Positions 1-64,000 of a DNA stretch of 64,000 nucleotides are shown one piece after another; the stretch's first letter is position 1, and each line of letters begins with the position of its first letter. The translations under genes were made by a program, and so were the position numbers. The stretch covers positions 1 through 64,000 of the forward strand of contig CAMDFN010000009.1 in assembly GCA_945897565.1 (NCBI GenBank), written 5' to 3'. The DNA is from Chryseobacterium gleum (GTDB lineage Bacteria; Bacteroidota; Bacteroidia; Flavobacteriales_D; Crocinitomicaceae). The notes beneath the pieces are model-generated. The model saw only the letters and a program-made list of their open reading frames with translations, was not told the DNA's origin and did no database searches.

Positions 1-1257
1 CAGCAAGCAGTTGGCTCGAGGATGGATTTGAGCGCTGTAGGCGGTCAAGATTTTCTATTGGCCAAAGAGGAACTCTTAAAAAGGGTGCAACAAGCAAGCG
101 CACCTATTGTGTTCAATCAAATGCTCATTTGGCTATTCGTTCAAAGCAGAGACTTTTCTGGCGCAGTAGCCCAAGTCATTGCGCTAGACAAACGCACCAA
201 AAGCGACGGCAGAGAAGTGCTTGAACTCGGTCAAATTTGTGTGGAAAACGCTGTTTTTGACCAGGCAAATAAATGTTTTCAATATGTTATTGACTTAGGC
301 CCTGAACAGCCTCATTTTTATGAAGCGCAATTGTCTTTATTGAACGCAAGATTTATTCAAGTCACGCAGTTTCGAAATTTCAATGCCGAAGAAATCAAGT
401 TGTGCATTGTTGATTTTGAACAAGCTTTAACGCGTTTAGGCAAAAGTAGGGTTACCTTTCAAGTGTCCTTACAACTCGCAGAAATCAGGGCTTTTTATGC
501 CCAACAGGCAGCGCTTGCCATCGAAGAGTTACAAGAAATTATACGCATGGCTGGGCTTACAGACATACAGCGCGCGCAAGCCAAAATGCTTTTGGCCGAC
601 GTAGAGGTGCTTGCTGGTGATATCTGGGAGGCTTCGTTGATTTACATGCAAATCGATAACGATTTTAAGTTTGAAACAATCGGTGCCGAAGCCAAGTTCA
701 AAAACGCCAAAATTTTCTATTATGACGGGGAATTTGAATTTGCGCAGTCTCAACTAGACGTACTCAAGGAGGGCACTTCGCGTTTTATTTCGAATGATGC
801 CATCCAACTCTCGGTGTTTATTACAGACAACTATGGCCTTGATAGTAATTATCAGGTGATGTTGTGGTTTGCCAATGCGGACCGCATGATTGCCCAACAA
901 AAATTAGATTCTGCGTTTGTGTTGTTTGACAGCATCCAAAATGCCTTTCCGTATCATGCTTTGGCAGATGAAATCTTGTATCGCAAGGGACAGGCAATGG
1001 AGCAACGCGGCGAATGGCAAAGGGCTTTGGGCTATTATGAGGACCTCCTCAAATTACACAGCAAGGATATTCTAGCTGACGACGCGCTGTTTCGGATGGC
1101 GGAAATCAATGAATTAAATTTACGCGACAAAACAGCCGCCGAGGCATTGTACAAGCGCTTGCTCATGGAATACAAAGCCAGTTTATTTGGTGCAGAAGCA
1201 AGAAAGCGCATCCGCCTCTTGCGAGGGGATGCGCTTTCGGAAAGCGAAGATATTTGA
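1..1257 (+). CDS. TPR-repeat protein, 5' end outside the window
   Basis: The reading frame is open to the first base, so the gene probably begins upstream; the ATG at 22 is unlikely to be the true start. The visible 418 residues are alpha-helical, with tetratricopeptide-like helix pairs (for example around 'AFPYHALADEILYRKGQ' and 'ALGYYEDLLKLH' near the C-terminus, typical of TPR units in envelope assembly factors). No signal peptide can be judged. The role is unknown beyond a likely protein-protein scaffold. A strong hairpin lies inside its last codons and the gene converges on the next one with a 3-base gap. Confidence 0.75.
   Translation, partial: QQAVGSRMDLSAVGGQDFLLAKEELLKRVQQASAPIVFNQMLIWLFVQSRDFSGAVAQVIALDKRTKSDGREVLELGQICVENAVFDQANKCFQYVIDLGPEQPHFYEAQLSLLNARFIQVTQFRNFNAEEIKLCIVDFEQALTRLGKSRVTFQVSLQLAEIRAFYAQQAALAIEELQEIIRMAGLTDIQRAQAKMLLADVEVLAGDIWEASLIYMQIDNDFKFETIGAEAKFKNAKIFYYDGEFEFAQSQLDVLKEGTSRFISNDAIQLSVFITDNYGLDSNYQVMLWFANADRMIAQQKLDSAFVLFDSIQNAFPYHALADEILYRKGQAMEQRGEWQRALGYYEDLLKLHSKDILADDALFRMAEINELNLRDKTAAEALYKRLLMEYKASLFGAEARKRIRLLRGDALSESEDI
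1202..1238. terminator. Long hairpin inside the 3' end of the TPR gene
   Basis: GAAAGCGCATCC (1202-1213) is perfectly complementary to GGATGCGCTTTC (1227-1238); the stem continues as CCTC/GAGG around a TTGC loop with one bulged G at 1214, giving 16 pairs. It lies between the convergent TPR and acyl-CoA dehydrogenase genes but within coding sequence. There is no T-run on either side, so it may be an mRNA 3'-end-stabilising or factor-dependent stop signal rather than a classical intrinsic terminator. Confidence 0.5.
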
Positions 1258-1260
1258 TCT

Positions 1261-2457
1261 TTATAGATTGGGCATTTCTCTTGTAAAAGCCGGGATGCCT
1301 GTTACGTCCATACCAGTTATAAGTAAGTGAATGTCGTGGGTTCCTTCGTAGGTCACTACCGATTCAAGATTGGCCATATGGCGCATCATTGAATATTCAC
1401 TAGTGATACCCATGCCGCCGTGTATTTGACGTGCTTCACGTGCGATGTTCAGCGCGATCTCAACATTATTGCGCTTGGCCATAGATATTTGAGCTGTAGT
1501 TGCACGGCCTTCGTTGCGCAATTGACCCAAGCGGAAGGTAAGAAGTTGCGCCTTTGTGATTTCGGTAATCATTTCGGCTAATTTTTTCTGAATCAACTGA
1601 AAAGCGCCAATAGGCACATTGAATTGAGTGCGTTCTTTTGAATAACGCAATGCTTGGTCATAGCAATCCATTGCAGCACCCAAAGCACCCCAAGCAATAC
1701 CAAAACGTGCGGAGTCTAGGCAGCTGAGTGGAGCGCCAAGTCCTGAGCGACCAGGTAGAATATTTTCTTTTGGAACTTTGACGTTGTCAAAAATGAGTTC
1801 GCCGGTTGCAGATGCACGCAGCGAAAGTTTACCGTGCATTTCGGGAGTGGAGAATCCTTCCATGCCGCGCTCTACGATGAGTCCGTAAATGCGTCCGGAT
1901 TCATCTTTGGCCCAAACCACAGCGATATCGGCAAAAGGTGCGTTTGAAATCCACATTTTGGCACCGTTCAAAATAACGTGGTCACCAGCGTCTTTGAAAT
2001 TGCTGATCATGTCGCCAGGGTTTGAACCGTAGTCTGGCTCTGTAAGACCAAAACAACCCATCATTTCGCCAGAAGCGAGTTTGGCCAGGTATTTTTGTTT
2101 GTGTGCTTCTGATCCGTATTTCCAGATCGGGTACATGACTAAAGAAGACTGCACAGAGGCTGTAGAACGCAGGCCGGAGTCACAGCGTTCGAGTTCTTGC
2201 ATGATAAGGCCGTATGAAATTTGGTCCAGGCCAGGCCCACCGTATTCTTCTGGAATGTAAGGGCCAAAAGCGCCGATTTCTCCGAGCCCACTGAGGAGGT
2301 GCATTGGGAAGGTTGCTTTTTCGTAGTGCTCATCAATAATCGGCGAGACTTCTTTTTTAACCCATGCTCTGGTGGCGTCACGAACAAGCTTGTGCTCTTC
2401 TGAGAGCAGGTCGTCCATGTTAAAGTAGTCTGGGTGCTGGTATAAATCGGTTTTCAT
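1261..2457 (-). CDS. gcdH: Acyl-CoA dehydrogenase, glutaryl-CoA dehydrogenase type
   Basis: A flavoprotein of 398 residues that should oxidise and decarboxylate glutaryl-CoA to crotonyl-CoA in lysine/tryptophan breakdown. It has the full acyl-CoA dehydrogenase fold: an N-terminal helical domain, the 'GCFGLTEPDYGS' FAD/substrate segment, and the C-terminal 'VTYEGTHDIH' that holds the catalytic base Glu. The segment 'LRSTASVQSSLVMYPI' matches the glutaryl-CoA subgroup, whose Arg binds the substrate's gamma-carboxylate, which is why this is preferred over a short-chain acyl-CoA dehydrogenase. The ATG at 2457 is chosen because an upstream in-frame ATG at 2478 falls inside the probable -7 promoter motif (2476-2483). 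It stands alone, so the pathway partners are elsewhere. Confidence 0.88.
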   Translation of the reverse strand: MKTDLYQHPDYFNMDDLLSEEHKLVRDATRAWVKKEVSPIIDEHYEKATFPMHLLSGLGEIGAFGPYIPEEYGGPGLDQISYGLIMQELERCDSGLRSTASVQSSLVMYPIWKYGSEAHKQKYLAKLASGEMMGCFGLTEPDYGSNPGDMISNFKDAGDHVILNGAKMWISNAPFADIAVVWAKDESGRIYGLIVERGMEGFSTPEMHGKLSLRASATGELIFDNVKVPKENILPGRSGLGAPLSCLDSARFGIAWGALGAAMDCYDQALRYSKERTQFNVPIGAFQLIQKKLAEMITEITKAQLLTFRLGQLRNEGRATTAQISMAKRNNVEIALNIAREARQIHGGMGITSEYSMMRHMANLESVVTYEGTHDIHLLITGMDVTGIPAFTREMPNL

Positions 2458-2475
2458 GATGGTTGATTTGTGGCA

Positions 2476-2483
2476 CAAAAGTA
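2476..2483 (-). promoter_or_regulatory. -7 promoter motif for the acyl-CoA dehydrogenase gene
   Basis: Read on the minus strand this is TACTTTTG, an exact match to the Bacteroidetes TAnnTTTG consensus, 18 bases before the ATG at 2457. No convincing -33 TTG is seen. Confidence 0.45.
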
Positions 2484-2546
2484 CGTAATATTCTGTGCAG
2501 CTGTAGCATGCAAATTTGAATTATTTTTGTACTCAAAATTCATTAC

Positions 2547-3206
2547 GTGCCAAGATTCGAACTCATAGAAAGAGCCTCCCAGATGAACAGCTATTTGCTG
2601 TTCGTCTCGCTGCTTTCCTTGACCTTCATCGCTTATGCCCGGATCCGCACCCCAGATGCGCTGTCTTTATCCTGGAAGCGCTTCTGGAAATTAAGTAAAA
2701 TAGAGAGCTTTGGTTTTGACGACGAGAAAATCAGACCCGAGACCCAATCCTTATTGCTAAGTAACGCGCTTATTTCATTTTCTTTAAGTACGTATCTTTT
2801 TTTGTTTACTTATTTTGAACGGCTTGACGCATTGGGGTTGGCTGTCTTGTTCGTCTGTGCATACGCAGGATTTCAATTGCTCAATTTTCGCTTGGCCTTA
2901 TTTTTGACCGACAATTGGAAACTGGTTGGCCATATTGCCGAAATCAATAAGCAGGTTTGGTCTTTTGTCGGCTTGGTCTATTTAGGCCTTTCTTTTCTGT
3001 GGTTAATTTATGGTCAGGCCAATGAAATACTCAAACAAGCTTATGTGCTGATCTTTATTTTAGCCTATTGTTGGCGCTTGATCAAAGCTTGGAGAGCCTG
3101 CCTTCAGGCAAATTTGGAATGGTATTATTTAATTTTGTACCTTTGCGCCTTGGAAATCCTGCCCATCCTATTTGTATGGCGTTGGCTTTCGGGCGAATAC
3201 AATTAA
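2547..3206 (+). CDS. DUF4271 integral membrane protein
   Basis: A 219-residue inner-membrane protein with an N-terminal hydrophobic segment (about 13-30) and further transmembrane helices near 70-90, 98-115, 137-155, 160-175 and 190-210. The closing segment 'WYYLILYLCALEILPILF' is characteristic of DUF4271, a Bacteroidetes family usually found just upstream of uroporphyrinogen-III synthase, as here. The molecular function is unknown. The start is GTG at 2547; ATG at 2583 is an alternative but would remove the N-terminal 'FELIER' segment. The next gene overlaps its end, suggesting co-translation. A TATTTTTG motif at 2522-2529 is a likely -7 element. Confidence 0.8.
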   Translation: MPRFELIERASQMNSYLLFVSLLSLTFIAYARIRTPDALSLSWKRFWKLSKIESFGFDDEKIRPETQSLLLSNALISFSLSTYLFLFTYFERLDALGLAVLFVCAYAGFQLLNFRLALFLTDNWKLVGHIAEINKQVWSFVGLVYLGLSFLWLIYGQANEILKQAYVLIFILAYCWRLIKAWRACLQANLEWYYLILYLCALEILPILFVWRWLSGEYN

Positions 3207-3970
3207 TTAAAACGATAACTTTGGCTATTAAGACCATTTTAGTTTCCCAGCCGAAACCAGAAGGCGATAAATCTCCTTATTTTGATTTAGCTGAAAAATA
3301 CAAGCTCAAAATTGATTTTCGTCCGTTTATCAAAGTGGAGGGCGTTGACCCCAAAGATTTCCGTACCCAAAAAGTAGACATCTCAGCACATACTGCAGTT
3401 ATCCTGACTTCCAAAGTTGCTGTAGATCATTTCTTTAGAATGGCTGAAGCTGTGCGTTTTGAGGTCCCTGATACCATGAAGTACTTTTGTATCACCGAAG
3501 CGGTGGCGCTTTATCTTCAGAAATACGTTACCTATCGCAAGCGCAAAATATTTTTTGGCAAGCAAACAATAGATGAGTTGGCTGAGCTCATGAAAAAACA
3601 AAAAGGCGAGAAGTTTTTATTGCCTTGTACCGACATCCTTCGCGACAACATTCCTTTAACGCTTGAGCAATACAATATTCCATTCTCAAAGGCAATTTTA
3701 TACCGAACAGTTGCTGCCGACCTCTCTGATTTAGAAGATGTGTACTACGACATGCTGGTGTTTTTTAGTCCGGGCGGAATAGAGTCCTTGTTGAAGAACT
3801 TCCCCGATTTCAAGCAAAACACAACTGCCATAGCGGCTTTTGGCCCCACAACTGCCAATGCAGTTCTCAAGAACAACTTGCGCCTAGATATCCATGCGCC
3901 TCATCCTAAGGCCCCTTCAATGGTTGGTGCAATTGAGGTCTTTATCAAAGAGCAACTCAAGAAAAAATAA
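3176..3970 (+). CDS. hemD: Uroporphyrinogen-III synthase
   Basis: Closes and isomerises hydroxymethylbilane to uroporphyrinogen III in haem synthesis. The Bacteroidetes-type sequence is clear: 'TILVSQPKPEGDKSPYFDL' at the N-terminus, 'VDHFFRMAEA', 'MKYFCITEAVA', 'VFFSPGGIESLL' and the C-terminal 'AIAAFGPTTANAV'. The start is uncertain: ATG 3176 overlaps DUF4271 by 31 bases, while TTG 3221 gives a 249-residue protein whose N-terminus fits the family better. Overlap with the preceding membrane-protein gene points to an operon. HemW at 20.5 kb is a haem-related protein from a separate locus. Confidence 0.88.
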   Translation: MALAFGRIQLIKTITLAIKTILVSQPKPEGDKSPYFDLAEKYKLKIDFRPFIKVEGVDPKDFRTQKVDISAHTAVILTSKVAVDHFFRMAEAVRFEVPDTMKYFCITEAVALYLQKYVTYRKRKIFFGKQTIDELAELMKKQKGEKFLLPCTDILRDNIPLTLEQYNIPFSKAILYRTVAADLSDLEDVYYDMLVFFSPGGIESLLKNFPDFKQNTTAIAAFGPTTANAVLKNNLRLDIHAPHPKAPSMVGAIEVFIKEQLKKK

Positions 3971-4052
3971 GCATTTTCTTTTCTTTTTGCCCGCTTGTGT
4001 TTTTTCCTTGACCGGAATTTCTTTATATTTACACAAACTTAAAATTTAACGC

Positions 4053-5570
4053 ATGAAAAAACTATTATTCTCAGCTGCTATGTTACTTGCAGGTGTTAGT
4101 GCGAATGCGCAGCTAGCCCCTGGTAGCGTTGCTCCAAACTTTACTGTTACTGCTTACCAATCTTGGTTGGCTACTGCAGGAACAACTAATAACGGGTCTT
4201 ATACCCTTTATGACTACCTAGATCAAGGATACACAGTATTCTTAGATGTATCTGCAACTTGGTGTGGTCCGTGCTGGAACTACCACCTTGGAGGCGCTTT
4301 AGAAGATATTTATACGGCACATGGTCCTAGTGGCGCTGCTGGCGTTTCTACTACTACAACAGACGACGTTATGGTGATCTGGATCGAAGGTGATGGCACA
4401 ACTGCTGACGCAACAATGCTCGACGGTTCTGGCGCAATCGGCAACTGGATTGAGCCAGCTGCTGGTAACCAAATCCAATTCCCAATGGCCAACCCAGCTT
4501 CTGCTGTGGCTAACCAAGTCAACAACGACTACGCAATTGCTTATTTTCCAACAATTTATCGTATTTGCCCTAACCGCATCATCGAAGAAGTTGGTCAATT
4601 AAGTGCTTCGGCTCTTTACGCAACTGTTGCTGCATGTCCTCCACCAGCATCTGCTCCTGCAGACGTTGCTGCCTTGACTTACACAGGTGCATCTGTACAC
4701 TGTGAAGGTGCTTACACGCCTTCAATTGATATCCAAAACAACGGCACATCTGCACTTACTGCTGCAACTGTAACCATCACACAAGGTGGTACTACAGTTT
4801 CTACAGGTACTTTCAGCGGTAACCTAGCTACATATGGTGTTGCAAACGTAGTTTGTACGCCTATCGCTAACTTCACTGGTGGTGCTTTGGTTGTAACTGT
4901 AACAACTGCTGGCGATGCCTCTACTGCTAACAACGGTGCTAACGTAACAGTTGCTGCTGCTGCAAACGCTGTTTCACAATACGTAACTGTAAATATCACT
5001 ACAGACCGTTACGCATCAGAAACTTCTTGGACTATCAAAAACAGCACTGGTGCAACTGTAGCACAAGGTGGTGGTAGCTGGGCTGACTTAGGGGCAAATG
5101 GTACAACTGTACAAGCGCCACAAATGGTTACCTTGAACCCATCACAATGTTATACTTTCGAAATCCTCGACACATACGGAGATGGTATCTGCTGTCTTTA
5201 CGGTAACGGTGCATACTCTTTGGTAGACGCAAACGGTACAACTATCGGTTCTGGTGGCGAATTCGCTTCTTCTGATACACGTGCTTTCAAAACAGGCGCT
5301 TTAGGAATGGATGAGTTGGCTACAATCGCAATGAATGTATACCCTAACCCGGCTTCTTCTGAAGTGAACGTTTCTTTCGAAGCTACAAACAACGATTACG
5401 CAGTTGCTTTAATGGATCTTCAAGGTCGCGTTATTGCTGCTAAAAACATGACTAACCTTAACGGAACACAAGTTGTTTCTTTCTCAACTGAAAACGTTGC
5501 TAAAGGAAGCTACATTGTTACTGTTACTGTAGACGGTCTTACAACTACTAAAAACGTTGTGATCAAATAA
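4053..5570 (+). CDS. T9SS-exported thioredoxin-like protein
   Basis: A 505-residue secreted protein. It has a Sec signal peptide ending at 'VSANAQ' (residue 20), then a thioredoxin-like domain with the redox motif WCGPCW (Cys71, Cys74). A Ser/Thr/Ala-rich beta-sandwich-like middle (about 220-310) follows, then a segment around 310-415 containing 'ECYTF/QCYTF...DTYGDGIC', and a type A T9SS sorting domain starting at 'MNVYPNPASSEVNVSF' and ending 'TKNVVIK'. It should be carried across the outer membrane and be surface-attached or released. A redox or disulfide role outside the cell is inferred from CGPC; the substrate is unknown. It is a single-gene unit ended by a strong terminator. A TATATTTA -7-like element lies at 4024-4031. 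Confidence 0.85.
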   Translation: MKKLLFSAAMLLAGVSANAQLAPGSVAPNFTVTAYQSWLATAGTTNNGSYTLYDYLDQGYTVFLDVSATWCGPCWNYHLGGALEDIYTAHGPSGAAGVSTTTTDDVMVIWIEGDGTTADATMLDGSGAIGNWIEPAAGNQIQFPMANPASAVANQVNNDYAIAYFPTIYRICPNRIIEEVGQLSASALYATVAACPPPASAPADVAALTYTGASVHCEGAYTPSIDIQNNGTSALTAATVTITQGGTTVSTGTFSGNLATYGVANVVCTPIANFTGGALVVTVTTAGDASTANNGANVTVAAAANAVSQYVTVNITTDRYASETSWTIKNSTGATVAQGGGSWADLGANGTTVQAPQMVTLNPSQCYTFEILDTYGDGICCLYGNGAYSLVDANGTTIGSGGEFASSDTRAFKTGALGMDELATIAMNVYPNPASSEVNVSFEATNNDYAVALMDLQGRVIAAKNMTNLNGTQVVSFSTENVAKGSYIVTVTVDGLTTTKNVVIK

Positions 5571-5590
5571 TTTCTTTCAAAAGAAATGAA

Positions 5591-5619
5591 AAACGCCCTC
5601 CAACGAGGGCGTTTTTTTT
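5591..5619 (+). terminator. Intrinsic terminator of the secreted thioredoxin-like gene
   Basis: AACGCCCTC (5592-5600), loop CAAC, GAGGGCGTT (5605-5613), running into eight T (5612-5619). A perfect 9-bp GC-rich stem with a T-tract, 21 bases after the stop codon. It is the only textbook intrinsic terminator found in the window. Confidence 0.93.
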
Positions 5620-5631
5620 GACCTTTGTTTT

Positions 5632-7275
5632 ATGTTTATTCCCTTCTCTCAGGAATTTCAAAGCCAAGAACTACCTGAACGCTTTACCTTTCCTTTTTAC
5701 TACGATGTCCACCCGCTGGCGCTGCAGGCTACCCGCCTTTTGCAACAGCGCCTTTCTACAGCAGATTTTGGCCACGATTTTGGTATAGCGCGTCAGGAGC
5801 GCTTAGGAGCCATTGGCAAAATGTTTGGCGTATTAGTGGTACAAAATTCCAATCAAGAATTAGGTTACTTAGCTGCGTTTTCTGGAAAACTCGCAAACTC
5901 CAATGACCATTCTGGTTTTGTTCCACCGGTTTTTGACTTGCTCGAAGCCCAAGGGTTTTTTAGGCGTGAAGAGCAAGAAATCCATCAGCTTACGCTGCAA
6001 TTAGAAGCGCTAGAAAATGCACAGGAATTAAAAAGACTAAAGGATGCCGAATTGAAAATAACACATCATTGGGCAGCACGAATCCAGGAGTTCCAACAAA
6101 AAAATAAAATAGCTAAAGCGCTTCGTGATCAAAAAAGAAAAGCACTCGATGAATCTGGGGGTGCTTATTCAGGAGTTTTGGAAGCATTGCGTTTGGAGAG
6201 CATGCAGGAGAGCCGGGAACTTAAAGCGCTCAAACGAATGGCGGAGTCTGCCATTCAAGAGAAACAAATAATTGTTCTCGATTACAAGCACAAAATCGAA
6301 GATTTAAAGCTGCGCCGCGCCGCGCATTCTGCGGATTTGCAACGCCGCATTTTTGAACGCTACACTTTTTTAAATGCGAAAGGCCAGTCAGAAAATGTCT
6401 TGAATTTATTTGTCGATTCTCCGCCTGCAGGCGCTGGAGAATGCGCAGCACCAAAGTTATTGCAGCACGCTTACCTCAATGCCTACACACCTATTTGCAT
6501 GGCTGAGTTTTGGTGGGGAATGGCACCAGACTCAGAAGTGCGCATACATGGTCATTTTTATCCGTCGTGCAAAAGCAAGTGCGCACCTATTTTAGGCCAT
6601 ATGCTCAATGGTCTTGAGGTAGATGAAAACCCAATTACGGCCATTCATCCGTCTAAACCGCTTCATATTATTTATGAAGACGAGTGGATTGTAGCCATCA
6701 ACAAAGCACCTGAATATTTATCGGTTCCAGGTAAAAACCCGATGCCCAATACGCTAGATGACCTAAAGAAAAAATATCCGCATGCCGATGGTCCTTTGCT
6801 CGTGCACCGGCTAGATATGTCAACGTCTGGTATCATACTTGCCGCAAAGACAAAACTGATGCACCAGCGTTTGCAGCGTCAATTTGTGCTCAGAAAAGTG
6901 GAGAAAGAATATATGGCTGTGCTTGAGGGTGTTTTGCAGCAAAAAGAGGGAGAAATCAAATTACCGCTTCGCGTAGACCTCGATGACCGCCCGCGCCAAC
7001 TCGTGTGCTACACACACGGAAGCTATGCGCATACAAAGTATAAAGTGCTCGATATTCAAAACAATCAAACAAGGATTGCCTTATTTCCTCAAACTGGGCG
7101 AACCCACCAACTGCGCGTGCATGCTGCGCATCATTTGGGCCTGAATTGCCCAATGAAAGGCGATGATTTATATGGACAAAAAGCAAATCGTTTGCATTTA
7201 CACGCTTCCAAACTCGGGTTTTATCATCCGTATTCAAACGAGTGGATGGAGCTCAATTGCCCTGCTGAATTTTAG
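5632..7275 (+). CDS. RluA-family RNA pseudouridine synthase with long N-terminal extension
   Basis: 547 residues. The C-terminal half (about 335-545) is an RluA-type pseudouridine synthase: 'IIYEDEWIVAINKAP', the catalytic HRLD motif at 392-395 (Asp395 attacks the target uridine), and 'PQTGRTHQLRVHAAH'. The first ~330 residues are not part of the catalytic fold: a globular start, a long charged helical stretch (about 120-240, probably coiled coil), then a Cys-containing segment 'FYPSCKSKCAPILGHML' that could bind metal. Similar long forms are familiar in Bacteroidetes. The target RNA (rRNA or tRNA) cannot be told from sequence. Its stop codon overlaps that of the convergent ispG. Confidence 0.88.
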   Translation: MFIPFSQEFQSQELPERFTFPFYYDVHPLALQATRLLQQRLSTADFGHDFGIARQERLGAIGKMFGVLVVQNSNQELGYLAAFSGKLANSNDHSGFVPPVFDLLEAQGFFRREEQEIHQLTLQLEALENAQELKRLKDAELKITHHWAARIQEFQQKNKIAKALRDQKRKALDESGGAYSGVLEALRLESMQESRELKALKRMAESAIQEKQIIVLDYKHKIEDLKLRRAAHSADLQRRIFERYTFLNAKGQSENVLNLFVDSPPAGAGECAAPKLLQHAYLNAYTPICMAEFWWGMAPDSEVRIHGHFYPSCKSKCAPILGHMLNGLEVDENPITAIHPSKPLHIIYEDEWIVAINKAPEYLSVPGKNPMPNTLDDLKKKYPHADGPLLVHRLDMSTSGIILAAKTKLMHQRLQRQFVLRKVEKEYMAVLEGVLQQKEGEIKLPLRVDLDDRPRQLVCYTHGSYAHTKYKVLDIQNNQTRIALFPQTGRTHQLRVHAAHHLGLNCPMKGDDLYGQKANRLHLHASKLGFYHPYSNEWMELNCPAEF

Positions 7276-9182
7276 TTTTTTGGCTCTTGCCAATCGCCGT
7301 ATTCTTTGATGAGGTCCACGAGCGCTTCTACTGCTTGCAATTCTTCGATATTGCGCCTAACGATCGTTTTCTCTTTGTATAGATTGATTTTTCCTGGACC
7401 TGTACCCACATAACCGTAGTCTGCATCGGCCATTTCGCCCGGGCCATTGACTATACAGCCCATTATTCCGATTTTGAGTCCTTTTAAATGGGCGGTGCGT
7501 TGACGGATTTTAGCGGTCGTTTCTTGGAGGTCAAAAAGCGTACGGCCACAAGATGGGCAAGAAATATATTCGGTTTTTGAAATGCGCGTTCGGGTGGCTT
7601 GCAAGATGCCAAAAGCTGTTGAGTTGATGTATTGAGCGCCAAGGTCTGCATTGAGCCAAATGCCATCTCCAAACCCGTCAATTAAAAGCGCTCCGGCATC
7701 TGCCCCTGCAAAGAGTTGGAATGATTCAAGTTCAGCGGTTTGGTATTGATAGGATAAAATCACGGCGTTTTGCAGGCGCTTTTCTTGTAATTCTAAGAAG
7801 AAACGGCGGTAAAGTTGTGTTTTGTTGTCGGATTCAGTATTGAGAATAACTACAGCGTTGGGGTGCGTACTCAGTTCTTGTGGAAGTTCATCTTCGGCCT
7901 CAAGTGGTAAGAAACAAATTTGATCAGGGGCCACTTCAGAAAGTTGTTCTTGTAGGACTAACGGATAATAACCTGCTTTATGGCTGAATGCCGCTTGCCA
8001 AAGTTCGAAATCCATAATGATTCCTAAGGTTCCGGGCACCTCAAAATCGAGCGCATTGCTCCCGATATAAACGTAGTCTGCCGCCTGATCTTGGATGTTC
8101 CATTTGTCGAGCGGAATACTGTACTGATAACCAAAACCAAAGAAATGCGAAGGTTTGATGGCTTCTACAAAAGAGAGGTCAGCTAAAACAACAGGTACGT
8201 TTTTTCCGCCAATATTATGAAAGGAGTGGCTTTCTCTTTTGCTGTATTGAAAAGGGGAATAATTTAAGTTTCCTTTTGGAATTGTAAATTCATGTGGGTT
8301 GTAGGCGTTGTATTTGGCAATGAGTTTTTGAGCCACAGGAATTTCTGCTTCTGGCGCTTCGGTGAGTGACACGCGAATGGTATCGCCGAGGCCGTCTTCT
8401 AGCAGCGCGCCAATGCCAACTGCAGACTTAATGCGACCATCTTCGCCGTCGCCTGCTTCGGTAACGCCCAAGTGCAGCGGATACACAACGCCGTTTTCAA
8501 GCATTTTTGCCACCAATAAGCGATAGGCTTGAACCATCACAAGCGTGTTGCTGGCTTTCATGGAAATCACTAATTGGTCAAAATTGTGTTTTTCACAAAT
8601 GCGGATAAACTCAAAAGCAGACTCCACCATACCCTCAGGGGTGTCGCCGTAACGGCTTAAAATCCGGTCTGAAAGCGAACCGTGATTGGTGCCAATACGC
8701 ATGGCCGTACCGTGTGCTTTGCAAAGCAAAACCAATGGCGTAAATTTTTCTTCTATCCGATCGAGCTCTGCTTGGTAGCTGTCATCGGTATAATCGATTT
8801 CTTCGAATTTCTTTTTGTCGGCATAGTTACCAGGATTGACCCGAACTTTTTCGACAATTTTGGCAGCAATTTCAGCTGCATTTGGCGTAAAATGGATGTC
8901 GGCTACGAGCGGTGTATCATAACCCTGTGCTACGAGTGCGTCTTTGATGTTTTGGAGGTTTTCGGCTTCATTTTTACTTGGCGCAGTAAGTCTTACGAGC
9001 TCGCACCCGGCAGCGATCATGCGGATAGACTGCGCAACGGAGCCTTCCGTGTCCATGGTGTCGGTGGTGGTCATGGATTGCACTCGAATTGGGTTTGCCC
9101 CGCCCAAGCGTAAGGTTCCAATTTGAACTTCTTTAGTGGTTACGCGGGTGCGTTTCCAGGGGTCGAGACAATAGCGTTGCAT
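7272..9182 (-). CDS. ispG: 4-hydroxy-3-methylbut-2-enyl-diphosphate synthase, long form
   Basis: The penultimate MEP-pathway enzyme: converts methylerythritol cyclodiphosphate to HMBPP using a [4Fe-4S] cluster. The N-terminal TIM barrel starts after 'RTRVTTKEVQIGTLRLGG' and carries 'VQSMTTTDT' and 'LVADIHF'. The C-terminal reductase domain contains the cluster ligands 'CPSCGRTLFDL' and 'IGIMGCIVNGPGEM'. At 636 residues it is far longer than the E. coli form (about 370); the extra ~250 residues between the two domains are the insert typical of Bacteroidetes, Chlamydia and plants. Dxr at 41.6 kb belongs to the same pathway. The start is preceded by TACCTTTG at 9208-9201. Confidence 0.96.
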   Translation of the reverse strand: MQRYCLDPWKRTRVTTKEVQIGTLRLGGANPIRVQSMTTTDTMDTEGSVAQSIRMIAAGCELVRLTAPSKNEAENLQNIKDALVAQGYDTPLVADIHFTPNAAEIAAKIVEKVRVNPGNYADKKKFEEIDYTDDSYQAELDRIEEKFTPLVLLCKAHGTAMRIGTNHGSLSDRILSRYGDTPEGMVESAFEFIRICEKHNFDQLVISMKASNTLVMVQAYRLLVAKMLENGVVYPLHLGVTEAGDGEDGRIKSAVGIGALLEDGLGDTIRVSLTEAPEAEIPVAQKLIAKYNAYNPHEFTIPKGNLNYSPFQYSKRESHSFHNIGGKNVPVVLADLSFVEAIKPSHFFGFGYQYSIPLDKWNIQDQAADYVYIGSNALDFEVPGTLGIIMDFELWQAAFSHKAGYYPLVLQEQLSEVAPDQICFLPLEAEDELPQELSTHPNAVVILNTESDNKTQLYRRFFLELQEKRLQNAVILSYQYQTAELESFQLFAGADAGALLIDGFGDGIWLNADLGAQYINSTAFGILQATRTRISKTEYISCPSCGRTLFDLQETTAKIRQRTAHLKGLKIGIMGCIVNGPGEMADADYGYVGTGPGKINLYKEKTIVRRNIEELQAVEALVDLIKEYGDWQEPKN

Positions 9183-9200
9183 TTGTATTTTTTAGTCTAA

Positions 9201-9208
9201 CAAAGGTA
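9201..9208 (-). promoter_or_regulatory. -7 promoter motif for ispG
   Basis: On the minus strand TACCTTTG, matching TAnnTTTG, 18 bases before the ispG ATG. No clear -33 element. Confidence 0.45.
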
Positions 9209-9251
9209 AGGATTCAATTGTTTGTGCGTTATTTGTTAGAAAGGTTTTCAT

Positions 9252-9893
9252 ATGAAAAGCAATCTGTATTTAATCTCTGTTTCACTGTCGTTTTTCTTTT
9301 CCTGCACGGAGGAGAAAAAACCGGTTGCACAAGCAGATCATAAGGAAAGAAAATTAGAGATTCAAACTTCTAAGAAGGTAGCCTCCACAACTCATGTCGT
9401 ACCTAAAGCGCAACTCAAACCCGAAATTGTTCTGCCAGACCCAAGGCCGCCCTCCGACCCTTTTGATCCGTATCCCATAGACCCGCCGGGTTATATTTCA
9501 GAGCCCATCATCAACTGCGCGGGGCCGCCAGAGCCTCTACCCAAAACGATTCGCGATAGCATAGTTAATTTTCCACCCATACAAGCCTCATTTGGAAATA
9601 CAATACAAGATTTACTACAATTTGTTGCGCAAAAAATTACCGTTGGTGAACAATGGAATTACCTCAAGGAATTGGGTATAGAGGGGAAGATTTACATTCG
9701 CTTGCTTATTGATGTAAATGGGAAAGTAAGGGAAGTTACCTTCTTGAAATTTTCTGAGAAAGCGCTCGAAATATTAAAACCCCGTCTTATAACTGCGCTC
9801 CTTACTATGCCAAATTGGACTCCTGCTAAAGATGAGCAGGGAGCAGCAGTTGTTTCGGAATTCACCTTTCCTGTGAAGATTCAATTCGAGTAA
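9252..9893 (+). CDS. Lipoprotein with TonB-type C-terminal domain
   Basis: 213 residues. The lipobox 'SLSFFFSC' puts the lipidated Cys at 18. A charged, then Pro/Asp-rich linker (about 60-95, many P-D-P repeats) follows. Residues 130-213 resemble the TonB C-terminal fold: 'EGKIYIRLLIDVNGKVREV', a helix, then 'PNWTPAKDEQGAAVVSEFTFPVKI'. Classical TonB has an N-terminal membrane helix that contacts ExbB/ExbD; here the anchor is a lipid, so energy transduction in the usual way is unlikely. The role is unknown. It overlaps the 3' end of the convergent SGNH-like gene by 13 bases. Confidence 0.75.
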   Translation: MKSNLYLISVSLSFFFSCTEEKKPVAQADHKERKLEIQTSKKVASTTHVVPKAQLKPEIVLPDPRPPSDPFDPYPIDPPGYISEPIINCAGPPEPLPKTIRDSIVNFPPIQASFGNTIQDLLQFVAQKITVGEQWNYLKELGIEGKIYIRLLIDVNGKVREVTFLKFSEKALEILKPRLITALLTMPNWTPAKDEQGAAVVSEFTFPVKIQFE

Positions 9894-10897
9894 CGGAGGG
9901 CGGCCGCCAATTGTTTGGCGATTTGCAATCTTCCGTTGTAGCCGTAGTGTTCGGTGGTCCAGTTTTGGTCGCTGAAATCGAGCCCGTTGAGTAATTCTAA
10001 ATTGTCTACTACCTTGACCCATGGTTTATTTTGGTAGCGCTTGACCAATAAATTTCTATTGTAGCGCATGATCTGCACGAGTTCTTTTCCTACGTATTGT
10101 TGCGCATAAGCGGTGTTTTCAGCCAGCAAATTAAAGACCAAACGGATATGGTGTGCTTTACAGAAACGCACAATTTCGTCGAAGTCTTTTAGGCGCGGGT
10201 TGTTGCGCTCAATTTGAAAAGCATAGGATTTTACATAGTGGCAAGCCAATGTGATTTTTTCCATGTCCCATGCGCCGTCCGGGAGCAGAAAGCTGCCGTT
10301 GGCCATTGCGTTGTCCCAAAGGCGCACAGTAGGGTAAGGTACCTTGAAAGGAAAATGAAATTGTGTTTCTTCCCATTCGCGGAGCATGTCTTGTTCGCGT
10401 AGTTCAGGCGTTTTGTTGTCAAAAGCGTTGAGGGCAAGTAAAAATCGATTGACCAAAGACGGATAGGGCTTGAGCATAACCACCCCGGCTTGCAGCACGC
10501 TTTCTAACTCTGAATGCCGCCAATCGGCACCAAAAGACCTTAAGTTCATGGTCACGATGATTGCTTTCGGAAATGGCGCGCGCATGTTTTTGACCCATTC
10601 TTTGTAGATACCGGCATGGGTTGCGGGCTTATTCACTGCACCAATTTTGAAGTTTGGCAATAAATCATCGGTGAGTTCAGAAATTGATTTTTTAACGTCG
10701 TCTGTATCGCGGACATTCATGTTTGAAGATTCTGCAAAATACAGTATGTCGTTCTTTTGTTGTCGATTCCAAACTTCAAGTATTTCAGGACTGTATTGTT
10801 TGAGGTCTTTTTTGAAAAAGAAGTATTGGTAGACTAAATTCATGACAACAAGCCCTGCTGCGAGCACCAAAAACCGAATGATGAGTTTTTTGACCAT
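9881..10897 (-). CDS. SGNH-like partner of the MBOAT acyltransferase
   Basis: 338 residues with one N-terminal membrane helix (about 5-25), the rest extracytoplasmic. The segment 'ILYFAESSNMN' fits the first SGNH block with its Ser, and 'TTEHYGYNGRLQIAKQL' resembles the last block with its His, as in AlgJ/AlgX-type and DUF1574-like proteins that travel with AlgI-family MBOAT enzymes. ATG at 10897 overlaps the MBOAT stop as TGATG, so the two are translationally coupled; a longer upstream extension would lie inside the MBOAT gene. Inferred role: periplasmic O-acylation or deacetylation of a glycan. The family assignment is by remote motif only. Confidence 0.65.
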   Translation of the reverse strand: MVKKLIIRFLVLAAGLVVMNLVYQYFFFKKDLKQYSPEILEVWNRQQKNDILYFAESSNMNVRDTDDVKKSISELTDDLLPNFKIGAVNKPATHAGIYKEWVKNMRAPFPKAIIVTMNLRSFGADWRHSELESVLQAGVVMLKPYPSLVNRFLLALNAFDNKTPELREQDMLREWEETQFHFPFKVPYPTVRLWDNAMANGSFLLPDGAWDMEKITLACHYVKSYAFQIERNNPRLKDFDEIVRFCKAHHIRLVFNLLAENTAYAQQYVGKELVQIMRYNRNLLVKRYQNKPWVKVVDNLELLNGLDFSDQNWTTEHYGYNGRLQIAKQLAAALRYSN

Positions 10898-12261
10898 CAG
10901 AACTGAAAATAAATGAAAGTGAATTTCTGGGTTCCAGAAAATGCAAAAAGCAAGAAGAGCAAAAGAAAATACAGCCCCCAACGGCCGGCGGCGGGCATGC
11001 GCTTGAGCAGCAAATCAATTCTTTGTTTGCGGTAAGAAAAGTCAAGTAAGAGCAAAAGCCCGAGTGCGCTGAGTGGGGTCCAGTAATCCATCCACTTAGG
11101 CCCTTCTGAATGCGCTATAACCAGGCCTTTTAAAATCTGAAGTGCGCTCGTAAAGTCGGGCGCTCTGAAAAATACCCATGCAAAAGTGACTAATAGAAAT
11201 GTGGTGATGGTATTGGCTAAAGGTTTCAACGGTTTTTCTAAGATGAGAAACAACCCGTGTAGCAGACCCCAAACGATGAATGTCCAGCTGGCGCCATGCC
11301 ACAAGCCACTCACCCCAAAAACGAGCAGCGTATTGAACGCCCAGTGCCATTTGCCCACGCGGTTTCCGCCGAGGGGAATATAAAGGTAGTCTCGAAACCA
11401 AGTACTTAACGAAATATGCCAGCGGCGCCAGAACTCACCGATGCTTGCCGCAAAATAGGGCGTTTTGAAATTATCCATGATGTGAATGCCAAGCAAACGC
11501 GCACTGCCTTGCGCTATAAGTGAATAGCCAAAAAAGTCGGCATAAATTTGGAAGGAAAAAAAGACAAGTGCCAGTGCTATTTGAAGTGGCGAATAGCTGG
11601 TTGGCGCAGCATAAATTTCATTGACAAATGGCGCCAACTGATCGGCCACCACCATTTTGATTACAAAACCGAGCAAAAGCAAACGCAAGCCTGCACTGAT
11701 GTTTTCAAATTGGAGTTGTTGTTCTTTGCGCAGTTCTTCACCTAGGGTTGCATAGCGCTCGATTGGCCCCGCCACCATTTGCGGAAAAAACAAGACGTAG
11801 TTGGCAAAATAACCGAGGTGTTTTTCTGTTTTTTGTTGTCCTCTGTACACTTCTATTGTGTAACTCATGGACTGAAAAGTATGAAAAGAAAGTCCAATTG
11901 GGAGGATGATTCCGAGGTCGTAATACTTGAATTCTTTTCCAAAGAAGGCAAAAAAGTCGATGAGCGTTTGATTGGCAAAACCAAAATACTTGAAGAAAAC
12001 GAGAATGCCAATGTTTGCGGTTAAACTGAGCAAAAGCAGTCTTTTTCTTGTTTTCCCCTGAAGTTTTTCCATCCAAATAGCGGCGCTGTAATCTATCAGG
12101 ATGATGGCGAAAAGCACCAAAATATATTTGGGAATAAACGCCATGTAGAAGTAGCAACTACTCACAAAAATGAGGATCCAACGAAAACGTTGCGGCAGCA
12201 AGTAGTAGAGTAGCACCACTACAGGAAGAAAAAACAGGAATTCAATGGAGTTAAAAAGCAT
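10897..12261 (-). CDS. MBOAT-family O-acyltransferase (AlgI-like)
   Basis: A 454-residue polytopic inner-membrane enzyme of the AlgI/DltB type that passes acyl groups across the membrane to a glycan or cell-wall polymer. Diagnostic segments are 'LPIGLSFHTFQSMSYTIEVYRG', 'FFPQMVAGPIERY', 'FWRRWHISLSTWFRDYLYIPLG' and 'FGVSGLWHGASWTFIVWG' with the invariant catalytic His. ATG 12261 is chosen because 'MLFNSIEFLFFLP' is the usual start of the family; an upstream extension would run into the divergent promoter region. It is coupled to the SGNH-like gene and divergent from a GT-C glycosyltransferase, which suggests surface glycan decoration. Confidence 0.9.
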   Translation of the reverse strand: MLFNSIEFLFFLPVVVLLYYLLPQRFRWILIFVSSCYFYMAFIPKYILVLFAIILIDYSAAIWMEKLQGKTRKRLLLLSLTANIGILVFFKYFGFANQTLIDFFAFFGKEFKYYDLGIILPIGLSFHTFQSMSYTIEVYRGQQKTEKHLGYFANYVLFFPQMVAGPIERYATLGEELRKEQQLQFENISAGLRLLLLGFVIKMVVADQLAPFVNEIYAAPTSYSPLQIALALVFFSFQIYADFFGYSLIAQGSARLLGIHIMDNFKTPYFAASIGEFWRRWHISLSTWFRDYLYIPLGGNRVGKWHWAFNTLLVFGVSGLWHGASWTFIVWGLLHGLFLILEKPLKPLANTITTFLLVTFAWVFFRAPDFTSALQILKGLVIAHSEGPKWMDYWTPLSALGLLLLLDFSYRKQRIDLLLKRMPAAGRWGLYFLLLFLLFAFSGTQKFTFIYFQF

Positions 12262-12335
12262 ACTGTTTTTGGCAGTCGAAAGATAAGTCAAAAAGTCGAA
12301 AACTAACCAAAGCTTCTGTATCTTTACCTCGAGCA

Positions 12336-13919
12336 ATGAAACGAATTTTAGCACAAATAGAACTCAAGTGGCGCCTTCTTGGCCTCCTTCTCTTATTGAG
12401 TTTTCTGTATGGTTTTTGGCAGCATTTTCTCGATCCTATTCAGCCTATTCACGAGTGTCGCAAGGCAGATTCGCTATCGCAAGCCATGCAATTCATGAAA
12501 GGCGGCCATTTATTACAACCCAAAACGCATTCTATTTCTAACTTCGGCCAACAAGAAGCCGCTGCAGAATTCCCTATTATTTATTACTTGGTGGGGCAAA
12601 TTTGGCGTTTGGTTGGCTTTCATCTCTGGATAGCCAAGTTGTTCAGTTTAGCTTACCTACTCGTTGCAATTATTTCATTTAGAAAGGTTCTGGTTTGGTA
12701 TTTTGAGTCAGAAAAGACCACGCTTATTTTTAGTGGCATTATCTTGAGTTCGCCGGTGCTCATTTATTATGCAGACACCTTGTTGCCAGACGTATTTTCC
12801 TTCGCTAGTCTTTTACTGAGTGCAAGTTATTTTCACCGCTATGTCCAAACCCGGAAGTTACGTCTTTGGCTGGTTTTCACCTTCTTTTTGACCATTGCCA
12901 TTCTCATCAAAATCACTGCTTTGGTTGCTGTGTTTTCTTTTGCCGGCGCATTTTTCTTTTATAGTTTGCACCAGCCAAACCGCGCATATTGGCAAGATCG
13001 CCGCACCTGGCTTGGTTACTTGGCATTATTGCTGGGGCTCGTTTTGACATTTTGGTGGTACCGCTATGCAATTGCCTACAACGCCAAACACCACTCTTCT
13101 ATTTTTTCTACCACCATTCGCCCCATTTGGGAAGTGGACGCAGCTACTCGTTGGCGCATCATTCGTTTAATTGGCCAAGAACACCTCAAAGAAATGATGC
13201 ACCCGACAGTATTAGTTGGTCTGTTATTGACGGTAGTCTTTTTAGCAATCAAAGGAAAAATAACGCTCTTTTTTCGCTACTGTATTCCTGTGGCTTTAGT
13301 TGGCTTGGCGGCTTATTTTATTTTGTGGTTTTGGGTCTTTGAGGTCCATGATTACTATTTCATAGAGACGCTCTTTTTTCCGTTAACATTAGTTGCGTTG
13401 GTGCTCAAAAACTTCAGTGGGTTTTTACAAAATAGAAGAATGGGCAGGAGGTTTTTGGCTATGGGTCTAACGCTCCTCTTTTTAAATGCAGTTTCGTTTA
13501 CGCAAGTGGCCGCTGGAAATCAAAATATCATCGTCAAGAATACTTTTTTAACTTCAAAATTGGTCAGAGGCAATTGGGGGTGGTTTTATTTCAATCACCA
13601 AGAGGGCCTGCAGCAAATCCAAGCGCAAATCGCAGCAATTCAGCGCGTCATCAAACCTACAGATACCGTTTTTTGTTTTTCAGACCCCTATCCAAATGTG
13701 CACCTTACTGCTATTGATCGTGTTGGCTTTAGTGGATACGGTTACAGGAGTTACTTCAGCGATTCTTTAATGATCCGTCGCTGGATCAAAATGGGGGCAT
13801 CCAAACTTTTATTACTTCAGGCCGATACCGCCAATCCAGTAATCAAGCCATATCTAAAAGAAGAACTTTACCACCAAAATAAAGTATTTGTCTTTGACCT
13901 ACGTCCGTTCAGTAAGTAG
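12336..13919 (+). CDS. GT-C-fold glycosyltransferase (family 39/ArnT-like)
   Basis: A 527-residue membrane protein with about ten transmembrane helices. It fits the polyprenyl-phosphate-sugar glycosyltransferase fold: the first periplasmic loop 'PIHECRKADSLSQAMQFM' carries acidic residues where the family's catalytic Asp/Glu sit, and 'AEFPIIYYLVGQIWRLVG' matches the conserved second motif. The C-terminal 130 residues form a soluble domain. It probably transfers a sugar from a lipid carrier to a lipid or protein outside the membrane; donor and acceptor are unknown. The last 21 bases overlap the convergent histidine-kinase gene. Confidence 0.75.
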   Translation: MKRILAQIELKWRLLGLLLLLSFLYGFWQHFLDPIQPIHECRKADSLSQAMQFMKGGHLLQPKTHSISNFGQQEAAAEFPIIYYLVGQIWRLVGFHLWIAKLFSLAYLLVAIISFRKVLVWYFESEKTTLIFSGIILSSPVLIYYADTLLPDVFSFASLLLSASYFHRYVQTRKLRLWLVFTFFLTIAILIKITALVAVFSFAGAFFFYSLHQPNRAYWQDRRTWLGYLALLLGLVLTFWWYRYAIAYNAKHHSSIFSTTIRPIWEVDAATRWRIIRLIGQEHLKEMMHPTVLVGLLLTVVFLAIKGKITLFFRYCIPVALVGLAAYFILWFWVFEVHDYYFIETLFFPLTLVALVLKNFSGFLQNRRMGRRFLAMGLTLLFLNAVSFTQVAAGNQNIIVKNTFLTSKLVRGNWGWFYFNHQEGLQQIQAQIAAIQRVIKPTDTVFCFSDPYPNVHLTAIDRVGFSGYGYRSYFSDSLMIRRWIKMGASKLLLLQADTANPVIKPYLKEELYHQNKVFVFDLRPFSK

Positions 13920-16900
13920 TTTGAGCCGGATGTAAAAAGTTGTGCCTTGTTGAGGCACACTTTCAAAGCGGATGGTTCCGTTGTGTTTTTCGATAATTTG
14001 CCGCACAACACTCAAGCCAATGCCCGAACCCGAAGATTTTGTTGTAAAATATGGAGTGAAAATGCGTTCTTGCTGCTCGGCTGAAATGCCTATGCCGTTG
14101 TCTGTTATTTGAATGAGCACCTCTTGATTTGCTTCTTTTAGCCTTACCAATATCTCGGGGTTTTGTATTTGCTCGGTGGCTTGTTGGGCATTGAGCAATA
14201 AATTATGAAAGACTTGCTTGAGCATATCTCTATCCGCTGCAAGCCAAATAGGCCGTGATGATGGCTCGAAATGAATAAGCTGTAGCTCTTCGTCGAATAG
14301 TTTGATGGCTTGCTGCACAAACGATTGGAGTTCAATTTTTTCGAAATTTGGTTCAGGAAGTTTGGCAAAGCGCGCAAATTCATTGGCCATTCTGGCTAAA
14401 GCGTCAATTTGTTCAATGAGTGAGGGCAAGGATTTTTGTGCAAGCGCTTTGGCATCGGCATCTTCGGTTTCCATCTTGCGCAATAAATGCTGGATATTCA
14501 GCTTCATTGGCGTCAAGGGGTTTTTGATTTCGTGGGCAATTTGCTGTGCGAGGTCGCGCCAGGCGCTTTCGCGTTCACTGCGTGCAATTTGATGAGCTGC
14601 TTGCTCTAGCTCTGCTAATTTTTCATTGTAGGCTTTGACAAGAGCCCCTATTTCGTCGTTATTGTGATAACTTATTTTCTGATTGTTTTTACCGAGCTCT
14701 AGATTGCGCACAGATCTTGCAACAACTTGCAAGGGTCCAATGAGCCAATTACTTACCACTAATGCAATGAAAACAGAGATGGCCAAGAGCAATACAAAAA
14801 CATTAATGGCCGCCTTGAAAAAACGCTCTATTTGTTGTTCGTAGGCTTCTTGCTGACCAAAAAGTTGTAGGTTGATGAAACCAATTTGTTGGAGAGATTC
14901 ATTGGTAATAGGGAGGTAAGCACTGCGGTAGTTGAGTTTGCCTATTTGGTCTTGATGGGAAAAATAACTTTGGTTATTACCAAGGAGAGCATCCATGGCT
15001 TGGGCGTTCATGTGTTCGCCAATAAGCCCGTAAGCAAAAAGCTTAGGCCGGGAGGAGGCAATCAGAAAGCCATCGCTGTCAAATACAAAAAGGTCGGTTT
15101 TGAAGACCGCAGAGAGTTTGGCTAATTTGATCTCTAGTGGTTTGCCAATTGTATTGACATCTAAGGTGTCAAGGGTTGCAGTTTGTGATTTCAATTCCGC
15201 TTGTACGGCGGCAAGTTTTTCGCGGAGCGCTTCTTGTGCATAATTGTCAAATTGTTGGCCAATAAAGAGCGAGCTGCCGAGTCCATACAAGAAAAGCGAA
15301 AGCGCTAAAATCAGTAAAAAGGCAAGTTGTACTTTAAATGACAAAGACCATTGTGCCGTTTTATTGTCAAAAAGGGTCTTAAAAAGTTGATTAGCAAGCA
15401 GTAGCAAGCCCCAAAAAACAAACATAAAAGCAAAACTCGTGACATTCGCAAACCAACTATTTGTTACAGAAGATATAATAATGGCAGAACCTGAATGCTT
15501 TTGTACAATCACATGTGTGAATCCGGCAAATTCAAAATGGTCTTGATGCGCACCACGATGTTGAAGTGAAGAAAGTAAATTTGGATAATTGAAGGCCCCT
15601 GTTTGGTGAATGAGTCGCCCCTCTGCATACTTGCCAATGGCATAGGCCTCTAGACTATTTGAAATACCAGCTTGGTCAGAAATGAGTAACCTCGGAAAGC
15701 CAATTTCTTCAGGGATTCTTTTGGACACCAATGTGATAGCCAATGATTTTTCTGGCCCTAACTGAAGCAGAATGACGTAACTCAATCCTTCTTCTTCATG
15801 GGGCATAAAAAACAATCCATCTTGGATGTCTGAAGCTTGTCCGTGTTGCTTGACCAGCGTTTTGAGTCTTTTGAGTTTGAGGTTGTCTGCCCCAAAACAT
15901 GGTGTTTCTGCAAGGTCATATAAGTCGGCTTGGATATCAAAGCCGTCCCAGACCCCTGTAAAAAATTTCTGAGTAAGGGTGTGCTCAAAACCTACTTTGG
16001 TGAACTGTTTTCTAAGCGAATCAAAAGAAGTTTGTAGCCAGTTTTCTTCGGACAAATTCGGCGCCACTTGCGCATAGGCTAATTCTAAATTGATATTGCG
16101 TTCAATGGCGAGTTGTTGGGCAAAGAGCTTCCGATTTTCAAGATCTTTTTGTACTTGAAGAGACTGTAAATAAAATGTAACGATTGCGGCATTGATGGTC
16201 AATATCAAAAGTTGACTACTCAATTGCTGCCAAGATGTTTTGGTTTTGCGTTCGAATAGAAGCTGAATAAAAATGACAAGAATGGGCAGCACATTGATCC
16301 AGTATTGGCCTTGAATAAACAACAAAATAAACGGCAAAACAGTAAGGCCAATTTTTCTAACTGGGTTGTTGAACCAACGCTCATTTTTATTGAGTTGAAG
16401 GGCAATAAACACTGTTTTTTGAAAGCTATACAAGAAAAATCCCAATAAAGAGAAAAAGAAAAAGGAAGTGAGGCGCAAATCAAAAAGATGCTCAAAACTC
16501 AAAGGGATATTGGAATGAACAATCGCGATTTGCAGTAAATTCAGGATCAAAATCCATAGCAACAAGGGCAAGCTGAGCGCAATGGCATGAGCCCACCTGC
16601 GGGCAATTAATCGGATCAAGGACAGCACTATTCGAAAGCCAAACACCAAAAAGAGCCCATTAATGGCGTAGGCAAAAAAGTCAGGATACCATTCATTGTA
16701 AGCAAAAAAGCCAGCAGAAAACCAATCGCTTACTAGCCAATCTGCAGGCCATGAAATTTCATAAATGACCACCCTTACCACCAAAAGGCCGAGCAATAGC
16801 AAGAGGCTGCCCCACCAACTTTTTGCTAAATATAATAGCAGCTGATAACAAATTAAAAATATGGAAAGGAGCATGAAGAAAGGCCCCCAATTACTGCTAG

Positions 16901-17468
16901 CGGGTAGGGTTTCTATCGGCAACGGATTGGCGTAAAAAACCACCTTTTTTTGTTGGTCGCGAATAGCATTTTGAGCACCACCACTCAAGCTTATTGAAAA
17001 TTGCTGCGACCAAAAACTAGGGTTGGACGCACCTAGGTAAGAATTACTGAACTCATATTCCTTTAGTAGACAAAAACTCACGCAGCAGGTGATGTCTTTT
17101 TTTCGAATCGTATGGCAGTAATAATAGCCATTGTTTAGCTTGACCAAGCCATTGTCTGGAAAAAGAGCTGTTTTATAGCGTCCAATGGGCAATTGGTTAC
17201 TGCTCCAACCAAATAGCACATCTTTATTGTATAAATGATAAGTAAATTCTTTTGAATTTGGCAAACTTTTACCAGCCTCAATTTGATTTAATATGAGCTT
17301 GCTATGTTGGGCAGCACCTTTTTCGAGTGCTGAAAATTGGCTTTGAATTGCTGCAATGGAGAATTTTTGCTCTTGATTGGAAAAATACAGCGCGCCACTA
17401 ATAAGGAGAAATACAAGCCCAAATAGACTGAATTTCCAGGTGCGTAAAAAGGGAAGAATTGAATTCAT
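13899..17468 (-). CDS. Very large membrane sensor histidine kinase (NtrY-like)
   Basis: 1189 residues. The N-terminal half has one helix, a ~130-residue extracytoplasmic region, a block of transmembrane helices (about 190-430), a second large extracytoplasmic domain, further helices near 690-710 and 725-750, another sensor region, then a HAMP domain ('SNWLIGPLQVVARSVRNLE'). The kinase core follows: HisKA 'QIAHEIKNPLTPMKLNIQHL' with phospho-acceptor His979, the ATPase N box 'HNLLLNAQQATEQ', 'DNGIGI' and 'GSGIGLSV'. No receiver domain or response regulator is adjacent. The start ATG overlaps the udk stop as TAATG, so it is co-translated with uridine kinase. The sensed signal is unknown. Confidence 0.88.
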   Translation of the reverse strand: MNSILPFLRTWKFSLFGLVFLLISGALYFSNQEQKFSIAAIQSQFSALEKGAAQHSKLILNQIEAGKSLPNSKEFTYHLYNKDVLFGWSSNQLPIGRYKTALFPDNGLVKLNNGYYYCHTIRKKDITCCVSFCLLKEYEFSNSYLGASNPSFWSQQFSISLSGGAQNAIRDQQKKVVFYANPLPIETLPASSNWGPFFMLLSIFLICYQLLLYLAKSWWGSLLLLLGLLVVRVVIYEISWPADWLVSDWFSAGFFAYNEWYPDFFAYAINGLFLVFGFRIVLSLIRLIARRWAHAIALSLPLLLWILILNLLQIAIVHSNIPLSFEHLFDLRLTSFFFFSLLGFFLYSFQKTVFIALQLNKNERWFNNPVRKIGLTVLPFILLFIQGQYWINVLPILVIFIQLLFERKTKTSWQQLSSQLLILTINAAIVTFYLQSLQVQKDLENRKLFAQQLAIERNINLELAYAQVAPNLSEENWLQTSFDSLRKQFTKVGFEHTLTQKFFTGVWDGFDIQADLYDLAETPCFGADNLKLKRLKTLVKQHGQASDIQDGLFFMPHEEEGLSYVILLQLGPEKSLAITLVSKRIPEEIGFPRLLISDQAGISNSLEAYAIGKYAEGRLIHQTGAFNYPNLLSSLQHRGAHQDHFEFAGFTHVIVQKHSGSAIIISSVTNSWFANVTSFAFMFVFWGLLLLANQLFKTLFDNKTAQWSLSFKVQLAFLLILALSLFLYGLGSSLFIGQQFDNYAQEALREKLAAVQAELKSQTATLDTLDVNTIGKPLEIKLAKLSAVFKTDLFVFDSDGFLIASSRPKLFAYGLIGEHMNAQAMDALLGNNQSYFSHQDQIGKLNYRSAYLPITNESLQQIGFINLQLFGQQEAYEQQIERFFKAAINVFVLLLAISVFIALVVSNWLIGPLQVVARSVRNLELGKNNQKISYHNNDEIGALVKAYNEKLAELEQAAHQIARSERESAWRDLAQQIAHEIKNPLTPMKLNIQHLLRKMETEDADAKALAQKSLPSLIEQIDALARMANEFARFAKLPEPNFEKIELQSFVQQAIKLFDEELQLIHFEPSSRPIWLAADRDMLKQVFHNLLLNAQQATEQIQNPEILVRLKEANQEVLIQITDNGIGISAEQQERIFTPYFTTKSSGSGIGLSVVRQIIEKHNGTIRFESVPQQGTTFYIRLKLLTERT

Positions 17469-18097
17469 TACAAAAAGCGCTCAGGTACCAAGGTACGCAG
17501 TTGTTCGCTTAAACGCAAGAAATCTTGATCTGCGCGCTGGTCATTGCAAAAGATAAAGTGCGCGTTATTTCTGTAGGGCTCAATAAATTGCTCATAGCAT
17601 GGCAACACGTGACTTTCCCATTGGTAAATGATTTCAGAGCGTTTATAGCCACGGGTTTCTTGGTCGCGGTAGATGCGGCGATCGAGTTGGGTGGCGTGGT
17701 CTACATCGACAAAAATACTGAAGTCGAGTTGTGAAAATACATGCGGGTAATGCAGCGTAAACAAGCCTTCTACAATGATGAGGTCGCTCGGCTGGATGGT
17801 TAAAAGCACACTTTTACTCCCCTGAACATTGAAAAAATATTCACGCACTTCAATTGCTTGACCCGAAATAAGGGTTTGAAGATCAGCGCTTAATTTGTGG
17901 TGGTCTAGTGCGGTGGGAAGGTCAAAATTGACAATGCCGTTTGCATCTTTAGCTTGTTGATCAATAGGTAGGTAATAGTTGTCCATGGAAAAGACTGCAG
18001 TGCTTGCATTCTGAAATGTTTCAGACAAGCGCTTGAGTAATGTTGTTTTACCAGCACCACTTCCTCCACAAATACCCACAACAAAAGGCTTCGACAT
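17468..18097 (-). CDS. udk: Uridine kinase
   Basis: Phosphorylates uridine and cytidine for pyrimidine salvage. 209 residues with the P-loop 'GICGGSGAGKTTLLKRL' near the N-terminus, 'VFSMDNYYLP' (catalytic Asp), 'NFDLPTALDHHKL', 'IVEGLFTLHYP' and 'DVDHATQLDRRIYRD', all in family order. ATG 18097 is chosen because the -7 motif TATCTTTG lies at 18109-18102, which rules out the upstream in-frame ATG at 18112. The resulting leader is only a few bases. It overlaps the histidine-kinase start by one base. Confidence 0.93.
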   Translation of the reverse strand: MSKPFVVGICGGSGAGKTTLLKRLSETFQNASTAVFSMDNYYLPIDQQAKDANGIVNFDLPTALDHHKLSADLQTLISGQAIEVREYFFNVQGSKSVLLTIQPSDLIIVEGLFTLHYPHVFSQLDFSIFVDVDHATQLDRRIYRDQETRGYKRSEIIYQWESHVLPCYEQFIEPYRNNAHFIFCNDQRADQDFLRLSEQLRTLVPERFL

Positions 18098-18101
18098 GAA
18101 G

Positions 18102-18109
18102 CAAAGATA
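18102..18109 (-). promoter_or_regulatory. -7 promoter motif for udk-kinase operon
   Basis: On the minus strand TATCTTTG, an exact TAnnTTTG match, 4 bases from the chosen udk ATG, implying a very short or absent leader. Confidence 0.45.
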
Positions 18110-18201
18110 CAACTTGTTGGCTACTTTTTTCGTCTTGACTCCGCCTGACTTGGCGTAAAAATCACTATTTTCGACCTATCTAACCATGTAATGTCCTCTC
18201 C

Positions 18202-20535
18202 ATGAAAACACTTTACACACTTCTGACCCTCCTTTTGAGTAGCGCTCTATTTGCCCAAATACAGGGCAACGGCGGTTTGCCTACCTCAACAAAACTTGTT
18301 TTAAACGACAAAATCATTGACCAATGGGTCTTTGCGCAGCCTGACATTTCAGCGCTTCAAGCAGAAGACGCCATCACCGATGACCAAGGCACCGCTCCTT
18401 GGCGCTTTGGGTTCAATAACCACACCAACATCAATACGACAAACGCTGGTTCTTGGTTTGATTTACCAAACGGAGGGCGTTTGTGGATATTACATGTCAA
18501 ATGTGAGCAAGCACTTACGGTCAATTTAACCTTTGAAAACACCAATATTCCTACTGGAAATCAGCTTTTTGTATATAATCCTACCAAAGATTTTATCCTT
18601 GGGGCTTTCACCCAAGAACATATCTACGATGGCCAACTTGGCACTGAACTCATTCCAGGTGAAGACGCGATCATTGAATATTATGTCGCACCAAAAAACA
18701 ATTATGGTCATGTGCAGTTGGCAACAGTTACCCATGGTTACCGCACAGCCAATGAATTCATTGAAAAGGCATTCGGCAGCTCAGGTTCTTGCAACATGAA
18801 CGTCAATTGCCCAGATGGCTTGCCCTGGACACCTCAACGCAACAGCGCTGTTATGCTCGTTTCGGGCAGTAGTGGTTTTTGTTCAGGCGCACTCATCAAC
18901 AATACGCAAAACGATGGCAAACCTTATGTACTTACCGCCAACCATTGCTACAGCAATCCGGCCACATGGGTGTTCCGTTTCAATTGGCAAGCCATAGATT
19001 GCCCCAACCCAGGCGCCTCACCCACTTTTCAATCTTTGAGTGGCGCTGTTTTGCGTGCACGCCGCACTCCTTCTGACTTTTGTTTGGTAGAAATCACAGG
19101 AGGTTTGGTGAGCGGTACGGTTCCGCTGGGCTACAATCCTTATTTCTCTGGCTGGGATAACTCTGGCAGTATCCCAACAGCCACTGTTTGTATCCATCAT
19201 CCTTCTGGCGATATCAAGAAAATAGCTTTCGACGATGCTGCGCCCTCTATTTCTCAAGGAATGGGTTCTTCGGAAGCAAATTCAACCTGGACCGTAGAAT
19301 GGGACCGCAACACCACTACAGAAGGTGGTTCATCCGGATCCCCATTATTTGATCAAAATCACCGCATCATTGGCCAGTTGTGGGGTGGCGGCGCATCTTG
19401 TCAAAACTTGTCGGCACCAGATTACTACGGTAGAGTTGCTAATTCTTGGGCACCCACAGGAGGTAATAGCACCAATCAACTCAAGTTTTGGCTAGATCCT
19501 TCTAACTCAGGCGCGGCTTTTATCGACGGCTTTGACCCAAACAACACAACAGTTGTAGCCCTAGATGCAGCGCTTTCTGCAGCGCAACTCACCGCTCAGG
19601 CTATATGTGGAGCCAACTACTTACCAACAGTTTCGCTCATGAATGTGGGCACAACTGTCTTGACAAGCGCACAAATTAATTACCAATTAGACAACGGTAC
19701 AGCGCAGCAATACAACTGGACGGGCTCGCTCAACCAATGGCAAGCACAAACGATTTCTTTACCAGTTATCCAATTTGTAGCGGGTAACCATACTTTTTCT
19801 GCTACGGTGAGTAATCCCAATCAGGCGCTAGATGAAAATGCCACAAACAACCAATCGGTTGCCAACATTGTGGTTACTGCTGTTCCAGAAACAATAGATC
19901 TCTTGAAAGTGACGCTTCTTACCGACGATTATGCCGACGAAACCTATGTAGAGTTGCTCAATTCAGCCGGTGCTGTAGTTTGGTTTGAAGGAAATGAAAT
20001 TGTTGCAGGTAATTTTGGAACAAGTAATTTTCCTGCCCCTACAGACCCAACCACTCCCTTACAGAATAACACCACCTATAACTATGACATCCCACTCACT
20101 GCCTTTGAATGTTACACTTTTGTAATTTATGATTACTACGGCGATGGTATGGGCGCTTCCCAATGGGGAGGCACCGACGGCGCACTCTCCTTGGCAGACA
20201 ACAATTCAATAGACATCTTTGCCTTACCAGCTGCCGATTTTGGCGATAGCGCTGCGGCAGTAGTTCGCCATATCGACGACGTAAGTATAGATGAAGCTTC
20301 GTTTAATCTGAGCATCGCACCAAATCCAGCAACTACTGAACTTTATATCAATTGGTATAATAATGCGCAAATGCATATTCAGTTATTCGATGTTTGTGGT
20401 AAACAATTGCTTTCTCTTCAGCAAGAGGCCAGCGCTATACAGCTCGATATTCAGGGTGTTTGTGCGGGTACTTATTTGTTGCAACTCACCAATGCCAATG
20501 GGCAGGTTGTGAAGAAGAAATTCGTGAAGCAGTAA
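18202..20535 (+). CDS. T9SS-exported trypsin-like serine endopeptidase (lysyl endopeptidase type)
   Basis: 777 residues. Signal peptide 'MKTLYTLLTLLLSSALFAQ', a propeptide-like N-terminal domain (about 20-195), then a chymotrypsin-fold protease resembling Achromobacter lysyl endopeptidase. The triad is visible: His248 in 'VLTANHCY', Asp292 in 'PSDFCLVEI', Ser378 in 'GGSSGSPLFD'. After it come a beta-sandwich, a segment with 'ECYTFVIYDYYGDGMG' shared in pattern with the 4053-5570 protein, and a type A T9SS sorting domain ('LSIAPNPATTELYIN' to 'VKKKFVKQ'). It should act outside the cell on proteins. Lys specificity is suggested by family, not proven. Confidence 0.88.
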   Translation: MKTLYTLLTLLLSSALFAQIQGNGGLPTSTKLVLNDKIIDQWVFAQPDISALQAEDAITDDQGTAPWRFGFNNHTNINTTNAGSWFDLPNGGRLWILHVKCEQALTVNLTFENTNIPTGNQLFVYNPTKDFILGAFTQEHIYDGQLGTELIPGEDAIIEYYVAPKNNYGHVQLATVTHGYRTANEFIEKAFGSSGSCNMNVNCPDGLPWTPQRNSAVMLVSGSSGFCSGALINNTQNDGKPYVLTANHCYSNPATWVFRFNWQAIDCPNPGASPTFQSLSGAVLRARRTPSDFCLVEITGGLVSGTVPLGYNPYFSGWDNSGSIPTATVCIHHPSGDIKKIAFDDAAPSISQGMGSSEANSTWTVEWDRNTTTEGGSSGSPLFDQNHRIIGQLWGGGASCQNLSAPDYYGRVANSWAPTGGNSTNQLKFWLDPSNSGAAFIDGFDPNNTTVVALDAALSAAQLTAQAICGANYLPTVSLMNVGTTVLTSAQINYQLDNGTAQQYNWTGSLNQWQAQTISLPVIQFVAGNHTFSATVSNPNQALDENATNNQSVANIVVTAVPETIDLLKVTLLTDDYADETYVELLNSAGAVVWFEGNEIVAGNFGTSNFPAPTDPTTPLQNNTTYNYDIPLTAFECYTFVIYDYYGDGMGASQWGGTDGALSLADNNSIDIFALPAADFGDSAAAVVRHIDDVSIDEASFNLSIAPNPATTELYINWYNNAQMHIQLFDVCGKQLLSLQQEASAIQLDIQGVCAGTYLLQLTNANGQVVKKKFVKQ

Positions 20536-20548
20536 GCTTTAAGAACAG

Positions 20549-21667
20549 ATGAGTGGGCTTTACTTGCACATCCCGTTTTGTCGCAAGCGCTGCACTTATT
20601 GTGATTTTCATTTTTCTACAACATTTGAAAATTACCGCACGCATCTAATTGAGGCCATCGCTAAGGAATTGGCCTTGCGCGCTCACGAGCTCAACTTGCC
20701 CATCAATACCATTTATTTTGGCGGCGGCACACCTAGTATCTTGAATTTTTCAGAGCTCGAACTGATTTTAACGGCCATCCATAAAAACTATCGCTTAGCT
20801 CCGGACTGCGAAATCTCATTTGAAGTAAATCCGGAGGATATCAACGAAGCAAATTTATTGTACTGGAAAAAAATAGGAATCAATAGACTGAGTATCGGCA
20901 TACAGACCTTTTCTGACGAAGATCTACTTTGGATGAATAGGGCACATCACGTCAATGACGGCTTGGCGGGCATTCGCTTGGCCCAACAATGTGGCTTTGA
21001 TAACATCAGTGTGGATCTCATTTATGGTTTGCCAGGTCAGTCCTTAGCAGCTTGGGACGCAAGTTTAGCTGAAGTATTTAAACTCGGCGTTAAGCATCTT
21101 TCCGCTTATTGTCTCACCATAGAGCCCAAAACTGCGCTCAATCATTTAGTGCGTCAAAAGAAGTTACAGCCTGCCGATGAGGTCTTGCAGAGCGAGCAGT
21201 TTTTGTGGTTGGTACAAAAAGCACGAGCAGCAGGGTTTGAGCAATATGAGATTTCCAATTTTGCCCTTGCTGGTTTTCATTCAAGGCACAATAGTTCTTA
21301 CTGGAAATTTCAGCCGTATTTAGGTATCGGGCCATCAGCACATTCTTTTGATGGTCATTCTCGGCGCTGGAATGTACGCAACAACACGCTTTATGCCAAT
21401 CAGGTAGGTAAAAACGACAAATGGTTTGAGACGGAGCAATTGAGCGCTAATGAGCGGCGAAATGAGCAAATATTGTTGGGTTTGCGCACCGTTTGGGGCT
21501 TGGATTTAAGCGCGCTTGTATCCGCCTGGACCCAAAAAGAAAGCGCGCAAATTGCTGAATTTGCACGCTTGAATTGGTTGACTATTTCTCGTGATTATAT
21601 AGTACTCACTGAAGAAGGCAAACTGCATGCAGATGGTATTGCGGCAGCGCTTTTTCGGGTAGACTAA
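20549..21667 (+). CDS. hemW: Radical SAM protein HemW
   Basis: 372 residues, close to family length. The N-terminal 'YLHIPFCRKRCTYCDF' gives the CxxxCxxC cluster motif plus the fourth Cys-adjacent residues of the HemN/HemW group; 'IYFGGGTPS' and 'EVNPED' follow. The C-terminal HemW domain has 'YEISNFALAGFHSRHNSSYW' and 'YLGIGPSAHSF'. HemW is thought to be a haem chaperone rather than an oxygen-independent coproporphyrinogen oxidase, despite frequent annotation as the latter. The gene begins 13 bases after the protease stop and may be co-transcribed with it. Its stop overlaps that of the convergent bacilliredoxin gene. Confidence 0.92.
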   Translation: MSGLYLHIPFCRKRCTYCDFHFSTTFENYRTHLIEAIAKELALRAHELNLPINTIYFGGGTPSILNFSELELILTAIHKNYRLAPDCEISFEVNPEDINEANLLYWKKIGINRLSIGIQTFSDEDLLWMNRAHHVNDGLAGIRLAQQCGFDNISVDLIYGLPGQSLAAWDASLAEVFKLGVKHLSAYCLTIEPKTALNHLVRQKKLQPADEVLQSEQFLWLVQKARAAGFEQYEISNFALAGFHSRHNSSYWKFQPYLGIGPSAHSFDGHSRRWNVRNNTLYANQVGKNDKWFETEQLSANERRNEQILLGLRTVWGLDLSALVSAWTQKESAQIAEFARLNWLTISRDYIVLTEEGKLHADGIAAALFRVD

Positions 21668-22077
21668 CAGAATTCGTCGTAGGCTGCCTGTAGGTTGGCG
21701 GCAATCATTTGGGCGCTTCCGCCTTCGATGTGGTGTCTTTCAAGAAAGTGAACCAACTTGCCATCTTTGAATAAGGCAATAGATGGTGACGATGGCGGAT
21801 AAGGCAAGAAGTATTTTCTTGCTTGCGCCACGGCATCTTGATCTACACCCGCAAAAACAGTTGTCAGTTTGGCGGGCATTTTGTCGTGTTGAATTGAGAG
21901 CTTTACACCCGGGCGCATATTGCCTGCTGCACAACCACAAACAGAGTTGACCACAACCAACATGGTGTCGGTGTTGTTAGCGACGGCAGCATCTACAGCT
22001 GCAGCATCGAGTAATTCTTCAAACCCTACTTTTGTAAGGTCTTCTTTCATGGGTTGAACGAGTTCTGCTGGATACAT
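21664..22077 (-). CDS. BrxA/BrxB-family bacilliredoxin
   Basis: 137 residues of the YphP/YqiW family: 'MYPAELVQPMKEDL' at the start, the unusual redox motif Cys47-Gly-Cys49 in 'VNSVCGCAAGNMRPGV', and 'LPYPPSSPSIALFKDG'. Family members are thioredoxin-fold proteins that remove bacillithiol from mixed disulfides in Firmicutes and also occur in Bacteroidetes. Inference: low-molecular-weight-thiol redox repair in the cytoplasm. Convergent with hemW with a 4-base overlap. Confidence 0.92.
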   Translation of the reverse strand: MYPAELVQPMKEDLTKVGFEELLDAAAVDAAVANNTDTMLVVVNSVCGCAAGNMRPGVKLSIQHDKMPAKLTTVFAGVDQDAVAQARKYFLPYPPSSPSIALFKDGKLVHFLERHHIEGGSAQMIAANLQAAYDEFC

Positions 22078-22133
22078 ATCAATGGTTTTTTACAAAATTA
22101 GTGAAGTCTGCAAGATGCAGTGTCATTTAGGTG

Positions 22134-23003
22134 TCATTTCTCTAGGAATTCGAGTAGCACCTTTGGGGTAGGCTGTATTTGGGCTTTTGGTTTTGCTATG
22201 ATACCAAATGCATTTCGGAATGCAGCATTGTGGTCGCGCATGTAATTCAGATAAGCTACAAATCTTTGTGCCTCGCGGTAGTTAGGCGTTTGTTCAATAA
22301 TAAATAAGCTCATGTAGTCTGCGAAATAGCGATTTTGGTTTTTGAGCGCAAAGGTGAATTGTCTTTTCTTAACGGCTTTTTTGAGCACATGTAAATGGGT
22401 GTCATACCGACAAAGTAAGAGCGTATTTTGAAGCTGATAAGTATCAAATGCAAGTTTGTGTTCTTTGAAGCCGCGCATGAGGTCTTTGTAGACTTTATGG
22501 AGTTGCTTGCTTGTTTCGCGTTTTCTGTAGGCGTAGGCTAGTTGTGCTTTGAGCACAGCTTCTGATTTAGCGTCAGCAGCAGCCCAGAGATATTGCTCAG
22601 AAAGGTCTTTAAAATGACTTACCTTGACAACTGAATCTGGAACATAAGACACCCCAATTGGAATAGCGGCAAATGCCGGATTGTGGTATTGAAAAGACAG
22701 GCCCTCCAAGTGCTTTAGGGCTGCAATTCCGTCGAGTATAATGAGGTCAAAGCCGGGCTCCCAGGGCTGCTTTTTGATGGCTTTGCGCATGTTGCTGGAG
22801 TTCAGATCGAGTATGGTGAGGTCTATCGAGCGGCGCTTGGCAATTTTTGTTAAAATGTTCTTTTGCGCCGCAGTCATGAAGTTTTGCGCAATTGTTAGTT
22901 GCTTATCCTTTTGGGGTGTTGCTTCTTCAAGCGCACATCCTGTGAGTAGTAAAATCAGTAAAAGGAATAAAAAGCTACGCACCTGTGAGTTTTTTGATGT
23001 CAT
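22134..23003 (-). CDS. Lipoprotein resembling periplasmic substrate-binding proteins
   Basis: 289 residues with a lipobox 'LILLLTGC' (Cys23 from ATG 23003). A GTG at 22982 would give a more typical short signal peptide, so the start is uncertain. The mature part starts '[16 protein letters not shown]' and has '[15 protein letters not shown]', a YR-rich middle, and '[22 protein letters not shown]', which recalls the C-terminal helix of FbpA-type iron-binding proteins. No ABC transporter genes are adjacent, so the ligand and partner are unknown. Its start lies within the last 29 bases of mutS, implying co-transcription with it. Confidence 0.6.
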
Positions 23004-25608
23004 TTAGTTTGAGCAGTGCTTCTACGGGCGTAAGTGAATTGATGTCTGTCGAGACGAGTTCGTCGTGAATTTGTTGCAAAACGGGGTCGTTGAGTGTAAA
23101 GAAGCTGAGTTGTACATCTTGTTCAATGGCATGGACCGCCGGCTTGCTAGACTTTACTTTGAATCCGCCACCTACATTAGCATGGCTAGCTTCGAGGTCC
23201 TTGAGTACGCTTTCGGCGCGCTTGACTACTTGAGCAGGCATGCCGGCAAGCTTGGCCACATGAATTCCGAAGGAGTGTGCGGAGCCGCCAGCAATTAATT
23301 TGCGCAGAAAAAGTACCTGAGTACCTAATTCTTTGACACTCACATTGAAATTATGAATGCGTTCAAAACGATTGGCCATCTCGTTGAGTTCGTGGTAATG
23401 GGTAGCAAAAAGAGTCTTGGCTGTTGCCTTTGGGTTTTCGTGTAAGAATTCTGCAATTGCCCAAGCGATGGAGATGCCATCATAGGTGCTGGTGCCTCGG
23501 CCAATTTCGTCGAGCAAAATGAGGCTGCGTTCTGAAATGTTATTGAGGATACTGGCCGTTTCATTCATTTCTACCATAAAAGTAGACTCTCCAGAAGAAA
23601 TATTATCTGAGGCTCCCACGCGGGTAAAGATTTTGTCTACAACGCCAATTTGCGCGGAGTCTGCAGGCACAAAACAACCAATTTGCGCCATTAAAACAAT
23701 AAGTGCAGTTTGGCGCAGGATAGCACTTTTACCGCTCATGTTGGGCCCGGTAATCATGATGATTTGTTGGGTGTTGTTGTCTAGGAAGATGTCGTTGGCA
23801 ATGTAGCTGTCGCCTATGGGGAGGCGTTGCTCTATCACCGGGTGCCTACCTGCTTTGATATCTAATTCAAAACCGTCGGTGAGCGTGGGCAAACAATAAT
23901 TTTGAGTGCTAGCAACTTTGGCAAAGGAGAAAAGACAATCGAGCTGCGCAAGTAGTTGTGCATTTTTTTGAATGGGGCCAATGAAGTCGGCCATGGCAAA
24001 AATGAGTTCTTGATAGATTTGCAGTTCTATTTTGAGTATTTTCTCTTCCGCACCGAGTATTTTTTGTTCGTATTCTTTGAGTTCTTCTGTGATGTAGCGT
24101 TCGGCAGATACGAGCGTTTGTTTGCGGATCCAGGTTTCTGGAACCTTGTCTTTGTGTGTGTTGCGCACCTCTATATAATACCCAAAGACGTTATTAAAAG
24201 CAATTTTTAAGCTGGAAATACCCGTTGCTTGGCTTTCTCTTTCTTGAATTTGCTCGAGGAAGTCTTTGCCGTTGGTAGAGATCGCGCGCAGTTCGTCTAG
24301 TTGTGCGTCTCGGCCTTCTTTAATAACAGGTCCTTTTCCGATTTGGACAGCCGGTTCGGCGGTGAGGTTGGTGTCGATGAGGTCAAGGAGTTGTTGGCAG
24401 GCATCTAGGTTGTTGAGGAGTGCTTGTAAACTTTGATTGGAAATTGGACCCAAAAGCTGTGCGATGGGCTGAATTTGTTGTTGTGTGCGCTTGAGGTGCT
24501 GTATTTCTCTGGGGTTGATTTTCCCGACGGCAACTTTAGAAATGAGGCGCTCGAGATCACCGATTTCGCGCAGGCGGTCGTCGAGTTCGGCGTGCAGGGC
24601 TTGCTCTTGCTTGAGGGCTGCTACAACCTGATGTCTTTCTTCAATGGGTTTGCGGTCTTTGAGCGGCAAAACCAACCAGCGTTTGAGCAAACGCCCACCC
24701 ATTGGGGTTTTGGTTTTGTCGAGGACTTGTGAAAGGGTAATGGCGTTGTCGTGAGGGGAATGTATGAGCTCTAGGTTGCGCACCGTAAAGCGGTCTAGCC
24801 ACATGTAGCGGTCTGGGGCAATGCGTGAAATACTGGTAATATGACCGAGTTGTTGTTGTTGATTTTCAGATAAATAATGAAATACTGCGCCTGCAGCAAT
24901 GACGGCGAGCTCTTGGTTGTCTAGCCCAAAGCCTTTTAGAGATTTGGTTTTGAAGTGCTTGTTGAGTTGTTCGTTGGCGAAATCTGAACCAAAAACCCAC
25001 TCTTCCAATTTGAAGTGAAAGGCATCGTTGCCAAATAGTTCGTGTACAGCACTTGTTTTGCTTTTTTGATAGATAATTTCAGAAGGCCTGAACCCACTGA
25101 TGAGTTTATCTATATAGCTGGCGCTGCCTTGTGCAACCAAAAATTCGCCTGTAGAAATATCGAGGAACGCAGCGCCAATTTCGGTTTTTTCGAGGTGGAG
25201 TGCACACAAAAAGTTGTTGCTGCGTTGGTCTAGAACTTGGTCGTTGAAGGCCAAGCCGGGTGTAACGAGTTCGGTCACGCCGCGCTTGACAATCGTTTTG
25301 GTCATTTTGGGATCTTCGAGCTGATCGCAAATGGCTACGCGCTGCCCTGCCCGAACGAGCTTGGGCAAATAAGTTTCTAAAGAATGGTGTGGAAAGCCGG
25401 CCAATTCCATGTCGGCGGCGGCGCCATTTTTTCTTTTGGTGAGGATGATGCCGAGAATGCGGCTCGCTTTAATTGCGTCTTCTCCAAAGGTTTCATAGAA
25501 ATCTCCTACCCGGAATAACAACATTGCTTCTGGGTGGCGCGCCTTGATTTGATTGTATTGCTTCATCAAGGGCGTTTCGGAACTTTTTTCTATACTTTGC
25601 TTAGACAC
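22975..25608 (-). CDS. mutS: DNA mismatch repair protein MutS
   Basis: 877 residues, full length. The N-terminal mismatch-binding domain shows '[20 protein letters not shown]' and the Phe-x-Glu motif in '[11 protein letters not shown]' that stacks on the mispaired base. The ATPase domain has Walker A '[13 protein letters not shown]', '[10 protein letters not shown]', Walker B '[16 protein letters not shown]' and 'LFATHYHEL'. Recognises base mismatches and small loops and recruits MutL, which is not in this window. A near-consensus TATCTTTA -7 element lies upstream at 25633-25626. The downstream lipoprotein gene overlaps its end. Confidence 0.97.
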
Positions 25609-25681
25609 TTGTATTTTTTAGAGAAGTAAAGATAGGCCTTTTTGGCCCGCGCTTTTGGGCTATTTTTCCACAATTTTACAG

Positions 25682-25689
25682 TATTTTTG
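25682..25689 (+). promoter_or_regulatory. -7 promoter motif for the TrmH-family gene
   Basis: TATTTTTG matches TAnnTTTG, 8 bases before the ATG at 25698. A TTG at 25655-25657 is 24 bases upstream, slightly beyond the usual spacing. Confidence 0.45.
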
Positions 25690-25697
25690 AGCCATAG

Positions 25698-26240
25698 ATG
25701 TCAGCAAACTCCACCAAAAAACTCAAGTTATGGGAACTCAATCGCGTCAGCGAAGAGGCCTATCAAGTGCAGCAGAAATTTCCCTTGGTTCTGGTCTTAG
25801 ATAGCATTCGTTCGCTCAACAACATCGGTGCATTTTTCAGGACTGCCGACGCCTTTAACGTAGAACAGGTTTACTTGTGCGGCATTACCGCTCAGCCTCC
25901 TCACCGCGATATCCATAAAACGGCACTGGGTGCCACCGACACCGTGCGTTGGCAATACCGAGCGTCTTTGCTAGATGCGCTGAGCGAACTCAAAGAAAAG
26001 GGTTATGCAATTTGTGTTGTGGAGCAAGCGGTTCAAACCACTTTATTGCAAGCCATCGATCAGCTCAATGCGCCCGGCTTTGCATTGGTTTTTGGCAACG
26101 AAGTGGACGGAGTGCAGCAAGCTGCGTTAGACACGGCAGACCACATCATTGAAATTCCGCAGTTTGGCACCAAGCATAGCCTCAACGTGAGTGTTTGTGC
26201 GGGTATTGTCCTTTGGGAATTTACCAAAAAGTATATTTAG
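25698..26240 (+). CDS. TrmH/SpoU-family RNA 2'-O-methyltransferase
   Basis: 180 residues with the SPOUT trefoil-knot motifs: motif 1 'DSIRSLNNIGAFFRTADAF', motif 2 'FALVFGNEVDGV', motif 3 'IEIPQFGTKHSLNVSVCAGI'. Uses S-adenosylmethionine to methylate a ribose 2'-OH in tRNA or rRNA. The short form without an N-terminal substrate-binding domain leaves the target undetermined. Monocistronic, divergent from mutS. Confidence 0.9.
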   Translation: MSANSTKKLKLWELNRVSEEAYQVQQKFPLVLVLDSIRSLNNIGAFFRTADAFNVEQVYLCGITAQPPHRDIHKTALGATDTVRWQYRASLLDALSELKEKGYAICVVEQAVQTTLLQAIDQLNAPGFALVFGNEVDGVQQAALDTADHIIEIPQFGTKHSLNVSVCAGIVLWEFTKKYI

Positions 26241-26259
26241 TAAAGTGTGTGCTATTTAA

Positions 26260-26278
26260 TCCGCAATTTTACTGCGGA
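26260..26278. terminator. Weak hairpin between trmH-family gene and lysS
   Basis: TCCGCA (26260-26265) pairs with TGCGGA (26273-26278) across a 7-base AT-rich loop in the 43-base gap between two convergent stops. Only 6 pairs and no T-run; at best a weak bidirectional terminator. Confidence 0.3.
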
Positions 26279-26283
26279 GTAAT

Positions 26284-27987
26284 TCAAAGCAAGCGAATAA
26301 ATAACAAATCGTTCTCTTTGCTTACCGCCAACAATTGATTTTTGGTCAATGTTTTAATGGAGTTGTCCCAAAGTTTGTTGCTGATGTCAAAATGCGTTCG
26401 GAGCTCGCTCAACAAAAGTTGTTTTTCTTGCTGCATTTTTTCAAAGATTGCCGCTTCGGTTTCGTTCAGCGCAACTTTCGGGGCCTGTACTTCAGGTCGC
26501 ATCTGCGGGAAGAAAAGCACTTCTTGAATAGAAGCATTGTTGGTGAGGTACATGATGAGGCGGTCCATGCCGATGCCTAAACCGCTTGTTGGCGGCATAC
26601 CATATTCGAGTGCACGCAAGAAATCTTGGTCAATGAACATCGCTTCGTCGTCGCCGCGTTCTTGCAGCTTGAGTTGTTCTTCAAAACGCTCGCGTTGGTC
26701 AATTGGGTCATTGAGCTCAGAATAAGCATTGGCTACTTCTTTACCGCAAACCATGAGTTCAAAACGTTCTGTTAAGCTTGGGTCGTCGCGGTGTACTTTA
26801 CAAAGTGGCGACATCTCTTTAGGGTAGTCTGTAATGAAGGTGGGTTGAATATAATTGCCTTCACATTTTTCGCCGAACATTTCGTCGATCAGTTTGCCTT
26901 TGCCCATGGTTTCGTTCACTTCGATACCCATGCCCCTTGCGGCACTGCGCAATTCGTCTTCGGTTTTGTCAGCGATATCAAAGCCTGTGAAATCTATGAT
27001 GGCTTGGCGCATAGTAAGGCGTTTGTAAGGCGCTTTAAAGTCGATGGTATGTTCGCTGAATTGGGCAATTGTGGATCCGTTTACCGCAATAGCACAATGC
27101 TCTAAAAGTTGTTCAGTGAAGTCCATCATCCAGTTGTAGTCTTTGTAGGCTACGTAGATTTCCATAGCGGTAAACTCTGGGTTGTGGGTGCGGTCCATGC
27201 CTTCGTTGCGAAAGTTTTTGGAAAACTCATACACGCCGTCGAAGCCGCCTACGATGAGTCTTTTTAAATAGAGCTCATTGGCAATGCGCATGTAAAGTGG
27301 AATGTCGAGCGCGTTATGATGCGTAGTAAATGGTCTTGCCGATGCACCGCCGGGAATGGCTTGCAAAACAGGCGTTTCTACCTCCATGTAGCCTGCGCGG
27401 TTAAAGAAGTCGCGCATGGCATTGAACAATTTAGTTCTCTTGATAAAAACTTCTTTGACTTGGCGGTTCACGACGAGGTCTACATAGCGTTGGCGGTAGC
27501 GCAACTCCGGATCTGTAAAGGCATCGTGTATCACTCCGGCCGCATCTGTTTTGGGCAGTGGTAAAGGCCGCAAAGACTTACTGAGCAACTGAAATTCATT
27601 GACGTGCACAGAGATTTCGCCAACTTGGGTTTTGAACAGGTACCCTTTGATGCCAATGAAGTCTCCGAGATCGAGGAGTTTTTTGAAAACTTCGTTGTAG
27701 AGTGTTTTGTCTTCACCAGGGCAGAGTTCGTCTCGGTTGAAATACACTTGTATGCGGCCCGAAGCATCTTGAATTTCAGCAAAGGAAGCCTTGCCCATAA
27801 TGCGCTGTGAAAGCATGCGCCCAGCCAAACAAACCTGTTTTCCGTCTTCAAAATTTTGTTTGATATCCGCTGCAAATGCATCTACCGCGTAGAGTGCTGC
27901 TGGATAAGGATCAATGCCGAGGTCGCGCAATTTTTGCAGCGATTCACGACGTAAAATTTCTTGTTCGGAAAGTTCTGGATGACTCAT
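26284..27987 (-). CDS. lysS: Lysine--tRNA ligase, class II
   Basis: 567 residues. Class II core with OB-fold anticodon-binding domain at about 55-150 ('VCLAGRMLSQRIMGKASFAEIQD') and catalytic motifs: motif 2 'NFRNEGMDRTHNPEFTAMEIY', motif 3 'GLGIGMDRLIMYLT'. The ~70 residues after 'FFPQMRPE' are an extension absent from E. coli LysS and common in Bacteroidetes. Charges tRNA-Lys. Preceded by a TATCTTTG motif at 28014-28007. Confidence 0.97.
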   Translation of the reverse strand: MSHPELSEQEILRRESLQKLRDLGIDPYPAALYAVDAFAADIKQNFEDGKQVCLAGRMLSQRIMGKASFAEIQDASGRIQVYFNRDELCPGEDKTLYNEVFKKLLDLGDFIGIKGYLFKTQVGEISVHVNEFQLLSKSLRPLPLPKTDAAGVIHDAFTDPELRYRQRYVDLVVNRQVKEVFIKRTKLFNAMRDFFNRAGYMEVETPVLQAIPGGASARPFTTHHNALDIPLYMRIANELYLKRLIVGGFDGVYEFSKNFRNEGMDRTHNPEFTAMEIYVAYKDYNWMMDFTEQLLEHCAIAVNGSTIAQFSEHTIDFKAPYKRLTMRQAIIDFTGFDIADKTEDELRSAARGMGIEVNETMGKGKLIDEMFGEKCEGNYIQPTFITDYPKEMSPLCKVHRDDPSLTERFELMVCGKEVANAYSELNDPIDQRERFEEQLKLQERGDDEAMFIDQDFLRALEYGMPPTSGLGIGMDRLIMYLTNNASIQEVLFFPQMRPEVQAPKVALNETEAAIFEKMQQEKQLLLSELRTHFDISNKLWDNSIKTLTKNQLLAVSKENDLLFIRLL

Positions 27988-28006
27988 GAGTATACAATTG
28001 AGAACA

Positions 28007-28014
28007 CAAAGATA
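28007..28014 (-). promoter_or_regulatory. -7 promoter motif for lysS
   Basis: On the minus strand TATCTTTG, exact TAnnTTTG match, 19 bases before the lysS ATG. Confidence 0.45.
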
Positions 28015-28075
28015 GCGCTAAAAAAAATTCTATACTTTGTTTGCAACGTATAGGCAGTTTTTTCGTTAGAGGATT

Positions 28076-30697
28076 ATGAAGTTTTGGTGGCGGTTTGCAA
28101 AGCGTGCGTTTTTGATTTTATTGGTCTTCATGACCACCATTTCTTTGGCACTCTATGTTTTTGAAGACCGCATCATCAAAAGAGTTGTTGAACAAGTCAA
28201 TACCTATCTCAAAGAACCTGTTCAGGTTTCCCAAATCAACCTGCATTTTTGGCGTACTTTCCCCCATCTGAGCGTCTCTTTTGACCAAGTACTCATTGCC
28301 GACCCGCTCTCTGCTAAAGACACCCTTCTACAGGCCGAACAAATCAGTTTGCGCTTCAATCCTTTTGATTTATGGAAAGGAAATTATCAGATCGAGCAGA
28401 TTTCAGGTTTCAACGGACAGCTCAATTTAAAAAACGATCAAAAAGGCCTAGCTAACTACGCTATTTTTAAGCCAACTTCCTCGCACAACACTTCTTTCAA
28501 TTTAGAATTAGAATCCATCTTGCTCGAGCAATTCAAAGTTTCCTATCGCGATCAAAAAAGTGCGCAATATTACACCACCATTATTCACAGCGCCTCCTTG
28601 TCCGGTAAATTCTCCGAGCAAACGACACAACTTATTGCAACCGGAGATGTATGGCTCAAGCAAATTAAAAAGGGTCAGGTTGTACTGCTCAAAAACCAAC
28701 CACTCGTTTTTGACCTTGCTCTTCTAGTAGACCAAAAACAAAATTTGATCAAATTACCTCAGGCGCAGATCAAAATAGCCAACCTGCCATTTTTAATTGA
28801 CGCAGAGTTCGGCCCCATCAAAAGCAGCTTAGATATTCGCAGCCAAAACTTAGCGCTTTTGGAGCTTGTCCAGACCCTACAACCCGAATCTTTAGCCGCA
28901 CTCAAGCGCATCAAAGCCAAAGGCAAGGTAGATTTTCAATTGCATTATCAATCTTTTGCAGCTCAAAAAGCGCCAGATGTAAAGGCTTATTTCAGCATCA
29001 AAGATGGCCAACTTACCGAGCCACAATTTGGAGCGCAAATTCAAGATTTACAATGTTTAGGAACCTACTCTAATTTACCCATAGACGAGCTTAAAATTGA
29101 AAAATTTGAGTTCAAGAGCAAAGGAGCGCGGTTTGCTGGCCAACTTCAATTGACGGATTTTTTATTTCCTAAATTGGCGGTGAGGGCCAATGGCAATATT
29201 CCTTTGGCATTGGTTCAGGCGCTGCACCCAATTTCGAGTGTGGAACAAGTCCAAGGCATTGCAAATGTGCGGGTTCAGGCTCAATTAGCTCAGGATGAAC
29301 AACGAAACTGGAACACGCAAACATTGAAAGGTCGGGTTGGTATCCAAGCACACCACCTACAACTCACCGACTTCAAAAAGCGTTTTCAAGGCTTAAATGC
29401 CGACATCGCTTTTGACGAGCAAGACCTCCGCATCGACCAATTAAAAGCCGCCATTGGCACCACTGATCTCGATGTAAAATTGCACATACCAGGTTATTCT
29501 GCGCAGTTCAATTCGTCTAAACCACTACAAATAAGTGGCAATTTAAATTCCAAAAGGCTTCATTTTTCAGATTTTGACACCAAAACCACCAGTCAAAAAC
29601 GCACTTGGATTTTACCCCAAAACATGTTGCTTTCTTTGCCGTGTCAAATCGATCAATTCTCCTATGAGGGTAAAGATTTCAGTGAATTGAGCGGCTCACT
29701 TTCATTGGTGCCCAATCAAATCAACATCAGTAAATTGCGCTTTAAACATGCGCAGGGCTATTGGGATGGACAACTCAAATTAAAAGAGCCTGCGCCTTCT
29801 ACATTTGATATTGAAACCAAGGGCACTGCTAAAAAAGTAGAACTAGGTTATTTATTTAAGGAGTGGCATAATTTTGACCAAGCGATACTGACCGATGAAC
29901 AACTGTCTGGAAAAGGGAACTTTGAATTTGATGTCCAGACTAATTACGACCTGCTCAAGGGGCTAGACGAATCGAGTTTACAGGCGCGAATTCATTGCCT
30001 CATCGATAACGGCAGGCTTTTACGCGCTCCTATATTGCAGGATTTGGCCAATAGCCTCACATTGGGTAAAGGCCGTGCAATTCTAGGCGCCAAAAACCAA
30101 GCTGCGCTGCAGCAAAAACTCAAAGACGTGCGCTTTGATCGGCTAGAAAATACATTTGTTATCGCCAAACGTCAGCTCAGTTTTGAAAAAATGCACATTG
30201 TGTCGTCGGCACTCGACCTAGATTTGGTGGGCAGTCATAGTTTTGAGCATCAAATAGATTATGCTATTGGCTTGCGCTTGCGCGACTTGTTGGTGCAAGA
30301 ATCGCAAACCGAGTTTGGAGAAATCTTGGATGATGGCACAGGGGTGCGTTTGTTTGTGCGCATCAGTGGCTCGCTCGATGACCCCAAAGTAGGTTGGGAC
30401 AAAAAAGGAAAAAAAGAAGCCGCGCAACAACAATTTGAACGCAGTCAGCAAGAATCAAAACAGATGCTCAAAACAACGTTTGGCCTTTATCAAAATGATC
30501 CGAGTGTGGGAACCTACCAAGAAAAAACAAGCCCGCATGAAACCATACAAGTCAAATTCAAAACAAAAGGCGAAGCGGCAAAAACACAAGCTATTCCCCA
30601 GGCAACAGCCCCTAAAAATGGAAAACTACAGCAGAAGTTAGAGAAGTGGAAACAAGAGCAAGAGCAAACTAGTGTTGCTGTCAAGATCAAAGGATAG
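28076..30697 (+). CDS. AsmA-like outer-membrane biogenesis protein
   Basis: 873 residues with one N-terminal membrane helix (about 12-30, 'AFLILLVFMTTISLALYVF'), then a long beta-rich periplasmic region. The start 'VNTYLKEPVQVSQINLHFWRTFPHLSVSF' is typical of AsmA-family N-domains, and 'GRLLRAPILQDLANSLTLG' plus 'GSHSFEHQIDYAIGLRLRDLL' match the AsmA C-terminal region. The last ~90 residues are charged, low-complexity and probably disordered. The family is implicated in lipid transport between membranes. Monocistronic; it ends two bases before the convergent adenylyltransferase gene. Confidence 0.85.
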   Translation: MKFWWRFAKRAFLILLVFMTTISLALYVFEDRIIKRVVEQVNTYLKEPVQVSQINLHFWRTFPHLSVSFDQVLIADPLSAKDTLLQAEQISLRFNPFDLWKGNYQIEQISGFNGQLNLKNDQKGLANYAIFKPTSSHNTSFNLELESILLEQFKVSYRDQKSAQYYTTIIHSASLSGKFSEQTTQLIATGDVWLKQIKKGQVVLLKNQPLVFDLALLVDQKQNLIKLPQAQIKIANLPFLIDAEFGPIKSSLDIRSQNLALLELVQTLQPESLAALKRIKAKGKVDFQLHYQSFAAQKAPDVKAYFSIKDGQLTEPQFGAQIQDLQCLGTYSNLPIDELKIEKFEFKSKGARFAGQLQLTDFLFPKLAVRANGNIPLALVQALHPISSVEQVQGIANVRVQAQLAQDEQRNWNTQTLKGRVGIQAHHLQLTDFKKRFQGLNADIAFDEQDLRIDQLKAAIGTTDLDVKLHIPGYSAQFNSSKPLQISGNLNSKRLHFSDFDTKTTSQKRTWILPQNMLLSLPCQIDQFSYEGKDFSELSGSLSLVPNQINISKLRFKHAQGYWDGQLKLKEPAPSTFDIETKGTAKKVELGYLFKEWHNFDQAILTDEQLSGKGNFEFDVQTNYDLLKGLDESSLQARIHCLIDNGRLLRAPILQDLANSLTLGKGRAILGAKNQAALQQKLKDVRFDRLENTFVIAKRQLSFEKMHIVSSALDLDLVGSHSFEHQIDYAIGLRLRDLLVQESQTEFGEILDDGTGVRLFVRISGSLDDPKVGWDKKGKKEAAQQQFERSQQESKQMLKTTFGLYQNDPSVGTYQEKTSPHETIQVKFKTKGEAAKTQAIPQATAPKNGKLQQKLEKWKQEQEQTSVAVKIKG

Positions 30698-30699
30698 GC

Positions 30700-31215
30700 T
30701 CAGCTGCCTTTGGCTAGAATGCCGGTTGTTGAGTAGCCTTCCACAAACGGGATGGTTTGAACACTGCCACCATAAGATTTGACAAAATCTGAACCAACAA
30801 TATAGTCTTTAGCTGCAGGGTTGGTTTGTTCGGCGCTGTAGTCTGCACCCTTTAAAAGAACGTCTGGTTGGAGTGCTTCAATGAGTTCAAGTGGTGTTTG
30901 CTGCTCAAAAAGCACAACTGCATCTATGCAGCTTAATGCAGCCAAAACCATTGCTCTGGCGTTTTGTGCGTTGATGGGTCTGTTGGGCGCTTTTTCGAGT
31001 AAGCGAACAGACGCGTCGGTGTTTATGCCAACAATAAGTCGCTTGGCCGTATCTGCTGCTTGGGCTAGGTAACTCACATGACCAAGATGTAAAATATCAA
31101 AACACCCGTTGGTAAAGGCAACTTTTTGGCCTTGCAGTTCCCAAATACCTCTTTGCTTGAGGGCGTCTTCCCAGGTCAGGATTTTGTGTTGAATGTTGGT
31201 CAGGCGTTTGCTCAT
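30700..31215 (-). CDS. rfaE2: D-glycero-beta-D-manno-heptose 1-phosphate adenylyltransferase
   Basis: 171 residues, a stand-alone nucleotidyltransferase equivalent to the C-terminal half of E. coli HldE. It has 'VAFTNGCFDILHLGHVSYL' (HxGH motif), 'VGINTDASVRLL' and 'PDVLLKGADYSAE', and ends '...FVEGYSTTGIL'. Makes ADP-heptose for lipopolysaccharide core. No kinase domain is in this window. It follows panD closely on the same strand (8-base gap), so it may share the panC-panD transcript. Confidence 0.93.
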   Translation of the reverse strand: MSKRLTNIQHKILTWEDALKQRGIWELQGQKVAFTNGCFDILHLGHVSYLAQAADTAKRLIVGINTDASVRLLEKAPNRPINAQNARAMVLAALSCIDAVVLFEQQTPLELIEALQPDVLLKGADYSAEQTNPAAKDYIVGSDFVKSYGGSVQTIPFVEGYSTTGILAKGS

Positions 31216-31223
31216 GTAAATTT

Positions 31224-31574
31224 TTACGAGAGCAAGTTAGTTTGTTCGTTCGGAAAAACCAAAGAAGGCTTAAATGTTTTGGCTTCTTCGAAGTCGAGCA
31301 TGGCGTAACCTATAATAATGATGATGTCATTGATGGCTACCTTGCGCGCAGCAGGGCCATTCAGACAGATCATGCCGGTTTGGCGCTCTCCTTTGATGAC
31401 GTAAGTCTCGAAACGCTCACCGTTGTTGATATTGACAATCTGAACGCGCTCACCTTCGATGAGGTTTGCGGCATCCATGAGGTCTTCATCTATGGTGATG
31501 CTCCCGATGTAGTTGAGGTCGGCTTGGGTAACGCGTACCCGATGAATTTTAGATTTGAGGATGTTGATGTACAT
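31224..31574 (-). CDS. panD: Aspartate 1-decarboxylase
   Basis: 116 residues. Makes beta-alanine from aspartate for pantothenate. The proenzyme self-cleaves between Gly24 and Ser25 ('[10 protein letters not shown]') to form the pyruvoyl cofactor; '[25 protein letters not shown]' is the conserved active-site stretch. It lies 34 bases after panC on the same strand, so both pantothenate branch genes are together. A TAATTTTG motif at 31606-31599 could give an internal promoter. Confidence 0.96.
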
Positions 31575-31608
31575 AACTTATAACGCTTTGTAGCGCGGCA
31601 AAATTACA

Positions 31609-32454
31609 TCAAAGAACCGATTCACACAACATATTATCGATGAGGCGTACCTCACCGCAAAAAGCAGCCACACAACAAAGTTGTAATTGTTGCCATTCCA
31701 AGCATTTTTCTAGGGTAATAGGATCTACAATCTCGAGGTATTCTATTGCCAAACCCGCTTGTTCGATGAGCAATGTTGCTTCTTGTTTCACCTTTTCAAT
31801 ATCATTTTTACCGATGTTGTTCTTGACAAATGTGAGCGCTCTTGAAATGGATACGGCGTTTTGTCGTTGTGCGGCAGTCAATCTTAAGTTCCTGCTGCTC
31901 ATCGCTAAACCGTCGTTTTGGCGCACGGTTTGGCAACCAATGATGTCTATTCCAAAACCGTAATAGGTATTGAGCAAACGAATAATAGCCAATTGCTGAA
32001 AGTCTTTTTGACCAAAGTACGCCTTGTGTGGTTGAACAAGCGCAAATAAATGATGCACTATATGCACCACGCCTTCAAAATGCCCAGGTCGGTGCGCCCC
32101 CTCTAAAAGTTGCCCAATAGTACCGAGCGGCATCGGGGAAAAAGATAAATCAGCAGGATACATTTCGCTATCATCTGGCGCAAAAATCACCAAATTAGAC
32201 AAATGGTTGAGCAGGGCAATATCAGCGTTAAGTGTTCTTGGATAGGCTTGTAAATCAGCATTTTGATTGAATTGCTTTGGATTTACAAAAATCGAAACAA
32301 CTACCGCATCATTTTCCTGGCAGGCTTGTTCTACTAAGGATAAATGACCTTGGTGTAAAGCCCCCATGGTCGGGACAAAACCAATTTGTTTTTGCTCCGC
32401 TCGCTGCTGCTCGCGCCAAATGAAAATTTCTTCTCGGGTAACAAAGGTCTGCAT
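31609..32454 (-). CDS. panC: Pantothenate synthetase
   Basis: 281 residues. Condenses pantoate and beta-alanine using ATP. Family motifs in order: 'GFVPTMGALHQGHLSLV' (HxGH-type ATP site), 'VSIFVNPKQFN', 'HRPGHFEGVVHIVHHLF', 'KAYFGQKDFQQLAIIR' and 'DGLAMSSRNLRL'. First gene of the panC-panD-rfaE2 run, divergent from the GT5-domain gene. TAGCTTTG at 32492-32485 is a candidate -7 element. Confidence 0.97.
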   Translation of the reverse strand: MQTFVTREEIFIWREQQRAEQKQIGFVPTMGALHQGHLSLVEQACQENDAVVVSIFVNPKQFNQNADLQAYPRTLNADIALLNHLSNLVIFAPDDSEMYPADLSFSPMPLGTIGQLLEGAHRPGHFEGVVHIVHHLFALVQPHKAYFGQKDFQQLAIIRLLNTYYGFGIDIIGCQTVRQNDGLAMSSRNLRLTAAQRQNAVSISRALTFVKNNIGKNDIEKVKQEATLLIEQAGLAIEYLEIVDPITLEKCLEWQQLQLCCVAAFCGEVRLIDNMLCESVL

Positions 32455-32523
32455 GGCTTCGTCTTTTATACAGTGTCAGGCGGACAAAGCTATTGCTTTT
32501 TAGGATAGTTCATGTTTATTTCG

Positions 32524-32531
32524 TAATTTTG
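32524..32531 (+). promoter_or_regulatory. -7 promoter motif for the GT5-DUF4270-glmS run
   Basis: TAATTTTG, exact TAnnTTTG match, 17 bases before the ATG at 32549 in the divergent panC intergenic region. Confidence 0.4.
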
Positions 32532-32548
32532 CTAGCATATTTATATAA

Positions 32549-33370
32549 ATGGAAAAGAAGAAAATACTATTTATTTCTCAAGAAATCTTTCCTTTTTTAC
32601 CCAAATCTGAAATTTCTGGAAGCGCACGTCGCATTTCTCAAGCAGTTCAAGATGCTGGTAAAGAAATCCGTGTTTTTACACCTCGTTTTGGCGCAATCAA
32701 CGAAAGACGCCACCAACTCCATGAAGTCATTCGCTTGTCGGGCCTCAACATCTCTATAGACGACCACGACCACCCGCTCATCATCAAAGTTGCTTCTATT
32801 TCAGCAGCCAGAATGCAGGTTTATTTCATAGACAACGACGACTACTTCAAACGCAAAACCTGCCTTCAAGAAGAAGACGGCAAATTCCACCCAGACAACG
32901 ACGAGCGCGCGATGTTCTTTTGTCGTGGCGTCTTAGAAACCGTCAAAAAACTCGGTTGGCAGCCAGACGTCATTCATTGTCATGGTTGGCTCACGGGCAT
33001 TATGGCTTTGTATATCAAATTTATATTTAACAAGGATCCGCATTTCAAAGAAACAAAAGTGGTTTATAGCCTCTACAACGAATCCTTTGACCAACCTTGG
33101 GACGCTCGTTTTGCCGAAAAACTAGCTTTTGATGGCTTCCCTCAAGACCTCACCGACGCACTCAAAGACACCAGCTGCGAGAACCTCACCAAAGTGATTT
33201 TATCGCATTGTGACGGCGTCAATATTGCCAGTGAAGTTTTAGCGCCTCATTTGCAAGCGCTCTATGACGAGTCAAATATTCTTAAATTACCTTACTTTAA
33301 CGAAGAGCACCAAGGCAAAGAATTGGCTGCCTTCTTTGACAAAGTAATCGACGCTAACGTCTTAGCCTAA
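32549..33370 (+). CDS. Glycogen/starch synthase N-terminal (GT5) domain protein
   Basis: 273 residues covering only the catalytic N-domain of GT5 glycogen synthases ('KILFISQEIFPFLPKSEISG', 'VIHCHGWLTGIMALYIKF', 'VVYSLYNESF'); the C-terminal nucleotide-sugar-binding domain of GlgA (about 480 residues) is absent. The GlgA K-x-G-G-L motif is also replaced by Lys-Ser-Glu-Ile-Ser. Such short forms next to panC and before a DUF4270 gene and glmS recur in Bacteroidetes. Whether it makes glycogen at all is doubtful. It runs into the DUF4270 gene (4-base gap), forming a three-gene operon with glmS. Confidence 0.8.
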   Translation: MEKKKILFISQEIFPFLPKSEISGSARRISQAVQDAGKEIRVFTPRFGAINERRHQLHEVIRLSGLNISIDDHDHPLIIKVASISAARMQVYFIDNDDYFKRKTCLQEEDGKFHPDNDERAMFFCRGVLETVKKLGWQPDVIHCHGWLTGIMALYIKFIFNKDPHFKETKVVYSLYNESFDQPWDARFAEKLAFDGFPQDLTDALKDTSCENLTKVILSHCDGVNIASEVLAPHLQALYDESNILKLPYFNEEHQGKELAAFFDKVIDANVLA

Positions 33371-33374
33371 GCTC

Positions 33375-34661
33375 ATGAAATCCGTAAGCGCACTTCTGCT
33401 TTTGCTGTTGGTTGCCACTGCATGCAACAAAAAAGACACCGGTTTAGGTAAAGAAATCATCGATCCAAATGCCTTACTCAACGGCATCACTACCGATACT
33501 TTTGAACTTTATACCTATTCTATTTTAGAAGATTCTACAGAAACAAAAAACGCATCTAATGTTTTGTTGGGTTCTTACATAGACCCAAAATTTGGAAAAG
33601 TAGAAGCAGCGGTTTACACCGAATTGCGTTTGCCGGGCCTAAACCCCAATTTTGGCACTGCTTCACAAATTGTAGTTGATTCCTTTGTTTTGGCACTCGA
33701 ATACGTAGGCTACTACGGTGAGCTCAGCCCGCAAACTTTTGAGGTGTATCAGCTCACTGACTCATTGCAAAATTCTTCAGAAGTCAAATACTACCAATTT
33801 TCTACCTTGTCTGCAGCCAGCACCAATTGGGTGGCCACAGGCCAAGGCACCATCACCCCTGACCCTATCAATGATGCCATAGTTGCCGGCGCTGAGGTAG
33901 ATCCTCAATTGCGCATTCATCTCGACACCAACCGCGCTTGGGATTTCATCAACGAGTCTACAAACAACCCAACTACATTCGCCACCAACGCCGCCTTCCA
34001 AGATTATTTCAAAGGCCTTAAAATTGCGGTAAACAATCCAAACCAAAGCAGCGGTAAGGGCGCTATTCTCTATTTGGACATCAATAACAACCCAGCTTCC
34101 AAAATGACCATCTACTTCAGACTAGATGGCGTCAAGAAAACCTACGATTTCACCATCAATTCCAATTGTACCGACTTCACGCACATTGACCACGAGCAAG
34201 CAAATACCCCTGTTGCTGCCTTGCTCGCCGATACCACACTGGGGCAAAAAGCATTTTATGCTCAAGCCAATAAAGTGCGCGCTATGGTCAAAATACCTGG
34301 CCTAGACCAACTCCCAGACAACATCGTTATTCACCGTGCCGACCTCAGTTTACCCGTTCAGTTTCAGACCGGATACCGCTACAAACCAGGCGCGCGCATT
34401 ACAGCAGCGAGCAAATTGTCTGCTACAGATATCTATTACACTTCGCTCGGCATTGCGGGTTTATATTCCGATACCAAAAAGCAATATGATTTAGATATTC
34501 GGGCCTACCTCCAATCTTTGGTCAACGGCAAACTTGAAAATACCGGTATTGTAGTTTCGCCACTATTTTTCAGAAATTCTGCGGAGCGCATTGTCTTTAA
34601 TGGCGTAGAAACCAATAACAAGAAAAAGCCCAAGCTCGTCGTTACCTATACAACTTATTAA
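33375..34661 (+). CDS. DUF4270 family lipoprotein
   Basis: 428 residues. Lipobox 'LLLVATAC' with lipidated Cys17, then 'DTGLGKEIIDPNALLNGITTDTFEL' and 'SYIDPKFGKVEAAVYTELRL', typical of DUF4270, a Bacteroidetes envelope family of unknown function predicted to be beta-rich. It sits in the GT5-DUF4270-glmS run with 2 bases to glmS, so it may serve cell-wall or surface glycan processes; that is only a context inference. Confidence 0.85.
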   Translation: MKSVSALLLLLLVATACNKKDTGLGKEIIDPNALLNGITTDTFELYTYSILEDSTETKNASNVLLGSYIDPKFGKVEAAVYTELRLPGLNPNFGTASQIVVDSFVLALEYVGYYGELSPQTFEVYQLTDSLQNSSEVKYYQFSTLSAASTNWVATGQGTITPDPINDAIVAGAEVDPQLRIHLDTNRAWDFINESTNNPTTFATNAAFQDYFKGLKIAVNNPNQSSGKGAILYLDINNNPASKMTIYFRLDGVKKTYDFTINSNCTDFTHIDHEQANTPVAALLADTTLGQKAFYAQANKVRAMVKIPGLDQLPDNIVIHRADLSLPVQFQTGYRYKPGARITAASKLSATDIYYTSLGIAGLYSDTKKQYDLDIRAYLQSLVNGKLENTGIVVSPLFFRNSAERIVFNGVETNNKKKPKLVVTYTTY

Positions 34662-34663
34662 TT

Positions 34664-36508
34664 ATGTGCGGAATCGTTGCATACATAGGCAAAAATGAGG
34701 CCTATCCAGTGGTCATCAAAGGACTCAAAAGATTAGAATACCGAGGCTACGACAGCGCTGGTATTGCCTTGCATCAAAATGGCGCGCTCTCCATCTACAA
34801 GCGCGTCGGAAAAGTAAGCAATCTCGAAGATTTTGCCGCTACCCAAGACCTCAGCGGTCATGCTGCAATTGGCCACACCCGCTGGGCCACCCACGGAGAA
34901 CCCTCCGATGTCAATTCACATCCGCACACCTCAATGGATGGCAAAATTGCGCTTATCCACAACGGCATTATCGAAAACTACGATGTACTCAAACAAGAAT
35001 TGGTCAAAAACGGCTATATTTTTAAAAGTGCAACCGACACAGAAGTAGTAGTTCATTTAGTAGACTACATTCAAAAGAAAGAAAACGTTTGGTTTGGCGA
35101 GGCTTTGCGCTTGGCATTGAACCACGTTGTAGGGGCTTACGCTATTGTAGCCATGTCTTCTGATTACCCGAATCGTTTGGTTGCTGCGCGCAAGAGCAGC
35201 CCGCTTGTAGTGGGTATCGGCAGCGATGGCGCTTATTATTGTGCCTCTGATGCCACGCCAATTGTAGAGTACACCAAAAAAGTAGTTTACCTCAACGACG
35301 AAGAAGTAGCCGTTATTGACCTAGAAAAAGGCCTCAAAATCTACGACATCGCCGACCAACAAAAAACACCATTTTTCCAAGAACTCGAGCTCGAACTCGA
35401 GGCCCTAGAAAAAGGCGGATACGAGCATTTCATGCTCAAAGAAATCCACGAACAACCGCGTTCTATCCAAGACTGCTTCCGCGGCCGCCTCAATTCAGAT
35501 GAAGCATGGGTTGCCCTCGGTGGTATCCGTGAATACGAGCAAAAAATGATTTCTGCCAACCGCCTCATTATTGTGGCCTGCGGTACTTCATGGCACGCTG
35601 GTTTGGTGGGTGAATACCTCATAGAAGACCTTGCCCGTATCAACGTAGAGGTAGAATATGCAAGTGAATTCCGTTACCGCAATCCTATTCTTAGCGAGAA
35701 CGACGTCGTTATTGCCATTTCTCAATCTGGCGAAACCGCAGACACCCTAGCAGCGCTTGAATTAGCAAAATCTAAGGGAGCCACTATTTTGGGAATTTGC
35801 AATGTGGTTGGTTCTTCTATTGCCCGCATTACCGATGCAGGTTCTTATACGCACGCTGGCCCAGAAATTGGAGTAGCCTCAACCAAAGCCTTTACTGCAC
35901 AAGTAACGGTCCTGACTTTAATGGCACTGTCATTAGCTAAAAAGAAAGGCACTATTTCTGAGTCTAAATTCCGCCAACTTTTGGCTGAGCTCGAAGCCAT
36001 TCCGGACAAAGTAAAACGCGTTCTCGAAACAGATGCTGACATTGAGAAGATCGCAGCTATCTATAAAGATGCGACCAATGCACTTTATCTCGGACGCGGC
36101 AGTTCTTTCCCTGTTGCCCTAGAAGGCGCACTCAAACTCAAAGAAATTTCTTACATCCATGCCGAAGGCTATCCTGCTGCAGAAATGAAGCACGGTCCAA
36201 TTGCCTTGATCGATGAAAACATGCCGATCATTGTCATTGCCACCCATGGAACCTCTTACGAAAAAGTCGTCTCTAACATCCAAGAGGTGAAGGCCCGCAA
36301 AGGAAAAGTCATTGCTATCGTAACCGAAGGCGACGAACAAGTCCGCAACATGGCTGACCACGTCATCGAAATCCCTGAAGTAGACGAATTCTTGGTACCG
36401 CTATTAGCCACCATTCCCCTCCAGCTACTCTCTTACCACATCGCCGTCATGCGCGGTTGTAATGTAGACCAGCCAAGAAATTTGGCAAAAAGTGTTACGG
36501 TGGAGTAA
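34664..36508 (+). CDS. glmS: Glutamine--fructose-6-phosphate aminotransferase (isomerizing)
   Basis: 614 residues. Makes glucosamine-6-phosphate for peptidoglycan and LPS. Cys2 is the N-terminal glutaminase nucleophile ('MCGIVAYIGKNE', then 'RLEYRGYDSAGIA'); two SIS domains follow with 'CGTSWHAG', 'SQSGETADTLAAL', 'GRGSSFPVALEGALKLKEIS' and 'EMKHGPIALID'. It ends with the near-universal 'DQPRNLAKSVTVE'. The final 13 bases, including the stop codon, are the left copy of the direct repeat flanking the 3.2-kb insertion, so integration left the protein unchanged. Confidence 0.97.
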   Translation: MCGIVAYIGKNEAYPVVIKGLKRLEYRGYDSAGIALHQNGALSIYKRVGKVSNLEDFAATQDLSGHAAIGHTRWATHGEPSDVNSHPHTSMDGKIALIHNGIIENYDVLKQELVKNGYIFKSATDTEVVVHLVDYIQKKENVWFGEALRLALNHVVGAYAIVAMSSDYPNRLVAARKSSPLVVGIGSDGAYYCASDATPIVEYTKKVVYLNDEEVAVIDLEKGLKIYDIADQQKTPFFQELELELEALEKGGYEHFMLKEIHEQPRSIQDCFRGRLNSDEAWVALGGIREYEQKMISANRLIIVACGTSWHAGLVGEYLIEDLARINVEVEYASEFRYRNPILSENDVVIAISQSGETADTLAALELAKSKGATILGICNVVGSSIARITDAGSYTHAGPEIGVASTKAFTAQVTVLTLMALSLAKKKGTISESKFRQLLAELEAIPDKVKRVLETDADIEKIAAIYKDATNALYLGRGSSFPVALEGALKLKEISYIHAEGYPAAEMKHGPIALIDENMPIIVIATHGTSYEKVVSNIQEVKARKGKVIAIVTEGDEQVRNMADHVIEIPEVDEFLVPLLATIPLQLLSYHIAVMRGCNVDQPRNLAKSVTVE

Positions 36509-36846
36509 TCTGAACGGGTATTTGGTTGGTCTGTTAGTGTTTTCGATAGTTTCAGATGTTTTCTATGAGGGACGTTTTTGGAAACAGTCCGTTTTACACC
36601 CTCATAAATCAATGGGATTTTAAGGAAAAGATGTAATTCATGAACCTTCTTATCTGTTTGATAGGATAAGGTAATGGACTGAATAAAATGGGTTAGAACT
36701 TCCTTTTTCTGTTTGAATGAAAAGGACTTGTTTTTCGTTAACACCTTAGAAATCTCTAACATTGATTTATACCACTTATCCTTCTGATAATGAAAGGATA
36801 AAAGGTTTTTATTGTCTTCAATTTTTAGGGGTTGGCCGTTGCACAC
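36433..36846 (-). pseudogene. C-terminal remnant of a site-specific (serine-type) recombinase
   Basis: The frame is open from about 36910 leftwards. 'KDKWYKSMLEISKVLTKNKS' and 'FKQKKEVLTHFIQSITLSYQ' followed by a hydrophobic beta strand ('LHLFLKIPLIYEG') look like the end of a large serine recombinase, from the coiled-coil/zinc-ribbon region to the final strand. The catalytic N-terminal domain is missing; the SPFH operon occupies its place. The last ~25 residues are not element sequence: the frame crosses the 36508 junction and reads the antisense of glmS ('STVTLFAKFLGWS'). No start codon is trusted. The assignment is by recognition of the C-terminal pattern, not by a catalytic motif. Confidence 0.55.
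36496..36508. repeat. Left 13-bp direct repeat (attachment site) at glmS stop
   Basis: TACGGTGGAGTAA, the last codons and stop of glmS, repeated perfectly at 39672-39684. The flanking bases differ on both sides, so the repeat is exactly 13 bp. Interpreted as the crossover core of an integrative element. Confidence 0.85.
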
Positions 36847-36914
36847 AGTTTTTCTGTCGGTGTCCGCCGTTATTGTACAGAAGTCGAGGAAGATAGTCGA
36901 ATTAGTTAAAACGC

Positions 36915-36946
36915 TTGTTTTTGTATCAAATTATTGTTTACATTTG
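36915..36946 (+). promoter_or_regulatory. Promoter of the SPFH-RHH pair
   Basis: TTG at 36915-36917, 21 bases, then TACATTTG at 36939-36946: an exact Bacteroidetes TTG-N17-23-TAnnTTTG promoter, 36 bases before the SPFH ATG. Best-formed promoter in the window. Confidence 0.65.
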
Positions 36947-36965
36947 TGATATCAATATGATATCA
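36947..36965. promoter_or_regulatory. Twin-palindrome operator candidate
   Basis: Two copies of the palindrome TGATATCA (36947-36954 and 36958-36965), 11 bases centre to centre, about one helical turn, starting directly after the -7 element. Paired short palindromes spaced one turn apart are the usual target of ribbon-helix-helix dimers, and an RHH gene closes this operon, so autorepression is likely. Confidence 0.55.
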
Positions 36966-36982
36966 TTTAAATATTACTCATT

Positions 36983-37837
36983 ATGAAAACAGAAAAAACT
37001 ATAACACCGTTAAATGGCTATTTGGTTGTCGTTATGCTATTAGTATTAGCAGCGTTAATTCTTTATGGCTTTATCTCTAATAATATGATGTTGGGAGTTG
37101 CATCATTTCTAATATTTGTTCTTTTAACGAAGGGCTTTATTGTAGTAAGTCCGAACAGCTCAAAAGTATTATTGCTTTTCGGAGACTATAAAGGTAGTGT
37201 CAAACAAAGCGGCTTCTTTTGGATCAATCCGCTTTATAATAGCACAAGTTTGTCTTTACGAGCAAGAAACTTTGAGAGCGAAAAAATTAAGGTTAATGAT
37301 AAAATGGGAAACCCAATTATGATTAGCGTTATTTTAGTTTGGAAAGTTAAAGACACATTTAAGGCTACTTTTGAAGTAGATAATTACGAAAACTTTATAA
37401 GAATTCAAACGGATTCAGCAGTCAGGAAACTTGCGGGATCTTTTCCGTATGACCATTTTGAAGATGAGAAAGCAACAGTAACTTTAAGCACTAATTTTGA
37501 TGATGTAAATAAAGCTCTTGAACACGAAGTAACTCAGCGATTAGAAATTGCAGGAATAGAAGTGGTAGAGTCGAGAATAGGATATTTAGCATACGCTCCT
37601 GAAATTGCACACTCAATGTTAAGGAGACAACAAGCGTCTGCTGTTGTTGCAGCCCGTCATAAAATTGTTGAAGGCGCTGTCGGCATGGTTGAAAGTGCTT
37701 TAAAACTTTTAGCAGATAAAGAAATTATTGAATTCGATGAAGATAGAAAAGCCGCAATGGTCAGCAATTTAATGGTTGTCCTTTGTGGTGATAGTGAAAC
37801 GAAACCTGTAATAAATACAGGAACTTTAAATCAATAA
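36983..37837 (+). CDS. SPFH/band 7 domain membrane protein
   Basis: 284 residues. Two hydrophobic stretches at about 12-30 and 34-50, then an SPFH (stomatin/prohibitin/flotillin/HflKC) domain: 'GFIVVSPNSSKVLLLFGDYKG', 'SLRARNFESEKIKVNDKMGN', 'VVESRIGYLAYAPEIAHSML', followed by an Ala-rich helix 'RRQQASAVVAARHKIVEGAVG'. Such proteins form membrane-associated rings or microdomains and often govern membrane proteases. The partner here is a small RHH DNA-binding protein 3 bases downstream. The function of this pair is not known to me; stress or membrane-integrity response is one possibility. Its AT-rich codon use differs from the chromosome around it. Confidence 0.85.
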   Translation: MKTEKTITPLNGYLVVVMLLVLAALILYGFISNNMMLGVASFLIFVLLTKGFIVVSPNSSKVLLLFGDYKGSVKQSGFFWINPLYNSTSLSLRARNFESEKIKVNDKMGNPIMISVILVWKVKDTFKATFEVDNYENFIRIQTDSAVRKLAGSFPYDHFEDEKATVTLSTNFDDVNKALEHEVTQRLEIAGIEVVESRIGYLAYAPEIAHSMLRRQQASAVVAARHKIVEGAVGMVESALKLLADKEIIEFDEDRKAAMVSNLMVVLCGDSETKPVINTGTLNQ

Positions 37838-37840
37838 AGG

Positions 37841-38011
37841 ATGTCCGAAAAAAAGTCATTTGCATTAAGAATAGATTCAGAAACAATGAAAGCCATTGAA
37901 AAATGGGCTGCTGATGAATTTCGTAGTGTCAATGGTCAAATTGAATGGATGCTTAATAACAGTCTTAAAGAAGCAAAAAGAATTAAAGTAAAAACAATCC
38001 AAAAGAAATAG
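37841..38011 (+). CDS. Arc-like ribbon-helix-helix protein
   Basis: 56 residues. 'KKSFALRIDSETMKAIEKWA' supplies the beta strand and first helix, and 'DEFRSVNGQIEWMLNNSLKEA' the second helix, of an Arc/MetJ-type DNA-binding fold, with a basic tail. It starts 3 bases after the SPFH stop, so it is the second gene of a two-gene operon. Inferred role: dimeric repressor of its own promoter through the twin TGATATCA site at 36947-36965. It could instead be an antitoxin-type regulator, but the SPFH partner is not a toxin fold. Confidence 0.8.
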   Translation: MSEKKSFALRIDSETMKAIEKWAADEFRSVNGQIEWMLNNSLKEAKRIKVKTIQKK

Positions 38012-38041
38012 TGTCCGAATATTTTAGGAAAGAAAAAGACT

Positions 38042-38221
38042 TTATCCTACGGAATTTTCGTCAGCGGAAAGTCCGTCCAACGGCTTACCTATAACTATTA
38101 TATCGGCTTGATATTCCCTTCCAAACCTTTGATCTGAACGTTTCTTTTTGGTATATATTGACCACGTATGTTTATGAGTAAATCGATGATTTCGTGGAGT
38201 CTTATATCCCTTATCAATGAG
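38042..38221 (-). pseudogene. 3' part of a small recombinase-like gene split by the cassette
   Basis: On the minus strand from 38221 the frame reads 'LIDKGYKTPRNHRFTHKHTW', then 'SIYTKKKRSDQRFGREYQAD', ending in TAA at 38044-38042. It continues, in frame, the peptide encoded at 39566-39438 once the 1216-bp cassette is removed, giving an unbroken 102-residue protein ('...FKQISDY' + 'LIDKGYKTP...'). The sequence resembles the helix-turn-helix and linker segment of serine recombinases ('LYENQNMTFKQISDYL...GYKTPR'). The residues after 'IIVIG' may not belong to the original protein. The 38012-38315 interval holds no intact gene besides this fragment and the start of the cassette. Confidence 0.6.
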
Positions 38222-38315
38222 TTATGTACAAGAGACTGAAATCACGCTCCGGTAAAGATAAATCGGGAAACCTAAAACCCAACTTCTGCTTAAACTAAAA
38301 AGAAAAAAAAACAAA

Positions 38316-39212
38316 ATGAAATTACTATTAAACGTTATTATCTTTTTCACACTTTTTAATTCTCAAAATAGCCAATCTCAAACAATTGATACTTTAGTTG
38401 AGGTTGGTAATCATAAATTGCATTTCAAGATTGTTAAAGGCAATGGTATTCCTATTCTTTTTGAATCAGGTGCTGGAGATGATGGAACTGTCTGGAATTC
38501 TATCTTGGCCCCAATTGCTGAAATAACAGGTGCAACCTTGATTACGTATGACAGAGCAGGTTTTGGAAAAAGTACAATAAATACTTTAGAAACTGATGAA
38601 TCAAAACATGGAATAATAAATAGTGTTGAAGATTTAGAAGCAGGACTTAAAATATTGGGATATGACAAAGAAATTATCCTAGTTTCTCATTCCTATGGTG
38701 GACATTTATCTACATTATATTCGGTAAGACATCCTGATCTTGTAAAATCTATTGTATTAATCGATGTTACTCACAATTTTTATTACATGAACGATTATTT
38801 TGAAAAAGAATCAAAGAAGGAAGAAAAGCATTTACCGGAAATGAAAAAAAATAATCTTGGATTTTATTATTTGGCTTTAAATTTTTCTGAAACAAGCAAC
38901 ATAATGGGCAAACTTACTATTCCTCAAAATATTCCTGTAGTAGATTTTGTTAATGAGATACATTTCTTTAAAGAAAAGGACAAGGTTGAATATTGGAAGG
39001 AATGCCATAAGAAATTTGTTGAAAGTCATCCAAATAGTATTGGAATAACAGCAAGCGGATGTCATCATTATATATGGCTTGACAATCCAAATTTAATAAT
39101 TACTACTGTTTCAAATAGTTACGCTGAAACTTTAGAAGAGAAACAAAAAAATGAAGTTTATCAAAGAGCATTAAATTATGCGATAGCATCTTTAAATAAA
39201 GTTGACAAGTAA
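38316..39212 (+). CDS. Alpha/beta hydrolase, exported, cassette-borne
   Basis: 298 residues with a signal-peptide-like N-terminus ('LLLNVIIFFTLFNSQNSQSQ'). Alpha/beta-hydrolase core: 'GIPILFESGAGDDGTVWNSI' (oxyanion region), 'LITYDRAGFGKS', nucleophile elbow 'LVSHSYGGHL' with Ser126 (S-x-S-x-G rather than G-x-S-x-G), and the catalytic-His candidate in 'SGCHHYIWLDNP' (His250/251). Substrate unknown. It is the sole gene of the cassette; the 94 bases before its ATG contain no exact TAnnTTTG motif, as expected for cassette genes that borrow promoters. Strongly AT-biased codons distinguish it from its neighbours. Confidence 0.85.
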   Translation: MKLLLNVIIFFTLFNSQNSQSQTIDTLVEVGNHKLHFKIVKGNGIPILFESGAGDDGTVWNSILAPIAEITGATLITYDRAGFGKSTINTLETDESKHGIINSVEDLEAGLKILGYDKEIILVSHSYGGHLSTLYSVRHPDLVKSIVLIDVTHNFYYMNDYFEKESKKEEKHLPEMKKNNLGFYYLALNFSETSNIMGKLTIPQNIPVVDFVNEIHFFKEKDKVEYWKECHKKFVESHPNSIGITASGCHHYIWLDNPNLIITTVSNSYAETLEEKQKNEVYQRALNYAIASLNKVDK

Positions 39213-39310
39213 CATAGAAATGAAAAACGAAATTCTCGGATATCTAAAAATTGAATTCCAGAGACAAACATATACGTCTTGCTTTGTAGGTTACTTCCGA
39301 AGTCTCCTGT

Positions 39311-39437
39311 ACATAACACACGCTAGGCAAAAAAGCCGAGATTTTGGTAACGAAAAATAATTAATTGAAAAACTTAAGATTTTGGATCGCAAATAAACCT
39401 AATTTTAAAATCGGCTTCTTCGCCTAGCGCGAAACCG
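39311..39437 (+). other. attC-like recombination site
   Basis: ACATAAC (39311-39317, R''), CGCTAGGC (39321-39328, L''), AAGCCGAGATTTT (39333-39345), a 61-base loop, AAAATCGGCTT (39407-39417), GCCTAGCG (39422-39429, L') and terminal G 39437, which with the cassette's leading TTATGT forms R'. The arms pair perfectly except for extra-helical bases (a spare G/A near 39340 and a few loop-side mismatches), the type of asymmetry that marks the recombined strand in attC. Bases 39301-39310 also pair with the cassette's start (AGTCTC/GAGACT), lengthening the stem. Confidence 0.7.
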
Positions 39438-39566
39438 ATAATCACTTATCTGTTTGAAGGTCATGTTCTGATTTTCGTATAAATCAGATATAATGGAGAA
39501 TAATTCCATCTGATAATCACTGTAGTGTGATAACCACAAGTTGGAAGAGGTGATCCTTACCTCCAT
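39438..39566 (-). pseudogene. 5' part of the small recombinase-like gene split by the cassette
   Basis: From ATG 39566 the minus strand reads 'MEVRITSSNLWLSHYSDYQM', then 'ELFSIISDLYENQNMTFKQI', 'SDY', and is then cut at 39438 by the cassette. Without the join the frame runs on into the attC stem ('RFRARRRSRF') and stops. An upstream TTG at 39656 could start a longer form. Similar small helical proteins resembling the middle of serine recombinases accompany recombinase genes in Bacteroidetes. Lying at the right end of the element in the same orientation as the left-end remnant, it fits an original small gene followed by a recombinase gene. Confidence 0.6.
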
Positions 39567-39671
39567 GGTTAAAAAATAAGATCGATTATTATTTTTACCT
39601 TTGTTAGAAGTAATATTATTACCTATGACAGTATCAGTACACGGAGTATTAACCAATGTAGAGTTTTCCTC

Positions 39672-39684
39672 TACGGTGGAGTAA
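39672..39684. repeat. Right 13-bp direct repeat of the glmS element
   Basis: TACGGTGGAGTAA, identical to 36496-36508. What follows (ATTTATTTATAC) is the presumed original sequence downstream of glmS. Confidence 0.85.
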
Positions 39685-39705
39685 ATTTATTTATACTTCT
39701 GCCGG

Positions 39706-39939
39706 CTATATTGCATCTAGAATACGAGCCAGCTCCCAATCTTTTTCGGTGACTACATTGCCTGCATCGTGCGTAGTCAACCGTACCTCAACTTTATTGT
39801 AAACGTTGGTCCATTCCGGATGATGGTTCAGTTTTTCAATCTCAATGCTTGCCTTTTGCATCCATTCCATTGCTTTTAGGAAACTCGAAAATTCGAAGGT
39901 TTTATGCAATGCGTTGTTGTGTTCGGTCCAGTTGTGCAT
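39706..39939 (-). CDS. phhB: Pterin-4a-carbinolamine dehydratase
   Basis: 77 residues, slightly shorter than most members. The signature is visible: 'IEKLNHHPEWTNVYNKVEVRLTTHD' splits into the His-His-Pro motif, the aromatic, and the later His, ending in 'DWELA'. Dehydrates 4a-hydroxytetrahydrobiopterin, recycling the cofactor of aromatic amino-acid hydroxylases; no hydroxylase gene is present here. It follows the 39959-41479 gene on the same strand (19-base gap) and once lay directly downstream, convergent, of glmS before the element inserted. Confidence 0.92.
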   Translation of the reverse strand: MHNWTEHNNALHKTFEFSSFLKAMEWMQKASIEIEKLNHHPEWTNVYNKVEVRLTTHDAGNVVTEKDWELARILDAI

Positions 39940-39958
39940 GGGCTAGGTTCGGATAGGC

Positions 39959-41479
39959 TTACTCGAAAGACACCTTATTCAAAAAGAGTACAGTACGCTT
40001 GCGTTTGACGTCGTCATCGACTTTATTTTTGATGGACTGTACGCCGTAAGACAAGAAGTATTTGTCGTACCAGAAGTAGATGTTGCTGTAGGTTCCCTTC
40101 ACTTTATCGTTTTCGTTGGTGGTGTTGATCGGGTTAGAGGTTTTTTCACTAAGGATTTCGCCAGAAAAAGAAAACGACTTAGAGTAGATATTGCGGCCAT
40201 CGGCATATACCAATTGAATGCTATTTTGCTCTTTTGCTGCAATGCGAATAAAGGACTTCGCCACCATAGGTTTGTACCACAAGTACATTTTGAAAACTTG
40301 GCTCCAGATGAGTTCTCCTTGTGCATTGAATTTGGCAATCATGGCGTGGGTATATTGGTAACCATCAAAAACTTGAACAGTTGTGGTAGTTGCTTTGCCG
40401 TTGACGTAGGTTGTGCGGGTTTCAGTTCTGTACGTTGGGTAATAGGCCTCGGTGATGAGTAAAAAATCGTTGTCAACAGCAATGAGGTCGTGCATGACAA
40501 GGAGTTGATTTGCTTGAAGTTCTTTGCCTCTTTTAGCTTTGCGCTCTTTTTTGCTTTCGATGCGTTGTTGGCTTCTTTCCGGAAGAAAATCAAGGTAGTT
40601 AGGGATGTCTAAAAAATTGTAGGTATTGATGTTAGCGATGTTTCCGTCAGTGGAACTGGCAAAATAAATACCGTTGTTTGGGCCAAGTACTGTACTTCCG
40701 TAGGTACCGGCAATGGCAATTTCATTGGCGCCAACCGCACCCACTGTAATGGATTTAATAATTTTTTCGCCGCCTTCATCGATCATTTGCGGTGCCGACA
40801 TTTTACCGTCCAGATCTATGGATAATAAATAGGCAAACGAAACCATTCTGGATTTAATCACCCTAATTGAAAGATAAAATTTATTGGCGTCTTCTAAATA
40901 CTGCAGATTGATGGGTGCAGTACGGCGTTGTTTGAACCCCTCTACAAGAATTGGTGTTGCTGTAGCGGTTTGGGTTTCTAAATCAAAATAAAGAAATGCC
41001 GCACCATTTTTGCCCTGTCCGATTGCGGCAGCTTTGTTTCCTACTACATAAAAAGAATGGATATTGTAAAAACTGGTTTTGCCATCGAGCTCGATGTCTA
41101 AGCGTTTTGTTGTTTTGTTTTTGACATCGAATTGATAGATGTAAATTGGCAAATTGCGTTTATACGCCACATGATAAATGCTTTCTTCTCCTTCGAAAGT
41201 GGCAACAATTGGGTGCGTTGGCTCGAAGTCAATAGGATCTGTTTCGTATAATTCAAGATCGGAATTGTAGACATCGTGATGTAAGTAATAGTTACTTCTT
41301 AAGCCACCATCTTTGCTCAGGCTTCTTACCACAACGCCGTATTGGCCCATTGTATATACTTGTTCATCATAACGGCCGTCTTTGAGGTCAATTTCGACGC
41401 GTTTTTCGGTGGTTTTGAGTTGTTGCCCGAAAATAAAAGTAGTTGCTAAGACAAAAGAGAGTACAAATATTGCTTTCAT
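39959..41479 (-). CDS. Exported protein of unknown function
   Basis: 506 residues with a clear signal peptide ('AIFVLSFVLATTFIFGQQ'). The rest is beta-rich and irregularly repetitive, with blocks such as 'AYLLSIDLDGKMSAPQMI' and 'HAMIAKFNAQGELIWSQVF' that resemble beta-propeller blades. A basic stretch 'SKKERKAKRGKEL' sits near 320. No T9SS sorting domain, lipobox or enzyme motif was found, so it is probably periplasmic. First gene of a two-gene run with the pterin dehydratase. Confidence 0.75.
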   Translation of the reverse strand: MKAIFVLSFVLATTFIFGQQLKTTEKRVEIDLKDGRYDEQVYTMGQYGVVVRSLSKDGGLRSNYYLHHDVYNSDLELYETDPIDFEPTHPIVATFEGEESIYHVAYKRNLPIYIYQFDVKNKTTKRLDIELDGKTSFYNIHSFYVVGNKAAAIGQGKNGAAFLYFDLETQTATATPILVEGFKQRRTAPINLQYLEDANKFYLSIRVIKSRMVSFAYLLSIDLDGKMSAPQMIDEGGEKIIKSITVGAVGANEIAIAGTYGSTVLGPNNGIYFASSTDGNIANINTYNFLDIPNYLDFLPERSQQRIESKKERKAKRGKELQANQLLVMHDLIAVDNDFLLITEAYYPTYRTETRTTYVNGKATTTTVQVFDGYQYTHAMIAKFNAQGELIWSQVFKMYLWYKPMVAKSFIRIAAKEQNSIQLVYADGRNIYSKSFSFSGEILSEKTSNPINTTNENDKVKGTYSNIYFWYDKYFLSYGVQSIKNKVDDDVKRKRTVLFLNKVSFE

Positions 41480-41601
41480 AAAGAGATATTGCGCATAAAT
41501 AATAGTAAAGCTAAATTACATAAAGTCTAGGTAGATACAGTATGGTATATATTCTACATTTCGTCTAAACTTTTCTTTCGGGTCTTTTGTTACTTTTGTC
41601 T

Positions 41602-42762
41602 ATGCAAGAAAAGAGAGGCATTGCCATTTTAGGATCCACGGGGTCAATAGGAACGCAAGCATTAGAGGTGTTGGCGGCATATCCTGAATATTTTGACTTA
41701 CAGGTCCTGACGGCTGGCAAAAATGCTGAGCTTCTTATTGAGCAAGCGCTCAAATTTCAGCCAAATTCGGTGGTCATTACCGATGAAAGTCAGTATCAAA
41801 AGGTGAAAGATGCCCTTTGGTCTGCCGACATTCATGTGTATGCGGGTCAGGAAGCTTTGTGCCAGGTTGTAGAATCTGCTGAGGTTGATACCGTACTTAC
41901 TGCTTTAGTGGGTTATGCAGGTCTCAAACCGACCATTCATGCTATTGAAGCCGGCAAAACAATTGCTTTGGCAAATAAAGAAACACTTGTGGTGGCTGGT
42001 GAACTCATTACCAAATTAGCGCGTCAAAAAGGGGTCAGTATCTACCCTGTAGATTCTGAGCATTCTGCTATTTTTCAGTGCTTAGTGGGCGAGTTCCACA
42101 ATCCAATTGAAAAAATCTACCTGACCGCATCTGGCGGGCCTTTCCGAGGGTTTTCACTCGACCAACTTCAAAAAGTGACACTTGAGCAAGCCCTCAAGCA
42201 TCCGAACTGGAGCATGGGCGCCAAAATTACCATAGATTCTGCCAGCCTCATGAACAAAGGTTTGGAGGTCATAGAAGCGAAATGGCTTTTTGGTTTGCAA
42301 CCCGAGCAAATTGATGTCATTGTGCATCCGCAGTCTATCGTACACAGCTTGGTACAGTTTGAAGACGGCAGCATGAAAGCTCAAATGGGTTTGCCTGATA
42401 TGAAACTTCCGATTCAGTATGCACTGACCTACCCAGCGCGTTTCAAAACCGATTTCCCGAGATTCAATTTCATGGATTATCCGCAACTCACTTTTGAGCA
42501 GCCAGACCGCGAGGTATTTAAAAATTTAGATTTGGCCTATAAAGCCATGGCAGCGCAAGGAACAGCTGCTTGTGCGCTCAATGCGGCCAATGAAGAGGCC
42601 GTAGCAGCTTACTTAGACCGCAAGATTTCCTTTTTAGAAATTGGCCAGCTCAACGAGTTTTGTATGCAAAATGTGGCCAATATCTTGAACCCGCACTACG
42701 AAGACTATGTTGCTACAGACGCAAAAGCAAGGGCTTTTGTTCAAGAACAATTCGGCAAATAA
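41602..42762 (+). CDS. dxr: 1-deoxy-D-xylulose 5-phosphate reductoisomerase
   Basis: 386 residues. Second enzyme of the MEP isoprenoid pathway: makes MEP from DXP with NADPH. Motifs: 'AILGSTGSIGTQALEV' (NADPH), 'ALANKETLVVAGEL', 'VDSEHSAIFQCL' (metal/substrate), 'SGGPFRG' (flexible loop), 'HPNWSMGAKITIDSASLMNKGLEVIEA'. ATG 41602 is preferred to an upstream in-frame TTG at 41587; TACTTTTG at 41591-41598 overlaps that extension and suggests a nearly leaderless mRNA. Converges on the next gene with a 6-base gap. Confidence 0.96.
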   Translation: MQEKRGIAILGSTGSIGTQALEVLAAYPEYFDLQVLTAGKNAELLIEQALKFQPNSVVITDESQYQKVKDALWSADIHVYAGQEALCQVVESAEVDTVLTALVGYAGLKPTIHAIEAGKTIALANKETLVVAGELITKLARQKGVSIYPVDSEHSAIFQCLVGEFHNPIEKIYLTASGGPFRGFSLDQLQKVTLEQALKHPNWSMGAKITIDSASLMNKGLEVIEAKWLFGLQPEQIDVIVHPQSIVHSLVQFEDGSMKAQMGLPDMKLPIQYALTYPARFKTDFPRFNFMDYPQLTFEQPDREVFKNLDLAYKAMAAQGTAACALNAANEEAVAAYLDRKISFLEIGQLNEFCMQNVANILNPHYEDYVATDAKARAFVQEQFGK

Positions 42763-42768
42763 ATACGC

Positions 42769-45700
42769 TTAAAAATTGGCGCGCAACTCCATGCCGCCTG
42801 TATGCACAGCCGCCTGACCTTGCATGAGCCGCCCACCATAATTGAGGCTCAATTGCAAATTTTTGCCAATAATTTTCTGAAAACTGAGGTTCCAGGTCCA
42901 GTTGGTACCCGGCCGCAATCCTTCGAGCATTTCATAACCTACAGCAGAAAGCGCAGTGCCGTTGAAATCAAAATAGACGTACTTAAGCGAGCCATTGAGG
43001 CTGCCTTTTTCACTTTGATTGAATTTCCAAGTGGCCTCCAATGATTTGGACAAGGCGGTCTGACCACCTAATTGCAAATCATTTATCTTACTGCCAACAC
43101 TGCCAATCAGGCTCAGCCTTACTTTAGATCCTTCTTGATAAATGAGTTGCGGTTTCAATTCTCGAAAATTGATTAGAAAATTGCGCCCGCTGGTGTAGTC
43201 TGCCAGTGCTGCATTTTGTCCTTGCAAAAGGGTAGTTTCTACAGCCAATTTGGTGTTGATGTTCAGGCGCAAATTGAGTTGGTTTTTGGTTTGGCTGCGC
43301 GCGTCGTAACCGCTGGCCAGAAGCATTTTGTTTTCTTGTTGCAACCAGCTGTATTCGGCACTAAAAACCTTGGCGTTTCGATTGAAAAACAAAGAATTAG
43401 AGAACTGTGCGTTGGCAGACTGCAGGGCCAATTCATTGATGTCTGAGGCCAACGGATTGAGCCATTGTAAAGTAGTGCCGTCTTGTAATTTGCGCTGTAC
43501 GCGAATGCGCGTTTGATTGGAGAATTTAGCTAAAATCCCCAACAGCCCTTCGCGCTTGCGCCAAAGTAATTCTGGCCTCCACAGCACACTCTGATTCCAT
43601 TCATTGGAAAATACAGCAGCATAACTTGCACTTGGTACAAATACACGGATATAATTGGCTTGATCCGCATAGATAGCTTGTTCAAATTCATTGAGGTCCT
43701 TGATGCCATCGGCGTTGTAGTCTATCCATGCATAAATTCCTTGTCCGTCACTGACCCGGATATACTGAAAACGGCGTTTTTGCTCCAGACCAGACCCAAT
43801 TTCATAAAAAGTTGTGAGGGTCAGGGCATTTTTAAAGAAGCGTGCATTGTAATCAAAACGAGCTACCAAACTCTTTTCGGCTGTTTGGTCAATGAGTGCA
43901 GAATCGAGAATAGCCAATTGCCTTGCGCCTAAAAGAACCTGCAAGTTTTGGTTCGAACTCGGCTCCCATTTGAGTTCTAAACCTGTTGTTTTGGCTTTGG
44001 CTGCGAGCCGCAATAAGCTATCTGCGCGCCAATCATAGCGTTCGCGATAGAATAGTTTAAGGTCGAGTTTGCGGGTAGTTTGCAACTGAATAAAGGCTTG
44101 TGCATCGTAAAATTGATAGGAGTTGGGCTGCAGACTGCCATTGAACTGATTCCATTCGTGGTCATCTATATAACCAATTTTAAAGTGGCCGAGTTGCTTG
44201 TCTAGCTTGAGGCGGTGACGCACAAAATAATTTTGCGCAATTGTGGTTTGGGCGCGCAATGCAGAGGCGTCCCATTTTGCCGACCATCCTTTTTGCTTCC
44301 AATTCCCGTCGCTAAAAAGGCGCTGTCCTGAGAACAAACTATCGATGTCTAAATGCTGCGCTACGATGTTCATTTGTCCAAATTGGCTGTGCGCAATCCG
44401 CTGTTTTAACTCCAGTTGACGCTGTGTGCCTGCATAATTTTGGTTGCGGATGTTCCAGTCACGGTCAAACTCTACGGCTCTAAATTGTTCTATTGGTTCA
44501 AAGTGCGCATTCAAATAAAGATATTCTAGTGAAGTTTCCAGGACGCGTTTGCTGCTGTCTTGGGTGCTTGCTTTATGAAAACGAAGTCCGCCTTTGGACG
44601 CCAACCCAAGGTTGTTTTGATCATCCAATGAGGAATATAAATTGAGGTCGTTTTCGCTGATGGCATTTTCTGAAAATAAAGACCAGTTTGGATGCAAATC
44701 ATAAGAGATGCCGGCGCTCGCCATTTGTTTGCGTTTAGGAGTCTGCACGCGTCTGATGGGTGCAAAATTACCTTGTGAGCTGCCATTTATAGGTGCAAGC
44801 CATTTGTAATAATTCCCCGCTGCACTGACGCCAGCCAAAATGTAGTCGCCCTGACCTGTTCCAACTTCGGTAAATATGCTGCGGTAATGTGCCAATTGAA
44901 CATCTACGCTAAAGACGAGCACATCTTGAAAACCGAGTGTGTCAATGAGCCGGTACATATTGGTGTTTTCGAGATAAGCGCTTGAATCAAAGCCCTGCAC
45001 ATTAGCGGCCGTGAGGTTGTCGCCAATTTGACTGAGCTGCTGGAGTTGTTCGGTAGTGAGTATTTGCTGCAGCGCTTGGTTTTTAAGGTCTTGTTCTTGA
45101 TAGACAGCCATCCAAGTTTTGAGCTGCTTGGTTTGGTAACGCGTAGTGTGTTGGAGTAAACTCCGGGCAAAATTTTGATCGGCATATTGAAACTCTGCTA
45201 CAATTCTGCTGTCTTTGGTAATGAGGTGCCTAGACGTGAAGGTGAGTTCTGCACTGGCGTAGTCTATGATGTAATCGAATTCTTGGCCCCGTTGCAGTAA
45301 TTGCCCGTCGATGTAAATACGCTCGGTGCCGGCCAGTATCAAAATATAAGGTTCATTGCTGCCGCCAACAAGCCTATACGGCCCCTGCACGGCTTCGAGC
45401 CCTTGTATAATTTGTCTTTGAAACTTGCCCTTTGACAAACCTAAACTACTTTGCGTGTAGAGTTTAGCGCCATTTGTGAGCTGCCAATTGTACTGCCCTG
45501 TGATGCCTTGGGCACGTTTGCGGTAAGTCAAGAATTGTCCGTCGGGTTTGTCTAACCAGAAATCGCCGGCCGTTACTTTGAGCTGTTCGTTGTGTACTTG
45601 GATAAATACTTGATCGAACTCCCTGAGCTGATTGGTTGTGCCCGAAGCTTGAAAGGGGATATTGGCGTCTGATAGCGAGGCGGTGAGCATCAGACCCGGC

Positions 45701-46224
45701 GAAATTTGTCCGTTGAGTTGTAAGTTGAGCGCAGAATTAAGCCCAAGACTTTGGTTATTGCCAAAACCAATACCTCTGGCCAAACTACCGCTTTTATGAA
45801 TGGCATTACCGCCAAAGAGATCTTGGGCCCCGCGGGAGGTAATCTGAAATTTTTCGCGCTCTTTTTCGAGTAGGTTTTGCGGCGATATTGGCGTTATTTG
45901 GTAATGCAGAACAGTTTGGTTTTGCTCAAATGGAAAAACCAAAAAGCGCAAGTAAATAGTATCTTTTGGCTTTTTTTTCCATTGAAACGTATTGTTTCTT
46001 GGATCAAAAGAATAAGCGTTTTCTGAAATAGAAATGGTATCAGAACCATCGTTAAAGCGCGAAAAGTGAAATGACGGGGTATAAATAACGTTGCTATCTA
46101 GCACTTGCGCTAGGGTATCGGGCGTCAATGCGATGCTACGGAGATTTTGCTGCGCGAAACTACTCAGCCCGAAAAGAGTGAATAGCGTAAATAAAACCAG
46201 GCGCAAAGTAGAGGAGCGGTTCAT
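42769..46224 (-). CDS. Large exported protein, probably an outer-membrane beta-barrel
   Basis: 1151 residues from ATG 46224, chosen because it begins a proper signal peptide ('LVLFTLFTLFGLSSFAQQ'); the frame is open for 180 more bases upstream, without signal-peptide character. The body is dominated by alternating-hydrophobicity strands with aromatic girdles ('GGLRFHKASTQDSSKRVLE', 'LNLRLNINTKLAVETTLLQG'), and it ends in a short strand '...GGMELRANF' with a terminal Phe, as in outer-membrane barrels. An N-terminal part 'QLREFDQVFIQVHNEQLKV...GDFWL' recalls strands in large Bacteroidetes surface proteins. No T9SS domain. The function is not recognised. Confidence 0.75.
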   Translation of the reverse strand: MNRSSTLRLVLFTLFTLFGLSSFAQQNLRSIALTPDTLAQVLDSNVIYTPSFHFSRFNDGSDTISISENAYSFDPRNNTFQWKKKPKDTIYLRFLVFPFEQNQTVLHYQITPISPQNLLEKEREKFQITSRGAQDLFGGNAIHKSGSLARGIGFGNNQSLGLNSALNLQLNGQISPGLMLTASLSDANIPFQASGTTNQLREFDQVFIQVHNEQLKVTAGDFWLDKPDGQFLTYRKRAQGITGQYNWQLTNGAKLYTQSSLGLSKGKFQRQIIQGLEAVQGPYRLVGGSNEPYILILAGTERIYIDGQLLQRGQEFDYIIDYASAELTFTSRHLITKDSRIVAEFQYADQNFARSLLQHTTRYQTKQLKTWMAVYQEQDLKNQALQQILTTEQLQQLSQIGDNLTAANVQGFDSSAYLENTNMYRLIDTLGFQDVLVFSVDVQLAHYRSIFTEVGTGQGDYILAGVSAAGNYYKWLAPINGSSQGNFAPIRRVQTPKRKQMASAGISYDLHPNWSLFSENAISENDLNLYSSLDDQNNLGLASKGGLRFHKASTQDSSKRVLETSLEYLYLNAHFEPIEQFRAVEFDRDWNIRNQNYAGTQRQLELKQRIAHSQFGQMNIVAQHLDIDSLFSGQRLFSDGNWKQKGWSAKWDASALRAQTTIAQNYFVRHRLKLDKQLGHFKIGYIDDHEWNQFNGSLQPNSYQFYDAQAFIQLQTTRKLDLKLFYRERYDWRADSLLRLAAKAKTTGLELKWEPSSNQNLQVLLGARQLAILDSALIDQTAEKSLVARFDYNARFFKNALTLTTFYEIGSGLEQKRRFQYIRVSDGQGIYAWIDYNADGIKDLNEFEQAIYADQANYIRVFVPSASYAAVFSNEWNQSVLWRPELLWRKREGLLGILAKFSNQTRIRVQRKLQDGTTLQWLNPLASDINELALQSANAQFSNSLFFNRNAKVFSAEYSWLQQENKMLLASGYDARSQTKNQLNLRLNINTKLAVETTLLQGQNAALADYTSGRNFLINFRELKPQLIYQEGSKVRLSLIGSVGSKINDLQLGGQTALSKSLEATWKFNQSEKGSLNGSLKYVYFDFNGTALSAVGYEMLEGLRPGTNWTWNLSFQKIIGKNLQLSLNYGGRLMQGQAAVHTGGMELRANF

Positions 46225-46268
46225 GGGCAGAGACTGCTTATTAACGTCGAAATTGCCCAGACATTGCC

Positions 46269-47537
46269 TTACTCGATGACCGAAAAACCAGTGTAGGCTT
46301 GTAAGGCCTTTGGAATTTGGATACCGTTTTCGGTTTGATGGTTTTCGAGTAAAGAAGCAAGAATACGAGGTAAGGCCAAGGCAGAGCCGTTGAGGGTATG
46401 GCAAAGCGTGGTTTTTTTGTCGTCTTTGAAGCGCAACTTCAAGCGATTCGACTGGAAGGTATCAAATCTAGATACCGAGCTCACTTCTAGCCATTTTTCT
46501 TGTCCTGCAGAGTAGACTTCAAAATCGTAGGTCATGGCTGAGGCAAAGCCCATGTCGCCACCGCACAAACGCAAGATGCGGTATGGCAGCTCTAGTTTGT
46601 CTAATAAGTTCTTGACGTGGTCTATCATTTCGTCGAGTGCTTTGGCGCTGTTGTCTGGGTGTTCTACCCTGACAATTTCTACTTTGTCAAATTGGTGGAG
46701 GCGATTGAGGCCGCGCACGTCTTTGCCATATGAACCCGCTTCTCGTCTAAAACAAGGCGTGTAACCACACATCTTGATGGAGAAATTGGCATCGGGTAAA
46801 ATGACATCGCGGTAGATGTTGGTCAGCGGAACTTCTGCTGTAGGAATGAGGTAGAAGTCGTCTTCTTGGACGTAATACATTTGACCTTCTTTATCGGGAA
46901 GCTGGCCTGTGCCGTAGCCGCTGGCCTCATTGACCATGTGCGGAGAGATGAATTCTTCATAACCGGCTTCAATTGCTTCATCTAGGAAAAATTGGATGAG
47001 GGCGCGCTGCAGTCTTGCGCCTTTACCGCGGTAAAAAGGAAAACCTGCACCAGTAACTTTCACGCCAAGTTCAAAATCGATGAGCTTGAATTTTTTGGCG
47101 AGATCCCAGTGAGGTTGAGCTGCAAAATTGAATTGAGGAATACTGCCCGCTTCAAAAACGTTTTGGTTGTCTTCGGCATCTCGCCCCTTAACCACTGCTT
47201 CGTTCGGAACGTTGGGCAAGGTATAAAGGTGCTTTTGGAGGATTTCTTCGAGGGTGCTGACTTGTTCTTTAAGAACAACTTCTTGGGCCTTAAGTGCACT
47301 TGTTTTTTCTTTGAGAGCAGTTGCTTCTGCTTGCTGACCAGACTTAAAGAGCTCGCCAATAGAGCGCGCAAGTTGATTCATTTCGGCAGCAACTTGATCG
47401 AGTTGTGTTTTGGCCATTCTCCAGTTTTGGTCTGTTTCGAGGATGGCATCAATTGTTGGGCTTGCATCTATATTTCTTTTGGCCAAGGCTGCAAGGATGG
47501 CTTCTTTTTCTTGACGGATGCGTTGTATTTCTAACAT
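46269..47537 (-). CDS. serS: Serine--tRNA ligase
   Basis: 422 residues. N-terminal antiparallel coiled-coil arm (about 25-105) that grips the long variable arm of tRNA-Ser, then the class II core: 'PFYRGKGARLQRALIQFFLD', motif 2 'CFRREAGSYGKDVRGLNRLHQF', 'EVSSVSRFDTFQSNRL' and motif 3 'LNGSALALPRILASLLE'. ATG 47537 fits the family start ('MLEIQRIRQEKEAIL'); TACTTTTG at 47563-47556 just upstream supports it and rejects the longer frame to 47723. Confidence 0.97.
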   Translation of the reverse strand: MLEIQRIRQEKEAILAALAKRNIDASPTIDAILETDQNWRMAKTQLDQVAAEMNQLARSIGELFKSGQQAEATALKEKTSALKAQEVVLKEQVSTLEEILQKHLYTLPNVPNEAVVKGRDAEDNQNVFEAGSIPQFNFAAQPHWDLAKKFKLIDFELGVKVTGAGFPFYRGKGARLQRALIQFFLDEAIEAGYEEFISPHMVNEASGYGTGQLPDKEGQMYYVQEDDFYLIPTAEVPLTNIYRDVILPDANFSIKMCGYTPCFRREAGSYGKDVRGLNRLHQFDKVEIVRVEHPDNSAKALDEMIDHVKNLLDKLELPYRILRLCGGDMGFASAMTYDFEVYSAGQEKWLEVSSVSRFDTFQSNRLKLRFKDDKKTTLCHTLNGSALALPRILASLLENHQTENGIQIPKALQAYTGFSVIE

Positions 47538-47555
47538 AACTACTCGATTGTAGCA

Positions 47556-47563
47556 CAAAAGTA
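47556..47563 (-). promoter_or_regulatory. -7 promoter motif for serS
   Basis: On the minus strand TACTTTTG, exact TAnnTTTG, 18 bases before the serS ATG. Confidence 0.45.
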
Positions 47564-47651
47564 AGCAAATACCCTTAAAATGACTGATGTTGTCCATACT
47601 AAGCTGTTGATTATTCCTTTCATTCGCTCGCTTTTGAGTGTAGAATTGCGC

Positions 47652-47659
47652 TAATTTTG
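47652..47659 (+). promoter_or_regulatory. -7 promoter motif for the dut operon
   Basis: TAATTTTG, exact TAnnTTTG, only 4 bases before the dut ATG, implying a leader of a few bases or none. A TTG at 47634-47636 lies 15 bases upstream, a little close. Confidence 0.4.
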
Positions 47660-47663
47660 GAAG

Positions 47664-48107
47664 ATGAGTTTGCACGAAGTAAAAATTGTCAGCAAGAGCC
47701 ACCACGAAGTCCCGGCCTATCAAACGGCAGGCGCGTCCGGTATGGATGTGCGCGCAATGCTAGAAGCCCCAATTACGTTGGCTCCAATGCAACGCGCTTT
47801 GATACCTACGGGTCTTTTTCTAGAAATGGACCATAGCCTGGAATGCCAAGTTCGGCCACGAAGTGGTTTGGCACTCAAAAAAGGGCTCACGGTCTTGAAT
47901 ACACCAGGCACCATAGACGCAGACTACCGCGGCGAAATTGGCGTTATTCTCGTCAACTTGTCGGCCGAAACCGTCACCCTAACCGATGGCGAACGCATCG
48001 CTCAACTCGTTTTTTGTAAAGTAGAAAAGGTAAACCTGGTTCAAGTTCAAGAACTGAGCTCCTCGGAGCGCGGCGAAGGCGGATTCGGCAGCACCGGCAC
48101 CAAATAA
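47664..48107 (+). CDS. dut: dUTP diphosphatase
   Basis: 147 residues, trimeric dUTPase family. Five motifs in order: '[11 protein letters not shown]', '[12 protein letters not shown]', '[14 protein letters not shown]', '[12 protein letters not shown]' and the C-terminal P-loop-like '[10 protein letters not shown]'. Hydrolyses dUTP to dUMP to keep uracil out of DNA. First gene of a five-gene run with 7 bases to the next gene and overlaps after that. Confidence 0.97.
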
Positions 48108-48114
48108 GAAGACC

Positions 48115-49122
48115 ATGAAAGTAATTGTCCCGATGGCGGGTCGCGGTAGCCGCCTCCGTCCGCATACCCTCACGATTCCCAAACCACTTGTTCCGGTTGG
48201 CGGCAAGCCAATTGTGCACCGCTTGGTGGCCGATATTGCACGTGTATGTTCAGAACCCATTGAAGAAATCGCTTTTGTAGTTGGTGAATTTGGCGAAGCC
48301 GTTGAAAAAGAATTATTGGCAGTAGCCGAAAGCTTGGGTGCCAAAGGCAGTATCCACTATCAATTACAAGCACTTGGAACTGCGCATGCTGTATTGTGCG
48401 CCGCCGAAGCGCTTGATGGCCCGGTGGTGGTTGCTTTTGCCGACACACTTTTTAAGGCTGATTTTAAAATCTCTCACGAAGACGAAGGCATCTTGTGGGT
48501 CAAACAAATTGAGGACCCTAGTGCATTTGGTGTTGTCAAGTTGAATGCAAATGGCGCAATCATCGATTTTGTCGAGAAGCCACAAACGTTTGTTTCGGAT
48601 CTAGCCATGATCGGGATTTACTATTTCAAAGATGGCGCGCGCCTCAAGCAAGAACTCCAGTATTTGATAGACCACAACGTGATAAAAAGCGGAGAATACC
48701 AATTGCCAGACGCACTGCGTCGCCTCACAGAGGCAGGTGTAGCGTTTAAACCCGGCACTGTAGACGAATGGCTTGATTGCGGCAATAAAGAAGTCACCGT
48801 TGAAACCAACCAACGCGTGCTCGAACACGACGCCGAAGCGGGCCGTCTGCAAAATTTATCTGCTAATTTTACGGATAGCGTCATTATTCAACCTTGTTAT
48901 ATCGGCCCAAATGTGCGCATCGAAAGATCTGTTGTAGGGCCGCATGTTTCTTTGGGGGAGGGCACAGTAGTTACCGATGTGCATATCAAAAATTGCATCG
49001 TTGGCAACCAAACAATTTTGTCAAAAGTCAATCTCAGTGGCGCTATGATCGGGTCTCATGCACAATATAACGGCCGCGCAAAAGACCTCAGCCTCGGCGA
49101 TTTCAGCACTGTCAATGAATAA
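48115..49122 (+). CDS. Sugar-1-phosphate nucleotidyltransferase
   Basis: 335 residues. Nucleotidyltransferase domain with 'VPMAGRGSRLRPHTLTIPKP' (GxGxR...PKP signature), 'QALGTAHAVLCAAEAL' and 'VVAFADTLF'. Residues ~240-320 form a left-handed beta-helix-like tail with isoleucine-patch repeats ('CYIGPNVRIERSVVGPHVSL'). It resembles glucose-1-phosphate thymidylyl-/uridylyltransferases; which sugar and nucleotide is not clear. The last 8 bases overlap the start of the TPR lipoprotein gene. Role inferred: precursor for surface polysaccharide. Confidence 0.85.
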   Translation: MKVIVPMAGRGSRLRPHTLTIPKPLVPVGGKPIVHRLVADIARVCSEPIEEIAFVVGEFGEAVEKELLAVAESLGAKGSIHYQLQALGTAHAVLCAAEALDGPVVVAFADTLFKADFKISHEDEGILWVKQIEDPSAFGVVKLNANGAIIDFVEKPQTFVSDLAMIGIYYFKDGARLKQELQYLIDHNVIKSGEYQLPDALRRLTEAGVAFKPGTVDEWLDCGNKEVTVETNQRVLEHDAEAGRLQNLSANFTDSVIIQPCYIGPNVRIERSVVGPHVSLGEGTVVTDVHIKNCIVGNQTILSKVNLSGAMIGSHAQYNGRAKDLSLGDFSTVNE

Positions 49123-50803
49123 GTTACTTTACGCCCTCGCGCTCGTCGCATTGGCCTCTTGTAAAATGCAAGAAGCTGCTTCTCTGCATGATCCTGCCTA
49201 TATACGGCAGTTTCATAGCGGTGTGCGCAACATGCTCAACGCACAAAATGAAGAGGCAATTCAAGCTTTTAAGGCATGTTTGCAAATACAACCCAAAGAC
49301 GCCGCCGTACATTACGCGCTTTTTCAGGTATACCTCAAACAAGAACGCTATCAAGAAGCTGCTTTTCATACAGAACAAGCGGCGCAACTTGATCCCAAAA
49401 ACCTGCATTACAAGCGCGAGTTGGCTTTTATGTACCAACAACTTGGCCGCAATAAAGAAGCGGCAGTTGTTTTTGAAGCCTTGTTAAAAGCTGATCCAAA
49501 AAACATCGATTATTATAGTGGCGCACTGAAGAGTTATGATGCACTTCAAACACCAAGTAAGTCCCTTGCCTTGATAGAAAAAATGGAACAGCAACTTGGC
49601 GAAAACCCCAATACGGTCCTTGAAAAGTTTCGTTTGTTACAACAAATGGGCAAGGCAAAAGAAGGCGTTGCCGTACTCGAATCGGCAAGGCTGCGCTTCC
49701 CTACTGAACCAAGTATTCTTGCCAATTTAGTTGATCATTACTTCAGAGCTCAAAATTATACAGCTGGTTTTGGTTTGCTCAAAGACCTCGTGGAGGCCGA
49801 CCCTCAAAATGGTGTTGCTCTATTGATGTACGGCGAAATGCTGTACCGTTCTGGCAAAGTGGAAGAAGGAAAGAAATACTTGCATGAAGGCATCCTCGCG
49901 CAGGGCCCGAGCCTCGATCAAAAAATGAATATTTTGATCATGTTGGTCAACGAAAAAGAACAAACTTCCTTAGACCCTACATTGGAGCCGCTTATTCAGT
50001 ACATGACCCAAACGTATCCGAACGAGGCCAAAGCACATTCTATTGCTGGCGATTACTATTACGTTTCTGGCCAAATCAAAGCCGCCATTGCCAGCTATCA
50101 GCAAACGCTGCGTTGCGATCCCAACTTATTTGCCGTTTGGAGTCAGGTCATGATTTTAGAATTCGAGCAAGAATCCTGGACCAACCTGCTCAAAGATGCT
50201 TCAAGCTGTACGGAGTTGTTTCCAAGTCAACCTCTTCCTTTCTTTTTCAAGGCCATGATGCTCAATAGAAAAAGCATATATGCCGAAGCCTTAGAAAATC
50301 TTTCCCTTGCTAAAGGTGTGTTGCTCAACGACAACGCGCTTTTAGCTGAAATCTATTTAGCCGAAGGAAGCGCTCACTTAGGTTTGCAACAACAGCCACA
50401 AGCCTTCGCCGCGTTTAAAGAAGCCTTGAGCATTAGTTCAAATGACCTCGAATTGGAATATTTACACATCTTAGCGACCTACAAAATTGAGCTCTCAAAA
50501 ACTACGCAGCGCTTACAAGATCTATCGTCAAAAACTGGTGCTCAACCAAAACTTATATTTGAAGTAGCCTTTGCTGCATTTCAAACAGGCACATACCAAA
50601 TTGCCCTGCAAGAATTGCAAAAAATATCAGATGTCAAGCTGCTTCAGACGGCAGCTTATCAAGAGCTCCTCGGCGATATTTACTTTCATTTAGGTCAAGC
50701 GCAAGAAGCCAACAATTGTTGGCAGCAAGCAATCACTTTTGGAGAGGGCAGCGTTGTACTCTTCGAGAAAACCACTAAAAAAACATATGTTCAAGTTCCA
50801 TAA
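49115..50803 (+). CDS. TPR-repeat lipoprotein
   Basis: 562 residues. Lipobox 'ALALVALASC' with Cys16, then tetratricopeptide repeats across the whole length ('AIQAFKACLQIQPKDAAVHY', 'EAAFHTEQAAQLDPKNLHYK', 'EAAVVFEALLKADPKNIDYY', and more near 340 and 420-460). Probably faces the periplasm as a scaffold. ATG 49115 lies inside the end of the preceding gene (ATGAATAA overlap), and its own end overlaps the DUF4292 gene by 17 bases, so it is co-translated with envelope neighbours. Confidence 0.85.
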   Translation: MNKLLYALALVALASCKMQEAASLHDPAYIRQFHSGVRNMLNAQNEEAIQAFKACLQIQPKDAAVHYALFQVYLKQERYQEAAFHTEQAAQLDPKNLHYKRELAFMYQQLGRNKEAAVVFEALLKADPKNIDYYSGALKSYDALQTPSKSLALIEKMEQQLGENPNTVLEKFRLLQQMGKAKEGVAVLESARLRFPTEPSILANLVDHYFRAQNYTAGFGLLKDLVEADPQNGVALLMYGEMLYRSGKVEEGKKYLHEGILAQGPSLDQKMNILIMLVNEKEQTSLDPTLEPLIQYMTQTYPNEAKAHSIAGDYYYVSGQIKAAIASYQQTLRCDPNLFAVWSQVMILEFEQESWTNLLKDASSCTELFPSQPLPFFFKAMMLNRKSIYAEALENLSLAKGVLLNDNALLAEIYLAEGSAHLGLQQQPQAFAAFKEALSISSNDLELEYLHILATYKIELSKTTQRLQDLSSKTGAQPKLIFEVAFAAFQTGTYQIALQELQKISDVKLLQTAAYQELLGDIYFHLGQAQEANNCWQQAITFGEGSVVLFEKTTKKTYVQVP

Positions 50804-51620
50804 ACTAGGCTATATCTGCTTTTTGTTTTTAGGTCTAACCGCTTGTAAAACGCAAGAGCTTGTCACGGAGCAAAGCGCCATTGATAAACTTCCTAAAATC
50901 AAGGACAAAGAGTTAATAGACCGCATCGATAGCCTATCTCACATTGAGCCCAAGACCTTCTATAGCAAGCTTTCTCTCTCGTACCGAGATTTGAGTAAGC
51001 CCACAGAGGAAAGCGAAATTTCCTTGAAAACCTCCATCAAAATTGTGAGCGATAGCGCGGTGTCTGCCATCATTACCTATGCGCGCATCCCTGTCGTTAC
51101 TGCACTTGTAACCCAAGACACCCTCAGCGTTGTCAACAAACGAGACCGCTGCTATACTGTGGCGTCCTTAGATTATTTAAAAGATTTATTTGGAGTCGAT
51201 TTCTCCTATGAAAACATAGAAGAAATCATTTACGGAAAGCCTTTAGATTACCAAATCACGCAAAAGTATTTTGTCGACAATGACCCCTTCCAATACAGTA
51301 TTTCTACGCACAAAAAGCACGACCGCAAAAAACCAGACCGCAAACAACGCGATGACCTCATGATTCAATACCACCTTACCGACGACGCCAAGGCCATAAA
51401 GCAGACTCGAATTTGGAGCGTAGAAGAATCAACAGAAGTAAGTGTGGTTTACTTAGAGCGGCAACAACTCAACGGTTTTGACTTGCCTTTGAGAGTTGAA
51501 ATTAACATTCGCACGCCTAAAAAATCTTTATTGCTCACCTTAGTTTACGACCGCATAGAAGTCAATGAACCTCAAGAATTAATCATCGTCATTCCAGAAA
51601 GCTATGAAAAATGTGATTAG
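50787..51620 (+). CDS. DUF4292 family lipoprotein
   Basis: 277 residues. Lipobox 'LFLGLTAC' with Cys20, then a beta-rich domain ('IEPKTFYSKLSLSYRD', 'SLKTSIKIVSDSAVSAIITY', 'LKDLFGVDFSYENIEEIIYG'). DUF4292 is a Bacteroidetes family that in shape resembles LolA/LolB-type lipoprotein carriers; that link is a suggestion only. It sits between a TPR lipoprotein and an EnvC-like gene, overlapping both by 17 bases, an arrangement typical of the family. Confidence 0.85.
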   Translation: MFKFHKLGYICFLFLGLTACKTQELVTEQSAIDKLPKIKDKELIDRIDSLSHIEPKTFYSKLSLSYRDLSKPTEESEISLKTSIKIVSDSAVSAIITYARIPVVTALVTQDTLSVVNKRDRCYTVASLDYLKDLFGVDFSYENIEEIIYGKPLDYQITQKYFVDNDPFQYSISTHKKHDRKKPDRKQRDDLMIQYHLTDDAKAIKQTRIWSVEESTEVSVVYLERQQLNGFDLPLRVEINIRTPKKSLLLTLVYDRIEVNEPQELIIVIPESYEKCD

Positions 51621-52914
51621 CATTGTCTTGCTATTGTGTATGGCACACCAGACCTACGCACAGCAAGATCAAAACCAGCTCAAGCGCGAACAACAAAAAT
51701 TAGAGAAACGCATCTCTAATACAAAGAAGCTATTGAACAAGGTGAAGAACAATAGCCAGGCCTCACTCAATGAAATCCGCCTGATTGAAAATCAAATCAG
51801 GAGCCGAGAAGCGTTGGTCAATCTTTTTGACAATCAAGTGCGCAGCGCCGAAATGAAAATCGTTCAAAAAAAGATGGAGATTCGGCGCTTGCGCACCAAA
51901 CTCACTCAACTCAAGCAGCAATACCGCAAAATGTTTTTGTATGCCTACAAGCACCGCGGCAACTACAACAAGGTCATGTACTTATTGGCCTCTACCGACT
52001 ACAACGAAGCTTTAAGACGCAACCGCTATCTCAAAAAGGTTGCAGCTGTTCAGCAAAAACAAGCTGCACTTATCCAGCAGCACCAACAACTCATTTTCAA
52101 AGAAATCAACCAAATCGATTCAGAAAAACTCATCAAAGAACAGGCCTTAGAAGAGAAAAAACAAGAACGACAATTGATAGAAAATGACAAATCAAAGAAA
52201 GAAAAATCCTATCAAAAATTTAAAAAAGAGGAACAAGCACTAATTGCCCAACTCAAAGAAGACGAACGCAAGAAAATTCAGCTCAAAAAGCAGATAGATG
52301 CCGCTATTCGGGCCGATATCGCCAAAGAACAAGCCAGAGAAGCCGCCCGTCAGGCTGAATTAGCCAAGACAGCAGTTAAGCCTGTAGGCAAAACTCCTAC
52401 AACCACTACCACTACAACGAGTCCGAAAGCAACCACGCCAACAGCTGCACCAAAGGTTATCGCTACGCCAATTTCTACGGAAGGCGCCGCCATTGGTAAA
52501 AGTTTTGAAACCAACCGCGGTCGTTTGCCTTGGCCAGTAGACAACGGGAGCGTGACCGAGAGATTCGGCCGCAATTACCACCCAACCCTAAGTGGCGTCG
52601 AGTGGAACAACAACGGTATTGATATTACTTGCAACAGAGGCTCTAAAGTACGCGCAGTATTTGAAGGGGAAGTGACTACTGTTTTTTCTGTGGCAGGCGC
52701 AGGAAAGGTGGTGATCATCAAGCATGGTGCCTACCGCACGGTTTATGGTAACTTAGCTGAAACCTTTGTGGGAGTAGGTTCTAAGGTATCTACCAAACAA
52801 GCAATTGGCACATTGCTCAATGATAGTGGGGTGTCTGTGTGTCACTTTGAAGTGCATCAGGTGGTTGGCGCAAGCCCCGTGACACTCAATCCGTCGCTTT
52901 GGATTGGGAGATAG
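51604..52914 (+). CDS. EnvC-like murein hydrolase activator with degenerate LytM domain
   Basis: 436 residues. Signal peptide ending 'HQTYAQQ', a long coiled coil (about 22-250), a Thr/Pro/Ala linker (about 260-295), and a C-terminal LytM/M23 domain. The zinc site is incomplete: Asn336 stands where the first His ligand belongs (Asp340 is kept in 'NNGIDI'), 'HGAYRTVYGNL' has Asn383 for the usual His, and the H-x-H motif is Val412-Cys-His414. Like E. coli EnvC it probably activates cell-division amidases rather than cutting peptidoglycan itself. Last gene of the dut run; the end overlaps the convergent O-antigen ligase by 29 bases. Confidence 0.85.
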   Translation: MKNVISIVLLLCMAHQTYAQQDQNQLKREQQKLEKRISNTKKLLNKVKNNSQASLNEIRLIENQIRSREALVNLFDNQVRSAEMKIVQKKMEIRRLRTKLTQLKQQYRKMFLYAYKHRGNYNKVMYLLASTDYNEALRRNRYLKKVAAVQQKQAALIQQHQQLIFKEINQIDSEKLIKEQALEEKKQERQLIENDKSKKEKSYQKFKKEEQALIAQLKEDERKKIQLKKQIDAAIRADIAKEQAREAARQAELAKTAVKPVGKTPTTTTTTTSPKATTPTAAPKVIATPISTEGAAIGKSFETNRGRLPWPVDNGSVTERFGRNYHPTLSGVEWNNNGIDITCNRGSKVRAVFEGEVTTVFSVAGAGKVVIIKHGAYRTVYGNLAETFVGVGSKVSTKQAIGTLLNDSGVSVCHFEVHQVVGASPVTLNPSLWIGR

Positions 52915-54256
52915 CACTGAGGTCACTTTCGTAAACCAACCACATCGCGCAAATTCCCCAAATAGGGACTGCCGCTTTATCTGTGTCCATGTAATTATTC
53001 AAAAAGGCATGGATAAAATAAGTGCTGAGTGCCATAATGGTACTAAGTACAAGAATGCGATCTTCTTTATTTTCCTTGGGCAAGCGATGATACAGCGTGA
53101 TACCTGTGTAAAATAGCGCAAAAATGAGTGCAATCAAGCTGAGCATACCGATCAGGCCTGTTTCTGCAAGTGCACCTAAGTATTCGCTGTGTGCGTTGCC
53201 CATGTCGCCAAAATTGGTCGATATTATGGTTAAGTTTTCAGGTCGCTGAAAAGGTGCGTATTCAAAGGCATAGGTACCGGGGCCATAACCCATTATTGGC
53301 CTTTGCTTGAACATTTCAATGGCACAACTCCAACGGTTGATGCGCTCCAAGTTAGAAGCATCTGTGGATATATTGGCCGCACTCTGCAGGCGTTCGTCAA
53401 AGGCTTCTGTAGTATGCTCGAATTTATTGCGTTCGAGTTCCATTTGAATGCGGTCCCATTGTATCAAAACAACGACCACGCCGATACTTGCCAGAACGGC
53501 AATGGGTTTCCAAGAAACCTTGTAATAAAGCACCACAGCTACACCGATACTCCCTACCACACTCAGCCAAGCTGCCCGCGTATAGGAAAGCACCAAGCCC
53601 ACTAAAATGAGCACAATGAGCGTAATAAGGGTCATTTGCACCAGCGGATTGTGTTTTTTATAAAGGTAGAGCCCAACGGCTAATGGCAGCACAAGTGCTA
53701 CTACAGCGCCATAAATAGTGTGGTCTTTAAAGAATGGAGACATCACCCAGTGCCCTTCTTTTTCGCCAAATCCATAGAAGGAGTGATGGATGAGCGTATA
53801 GATGATCACCAGAACGGTGGCCACAATAAAGAGCCAGATGAACGCAATTCGGTTCGTGCGTTTTTGAAAAAAGTAAGTGCCAAAAAATAATATAGGCACA
53901 ATAAACCAAAGCCTGGCAAGTATAAATTTAAGAGATACAACGGGCTGGCTACTTGTAATGGCTGACATAAGTAACCATAATAGATAAATAACCATGGCCC
54001 AGATGAGTGGGCTGCGCCAAACTTGCACGGGGAGAAAACCTTTTTTGAGTTGAAAAGCGCTGAGCAAAATCATTAAGCCAAACAACAGCGGTTCTGTCGG
54101 GACAAACAGTCCAAAGCTACTGGTGTATTCTTCGATATTGACAGATAACGGCGTGAGAAATGCCAAACTCAAAAAGAGTTTCTCTGTCTGAAAAATAGCA
54201 AAATAGATGGCGAGTAGGCCAACTGGAATCAGAGAATAAAGTATAGGGTCATCCAT
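52886..54256 (-). CDS. O-antigen ligase/polymerase family protein
   Basis: 456 residues, about 11 membrane helices, with the large periplasmic loop typical of the WaaL/Wzy_C family between 'SYTRAAWLSVVGSIGVAVVL' and the following helices. 'RINRWSCAIEMFKQRPIMGYGPGTY' and 'NAHSEYLGALAETGLIGML' hold the conserved Arg and His of the catalytic loop. Joins a polymer to lipid A core, or polymerises repeat units; WaaL and Wzy cannot be separated from sequence. Last gene of the minus-strand flippase-Wzz-ligase module, 7 bases after the Wzz-like gene. Confidence 0.85.
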   Translation of the reverse strand: MDDPILYSLIPVGLLAIYFAIFQTEKLFLSLAFLTPLSVNIEEYTSSFGLFVPTEPLLFGLMILLSAFQLKKGFLPVQVWRSPLIWAMVIYLLWLLMSAITSSQPVVSLKFILARLWFIVPILFFGTYFFQKRTNRIAFIWLFIVATVLVIIYTLIHHSFYGFGEKEGHWVMSPFFKDHTIYGAVVALVLPLAVGLYLYKKHNPLVQMTLITLIVLILVGLVLSYTRAAWLSVVGSIGVAVVLYYKVSWKPIAVLASIGVVVVLIQWDRIQMELERNKFEHTTEAFDERLQSAANISTDASNLERINRWSCAIEMFKQRPIMGYGPGTYAFEYAPFQRPENLTIISTNFGDMGNAHSEYLGALAETGLIGMLSLIALIFALFYTGITLYHRLPKENKEDRILVLSTIMALSTYFIHAFLNNYMDTDKAAVPIWGICAMWLVYESDLSAISQSKATD

Positions 54257-54263
54257 TTGAACT

Positions 54264-55256
54264 TTATGCAGCGGTCTGTTGGAGTTCTTTGATGCGTTGA
54301 CGGATCAATAAGAAAAACAGTCCGAAAAGAAAACCACCTACGGTTGCCACCAGCACAATAATCATGCGTTTAGGTTTTTCTTTGCGGTCGGCGACAACGG
54401 CTCGTTCTACCACAAATTTGTGGTTAAAGTTGGCATTGGCATCGGATTCAGCTTGCTCGTAAGAGACTTTAAAGTCTTCAATTTTGACGATTTTTTCGTT
54501 GCGTTGGTATTCCAGACCATCGTAAATAGACCCGTATTTGCTGTTGGCCTCAATTTTTCTACGAAGCTCCTCTTTTTCTTGTGGGTTTTTGGCGTCTACC
54601 AAGGCTTGATAAAGTGTTGCGCGGGTATCGTTGGGCAAAACACCTAATTCGGCGAGGTCTTCTAGGCGCTGCAGGACGGAGTCGCGCTCCTTTTCCATTT
54701 GTTGTTTTTTGCGCAGGTTGATTTGAAAGGCAGGAAGGGTGCGCTCGCGGATCATTTCGTTTTTAATCGTATCGATGAGGTCTACGATGTCGTTGGCCAT
54801 GGCGGCGGCTTGTTTGGGGTTTTCGTCTAGCACATCGATTTGAATAGAACCATAACGCGTGCGACTGAAGGTAAAATGTTGGTTATACGCCTTGTTGAGT
54901 TTGTAATATTTGTTGGGGTCTGTTTTAGAAATCTCGTAGTCTTTCATGAGGTCGTATTTCTGAACAATGCGGTCTCTGATGCGCGAAGAAGATAAAATTT
55001 GAACGAGTTGTTCCGCCTGTTCTTCTTCGCCGAAGTCCATAGCTGCAGCTTTGACATTGCGCTGTTCTGAGAAAGAAACATTGCTAGATGCCGCCGCAAA
55101 AACAATAGCTGTAGATAAATATAATGGTGTGATGATAAATGCGACGATGATAGAAATGACCGCTGCAGCACCGGTAAACAGCAGCAAAGACTTGCGCTGG
55201 TTCCAGAGAAAAATTAAAAGAGCGTTGCGTTGGTCTGTGAGGTTGTTATTTTCCAT
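54264..55256 (-). CDS. Wzz/GumC-type polysaccharide chain-length regulator
   Basis: 330 residues. Two membrane helices (about 25-45 and 300-320) enclose a periplasmic coiled-coil domain, the layout of Wzz-family polysaccharide co-polymerases; no C-terminal tyrosine kinase is attached. N-terminal Wzz-like strand region 'LYLSTAIVFAAASSNVSFSE', helical stretch 'LRKKQQMEKERDSVLQRLEDL', and the second helix 'IIVLVATVGGFLFGLFFLL'. ATG 55256 is preferred to an upstream in-frame ATG at 55286 because the extension is not family-like. Sets the length of the polymer handled by its neighbours. Confidence 0.85.
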   Translation of the reverse strand: MENNNLTDQRNALLIFLWNQRKSLLLFTGAAAVISIIVAFIITPLYLSTAIVFAAASSNVSFSEQRNVKAAAMDFGEEEQAEQLVQILSSSRIRDRIVQKYDLMKDYEISKTDPNKYYKLNKAYNQHFTFSRTRYGSIQIDVLDENPKQAAAMANDIVDLIDTIKNEMIRERTLPAFQINLRKKQQMEKERDSVLQRLEDLAELGVLPNDTRATLYQALVDAKNPQEKEELRRKIEANSKYGSIYDGLEYQRNEKIVKIEDFKVSYEQAESDANANFNHKFVVERAVVADRKEKPKRMIIVLVATVGGFLFGLFFLLIRQRIKELQQTAA

Positions 55257-55316
55257 ATTTGTTGCTTGCGGACAATTTTTTTTCAAAGCTATGACAATAA
55301 CTCCAAAAATCCATAT

Positions 55317-56795
55317 TTATTGCGTTTTACTCCGTTTTTGAACAAGCGAAATCAGCTCCTTTACATCAATAAATTTAAAAGCCAAAAGCAAGCATATAGC
55401 TACTAAAATATCAACTAACAAGATCCAGTTCCCATACACATACCCTATCGGAGACCAATCAACAACAACATACCAAAACAACAAGACTAAAATGAGAAAC
55501 GGATATCTATAAAAATGGCGATCAACAAGTGGCAAATCAAACAGGCGTTTACAGTAAATTGCTTGTGCCAGCGCAACAAGAATTTGCGTCAAAGCTGCTA
55601 CCCCTGCTGCAATAACGGCTCCGCCATTGAGCACTTTGGGAATGAAAATCAAATTCAAACTTACATTGACCAATAAACCAACAAATGAAATGATATGCAA
55701 CACCTTTAATGATCCTTTTGCCGTGAGCAAGGAGCCGTAAATAAGGTTAGACGCCATTCCAAAAAAGGCGATGCTCAATAAAAACAGAATGGTATTGCTT
55801 TGAACAGAAGTGTGTTCATAGATTTGATCCATTAAAATGCCCCCACGAACAAAACTAAAAACCATAAATGCAATACTCGACCCCAATAATAATTTACTTG
55901 CCTGTGCAACTAATGGTCCAATGGCTTGCGGGTTTTCTTTGAGCATTTTAGCAAACATTGGGAAGAGCAGCCCTGCAAAAACCATGGCAAACATGTAAAG
56001 CGCATCAATTAAGCGATAAGCTTGCGCATAATATGCAGCTTCTTGTTGGCCTTTATCTACAGAAAAGTGAAGTAGCAAAAGCGCATCTATTCGGGTATAG
56101 AGCGTCATCAGTACAATGAGTAGTGCGAAGGGAAACGACTTTTTTACTACTGGCAAAATGGCTTTCAGGCGAGGCAATTCTAACTCGGGTTTGAGTAGAT
56201 ACAAAGCCAAACCTCCAGAAACAAAAAAACTCATCGCGTAGCATGCGAATTGAAAAATACTATAGGTTTCAATATCGATGAGTTTAAATCCGTCCGGATA
56301 AATGTAAATAATGTAGCCTATTGATAAGATGAGCAAAAGCCGATCGAGGATGCTTAAAAAGGCATCTAGGCGAAAGCGTTGCAGACCGGCAAAGTAGCTC
56401 CGAAAAAAGGAGATATTGGCAATTAAAAATTGGTTGAGGCCGAGTAAAAGAACCAGTCTATATTCGGTCCAGCTGAGTGTCACAAAAACTTTGAGAAGGC
56501 CAATACCCGCAAGATAAACGAGCATTAATAAAAAGCGCAGGCTTAGGATAGTTGAAAATAACTTTTTGGCTTCTGGTAAGTTTTGAGCGCTCAGCCTCGT
56601 GCTATAGTTATTGACGCCTAAATCAAAAACGATGGAGATGATCAAACTAAAATTGAAAAAAGCGAAGTAAATCCCGTATTGCTGCCCAACAATATTTTGT
56701 ACGGCGGCATCAATTGCAAAGATGGCCACGGGCTTCACCATTAGGTTCAAGCCCAACGAAAAGAATAGATTGGAATAAAAACTGCGTTCTTTCAT
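55317..56795 (-). CDS. Wzx-like polysaccharide flippase
   Basis: 492 residues with about 14 transmembrane helices and the N-terminal pattern of the MOP/MATE-superfamily polysaccharide transporters ('QNIVGQQYGIYFAFFNFSLI', 'FDLGVNNYSTRLSAQN'). Moves lipid-linked repeat units across the inner membrane for the ligase and Wzz-like proteins encoded just downstream (60-base gap). The repeat-unit glycosyltransferases are not here. Confidence 0.88.
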   Translation of the reverse strand: MKERSFYSNLFFSLGLNLMVKPVAIFAIDAAVQNIVGQQYGIYFAFFNFSLIISIVFDLGVNNYSTRLSAQNLPEAKKLFSTILSLRFLLMLVYLAGIGLLKVFVTLSWTEYRLVLLLGLNQFLIANISFFRSYFAGLQRFRLDAFLSILDRLLLILSIGYIIYIYPDGFKLIDIETYSIFQFACYAMSFFVSGGLALYLLKPELELPRLKAILPVVKKSFPFALLIVLMTLYTRIDALLLLHFSVDKGQQEAAYYAQAYRLIDALYMFAMVFAGLLFPMFAKMLKENPQAIGPLVAQASKLLLGSSIAFMVFSFVRGGILMDQIYEHTSVQSNTILFLLSIAFFGMASNLIYGSLLTAKGSLKVLHIISFVGLLVNVSLNLIFIPKVLNGGAVIAAGVAALTQILVALAQAIYCKRLFDLPLVDRHFYRYPFLILVLLFWYVVVDWSPIGYVYGNWILLVDILVAICLLLAFKFIDVKELISLVQKRSKTQ

Positions 56796-56837
56796 TTGCC
56801 TGAGTAGGTCAGGCCCAAAGATAGGATTTTCTCTAAA

Positions 56838-59534
56838 CTAGCGCAGCAAATTTACGTGACCCGTCAGGACTTTACGTTCGTCTAAATCCGGATTTTTGTA
56901 CAATATACGATAGGTATACATGCCGGCTGGTGCTTGGAAGGCATCAGGCCCGTAGGTGCCATCCCAGCCAACGAGCGCGTTTCGGCTTTCGAAGATGACT
57001 TCGCCCCAACGGTTGTAGACCGTGAACTCATAATTTTGTGGATCATAGCCTGAAAAGAAAACTGGGCAAAAAACTTGGTTGTTTTGATCGCCGTCTGGTG
57101 TAAAGCTGTTTGGAATGTAGAGTAGCTCGTTGTATTGATATCCAATGCTAATTGAGGTGGCGTCTGCACATTGTAAATCTGTAAGTGCAGTGAGTGTAAT
57201 GGTGTAACCGTTCATGGTATTTTGAAATACGTGTGAAGGTTCAAAGTCATAGGCAAATTGCCCGTCGCCAAAATCCCAGACGTAGTTGGTTGCGCCCATA
57301 GACAAGTTGCTAAACATTACGTATTGTGCTTCTTGGGTAAATACACTGAGGGGTGATTCAAAATCTGCTACTGGGAGGTTTTCTACGTAGATGTAGGCAA
57401 GTTCCGTGTGTGTGTCGTAGCAACCAAAAGAGGTGGTAGCCGCTAAGCTTACATCAAAGGTGCCACCGTTACCAAACACAATAGTTGGCGCGTTGCCTGA
57501 GGCAGAAAGCCCATTGCTTGTAGACCAACTATAAGTGGTATTAGTGGCGTCGTCTGCTGTGAAACTTACAGCCAGTGGCGCACAACCTTCTACTGGCGTG
57601 GCACTAAACGTAACAATTGGTAGTGGATGTACGGTGACTGTTCCGGTTGCCGGTAAACTTGGGCAATTATTTAGGGTGTAAACAACAGTTAAGGTGGTGT
57701 CTTGAAGTGGCGTAAAGGTTTGGTTTGCACCACCTGCTATGCCATTAGGCCCCCAAGCAAAACCACCTCCGAGTAAATCAGGAGTTGCTGTAATGGTAAC
57801 AGGATCTGCTTCACAGATTGTTGCACTAGTCAGTGTTACCACAGGAATAGGATTTACGGTTACTTGTGCTGTTGCCGCCGGGCTAGTACAGTTGTTGAGG
57901 GTATAGGTTACGGTATACGCTGTGTTACTTGCCGGGCTAATAGAGATGGTGTCGTTGGTCTCGGTTGTAGACCACAAATAGGCACCGCCTGGTAAATTAG
58001 CCGATGCAATGAGGTTGATGACGTCACCAAAACACATGACGGCGTTGCTTGTTGTGGCAACTGGAATTGGATTCACCAATACAGTAGCGGTGGTGGTGTC
58101 TTGGCAACCATTGAGGTTGTAAATGACAGTATAGGTAGTGGTAGCAGCAGGGCTTACAGTAATGCTTGCGCTTGTTGCGGCTAAAGGCGCCCATGTGTAG
58201 GTGCCACCAGGTAGATCTACGTTGGTAGAGAGTGTTGTAGAGCTCCCAAAACAAATCGTGTCATTTGCGCTGGTTATTACCGGATAAGGCTTCACGACGA
58301 TTGTGCCGCTCACACTTGGGCTTACGCAACCATTTGCACTCGTGTAAACCAAACTATAGTTGGTTGTTGCTGCAGGAGTCGCAACAAGTGTTGCTGCTGT
58401 AGAACCATTGCTCCAAAGATAGGTCCCTCCTGCACTTACATTATTGACATAAAGTGTTCCGTTAGAACCCACACAAACGGAGTCTATAGTCACTGTAGGT
58501 TGTGGTGTTGGTTCAACTGTCACGGTTACGTTGCTTGTGCCTGTGCAACCTGCTGCGGTGTAATCAACGGTATAGGTGGTGGTGGTGGTGGGTGAAACGG
58601 ACAAACTTGGACCCGTGCCTAAAGGCGATCCGTTCAAGGACCAACTGTAGGTGCCGCCAGCAACAGCTGAGCTGGCCGTTAAAGTACCGCTTGCTCCAGT
58701 GCAAATAGTAATTGGGCTGGCAGTTACTGTTGGGCCTGGATTGACAGTTACGGTTGTTGTTGCATTGACCGTTCCGCAGTTTGGAACAGTAAGCGTAACG
58801 GTATAGGTTCCTGCTGCCAATAAAGTTGGGCTGGCAATTGTTGGGTTTTGTTGCGTAGATGTAAAGCTGTTTGGCCCAGCCCATGAATATGTATAGTTGT
58901 TGCCAGTAGGGTTAGGAACAGCCCCAAAATTCAGCGTTTGCCCACTACAGATGGGGCTTGTATTGGATGCCGTTAAGGTTGGTGTTTGGCAGCAGTTGAT
59001 GTACATGGAAATGCGGCCAATGTTGTAATTTACCTCAGACCAAATATTGGCCATAGCAGCGCCTGTACCTGCTGGGCAAGACTGCATACCGCTGCGTTGT
59101 AGGGTTGTGTTGAAACCGTTGATGCTGGTTACAAAGTTGGCCGGACCGTAGCTATTGATGCAATTGGCTCCTCTTGCGCCATACACACCGATAATTTCAC
59201 CTGCAGCAACAGGGATGTTACAGGCGATAACTTGTGTTGCCGGTGCATTCGAAATAGTGAACAATTGAATAAAATTGTTTGTTGTTCCGGCAAAGGCCGG
59301 TGGTGGGCCTGCTGTAAAACGCACTACGCGTATCGTTTGAGTTCCGGTTGGGGCGGCATCAGGCGGGATATACAAGCCACAAATAGTAAAGCTCGTAGGG
59401 GCTGTGAAGTGATAGCCTCTGATCATGCTTGTGAATGTTGTTGTCTGTGTACCAACACTAATTGGGGTTCCTTGGGCATAAGAAATACCAAATACAGAGA
59501 AAAGTACGATGCTGAGTAGTAAAAGTTTTTTCAT
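56838..59534 (-). CDS. T9SS type B surface protein with PKD and Ig-like repeats
   Basis: 898 residues. Signal peptide ('LLLLSIVLFSVFGISYAQ'); an N-terminal beta-sandwich-like domain (about 20-185, Cys-containing); about six beta-sandwich repeats of roughly 75-80 residues with a 'ICxGxxxxL...GGxYxWS' pattern; a PKD-like domain ('PVEGCAPLAVSFTADDAT', 'WDFGDGQF'); and a C-terminal type B sorting domain of the gliding-motility family ('YIPNSFTPDGDQNNQVF', 'YNRWGEVIFES', 'GMYTYRILYK'). Exported through T9SS and held at the cell surface; probably adhesive. Its C-terminal half is paralogous to that of the next gene, whose stop abuts this start (TAAATG). Confidence 0.88.
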   Translation of the reverse strand: MKKLLLLSIVLFSVFGISYAQGTPISVGTQTTTFTSMIRGYHFTAPTSFTICGLYIPPDAAPTGTQTIRVVRFTAGPPPAFAGTTNNFIQLFTISNAPATQVIACNIPVAAGEIIGVYGARGANCINSYGPANFVTSINGFNTTLQRSGMQSCPAGTGAAMANIWSEVNYNIGRISMYINCCQTPTLTASNTSPICSGQTLNFGAVPNPTGNNYTYSWAGPNSFTSTQQNPTIASPTLLAAGTYTVTLTVPNCGTVNATTTVTVNPGPTVTASPITICTGASGTLTASSAVAGGTYSWSLNGSPLGTGPSLSVSPTTTTTYTVDYTAAGCTGTSNVTVTVEPTPQPTVTIDSVCVGSNGTLYVNNVSAGGTYLWSNGSTAATLVATPAATTNYSLVYTSANGCVSPSVSGTIVVKPYPVITSANDTICFGSSTTLSTNVDLPGGTYTWAPLAATSASITVSPAATTTYTVIYNLNGCQDTTTATVLVNPIPVATTSNAVMCFGDVINLIASANLPGGAYLWSTTETNDTISISPASNTAYTVTYTLNNCTSPAATAQVTVNPIPVVTLTSATICEADPVTITATPDLLGGGFAWGPNGIAGGANQTFTPLQDTTLTVVYTLNNCPSLPATGTVTVHPLPIVTFSATPVEGCAPLAVSFTADDATNTTYSWSTSNGLSASGNAPTIVFGNGGTFDVSLAATTSFGCYDTHTELAYIYVENLPVADFESPLSVFTQEAQYVMFSNLSMGATNYVWDFGDGQFAYDFEPSHVFQNTMNGYTITLTALTDLQCADATSISIGYQYNELLYIPNSFTPDGDQNNQVFCPVFFSGYDPQNYEFTVYNRWGEVIFESRNALVGWDGTYGPDAFQAPAGMYTYRILYKNPDLDERKVLTGHVNLLR

Positions 59535-62500
59535 TTATCGAATCAAATTTATATGACCTTTTATAGTCTGACGTTCGTCAACTGATGGCAGTTTGACAGT
59601 AATCAGATAAGTATACGTCCCAACGGGGCATGGGTTGCCTTGCATACCAAAAGAACCATCCCAACCAAATTCAGGGTTCAATGATTCAAAAATCACTTCG
59701 CCCCAACGGTTGTAAATGAGCATTTGGTAATTGTAAGGGTCAATCCCGGATGTAAAGATAGGCAGAAAGGTCTGATTGAATTGGTCGCCGTCAGGAGTAA
59801 ATGAGTTTGGAATGTAATAAACCAAGCCTGGGTCAAAGCCAATGTAAAAGCTAGCTGTATCTACACAACCAAGGTTAGAATAGGCGTAAAGCACAACAGT
59901 TGTACCTTCGTTTTCAATATTAAAGATGTGCGTTGGTGCTTCTTCACTGGAAGAGCCGCCTTCACCAAAGTTCCATTGGTAAGTTGAGGCACCTACAGAA
60001 CTATTCCAGAAAGAAAGCGCTTGGCTTGGCTCTGTAAATACTTGAGATGAAGGTTCAAACGCGGCGATCGGGTAGTTATCTACTTCAATCATGTTCGCAA
60101 TAGTTGTGCTGCTGCTACAACCATTTAGGGTGGCGGTCAAGGTGACCGAGAAAGCGCCATTCACCTGAAAATCTAATGTAGTTTGGGCGCCGTTAGCGCT
60201 GAGCTGGTTACTTGTTTGCCAATTGTAGGTGGTGTTGTTGAGTACGTCTGCACTGAAATTGACGCTTAACGGAACGCAACCTTGTAGGACGTTTGCACCA
60301 AAAGTGCTTATTGGTAAAGGCAACACTATAACCGTCGCTTGAATGGTATCTGAAGAGCAACCGTTCAGTATATTGAATACTTGAATGGTTGAGTCTTGAG
60401 AAGGGGTAAAAGTATGAGAAGCAATTCCTTGCACTGCGTTTGGCCCCCAATAGTAAGTGCCAGCTGGATTGGCAACGGCTTGCATCGTAACCGGATCACC
60501 AAAGCAAATGGTTTGGTCATTCATCGTAATGGTTGGCACCGGATTCACCGTTAAGGTGGCGTTTACAGGGAGAGATGTACAACCAGCCAAAGTATAAGTA
60601 ACACTTTGAGAAGTAGTAGATAGTGGATTCAAGGAAATGGTGTCATTGGTGCTGCCATTGGCCCAAAGGAATTGTCCGTTAGGTAAGTTGGCACTCGCTA
60701 TTAATATACCCGTTTGCCCCGCACAAATAGTTGCGTTTTGGACTTGAACAACTGGCGCTGGGTTTACAAGGATTTGCGCAAATGCCGTATCTGTACATCC
60801 GGCTAGGTTGTAAATAACAGTATATGAGTTGGTGTTCGCTGGAGTAAGGCTCAGATTGGCAAGTGTGTTCGTACTACCCACCCAAGTGTAGGTTCCACCC
60901 ACAAGATTGATTTGTGTGGTTATTGTGCCGGTACTGCCTGCACAAATAGTATCGTTCACTGCAGTAATACTTGGATACGGATTGACTGTTACGGTCATTG
61001 TTGCCGTATTGGCGCAAAGACCTATACTTGGCGTAAATGTATATGTTGTAGTAGCGTTGGTGTTTGGCGCAGGGCTCCAACTTCCGTTGACACCGTTGTT
61101 AGAAGTTGTAGGTAAGTTAATGGCCCCGCCGGTGCATATCGCAGCAATTGGCGTGAAAGCAGGGTTGGTATTCACCTGACTGGTAATGATAATTGATGCT
61201 GTATCTGTACAACCATTTGCAGCAGTAACTGTCACTGTATAGGTTCCTGCGGTAGTAACTTGCAATGCCGCGTTACTTCCGAGGTTTGCTGAACCGTTAG
61301 ACCATGAATAAGAAACGCCACCGCTGGCAGTCAGTGAAATACTTGTGGCATTACAATCTAAAATGGTGGTAGTGGCACCATTTGTAATAGAAGCTGTTGG
61401 CGCTACAATATTTTGAGTGATGACAATCTGCTCTGTATCTGTACAACCATTTGCAGCTGTAGCGGTAACTGTGTATGTGCCAGGTGCAGTAATAGATAAT
61501 GCAGCAGCAGTTCCTACAACACTTGTTGCGTTCGACCAAGAATAACTTACTCCACCATTTGCCGTCGCGGATATGCTTGTTTGCGAACAAGTAAGAACAG
61601 TTGCGTTAGAAGCGTTAAAAATACCAGCTACAGGTGTCGTGATGTTTTGTGTAATTGTACTGTTCGCTGTTGATGTACAACCATTTGAACTTGTTACAGT
61701 AACGGTGTAGGTACCAGGGCTGGTAACGGCAAGTATTGCCGAAGTACCAACAATGGTTGTGCCGTTAGACCAAGAGTAACTGATGCCACCACTTGCTGTG
61801 AGGTTTATTGTTGTTGTGCTGCAAGTGAGTATGCTTGTTGCTGGGGCACTTGCAATTGCAGTTGTTGGCGCAGTAGTATTTTGACTAACTATTGTGGATG
61901 CCGTAGCCGTACAGCCGTTGGAACCAGTTACGGTTACGGTGTAGGTTCCAGGAGTGCTGACAGAAATACTAGCTTGCGTGCCTAAGTTGGTTCCTGCAGA
62001 AATCCAGGAATAAGAACCTCCTCCTGTTGCTGTTAAGGCAATACTTGTTGTAGTACACGTCAATTCTGCTGGGTTCGGCACACTTGAAATTGCTCCAGGT
62101 GGCGGCGTAATATTTTGTGTAATTGTAGTTGCGCTCGTACCAGTACAGCCGTTTGTGCTAGAGGTAACAGTAACGGTGTAGGTGCCAGGTGTGGTGACTG
62201 TTAAGTTTGCAGAGGTTCCAACAATGGTAGTGCCGTTAGACCACGAATAGGTGCCGCCGCCAGTTGCCGTAAGGCTGATACTCGTGAGTGCGCAGGTCAA
62301 CTGCGTTGCGGATGTATTATTGGTAATTGCAGCAGATGGTGCAGTAATATTTTGTGTGATGGTGATTTGTTCGGTATCGATACAGCCGTTTACACTTGTT
62401 GCCGTGAGTGTAAATGTCCCCGGAGAACTCGGGCTAAAAGCTGCGGCGTTTCCAACTGTTGCTGTACCGTTGCTCCAATCGTAGCTTACCCCTCCGGTAC

Positions 62501-64000
62501 CCGTAAGTGAGATCGATGTTTGGGTACAAGTAAGTATGGTTGTCGCTGTGTTGTTGGTGATCACTGCTGTCGGAACCGCAATATTTTGAGTAACTGTATA
62601 GTTGGCTGTCCCTAAACAACCGTTAGCCTCAAGAATATTTAATGTATAGGTTCCGGGTGAGTTCACCACGAGACTAGCAACGTTTCCTGCGCCTGAGATT
62701 GGCCCAGTGCTAATAACGCTGGTTCCGTTTAACCAAGTAGCGGTTCCAGTTCCGGTAGATGAAGTTCCAGTTAAGGTAAGACTAGTATTACTGCAGGTTA
62801 GTACACCGTTGGCAGTTGCGGCAATACTTACGGTTGGCGCTTGGTTATTTTGTGTAATTGTTGTTGCTGCGGTTGCCGTACAACCGTTAACTCCTGTAAC
62901 TGTTACCGTGTAAGTGCCTGGATTTGAAATGCTAATTGTTGCGCCAGCACCAATATTGCTTGTACCATTACTCCAGGCATAACTAATGCCGCCGGTTGCC
63001 GTTAGCGAAAGTGCACTATTGGTGCAAGACAACATAGTTGTATTTGGGTTAGCAGTAATAGACGCAGTTGGGGCTGTAATATTTTGTGTAATGACAACAG
63101 AAGAGGTTGTCGCACATCCATTTGCACCAGTTACTGTAACTGTATATGTGCCTGGATTGGTAACATTCAATGTTGCTGATGTCCCGAGAATGGTGGTTCC
63201 GTTAGACCATGAATAAGTTCCTCCACCCGTTGCGGTGAGGCCAATGCTCGTTTGGGTACAAGTAAGAATGGTTGTATTGGCGCCATTTGTAATGGAAACT
63301 ATAGGTGCTACAACAGTCTGGGTAATCGTTACACTTGCTGTTGCGGTACAACCATTAGCACCGGTTACAGTCACTGTATATGTGCCGGGGCTACTTACGC
63401 TAAGTGCAGCATTTGTTCCAACAACACTTGTTCCGTTTGACCAAGAATAACTTGCGCCACCCGTTGCATTTAGATTGATGGCGGTAGTAGAACAATTTAG
63501 TGTGGTTGTATTCGTCGTGTTATTGATGACCACTGTAGGGGCAACAATATCTTGTGTAATGTTTGAATTGGCAATTGCTGTGCACCCGTTTGCACCCGTT
63601 ACGTTTACTGTATAAACTCCAGGTGTAGTGACATTGATACTTGCGGTGTTGCCAAGGTTGGTTGTTCCGTTCGACCAAGAATAGGTAAGTCCTCCACTGG
63701 CAACTAAGCTGATGCTCGTAGTCGCACAAGTAAGTATGTTTGTACCGGTAGTATTATTTATGGCTGCTAGTGGAACTGAAGTATTCTGGGTGATATTTAC
63801 ACTTGAAATAGCGGAACACCCGTTAGCACCTGTCACCAATAAATTATAGGTTCCTGGATTGCTAACATTTATTGTGTTGGTTGCCCCAAGGCTATTTCCA
63901 TTTTGGGTCCAGGTGTAAGTGCCGTTCCCGCTAGCGGTTAAAGTAATGCTTGTGGTGGTGCAAGTGAGAATATTACCCGGCACACTGCTGATACTAGAAG
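59535..64000 (-). CDS. Giant Ig-like repeat T9SS type B surface protein, N-terminus outside the window
   Basis: The frame is open to the window edge, giving at least 1488 residues without a start. From the edge inward come 12 repeats of about 78 residues, each with 'LTC...SLTATGG.YSWSNG' and 'PGTYTVTVTGANGCT', then about four repeats of a second type ('NPxPxxT...ICxGxxG'), a PKD-like domain ('WNFGEGGSSSEEAPTHIF') and the type B sorting domain ('YIPNSFTPDGDQFNQTF', 'YNRWGEVIFES', ending 'IKGHINLIR'). Each 78-residue repeat has one Cys near its start and one near its end, fitting an Ig-fold disulfide. Likely a long adhesin stalk. Repeat number may vary between strains. Confidence 0.88.
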   Translation of the reverse strand, partial: SSISSVPGNILTCTTTSITLTASGNGTYTWTQNGNSLGATNTINVSNPGTYNLLVTGANGCSAISSVNITQNTSVPLAAINNTTGTNILTCATTSISLVASGGLTYSWSNGTTNLGNTASINVTTPGVYTVNVTGANGCTAIANSNITQDIVAPTVVINNTTNTTTLNCSTTAINLNATGGASYSWSNGTSVVGTNAALSVSSPGTYTVTVTGANGCTATASVTITQTVVAPIVSITNGANTTILTCTQTSIGLTATGGGTYSWSNGTTILGTSATLNVTNPGTYTVTVTGANGCATTSSVVITQNITAPTASITANPNTTMLSCTNSALSLTATGGISYAWSNGTSNIGAGATISISNPGTYTVTVTGVNGCTATAATTITQNNQAPTVSIAATANGVLTCSNTSLTLTGTSSTGTGTATWLNGTSVISTGPISGAGNVASLVVNSPGTYTLNILEANGCLGTANYTVTQNIAVPTAVITNNTATTILTCTQTSISLTGTGGVSYDWSNGTATVGNAAAFSPSSPGTFTLTATSVNGCIDTEQITITQNITAPSAAITNNTSATQLTCALTSISLTATGGGTYSWSNGTTIVGTSANLTVTTPGTYTVTVTSSTNGCTGTSATTITQNITPPPGAISSVPNPAELTCTTTSIALTATGGGSYSWISAGTNLGTQASISVSTPGTYTVTVTGSNGCTATASTIVSQNTTAPTTAIASAPATSILTCSTTTINLTASGGISYSWSNGTTIVGTSAILAVTSPGTYTVTVTSSNGCTSTANSTITQNITTPVAGIFNASNATVLTCSQTSISATANGGVSYSWSNATSVVGTAAALSITAPGTYTVTATAANGCTDTEQIVITQNIVAPTASITNGATTTILDCNATSISLTASGGVSYSWSNGSANLGSNAALQVTTAGTYTVTVTAANGCTDTASIIITSQVNTNPAFTPIAAICTGGAINLPTTSNNGVNGSWSPAPNTNATTTYTFTPSIGLCANTATMTVTVNPYPSITAVNDTICAGSTGTITTQINLVGGTYTWVGSTNTLANLSLTPANTNSYTVIYNLAGCTDTAFAQILVNPAPVVQVQNATICAGQTGILIASANLPNGQFLWANGSTNDTISLNPLSTTSQSVTYTLAGCTSLPVNATLTVNPVPTITMNDQTICFGDPVTMQAVANPAGTYYWGPNAVQGIASHTFTPSQDSTIQVFNILNGCSSDTIQATVIVLPLPISTFGANVLQGCVPLSVNFSADVLNNTTYNWQTSNQLSANGAQTTLDFQVNGAFSVTLTATLNGCSSSTTIANMIEVDNYPIAAFEPSSQVFTEPSQALSFWNSSVGASTYQWNFGEGGSSSEEAPTHIFNIENEGTTVVLYAYSNLGCVDTASFYIGFDPGLVYYIPNSFTPDGDQFNQTFLPIFTSGIDPYNYQMLIYNRWGEVIFESLNPEFGWDGSFGMQGNPCPVGTYTYLITVKLPSVDERQTIKGHINLIR
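61190..64000 (-). repeat. Tandem ~234-bp coding repeats (12 units, continuing past the edge)
   Basis: Units of about 78 codons encoding Ig-like domains; most are 77-79 residues, one has about 89 (with a 'TATWLNGTSV' variant). They are diverged at DNA level but keep the motif order Cys - 'WSNG' - 'PGTYT' - 'NGC' - 'ITQN'. Such arrays are prone to assembly collapse. Confidence 0.85.

What the first reader, a model, noticed from the sequence alone, without database searches (positions are those of the whole stretch)
38222..39437. Solitary integron gene cassette landed outside any integron
Three independent signs coincide: (1) the segment ends in an attC-like imperfect inverted repeat whose outer box ACATAAC is exactly complementary to GTTATGT formed only when the two cassette ends are joined; (2) the rejoined target reads G^ATAA, matching the known G^WTNM secondary-site rule for integron integrases; (3) removing exactly these 1216 bases restores an uninterrupted reading frame on the other strand. 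The cargo is a single AT-rich hydrolase gene with no obvious promoter. No intI is nearby, so the integrase acted in trans or has been lost. Off-array cassette insertion is known in principle, but a natural case defined to the base in a Bacteroidetes chromosome would be unusual.
Basis: partly seen in the sequence, partly recalled or inferred. Interest (0 to 1): 0.9.

Follow-up and report, generated by a model that had tools for sequence, protein, structure and literature searches.

The report
Stray cassette of a hidden integron
A single mobile gene cassette sits, bounded to the base, inside another gene of a Bacteroidota genome, and it was likely moved there by a gene-capture system of a kind this genome also carries, whose recombinase lacks the domain that defines known integron enzymes, so bacteria of this class likely run integrons in a second way.

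Summary
Window 38222-39437 is a 1,216-base cassette (alpha/beta hydrolase plus attC) inside a minus-strand ORF. A same-genus genome has the uninterrupted homologue, which fixes the junctions as G^TT...CCG^AT. A covariance model built from ten relatives' attC sites, without this one, finds it at 124.8 bits. Such sites occur in 36 of 86 genus genomes, own included.

The likely source is not a classical integron: 0 of 86 genus genomes has an IntI over the curated cut-off. Instead the window's genome (contig C46) and relatives carry a tyrosine recombinase without the IntI-specific region (about 42 residues), followed by an attI-like site with a G^TT crossover, then cassettes. All 15 modelled attC hits on recombinase-bearing loci lie downstream on the same strand. 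Cassette ends are complementary pair by pair (0 of 10,000 permutations). Homologues occur in 72 of 395 Bacteroidia genomes.

Most likely this recombinase, acting in trans, inserted the cassette at a GNT-type secondary site. Catalysis is inferred, not shown. A second cassette, lacking its attC, lies beside it (36830-38094).

The parts
38222..39437 (+). the inserted cassette, 1,216 bases, linear form
   Evidence: empty site in same-genus G013; joined flanks open on the minus strand
38316..39212 (+). cargo gene: alpha/beta hydrolase, 298 aa
   Evidence: ORF; Abhydrolase_1 E 5.7e-14; 880 homologues, 1 of 81 genus genomes
39311..39437 (+). attC in linear form, from R'' (ACATAAC) to the G before the crossover; R' is restored from 38222 on when the ends are joined
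   Evidence: covariance model R1, built without this site: 39311-39443, 124.8 bits, E 8.4e-28
38221..38237 (+). left junction and cassette start G^TTATGTACAAGAGACT; complementary in 16 of 17 bases to 39301-39317
39301..39317 (+). inner partner of the cassette start, containing R''
   Evidence: 7 of 7 in the pairing test
38042..38221 (-). downstream piece of the interrupted ORF; host sequence from 38095 to 38221, the last codons below 38095 lie in the second cassette
39438..39656 (-). upstream piece of the interrupted ORF
36830..38094 (-). second cassette (SPFH/Band-7 and Arc-like genes), starting G^TTATAGG at 38095/38094 on the minus strand and ending at the place of its R'' box, attC missing
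   Evidence: 87% identical to L289 1279-2553, where it is the first cassette at an attI-like site and has an attC
36983..37837 (+). SPFH/Band-7 protein gene of the second cassette
   Evidence: Band_7 E 5.9e-24
37841..38011 (+). Arc-like small protein gene of the second cassette
   Evidence: Arc 18.5 bits, under its cut-off of 20.4

Best explanation
The segment is a one-gene cassette with its own attC-type site that sits outside any array, exactly at a G^AT in another gene, and it was likely inserted there in trans by a second kind of integron that this genome carries on another contig, whose recombinase lacks the IntI-specific domain. Shown by sequence: the empty site; the attC and its relatives across the genus; the recombinase, the attI-like site behind it with a G^TT crossover and the same-strand cassettes; the pairwise complementarity of cassette ends. 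Inferred: the cassette is cut out as a circle when its ends recombine; the bottom strand folds into the attC hairpin, because the two R boxes vary together from cassette to cassette; the recombinase joins this hairpin mostly to attI and rarely to a GNT-type genomic site; that rare reaction put the hydrolase cassette here. That this recombinase catalyses it was not tested.
For: Empty site. R1 hit at 124.8 bits; R1 sites in 36 of 86 genus genomes, own included. Recombinase on C46 of the own genome, then attI-like site, ParD/ParE-like cassette, attC (31.6 bits, E 2.3e-4) and a further cassette start. 15 of 15 R1 hits on recombinase-bearing loci are downstream on its strand. Crossover motif 94-97 or 106 nt after the last codon in 22 of 28 copies held; outside the genus in 22 of 25 class flanks and 2 of 2 plasmid flanks, control windows 92 of 960. 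Cassette ends: 18 of 26 pairs match in 6-7 of 7 positions, 12 of 650 swapped, 0 of 10,000 permutations; 7 of 7 attI-first cassettes. Recombinase and attC occur together: 18 of 25 against 18 of 61 genomes, p 3.4e-4.
Against: No catalysis was shown. 18 of 61 genomes without the recombinase also have R1 sites, and 7 of 25 with it have none at that threshold (drafts). The attC on C46 is distant from the window's (31.6 bits). C46 is a 5.9-kb contig of a draft, so its place in the chromosome is unknown. Column shuffles of the attC alignment do not show significant co-variation. The recombinase lacks the I2 region held necessary for attC use (PMC7790495). 8 of 26 pairs match poorly, probably because unmodelled attC sites lie between them.
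Confidence: 0.8

Rival explanations
1. A canonical IntI, once present or brought by a passing plasmid, inserted the cassette, and the I2-less recombinase is only a neighbour of cassettes.
For: IntI genes are common in other classes of the phylum (93 of 345), and one Bacteroidia genome has one (1 of 395) with an attC whose boxes are ACATAAC/GTTATGC.
Against: 0 of 86 genus genomes has an IntI over the cut-off, while the attC family is genus-wide and lies behind the I2-less recombinase with an attI-like site at a fixed distance.
Confidence: 0.1
2. The housekeeping XerC/XerD proteins move the cassettes and the C46-type gene is a passenger.
For: Two further hits of the integrase model, on C26 and C2, look like own Xer genes (label mine). 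The C46 enzyme scores as high with the XerA-like model as with the integron model (220.2 and 210.7 bits).
Against: The attI-like sites lie behind the C46-type gene, and it co-occurs with attC. Its clade is separate and well supported (100/98).
Confidence: 0.05
3. The window is the remnant of a former array at this place, not an off-array insertion.
For: A second cassette lies 127 bases away, and multi-cassette clusters without a recombinase exist in the genus (L215).
Against: The two cassettes point in opposite directions and are separated by host-gene sequence that aligns to the empty site of G013. No attI-like site was seen here.
Confidence: 0.05

Closest known systems
Integrons (IntI, attI, attC cassettes; TIGR02249 / PRK15417 integrases)
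   Same: Tyrosine recombinase, adjacent attI-like site, G^TT crossover, same-strand cassettes ending in attC hairpins whose R boxes pair with the cassette's own start.
   Different: The enzyme lacks the IntI-specific region (42 alignment columns absent from 27 of 27 and present in at least 4 of 5 IntI) and falls under the TIGR02249 cut-off (210.7 of 265 bits). The attI lies behind the 3' end of its gene, which runs in the same direction as the cassettes.
attG insertions and single attC sites lacking an integrase (Loot et al. 2024, seen only as a reference in PMC11023631; term SALIN recalled and occurring in PMC9024848)
   Same: A cassette outside an array at a GNT-type site.
   Different: Here a relative gives the empty site to the base, and the likely enzyme is not an IntI.
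XerA-like recombinases (NF040815)
   Same: Same fold family and size (279 aa); 220.2 bits against a cut-off of 220. The model's NCBI name already reads 'site-specific tyrosine recombinase/integron integrase'.
   Different: Has an attI-like site and cassettes behind it; forms its own clade in my tree, which holds no archaeal XerA.

Membership tests
Canonical integron (IntI type) | Integrase with the IntI-specific additional domain (PMC9668308, passages) | tested here: not met
   absent from 27 of 27 recombinases aligned with 5 IntI; 210.7 bits against a cut-off of 265; 0 of 86 genus genomes over the cut-off
Canonical integron (IntI type) | attI site beside the integrase gene with a G^TT crossover | tested here: met
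   as sequence: 22 of 28 genus copies, 22 of 25 class flanks and 2 of 2 plasmids; not tested as function
Canonical integron (IntI type) | Cassettes ending in attC hairpins with complementary R boxes | tested here: met
   R1 hits; own-end pairing
Canonical integron (IntI type) | Promoter reading into the cassettes | tested here: inconclusive
   TAnnTTWG, a Bacteroidetes promoter motif recalled from memory, within 45 nt of the stop in 26 of 48 flanks against 36 of 960 control windows
Canonical integron (IntI type) | Integrase-catalysed cassette excision and insertion | not testable with these tools
   needs an assay; only different cassettes behind the same attI-like site were seen
Off-array cassette insertion at a secondary (attG-type) site | Cassette with attC outside an array, at a GNT-type site, with an empty site known | tested here: met
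   G^AT target and empty site in G013; attC
NF040815 XerA-like recombinase | Score at or over the curated cut-off of 220 bits | tested here: met
   220.2, 223.9 and 220.9 bits for three recombinases

The most novel reading that the evidence does not exclude
Bacteroidia run a class-wide second lineage of integrons in which an I2-less, Xer-like recombinase captures folded attC cassettes at an attI placed behind its own gene; it is either the missing state before the IntI domain was gained or an independent invention of the same machine, and its cassettes also land off-array, as in this window.
Probability: 0.65. Interest if true: 0.95.

Novelty: new variant of a known kind. Interest (0 to 1): 0.88.

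Why it matters
Integrons are searched for by their IntI, and the Bacteroidetes were reported as almost empty: only In0 at first, then one complete integron in Salinibacter (PMC9024848, passages). If this reading is right, a common cassette system of the class Bacteroidia (recombinase in 72 of 395 genomes and 44 of 196 genera) has gone uncounted. It also makes an open question testable. The I2 helix is held to be the innovation that let integrases use single-stranded attC, and the lack of intermediates is named as an obstacle (PMC7790495, abstract and passages). Here is an enzyme without I2 beside attI- and attC-type sites. The window adds a natural off-array insertion defined to the base.

Tried and rejected
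Rfam scan of 36300-40000: two chance-level matches, none for attC. Hydrolase relatives in named genomes: 69 loci; in the eight that I searched for GTTATGT/ACATAAC none lay within 1.6 kb of the gene, so the cassette was not traced to an array. Own-genome BLAST for further copies of the attC: none beyond the window. My first attC finders were too strict and were replaced. Two alignments of attC sites from IntI integrons (A2, A3) mixed stem registers; no model was built from them (one search failed), so no IntegronFinder-type general attC model was run on the window, only the genus model R1. AlphaFold model of the recombinase: mean pLDDT 55, not used. First tree: long branches, and my pattern missed the genus's own recombinases; rebuilt. 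The only Xer row there has a branch of 3.3, so the root, and whether the clade lies below IntI, stay open. Strict search for a closed first cassette: 9 of 37 loci, 3 of 444 controls; 28 stayed unresolved, many with short flanks.

Rows left out: six lower-scoring recombinases of the genus (L241, L297, L301, L302, L304, L305) showed no convincing attI-like site (L241 holds only 50 nt; L297 gave a motif that I judge false) and were not among the 48 flanks; the 21 genus flanks there had been chosen because they have the site, so the fair figures are the class and plasmid ones. One search used 46 of the 53 hits (42 of 46 continue GTT); one search used 37 of 53. The recombinase list was compiled by hand. 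Tree rows were thinned to 26 of 52 recombinases and 18 of 53 IntI.

Full report
WHAT WAS CHECKED FIRST. The hydrolase ORF is 38316-39212 with an Abhydrolase_1 domain (E 5.7e-14). Joining 38221 to 39438 gives an open minus-strand frame. Of 60 genomes searched with that ORF three match: the window's own, G013 (75% identity) and G012 (37%). G013 has the gene uninterrupted, and the window flanks align to it up to CAATGAG^AT from both sides. The insertion is exact, without target duplication, with the one-base G ambiguity of a G^TT crossover.

IS IT AN ATTC. The joined ends fold into a hairpin. R boxes match 7 of 7 and the spacers are 3 and 7 nt, an asymmetry also seen in attC sites beside IntI genes of the phylum. 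The stronger result came from the genus. BLASTN with the circle junction found matches in 26 of 86 genomes, own included; of the ten best outside the window all begin at query base 19 or 20 and eight end at 144-148, which are the attC limits. Ten relatives, without the window, were aligned and made into covariance model R1. R1 hits the window at 39311-39443 with 124.8 bits, E 8.4e-28, and sites in 36 of 86 genomes, own included. The structure pairs 81.3% of cells against 24.7-40.4% when slid, but column shuffles reach the observed values often (101 and 87 of 500 for pairing and covariation score), so that alignment alone shows no significant co-variation.

ARRAYS AND NO INTI. L215 (G450) shows small same-strand ORFs with repeated attC sites between ordinary chromosomal genes. 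An IntI over the curated cut-off is in 0 of 86 genus genomes and 1 of 395 Bacteroidia genomes, against 93 of 345 in the phylum sample.

THE RECOMBINASE. A 279-aa tyrosine recombinase lies on contig C46 of the window's genome. It scores 220.2 bits with NF040815 (cut-off 220) and 210.7 with TIGR02249 (cut-off 265). Against 5 IntI, 27 such proteins lack a stretch of 42 alignment columns, the IntI-specific region, and keep the R, K, HxxR, H and Y positions. By sequence its nearest solved structures are XerA-like, IntI4 (in two pieces) and XerD. A tree of 51 rows puts it in a clade of its own (100/98), apart from IntI (100/98); the root is not resolved.

ATTI. Behind the stop codon the genus recombinases share a hairpin region ending in TATAAGTAAG^TT or close to it, and then the sequences part. 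The crossover lies 94-97 or 106 nt after the last codon in 22 of 28 copies held. Class-wide, 22 of 25 distinct flanks and 2 of 2 plasmid flanks have the loose motif 85-135 nt behind the last codon; with 21 preselected genus flanks the distances are 93-110 nt in 45 of 48, and random windows have the motif in 92 of 960. Two complete Chryseobacterium plasmids agree up to AACAAG^TT and then carry different sequences; one has four copies, 99-100% identical, of a 176-base unit holding an attC-like hairpin, spaced 2-3 kb apart.

RECOMBINASE AND CASSETTES. R1 gave 53 hits on 43 loci. All 15 on recombinase-bearing loci are on its strand and downstream. In the own genome the order is recombinase, attI-like site, a ParD/ParE-like cassette (label mine), attC (31.6 bits), next cassette start. 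Cassette starts fixed by attI or by the preceding attC pair with the R'' side of the next attC: 18 of 26 in 6-7 of 7 positions beyond GTT, 12 of 650 swapped, 0 of 10,000 permutations; 7 of 7 attI-first cassettes; the window cassette 7 of 7. This pair-by-pair change of both ends is the best sign that the folded hairpin matters. Recombinase and attC co-occur, 18 of 25 against 18 of 61 genomes, p 3.4e-4.

HOW THE WINDOW AROSE. The likeliest course is excision of the hydrolase cassette as a circle, folding of its attC, and rare joining to G^AT in the host gene by the recombinase in trans. PMC3518468 (passages) cites GNT secondary sites for the integron integrase. The neighbouring SPFH/Arc module supports cassette traffic here: window 36830-38103 is 87% identical to the first cassette at the attI-like site of G787 (L289), starts at G^TTATAGG, and stops where its R'' box should be, without attC.

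BREADTH AND HOST. Recombinases at E<=1e-90 are in 72 of 395 Bacteroidia genomes and 44 of 196 genera. The protein search scored 8,000 candidates, its cap, and all passed E 0.001. The genus is unnamed; relatives of one window protein are labelled Bacteroidota (90%), Flavobacteriia (71%) and Crocinitomicaceae (62%), and two named recombinase relatives are Crocinitomicaceae.

LITERATURE. Passages seen of PMC9024848, PMC9668308, PMC7790495, PMC11023631 and PMC3518468; PMC4792948 in listings only. Nine searches listed no report of integrons with an I2-less recombinase; the library holds open-licence PMC papers, no preprints.

VERDICT. The finding is real and opens onto something larger. By anatomy it works like an integron cassette; by the tested defining feature of the enzyme the source is not a canonical IntI integron, so it is filed as a new variant. 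Catalysis remains to be shown.

Noticed in passing
window 36830-38094: The SPFH/Arc module is a second cassette in the same ORF, in opposite orientation and without its attC; the same cassette stands first at the attI-like site of G787 (L289).
   Followed up: partly
window 36433-36829, minus strand: The ORF left of the second cassette resembles, by eye only, the tail of a serine recombinase and might continue the interrupted host gene; the host ORF copies of G012 and G013 lie near contig starts.
   Followed up: no
L358:5001-6763 (Aeromonas veronii plasmid NZ_CP083462): A fragment of an I2-less recombinase of this type (49% identity) is followed, 78 nt after its last codon, by GGGAG^TTAGCGG and then blaVEB-3. 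PMC3518468 (passages) reports that the veb1 cassette starts with GTTAGCG and has a 133-bp attC that the class 1 integrase uses poorly, so this cassette may come from Bacteroidia integrons. Described only.
   Followed up: partly
L218:8633-8765 and L220:8238-8370, minus strand: attC sites of G475 and G249 that are not followed by GTT (G^TGTGTG, G^TGAGCA): other candidates for off-array or last cassettes.
   Followed up: partly
L356:8835-16834 (Chryseobacterium sp. SNU WT5 plasmid): The stretch behind the recombinase holds an IS110-family transposase and a group II intron reverse transcriptase among the cassette-like genes.
   Followed up: no
L295, L299, L327, L325: Several contigs end 98-129 nt behind the recombinase, close to the attI-like crossover, as if cassette variety or repeats broke the assemblies.
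   Followed up: no
L312-L335: Many class-wide recombinases have frames of 345-445 aa, with an N-terminal extension not found in the 279-aa form.
   Followed up: no
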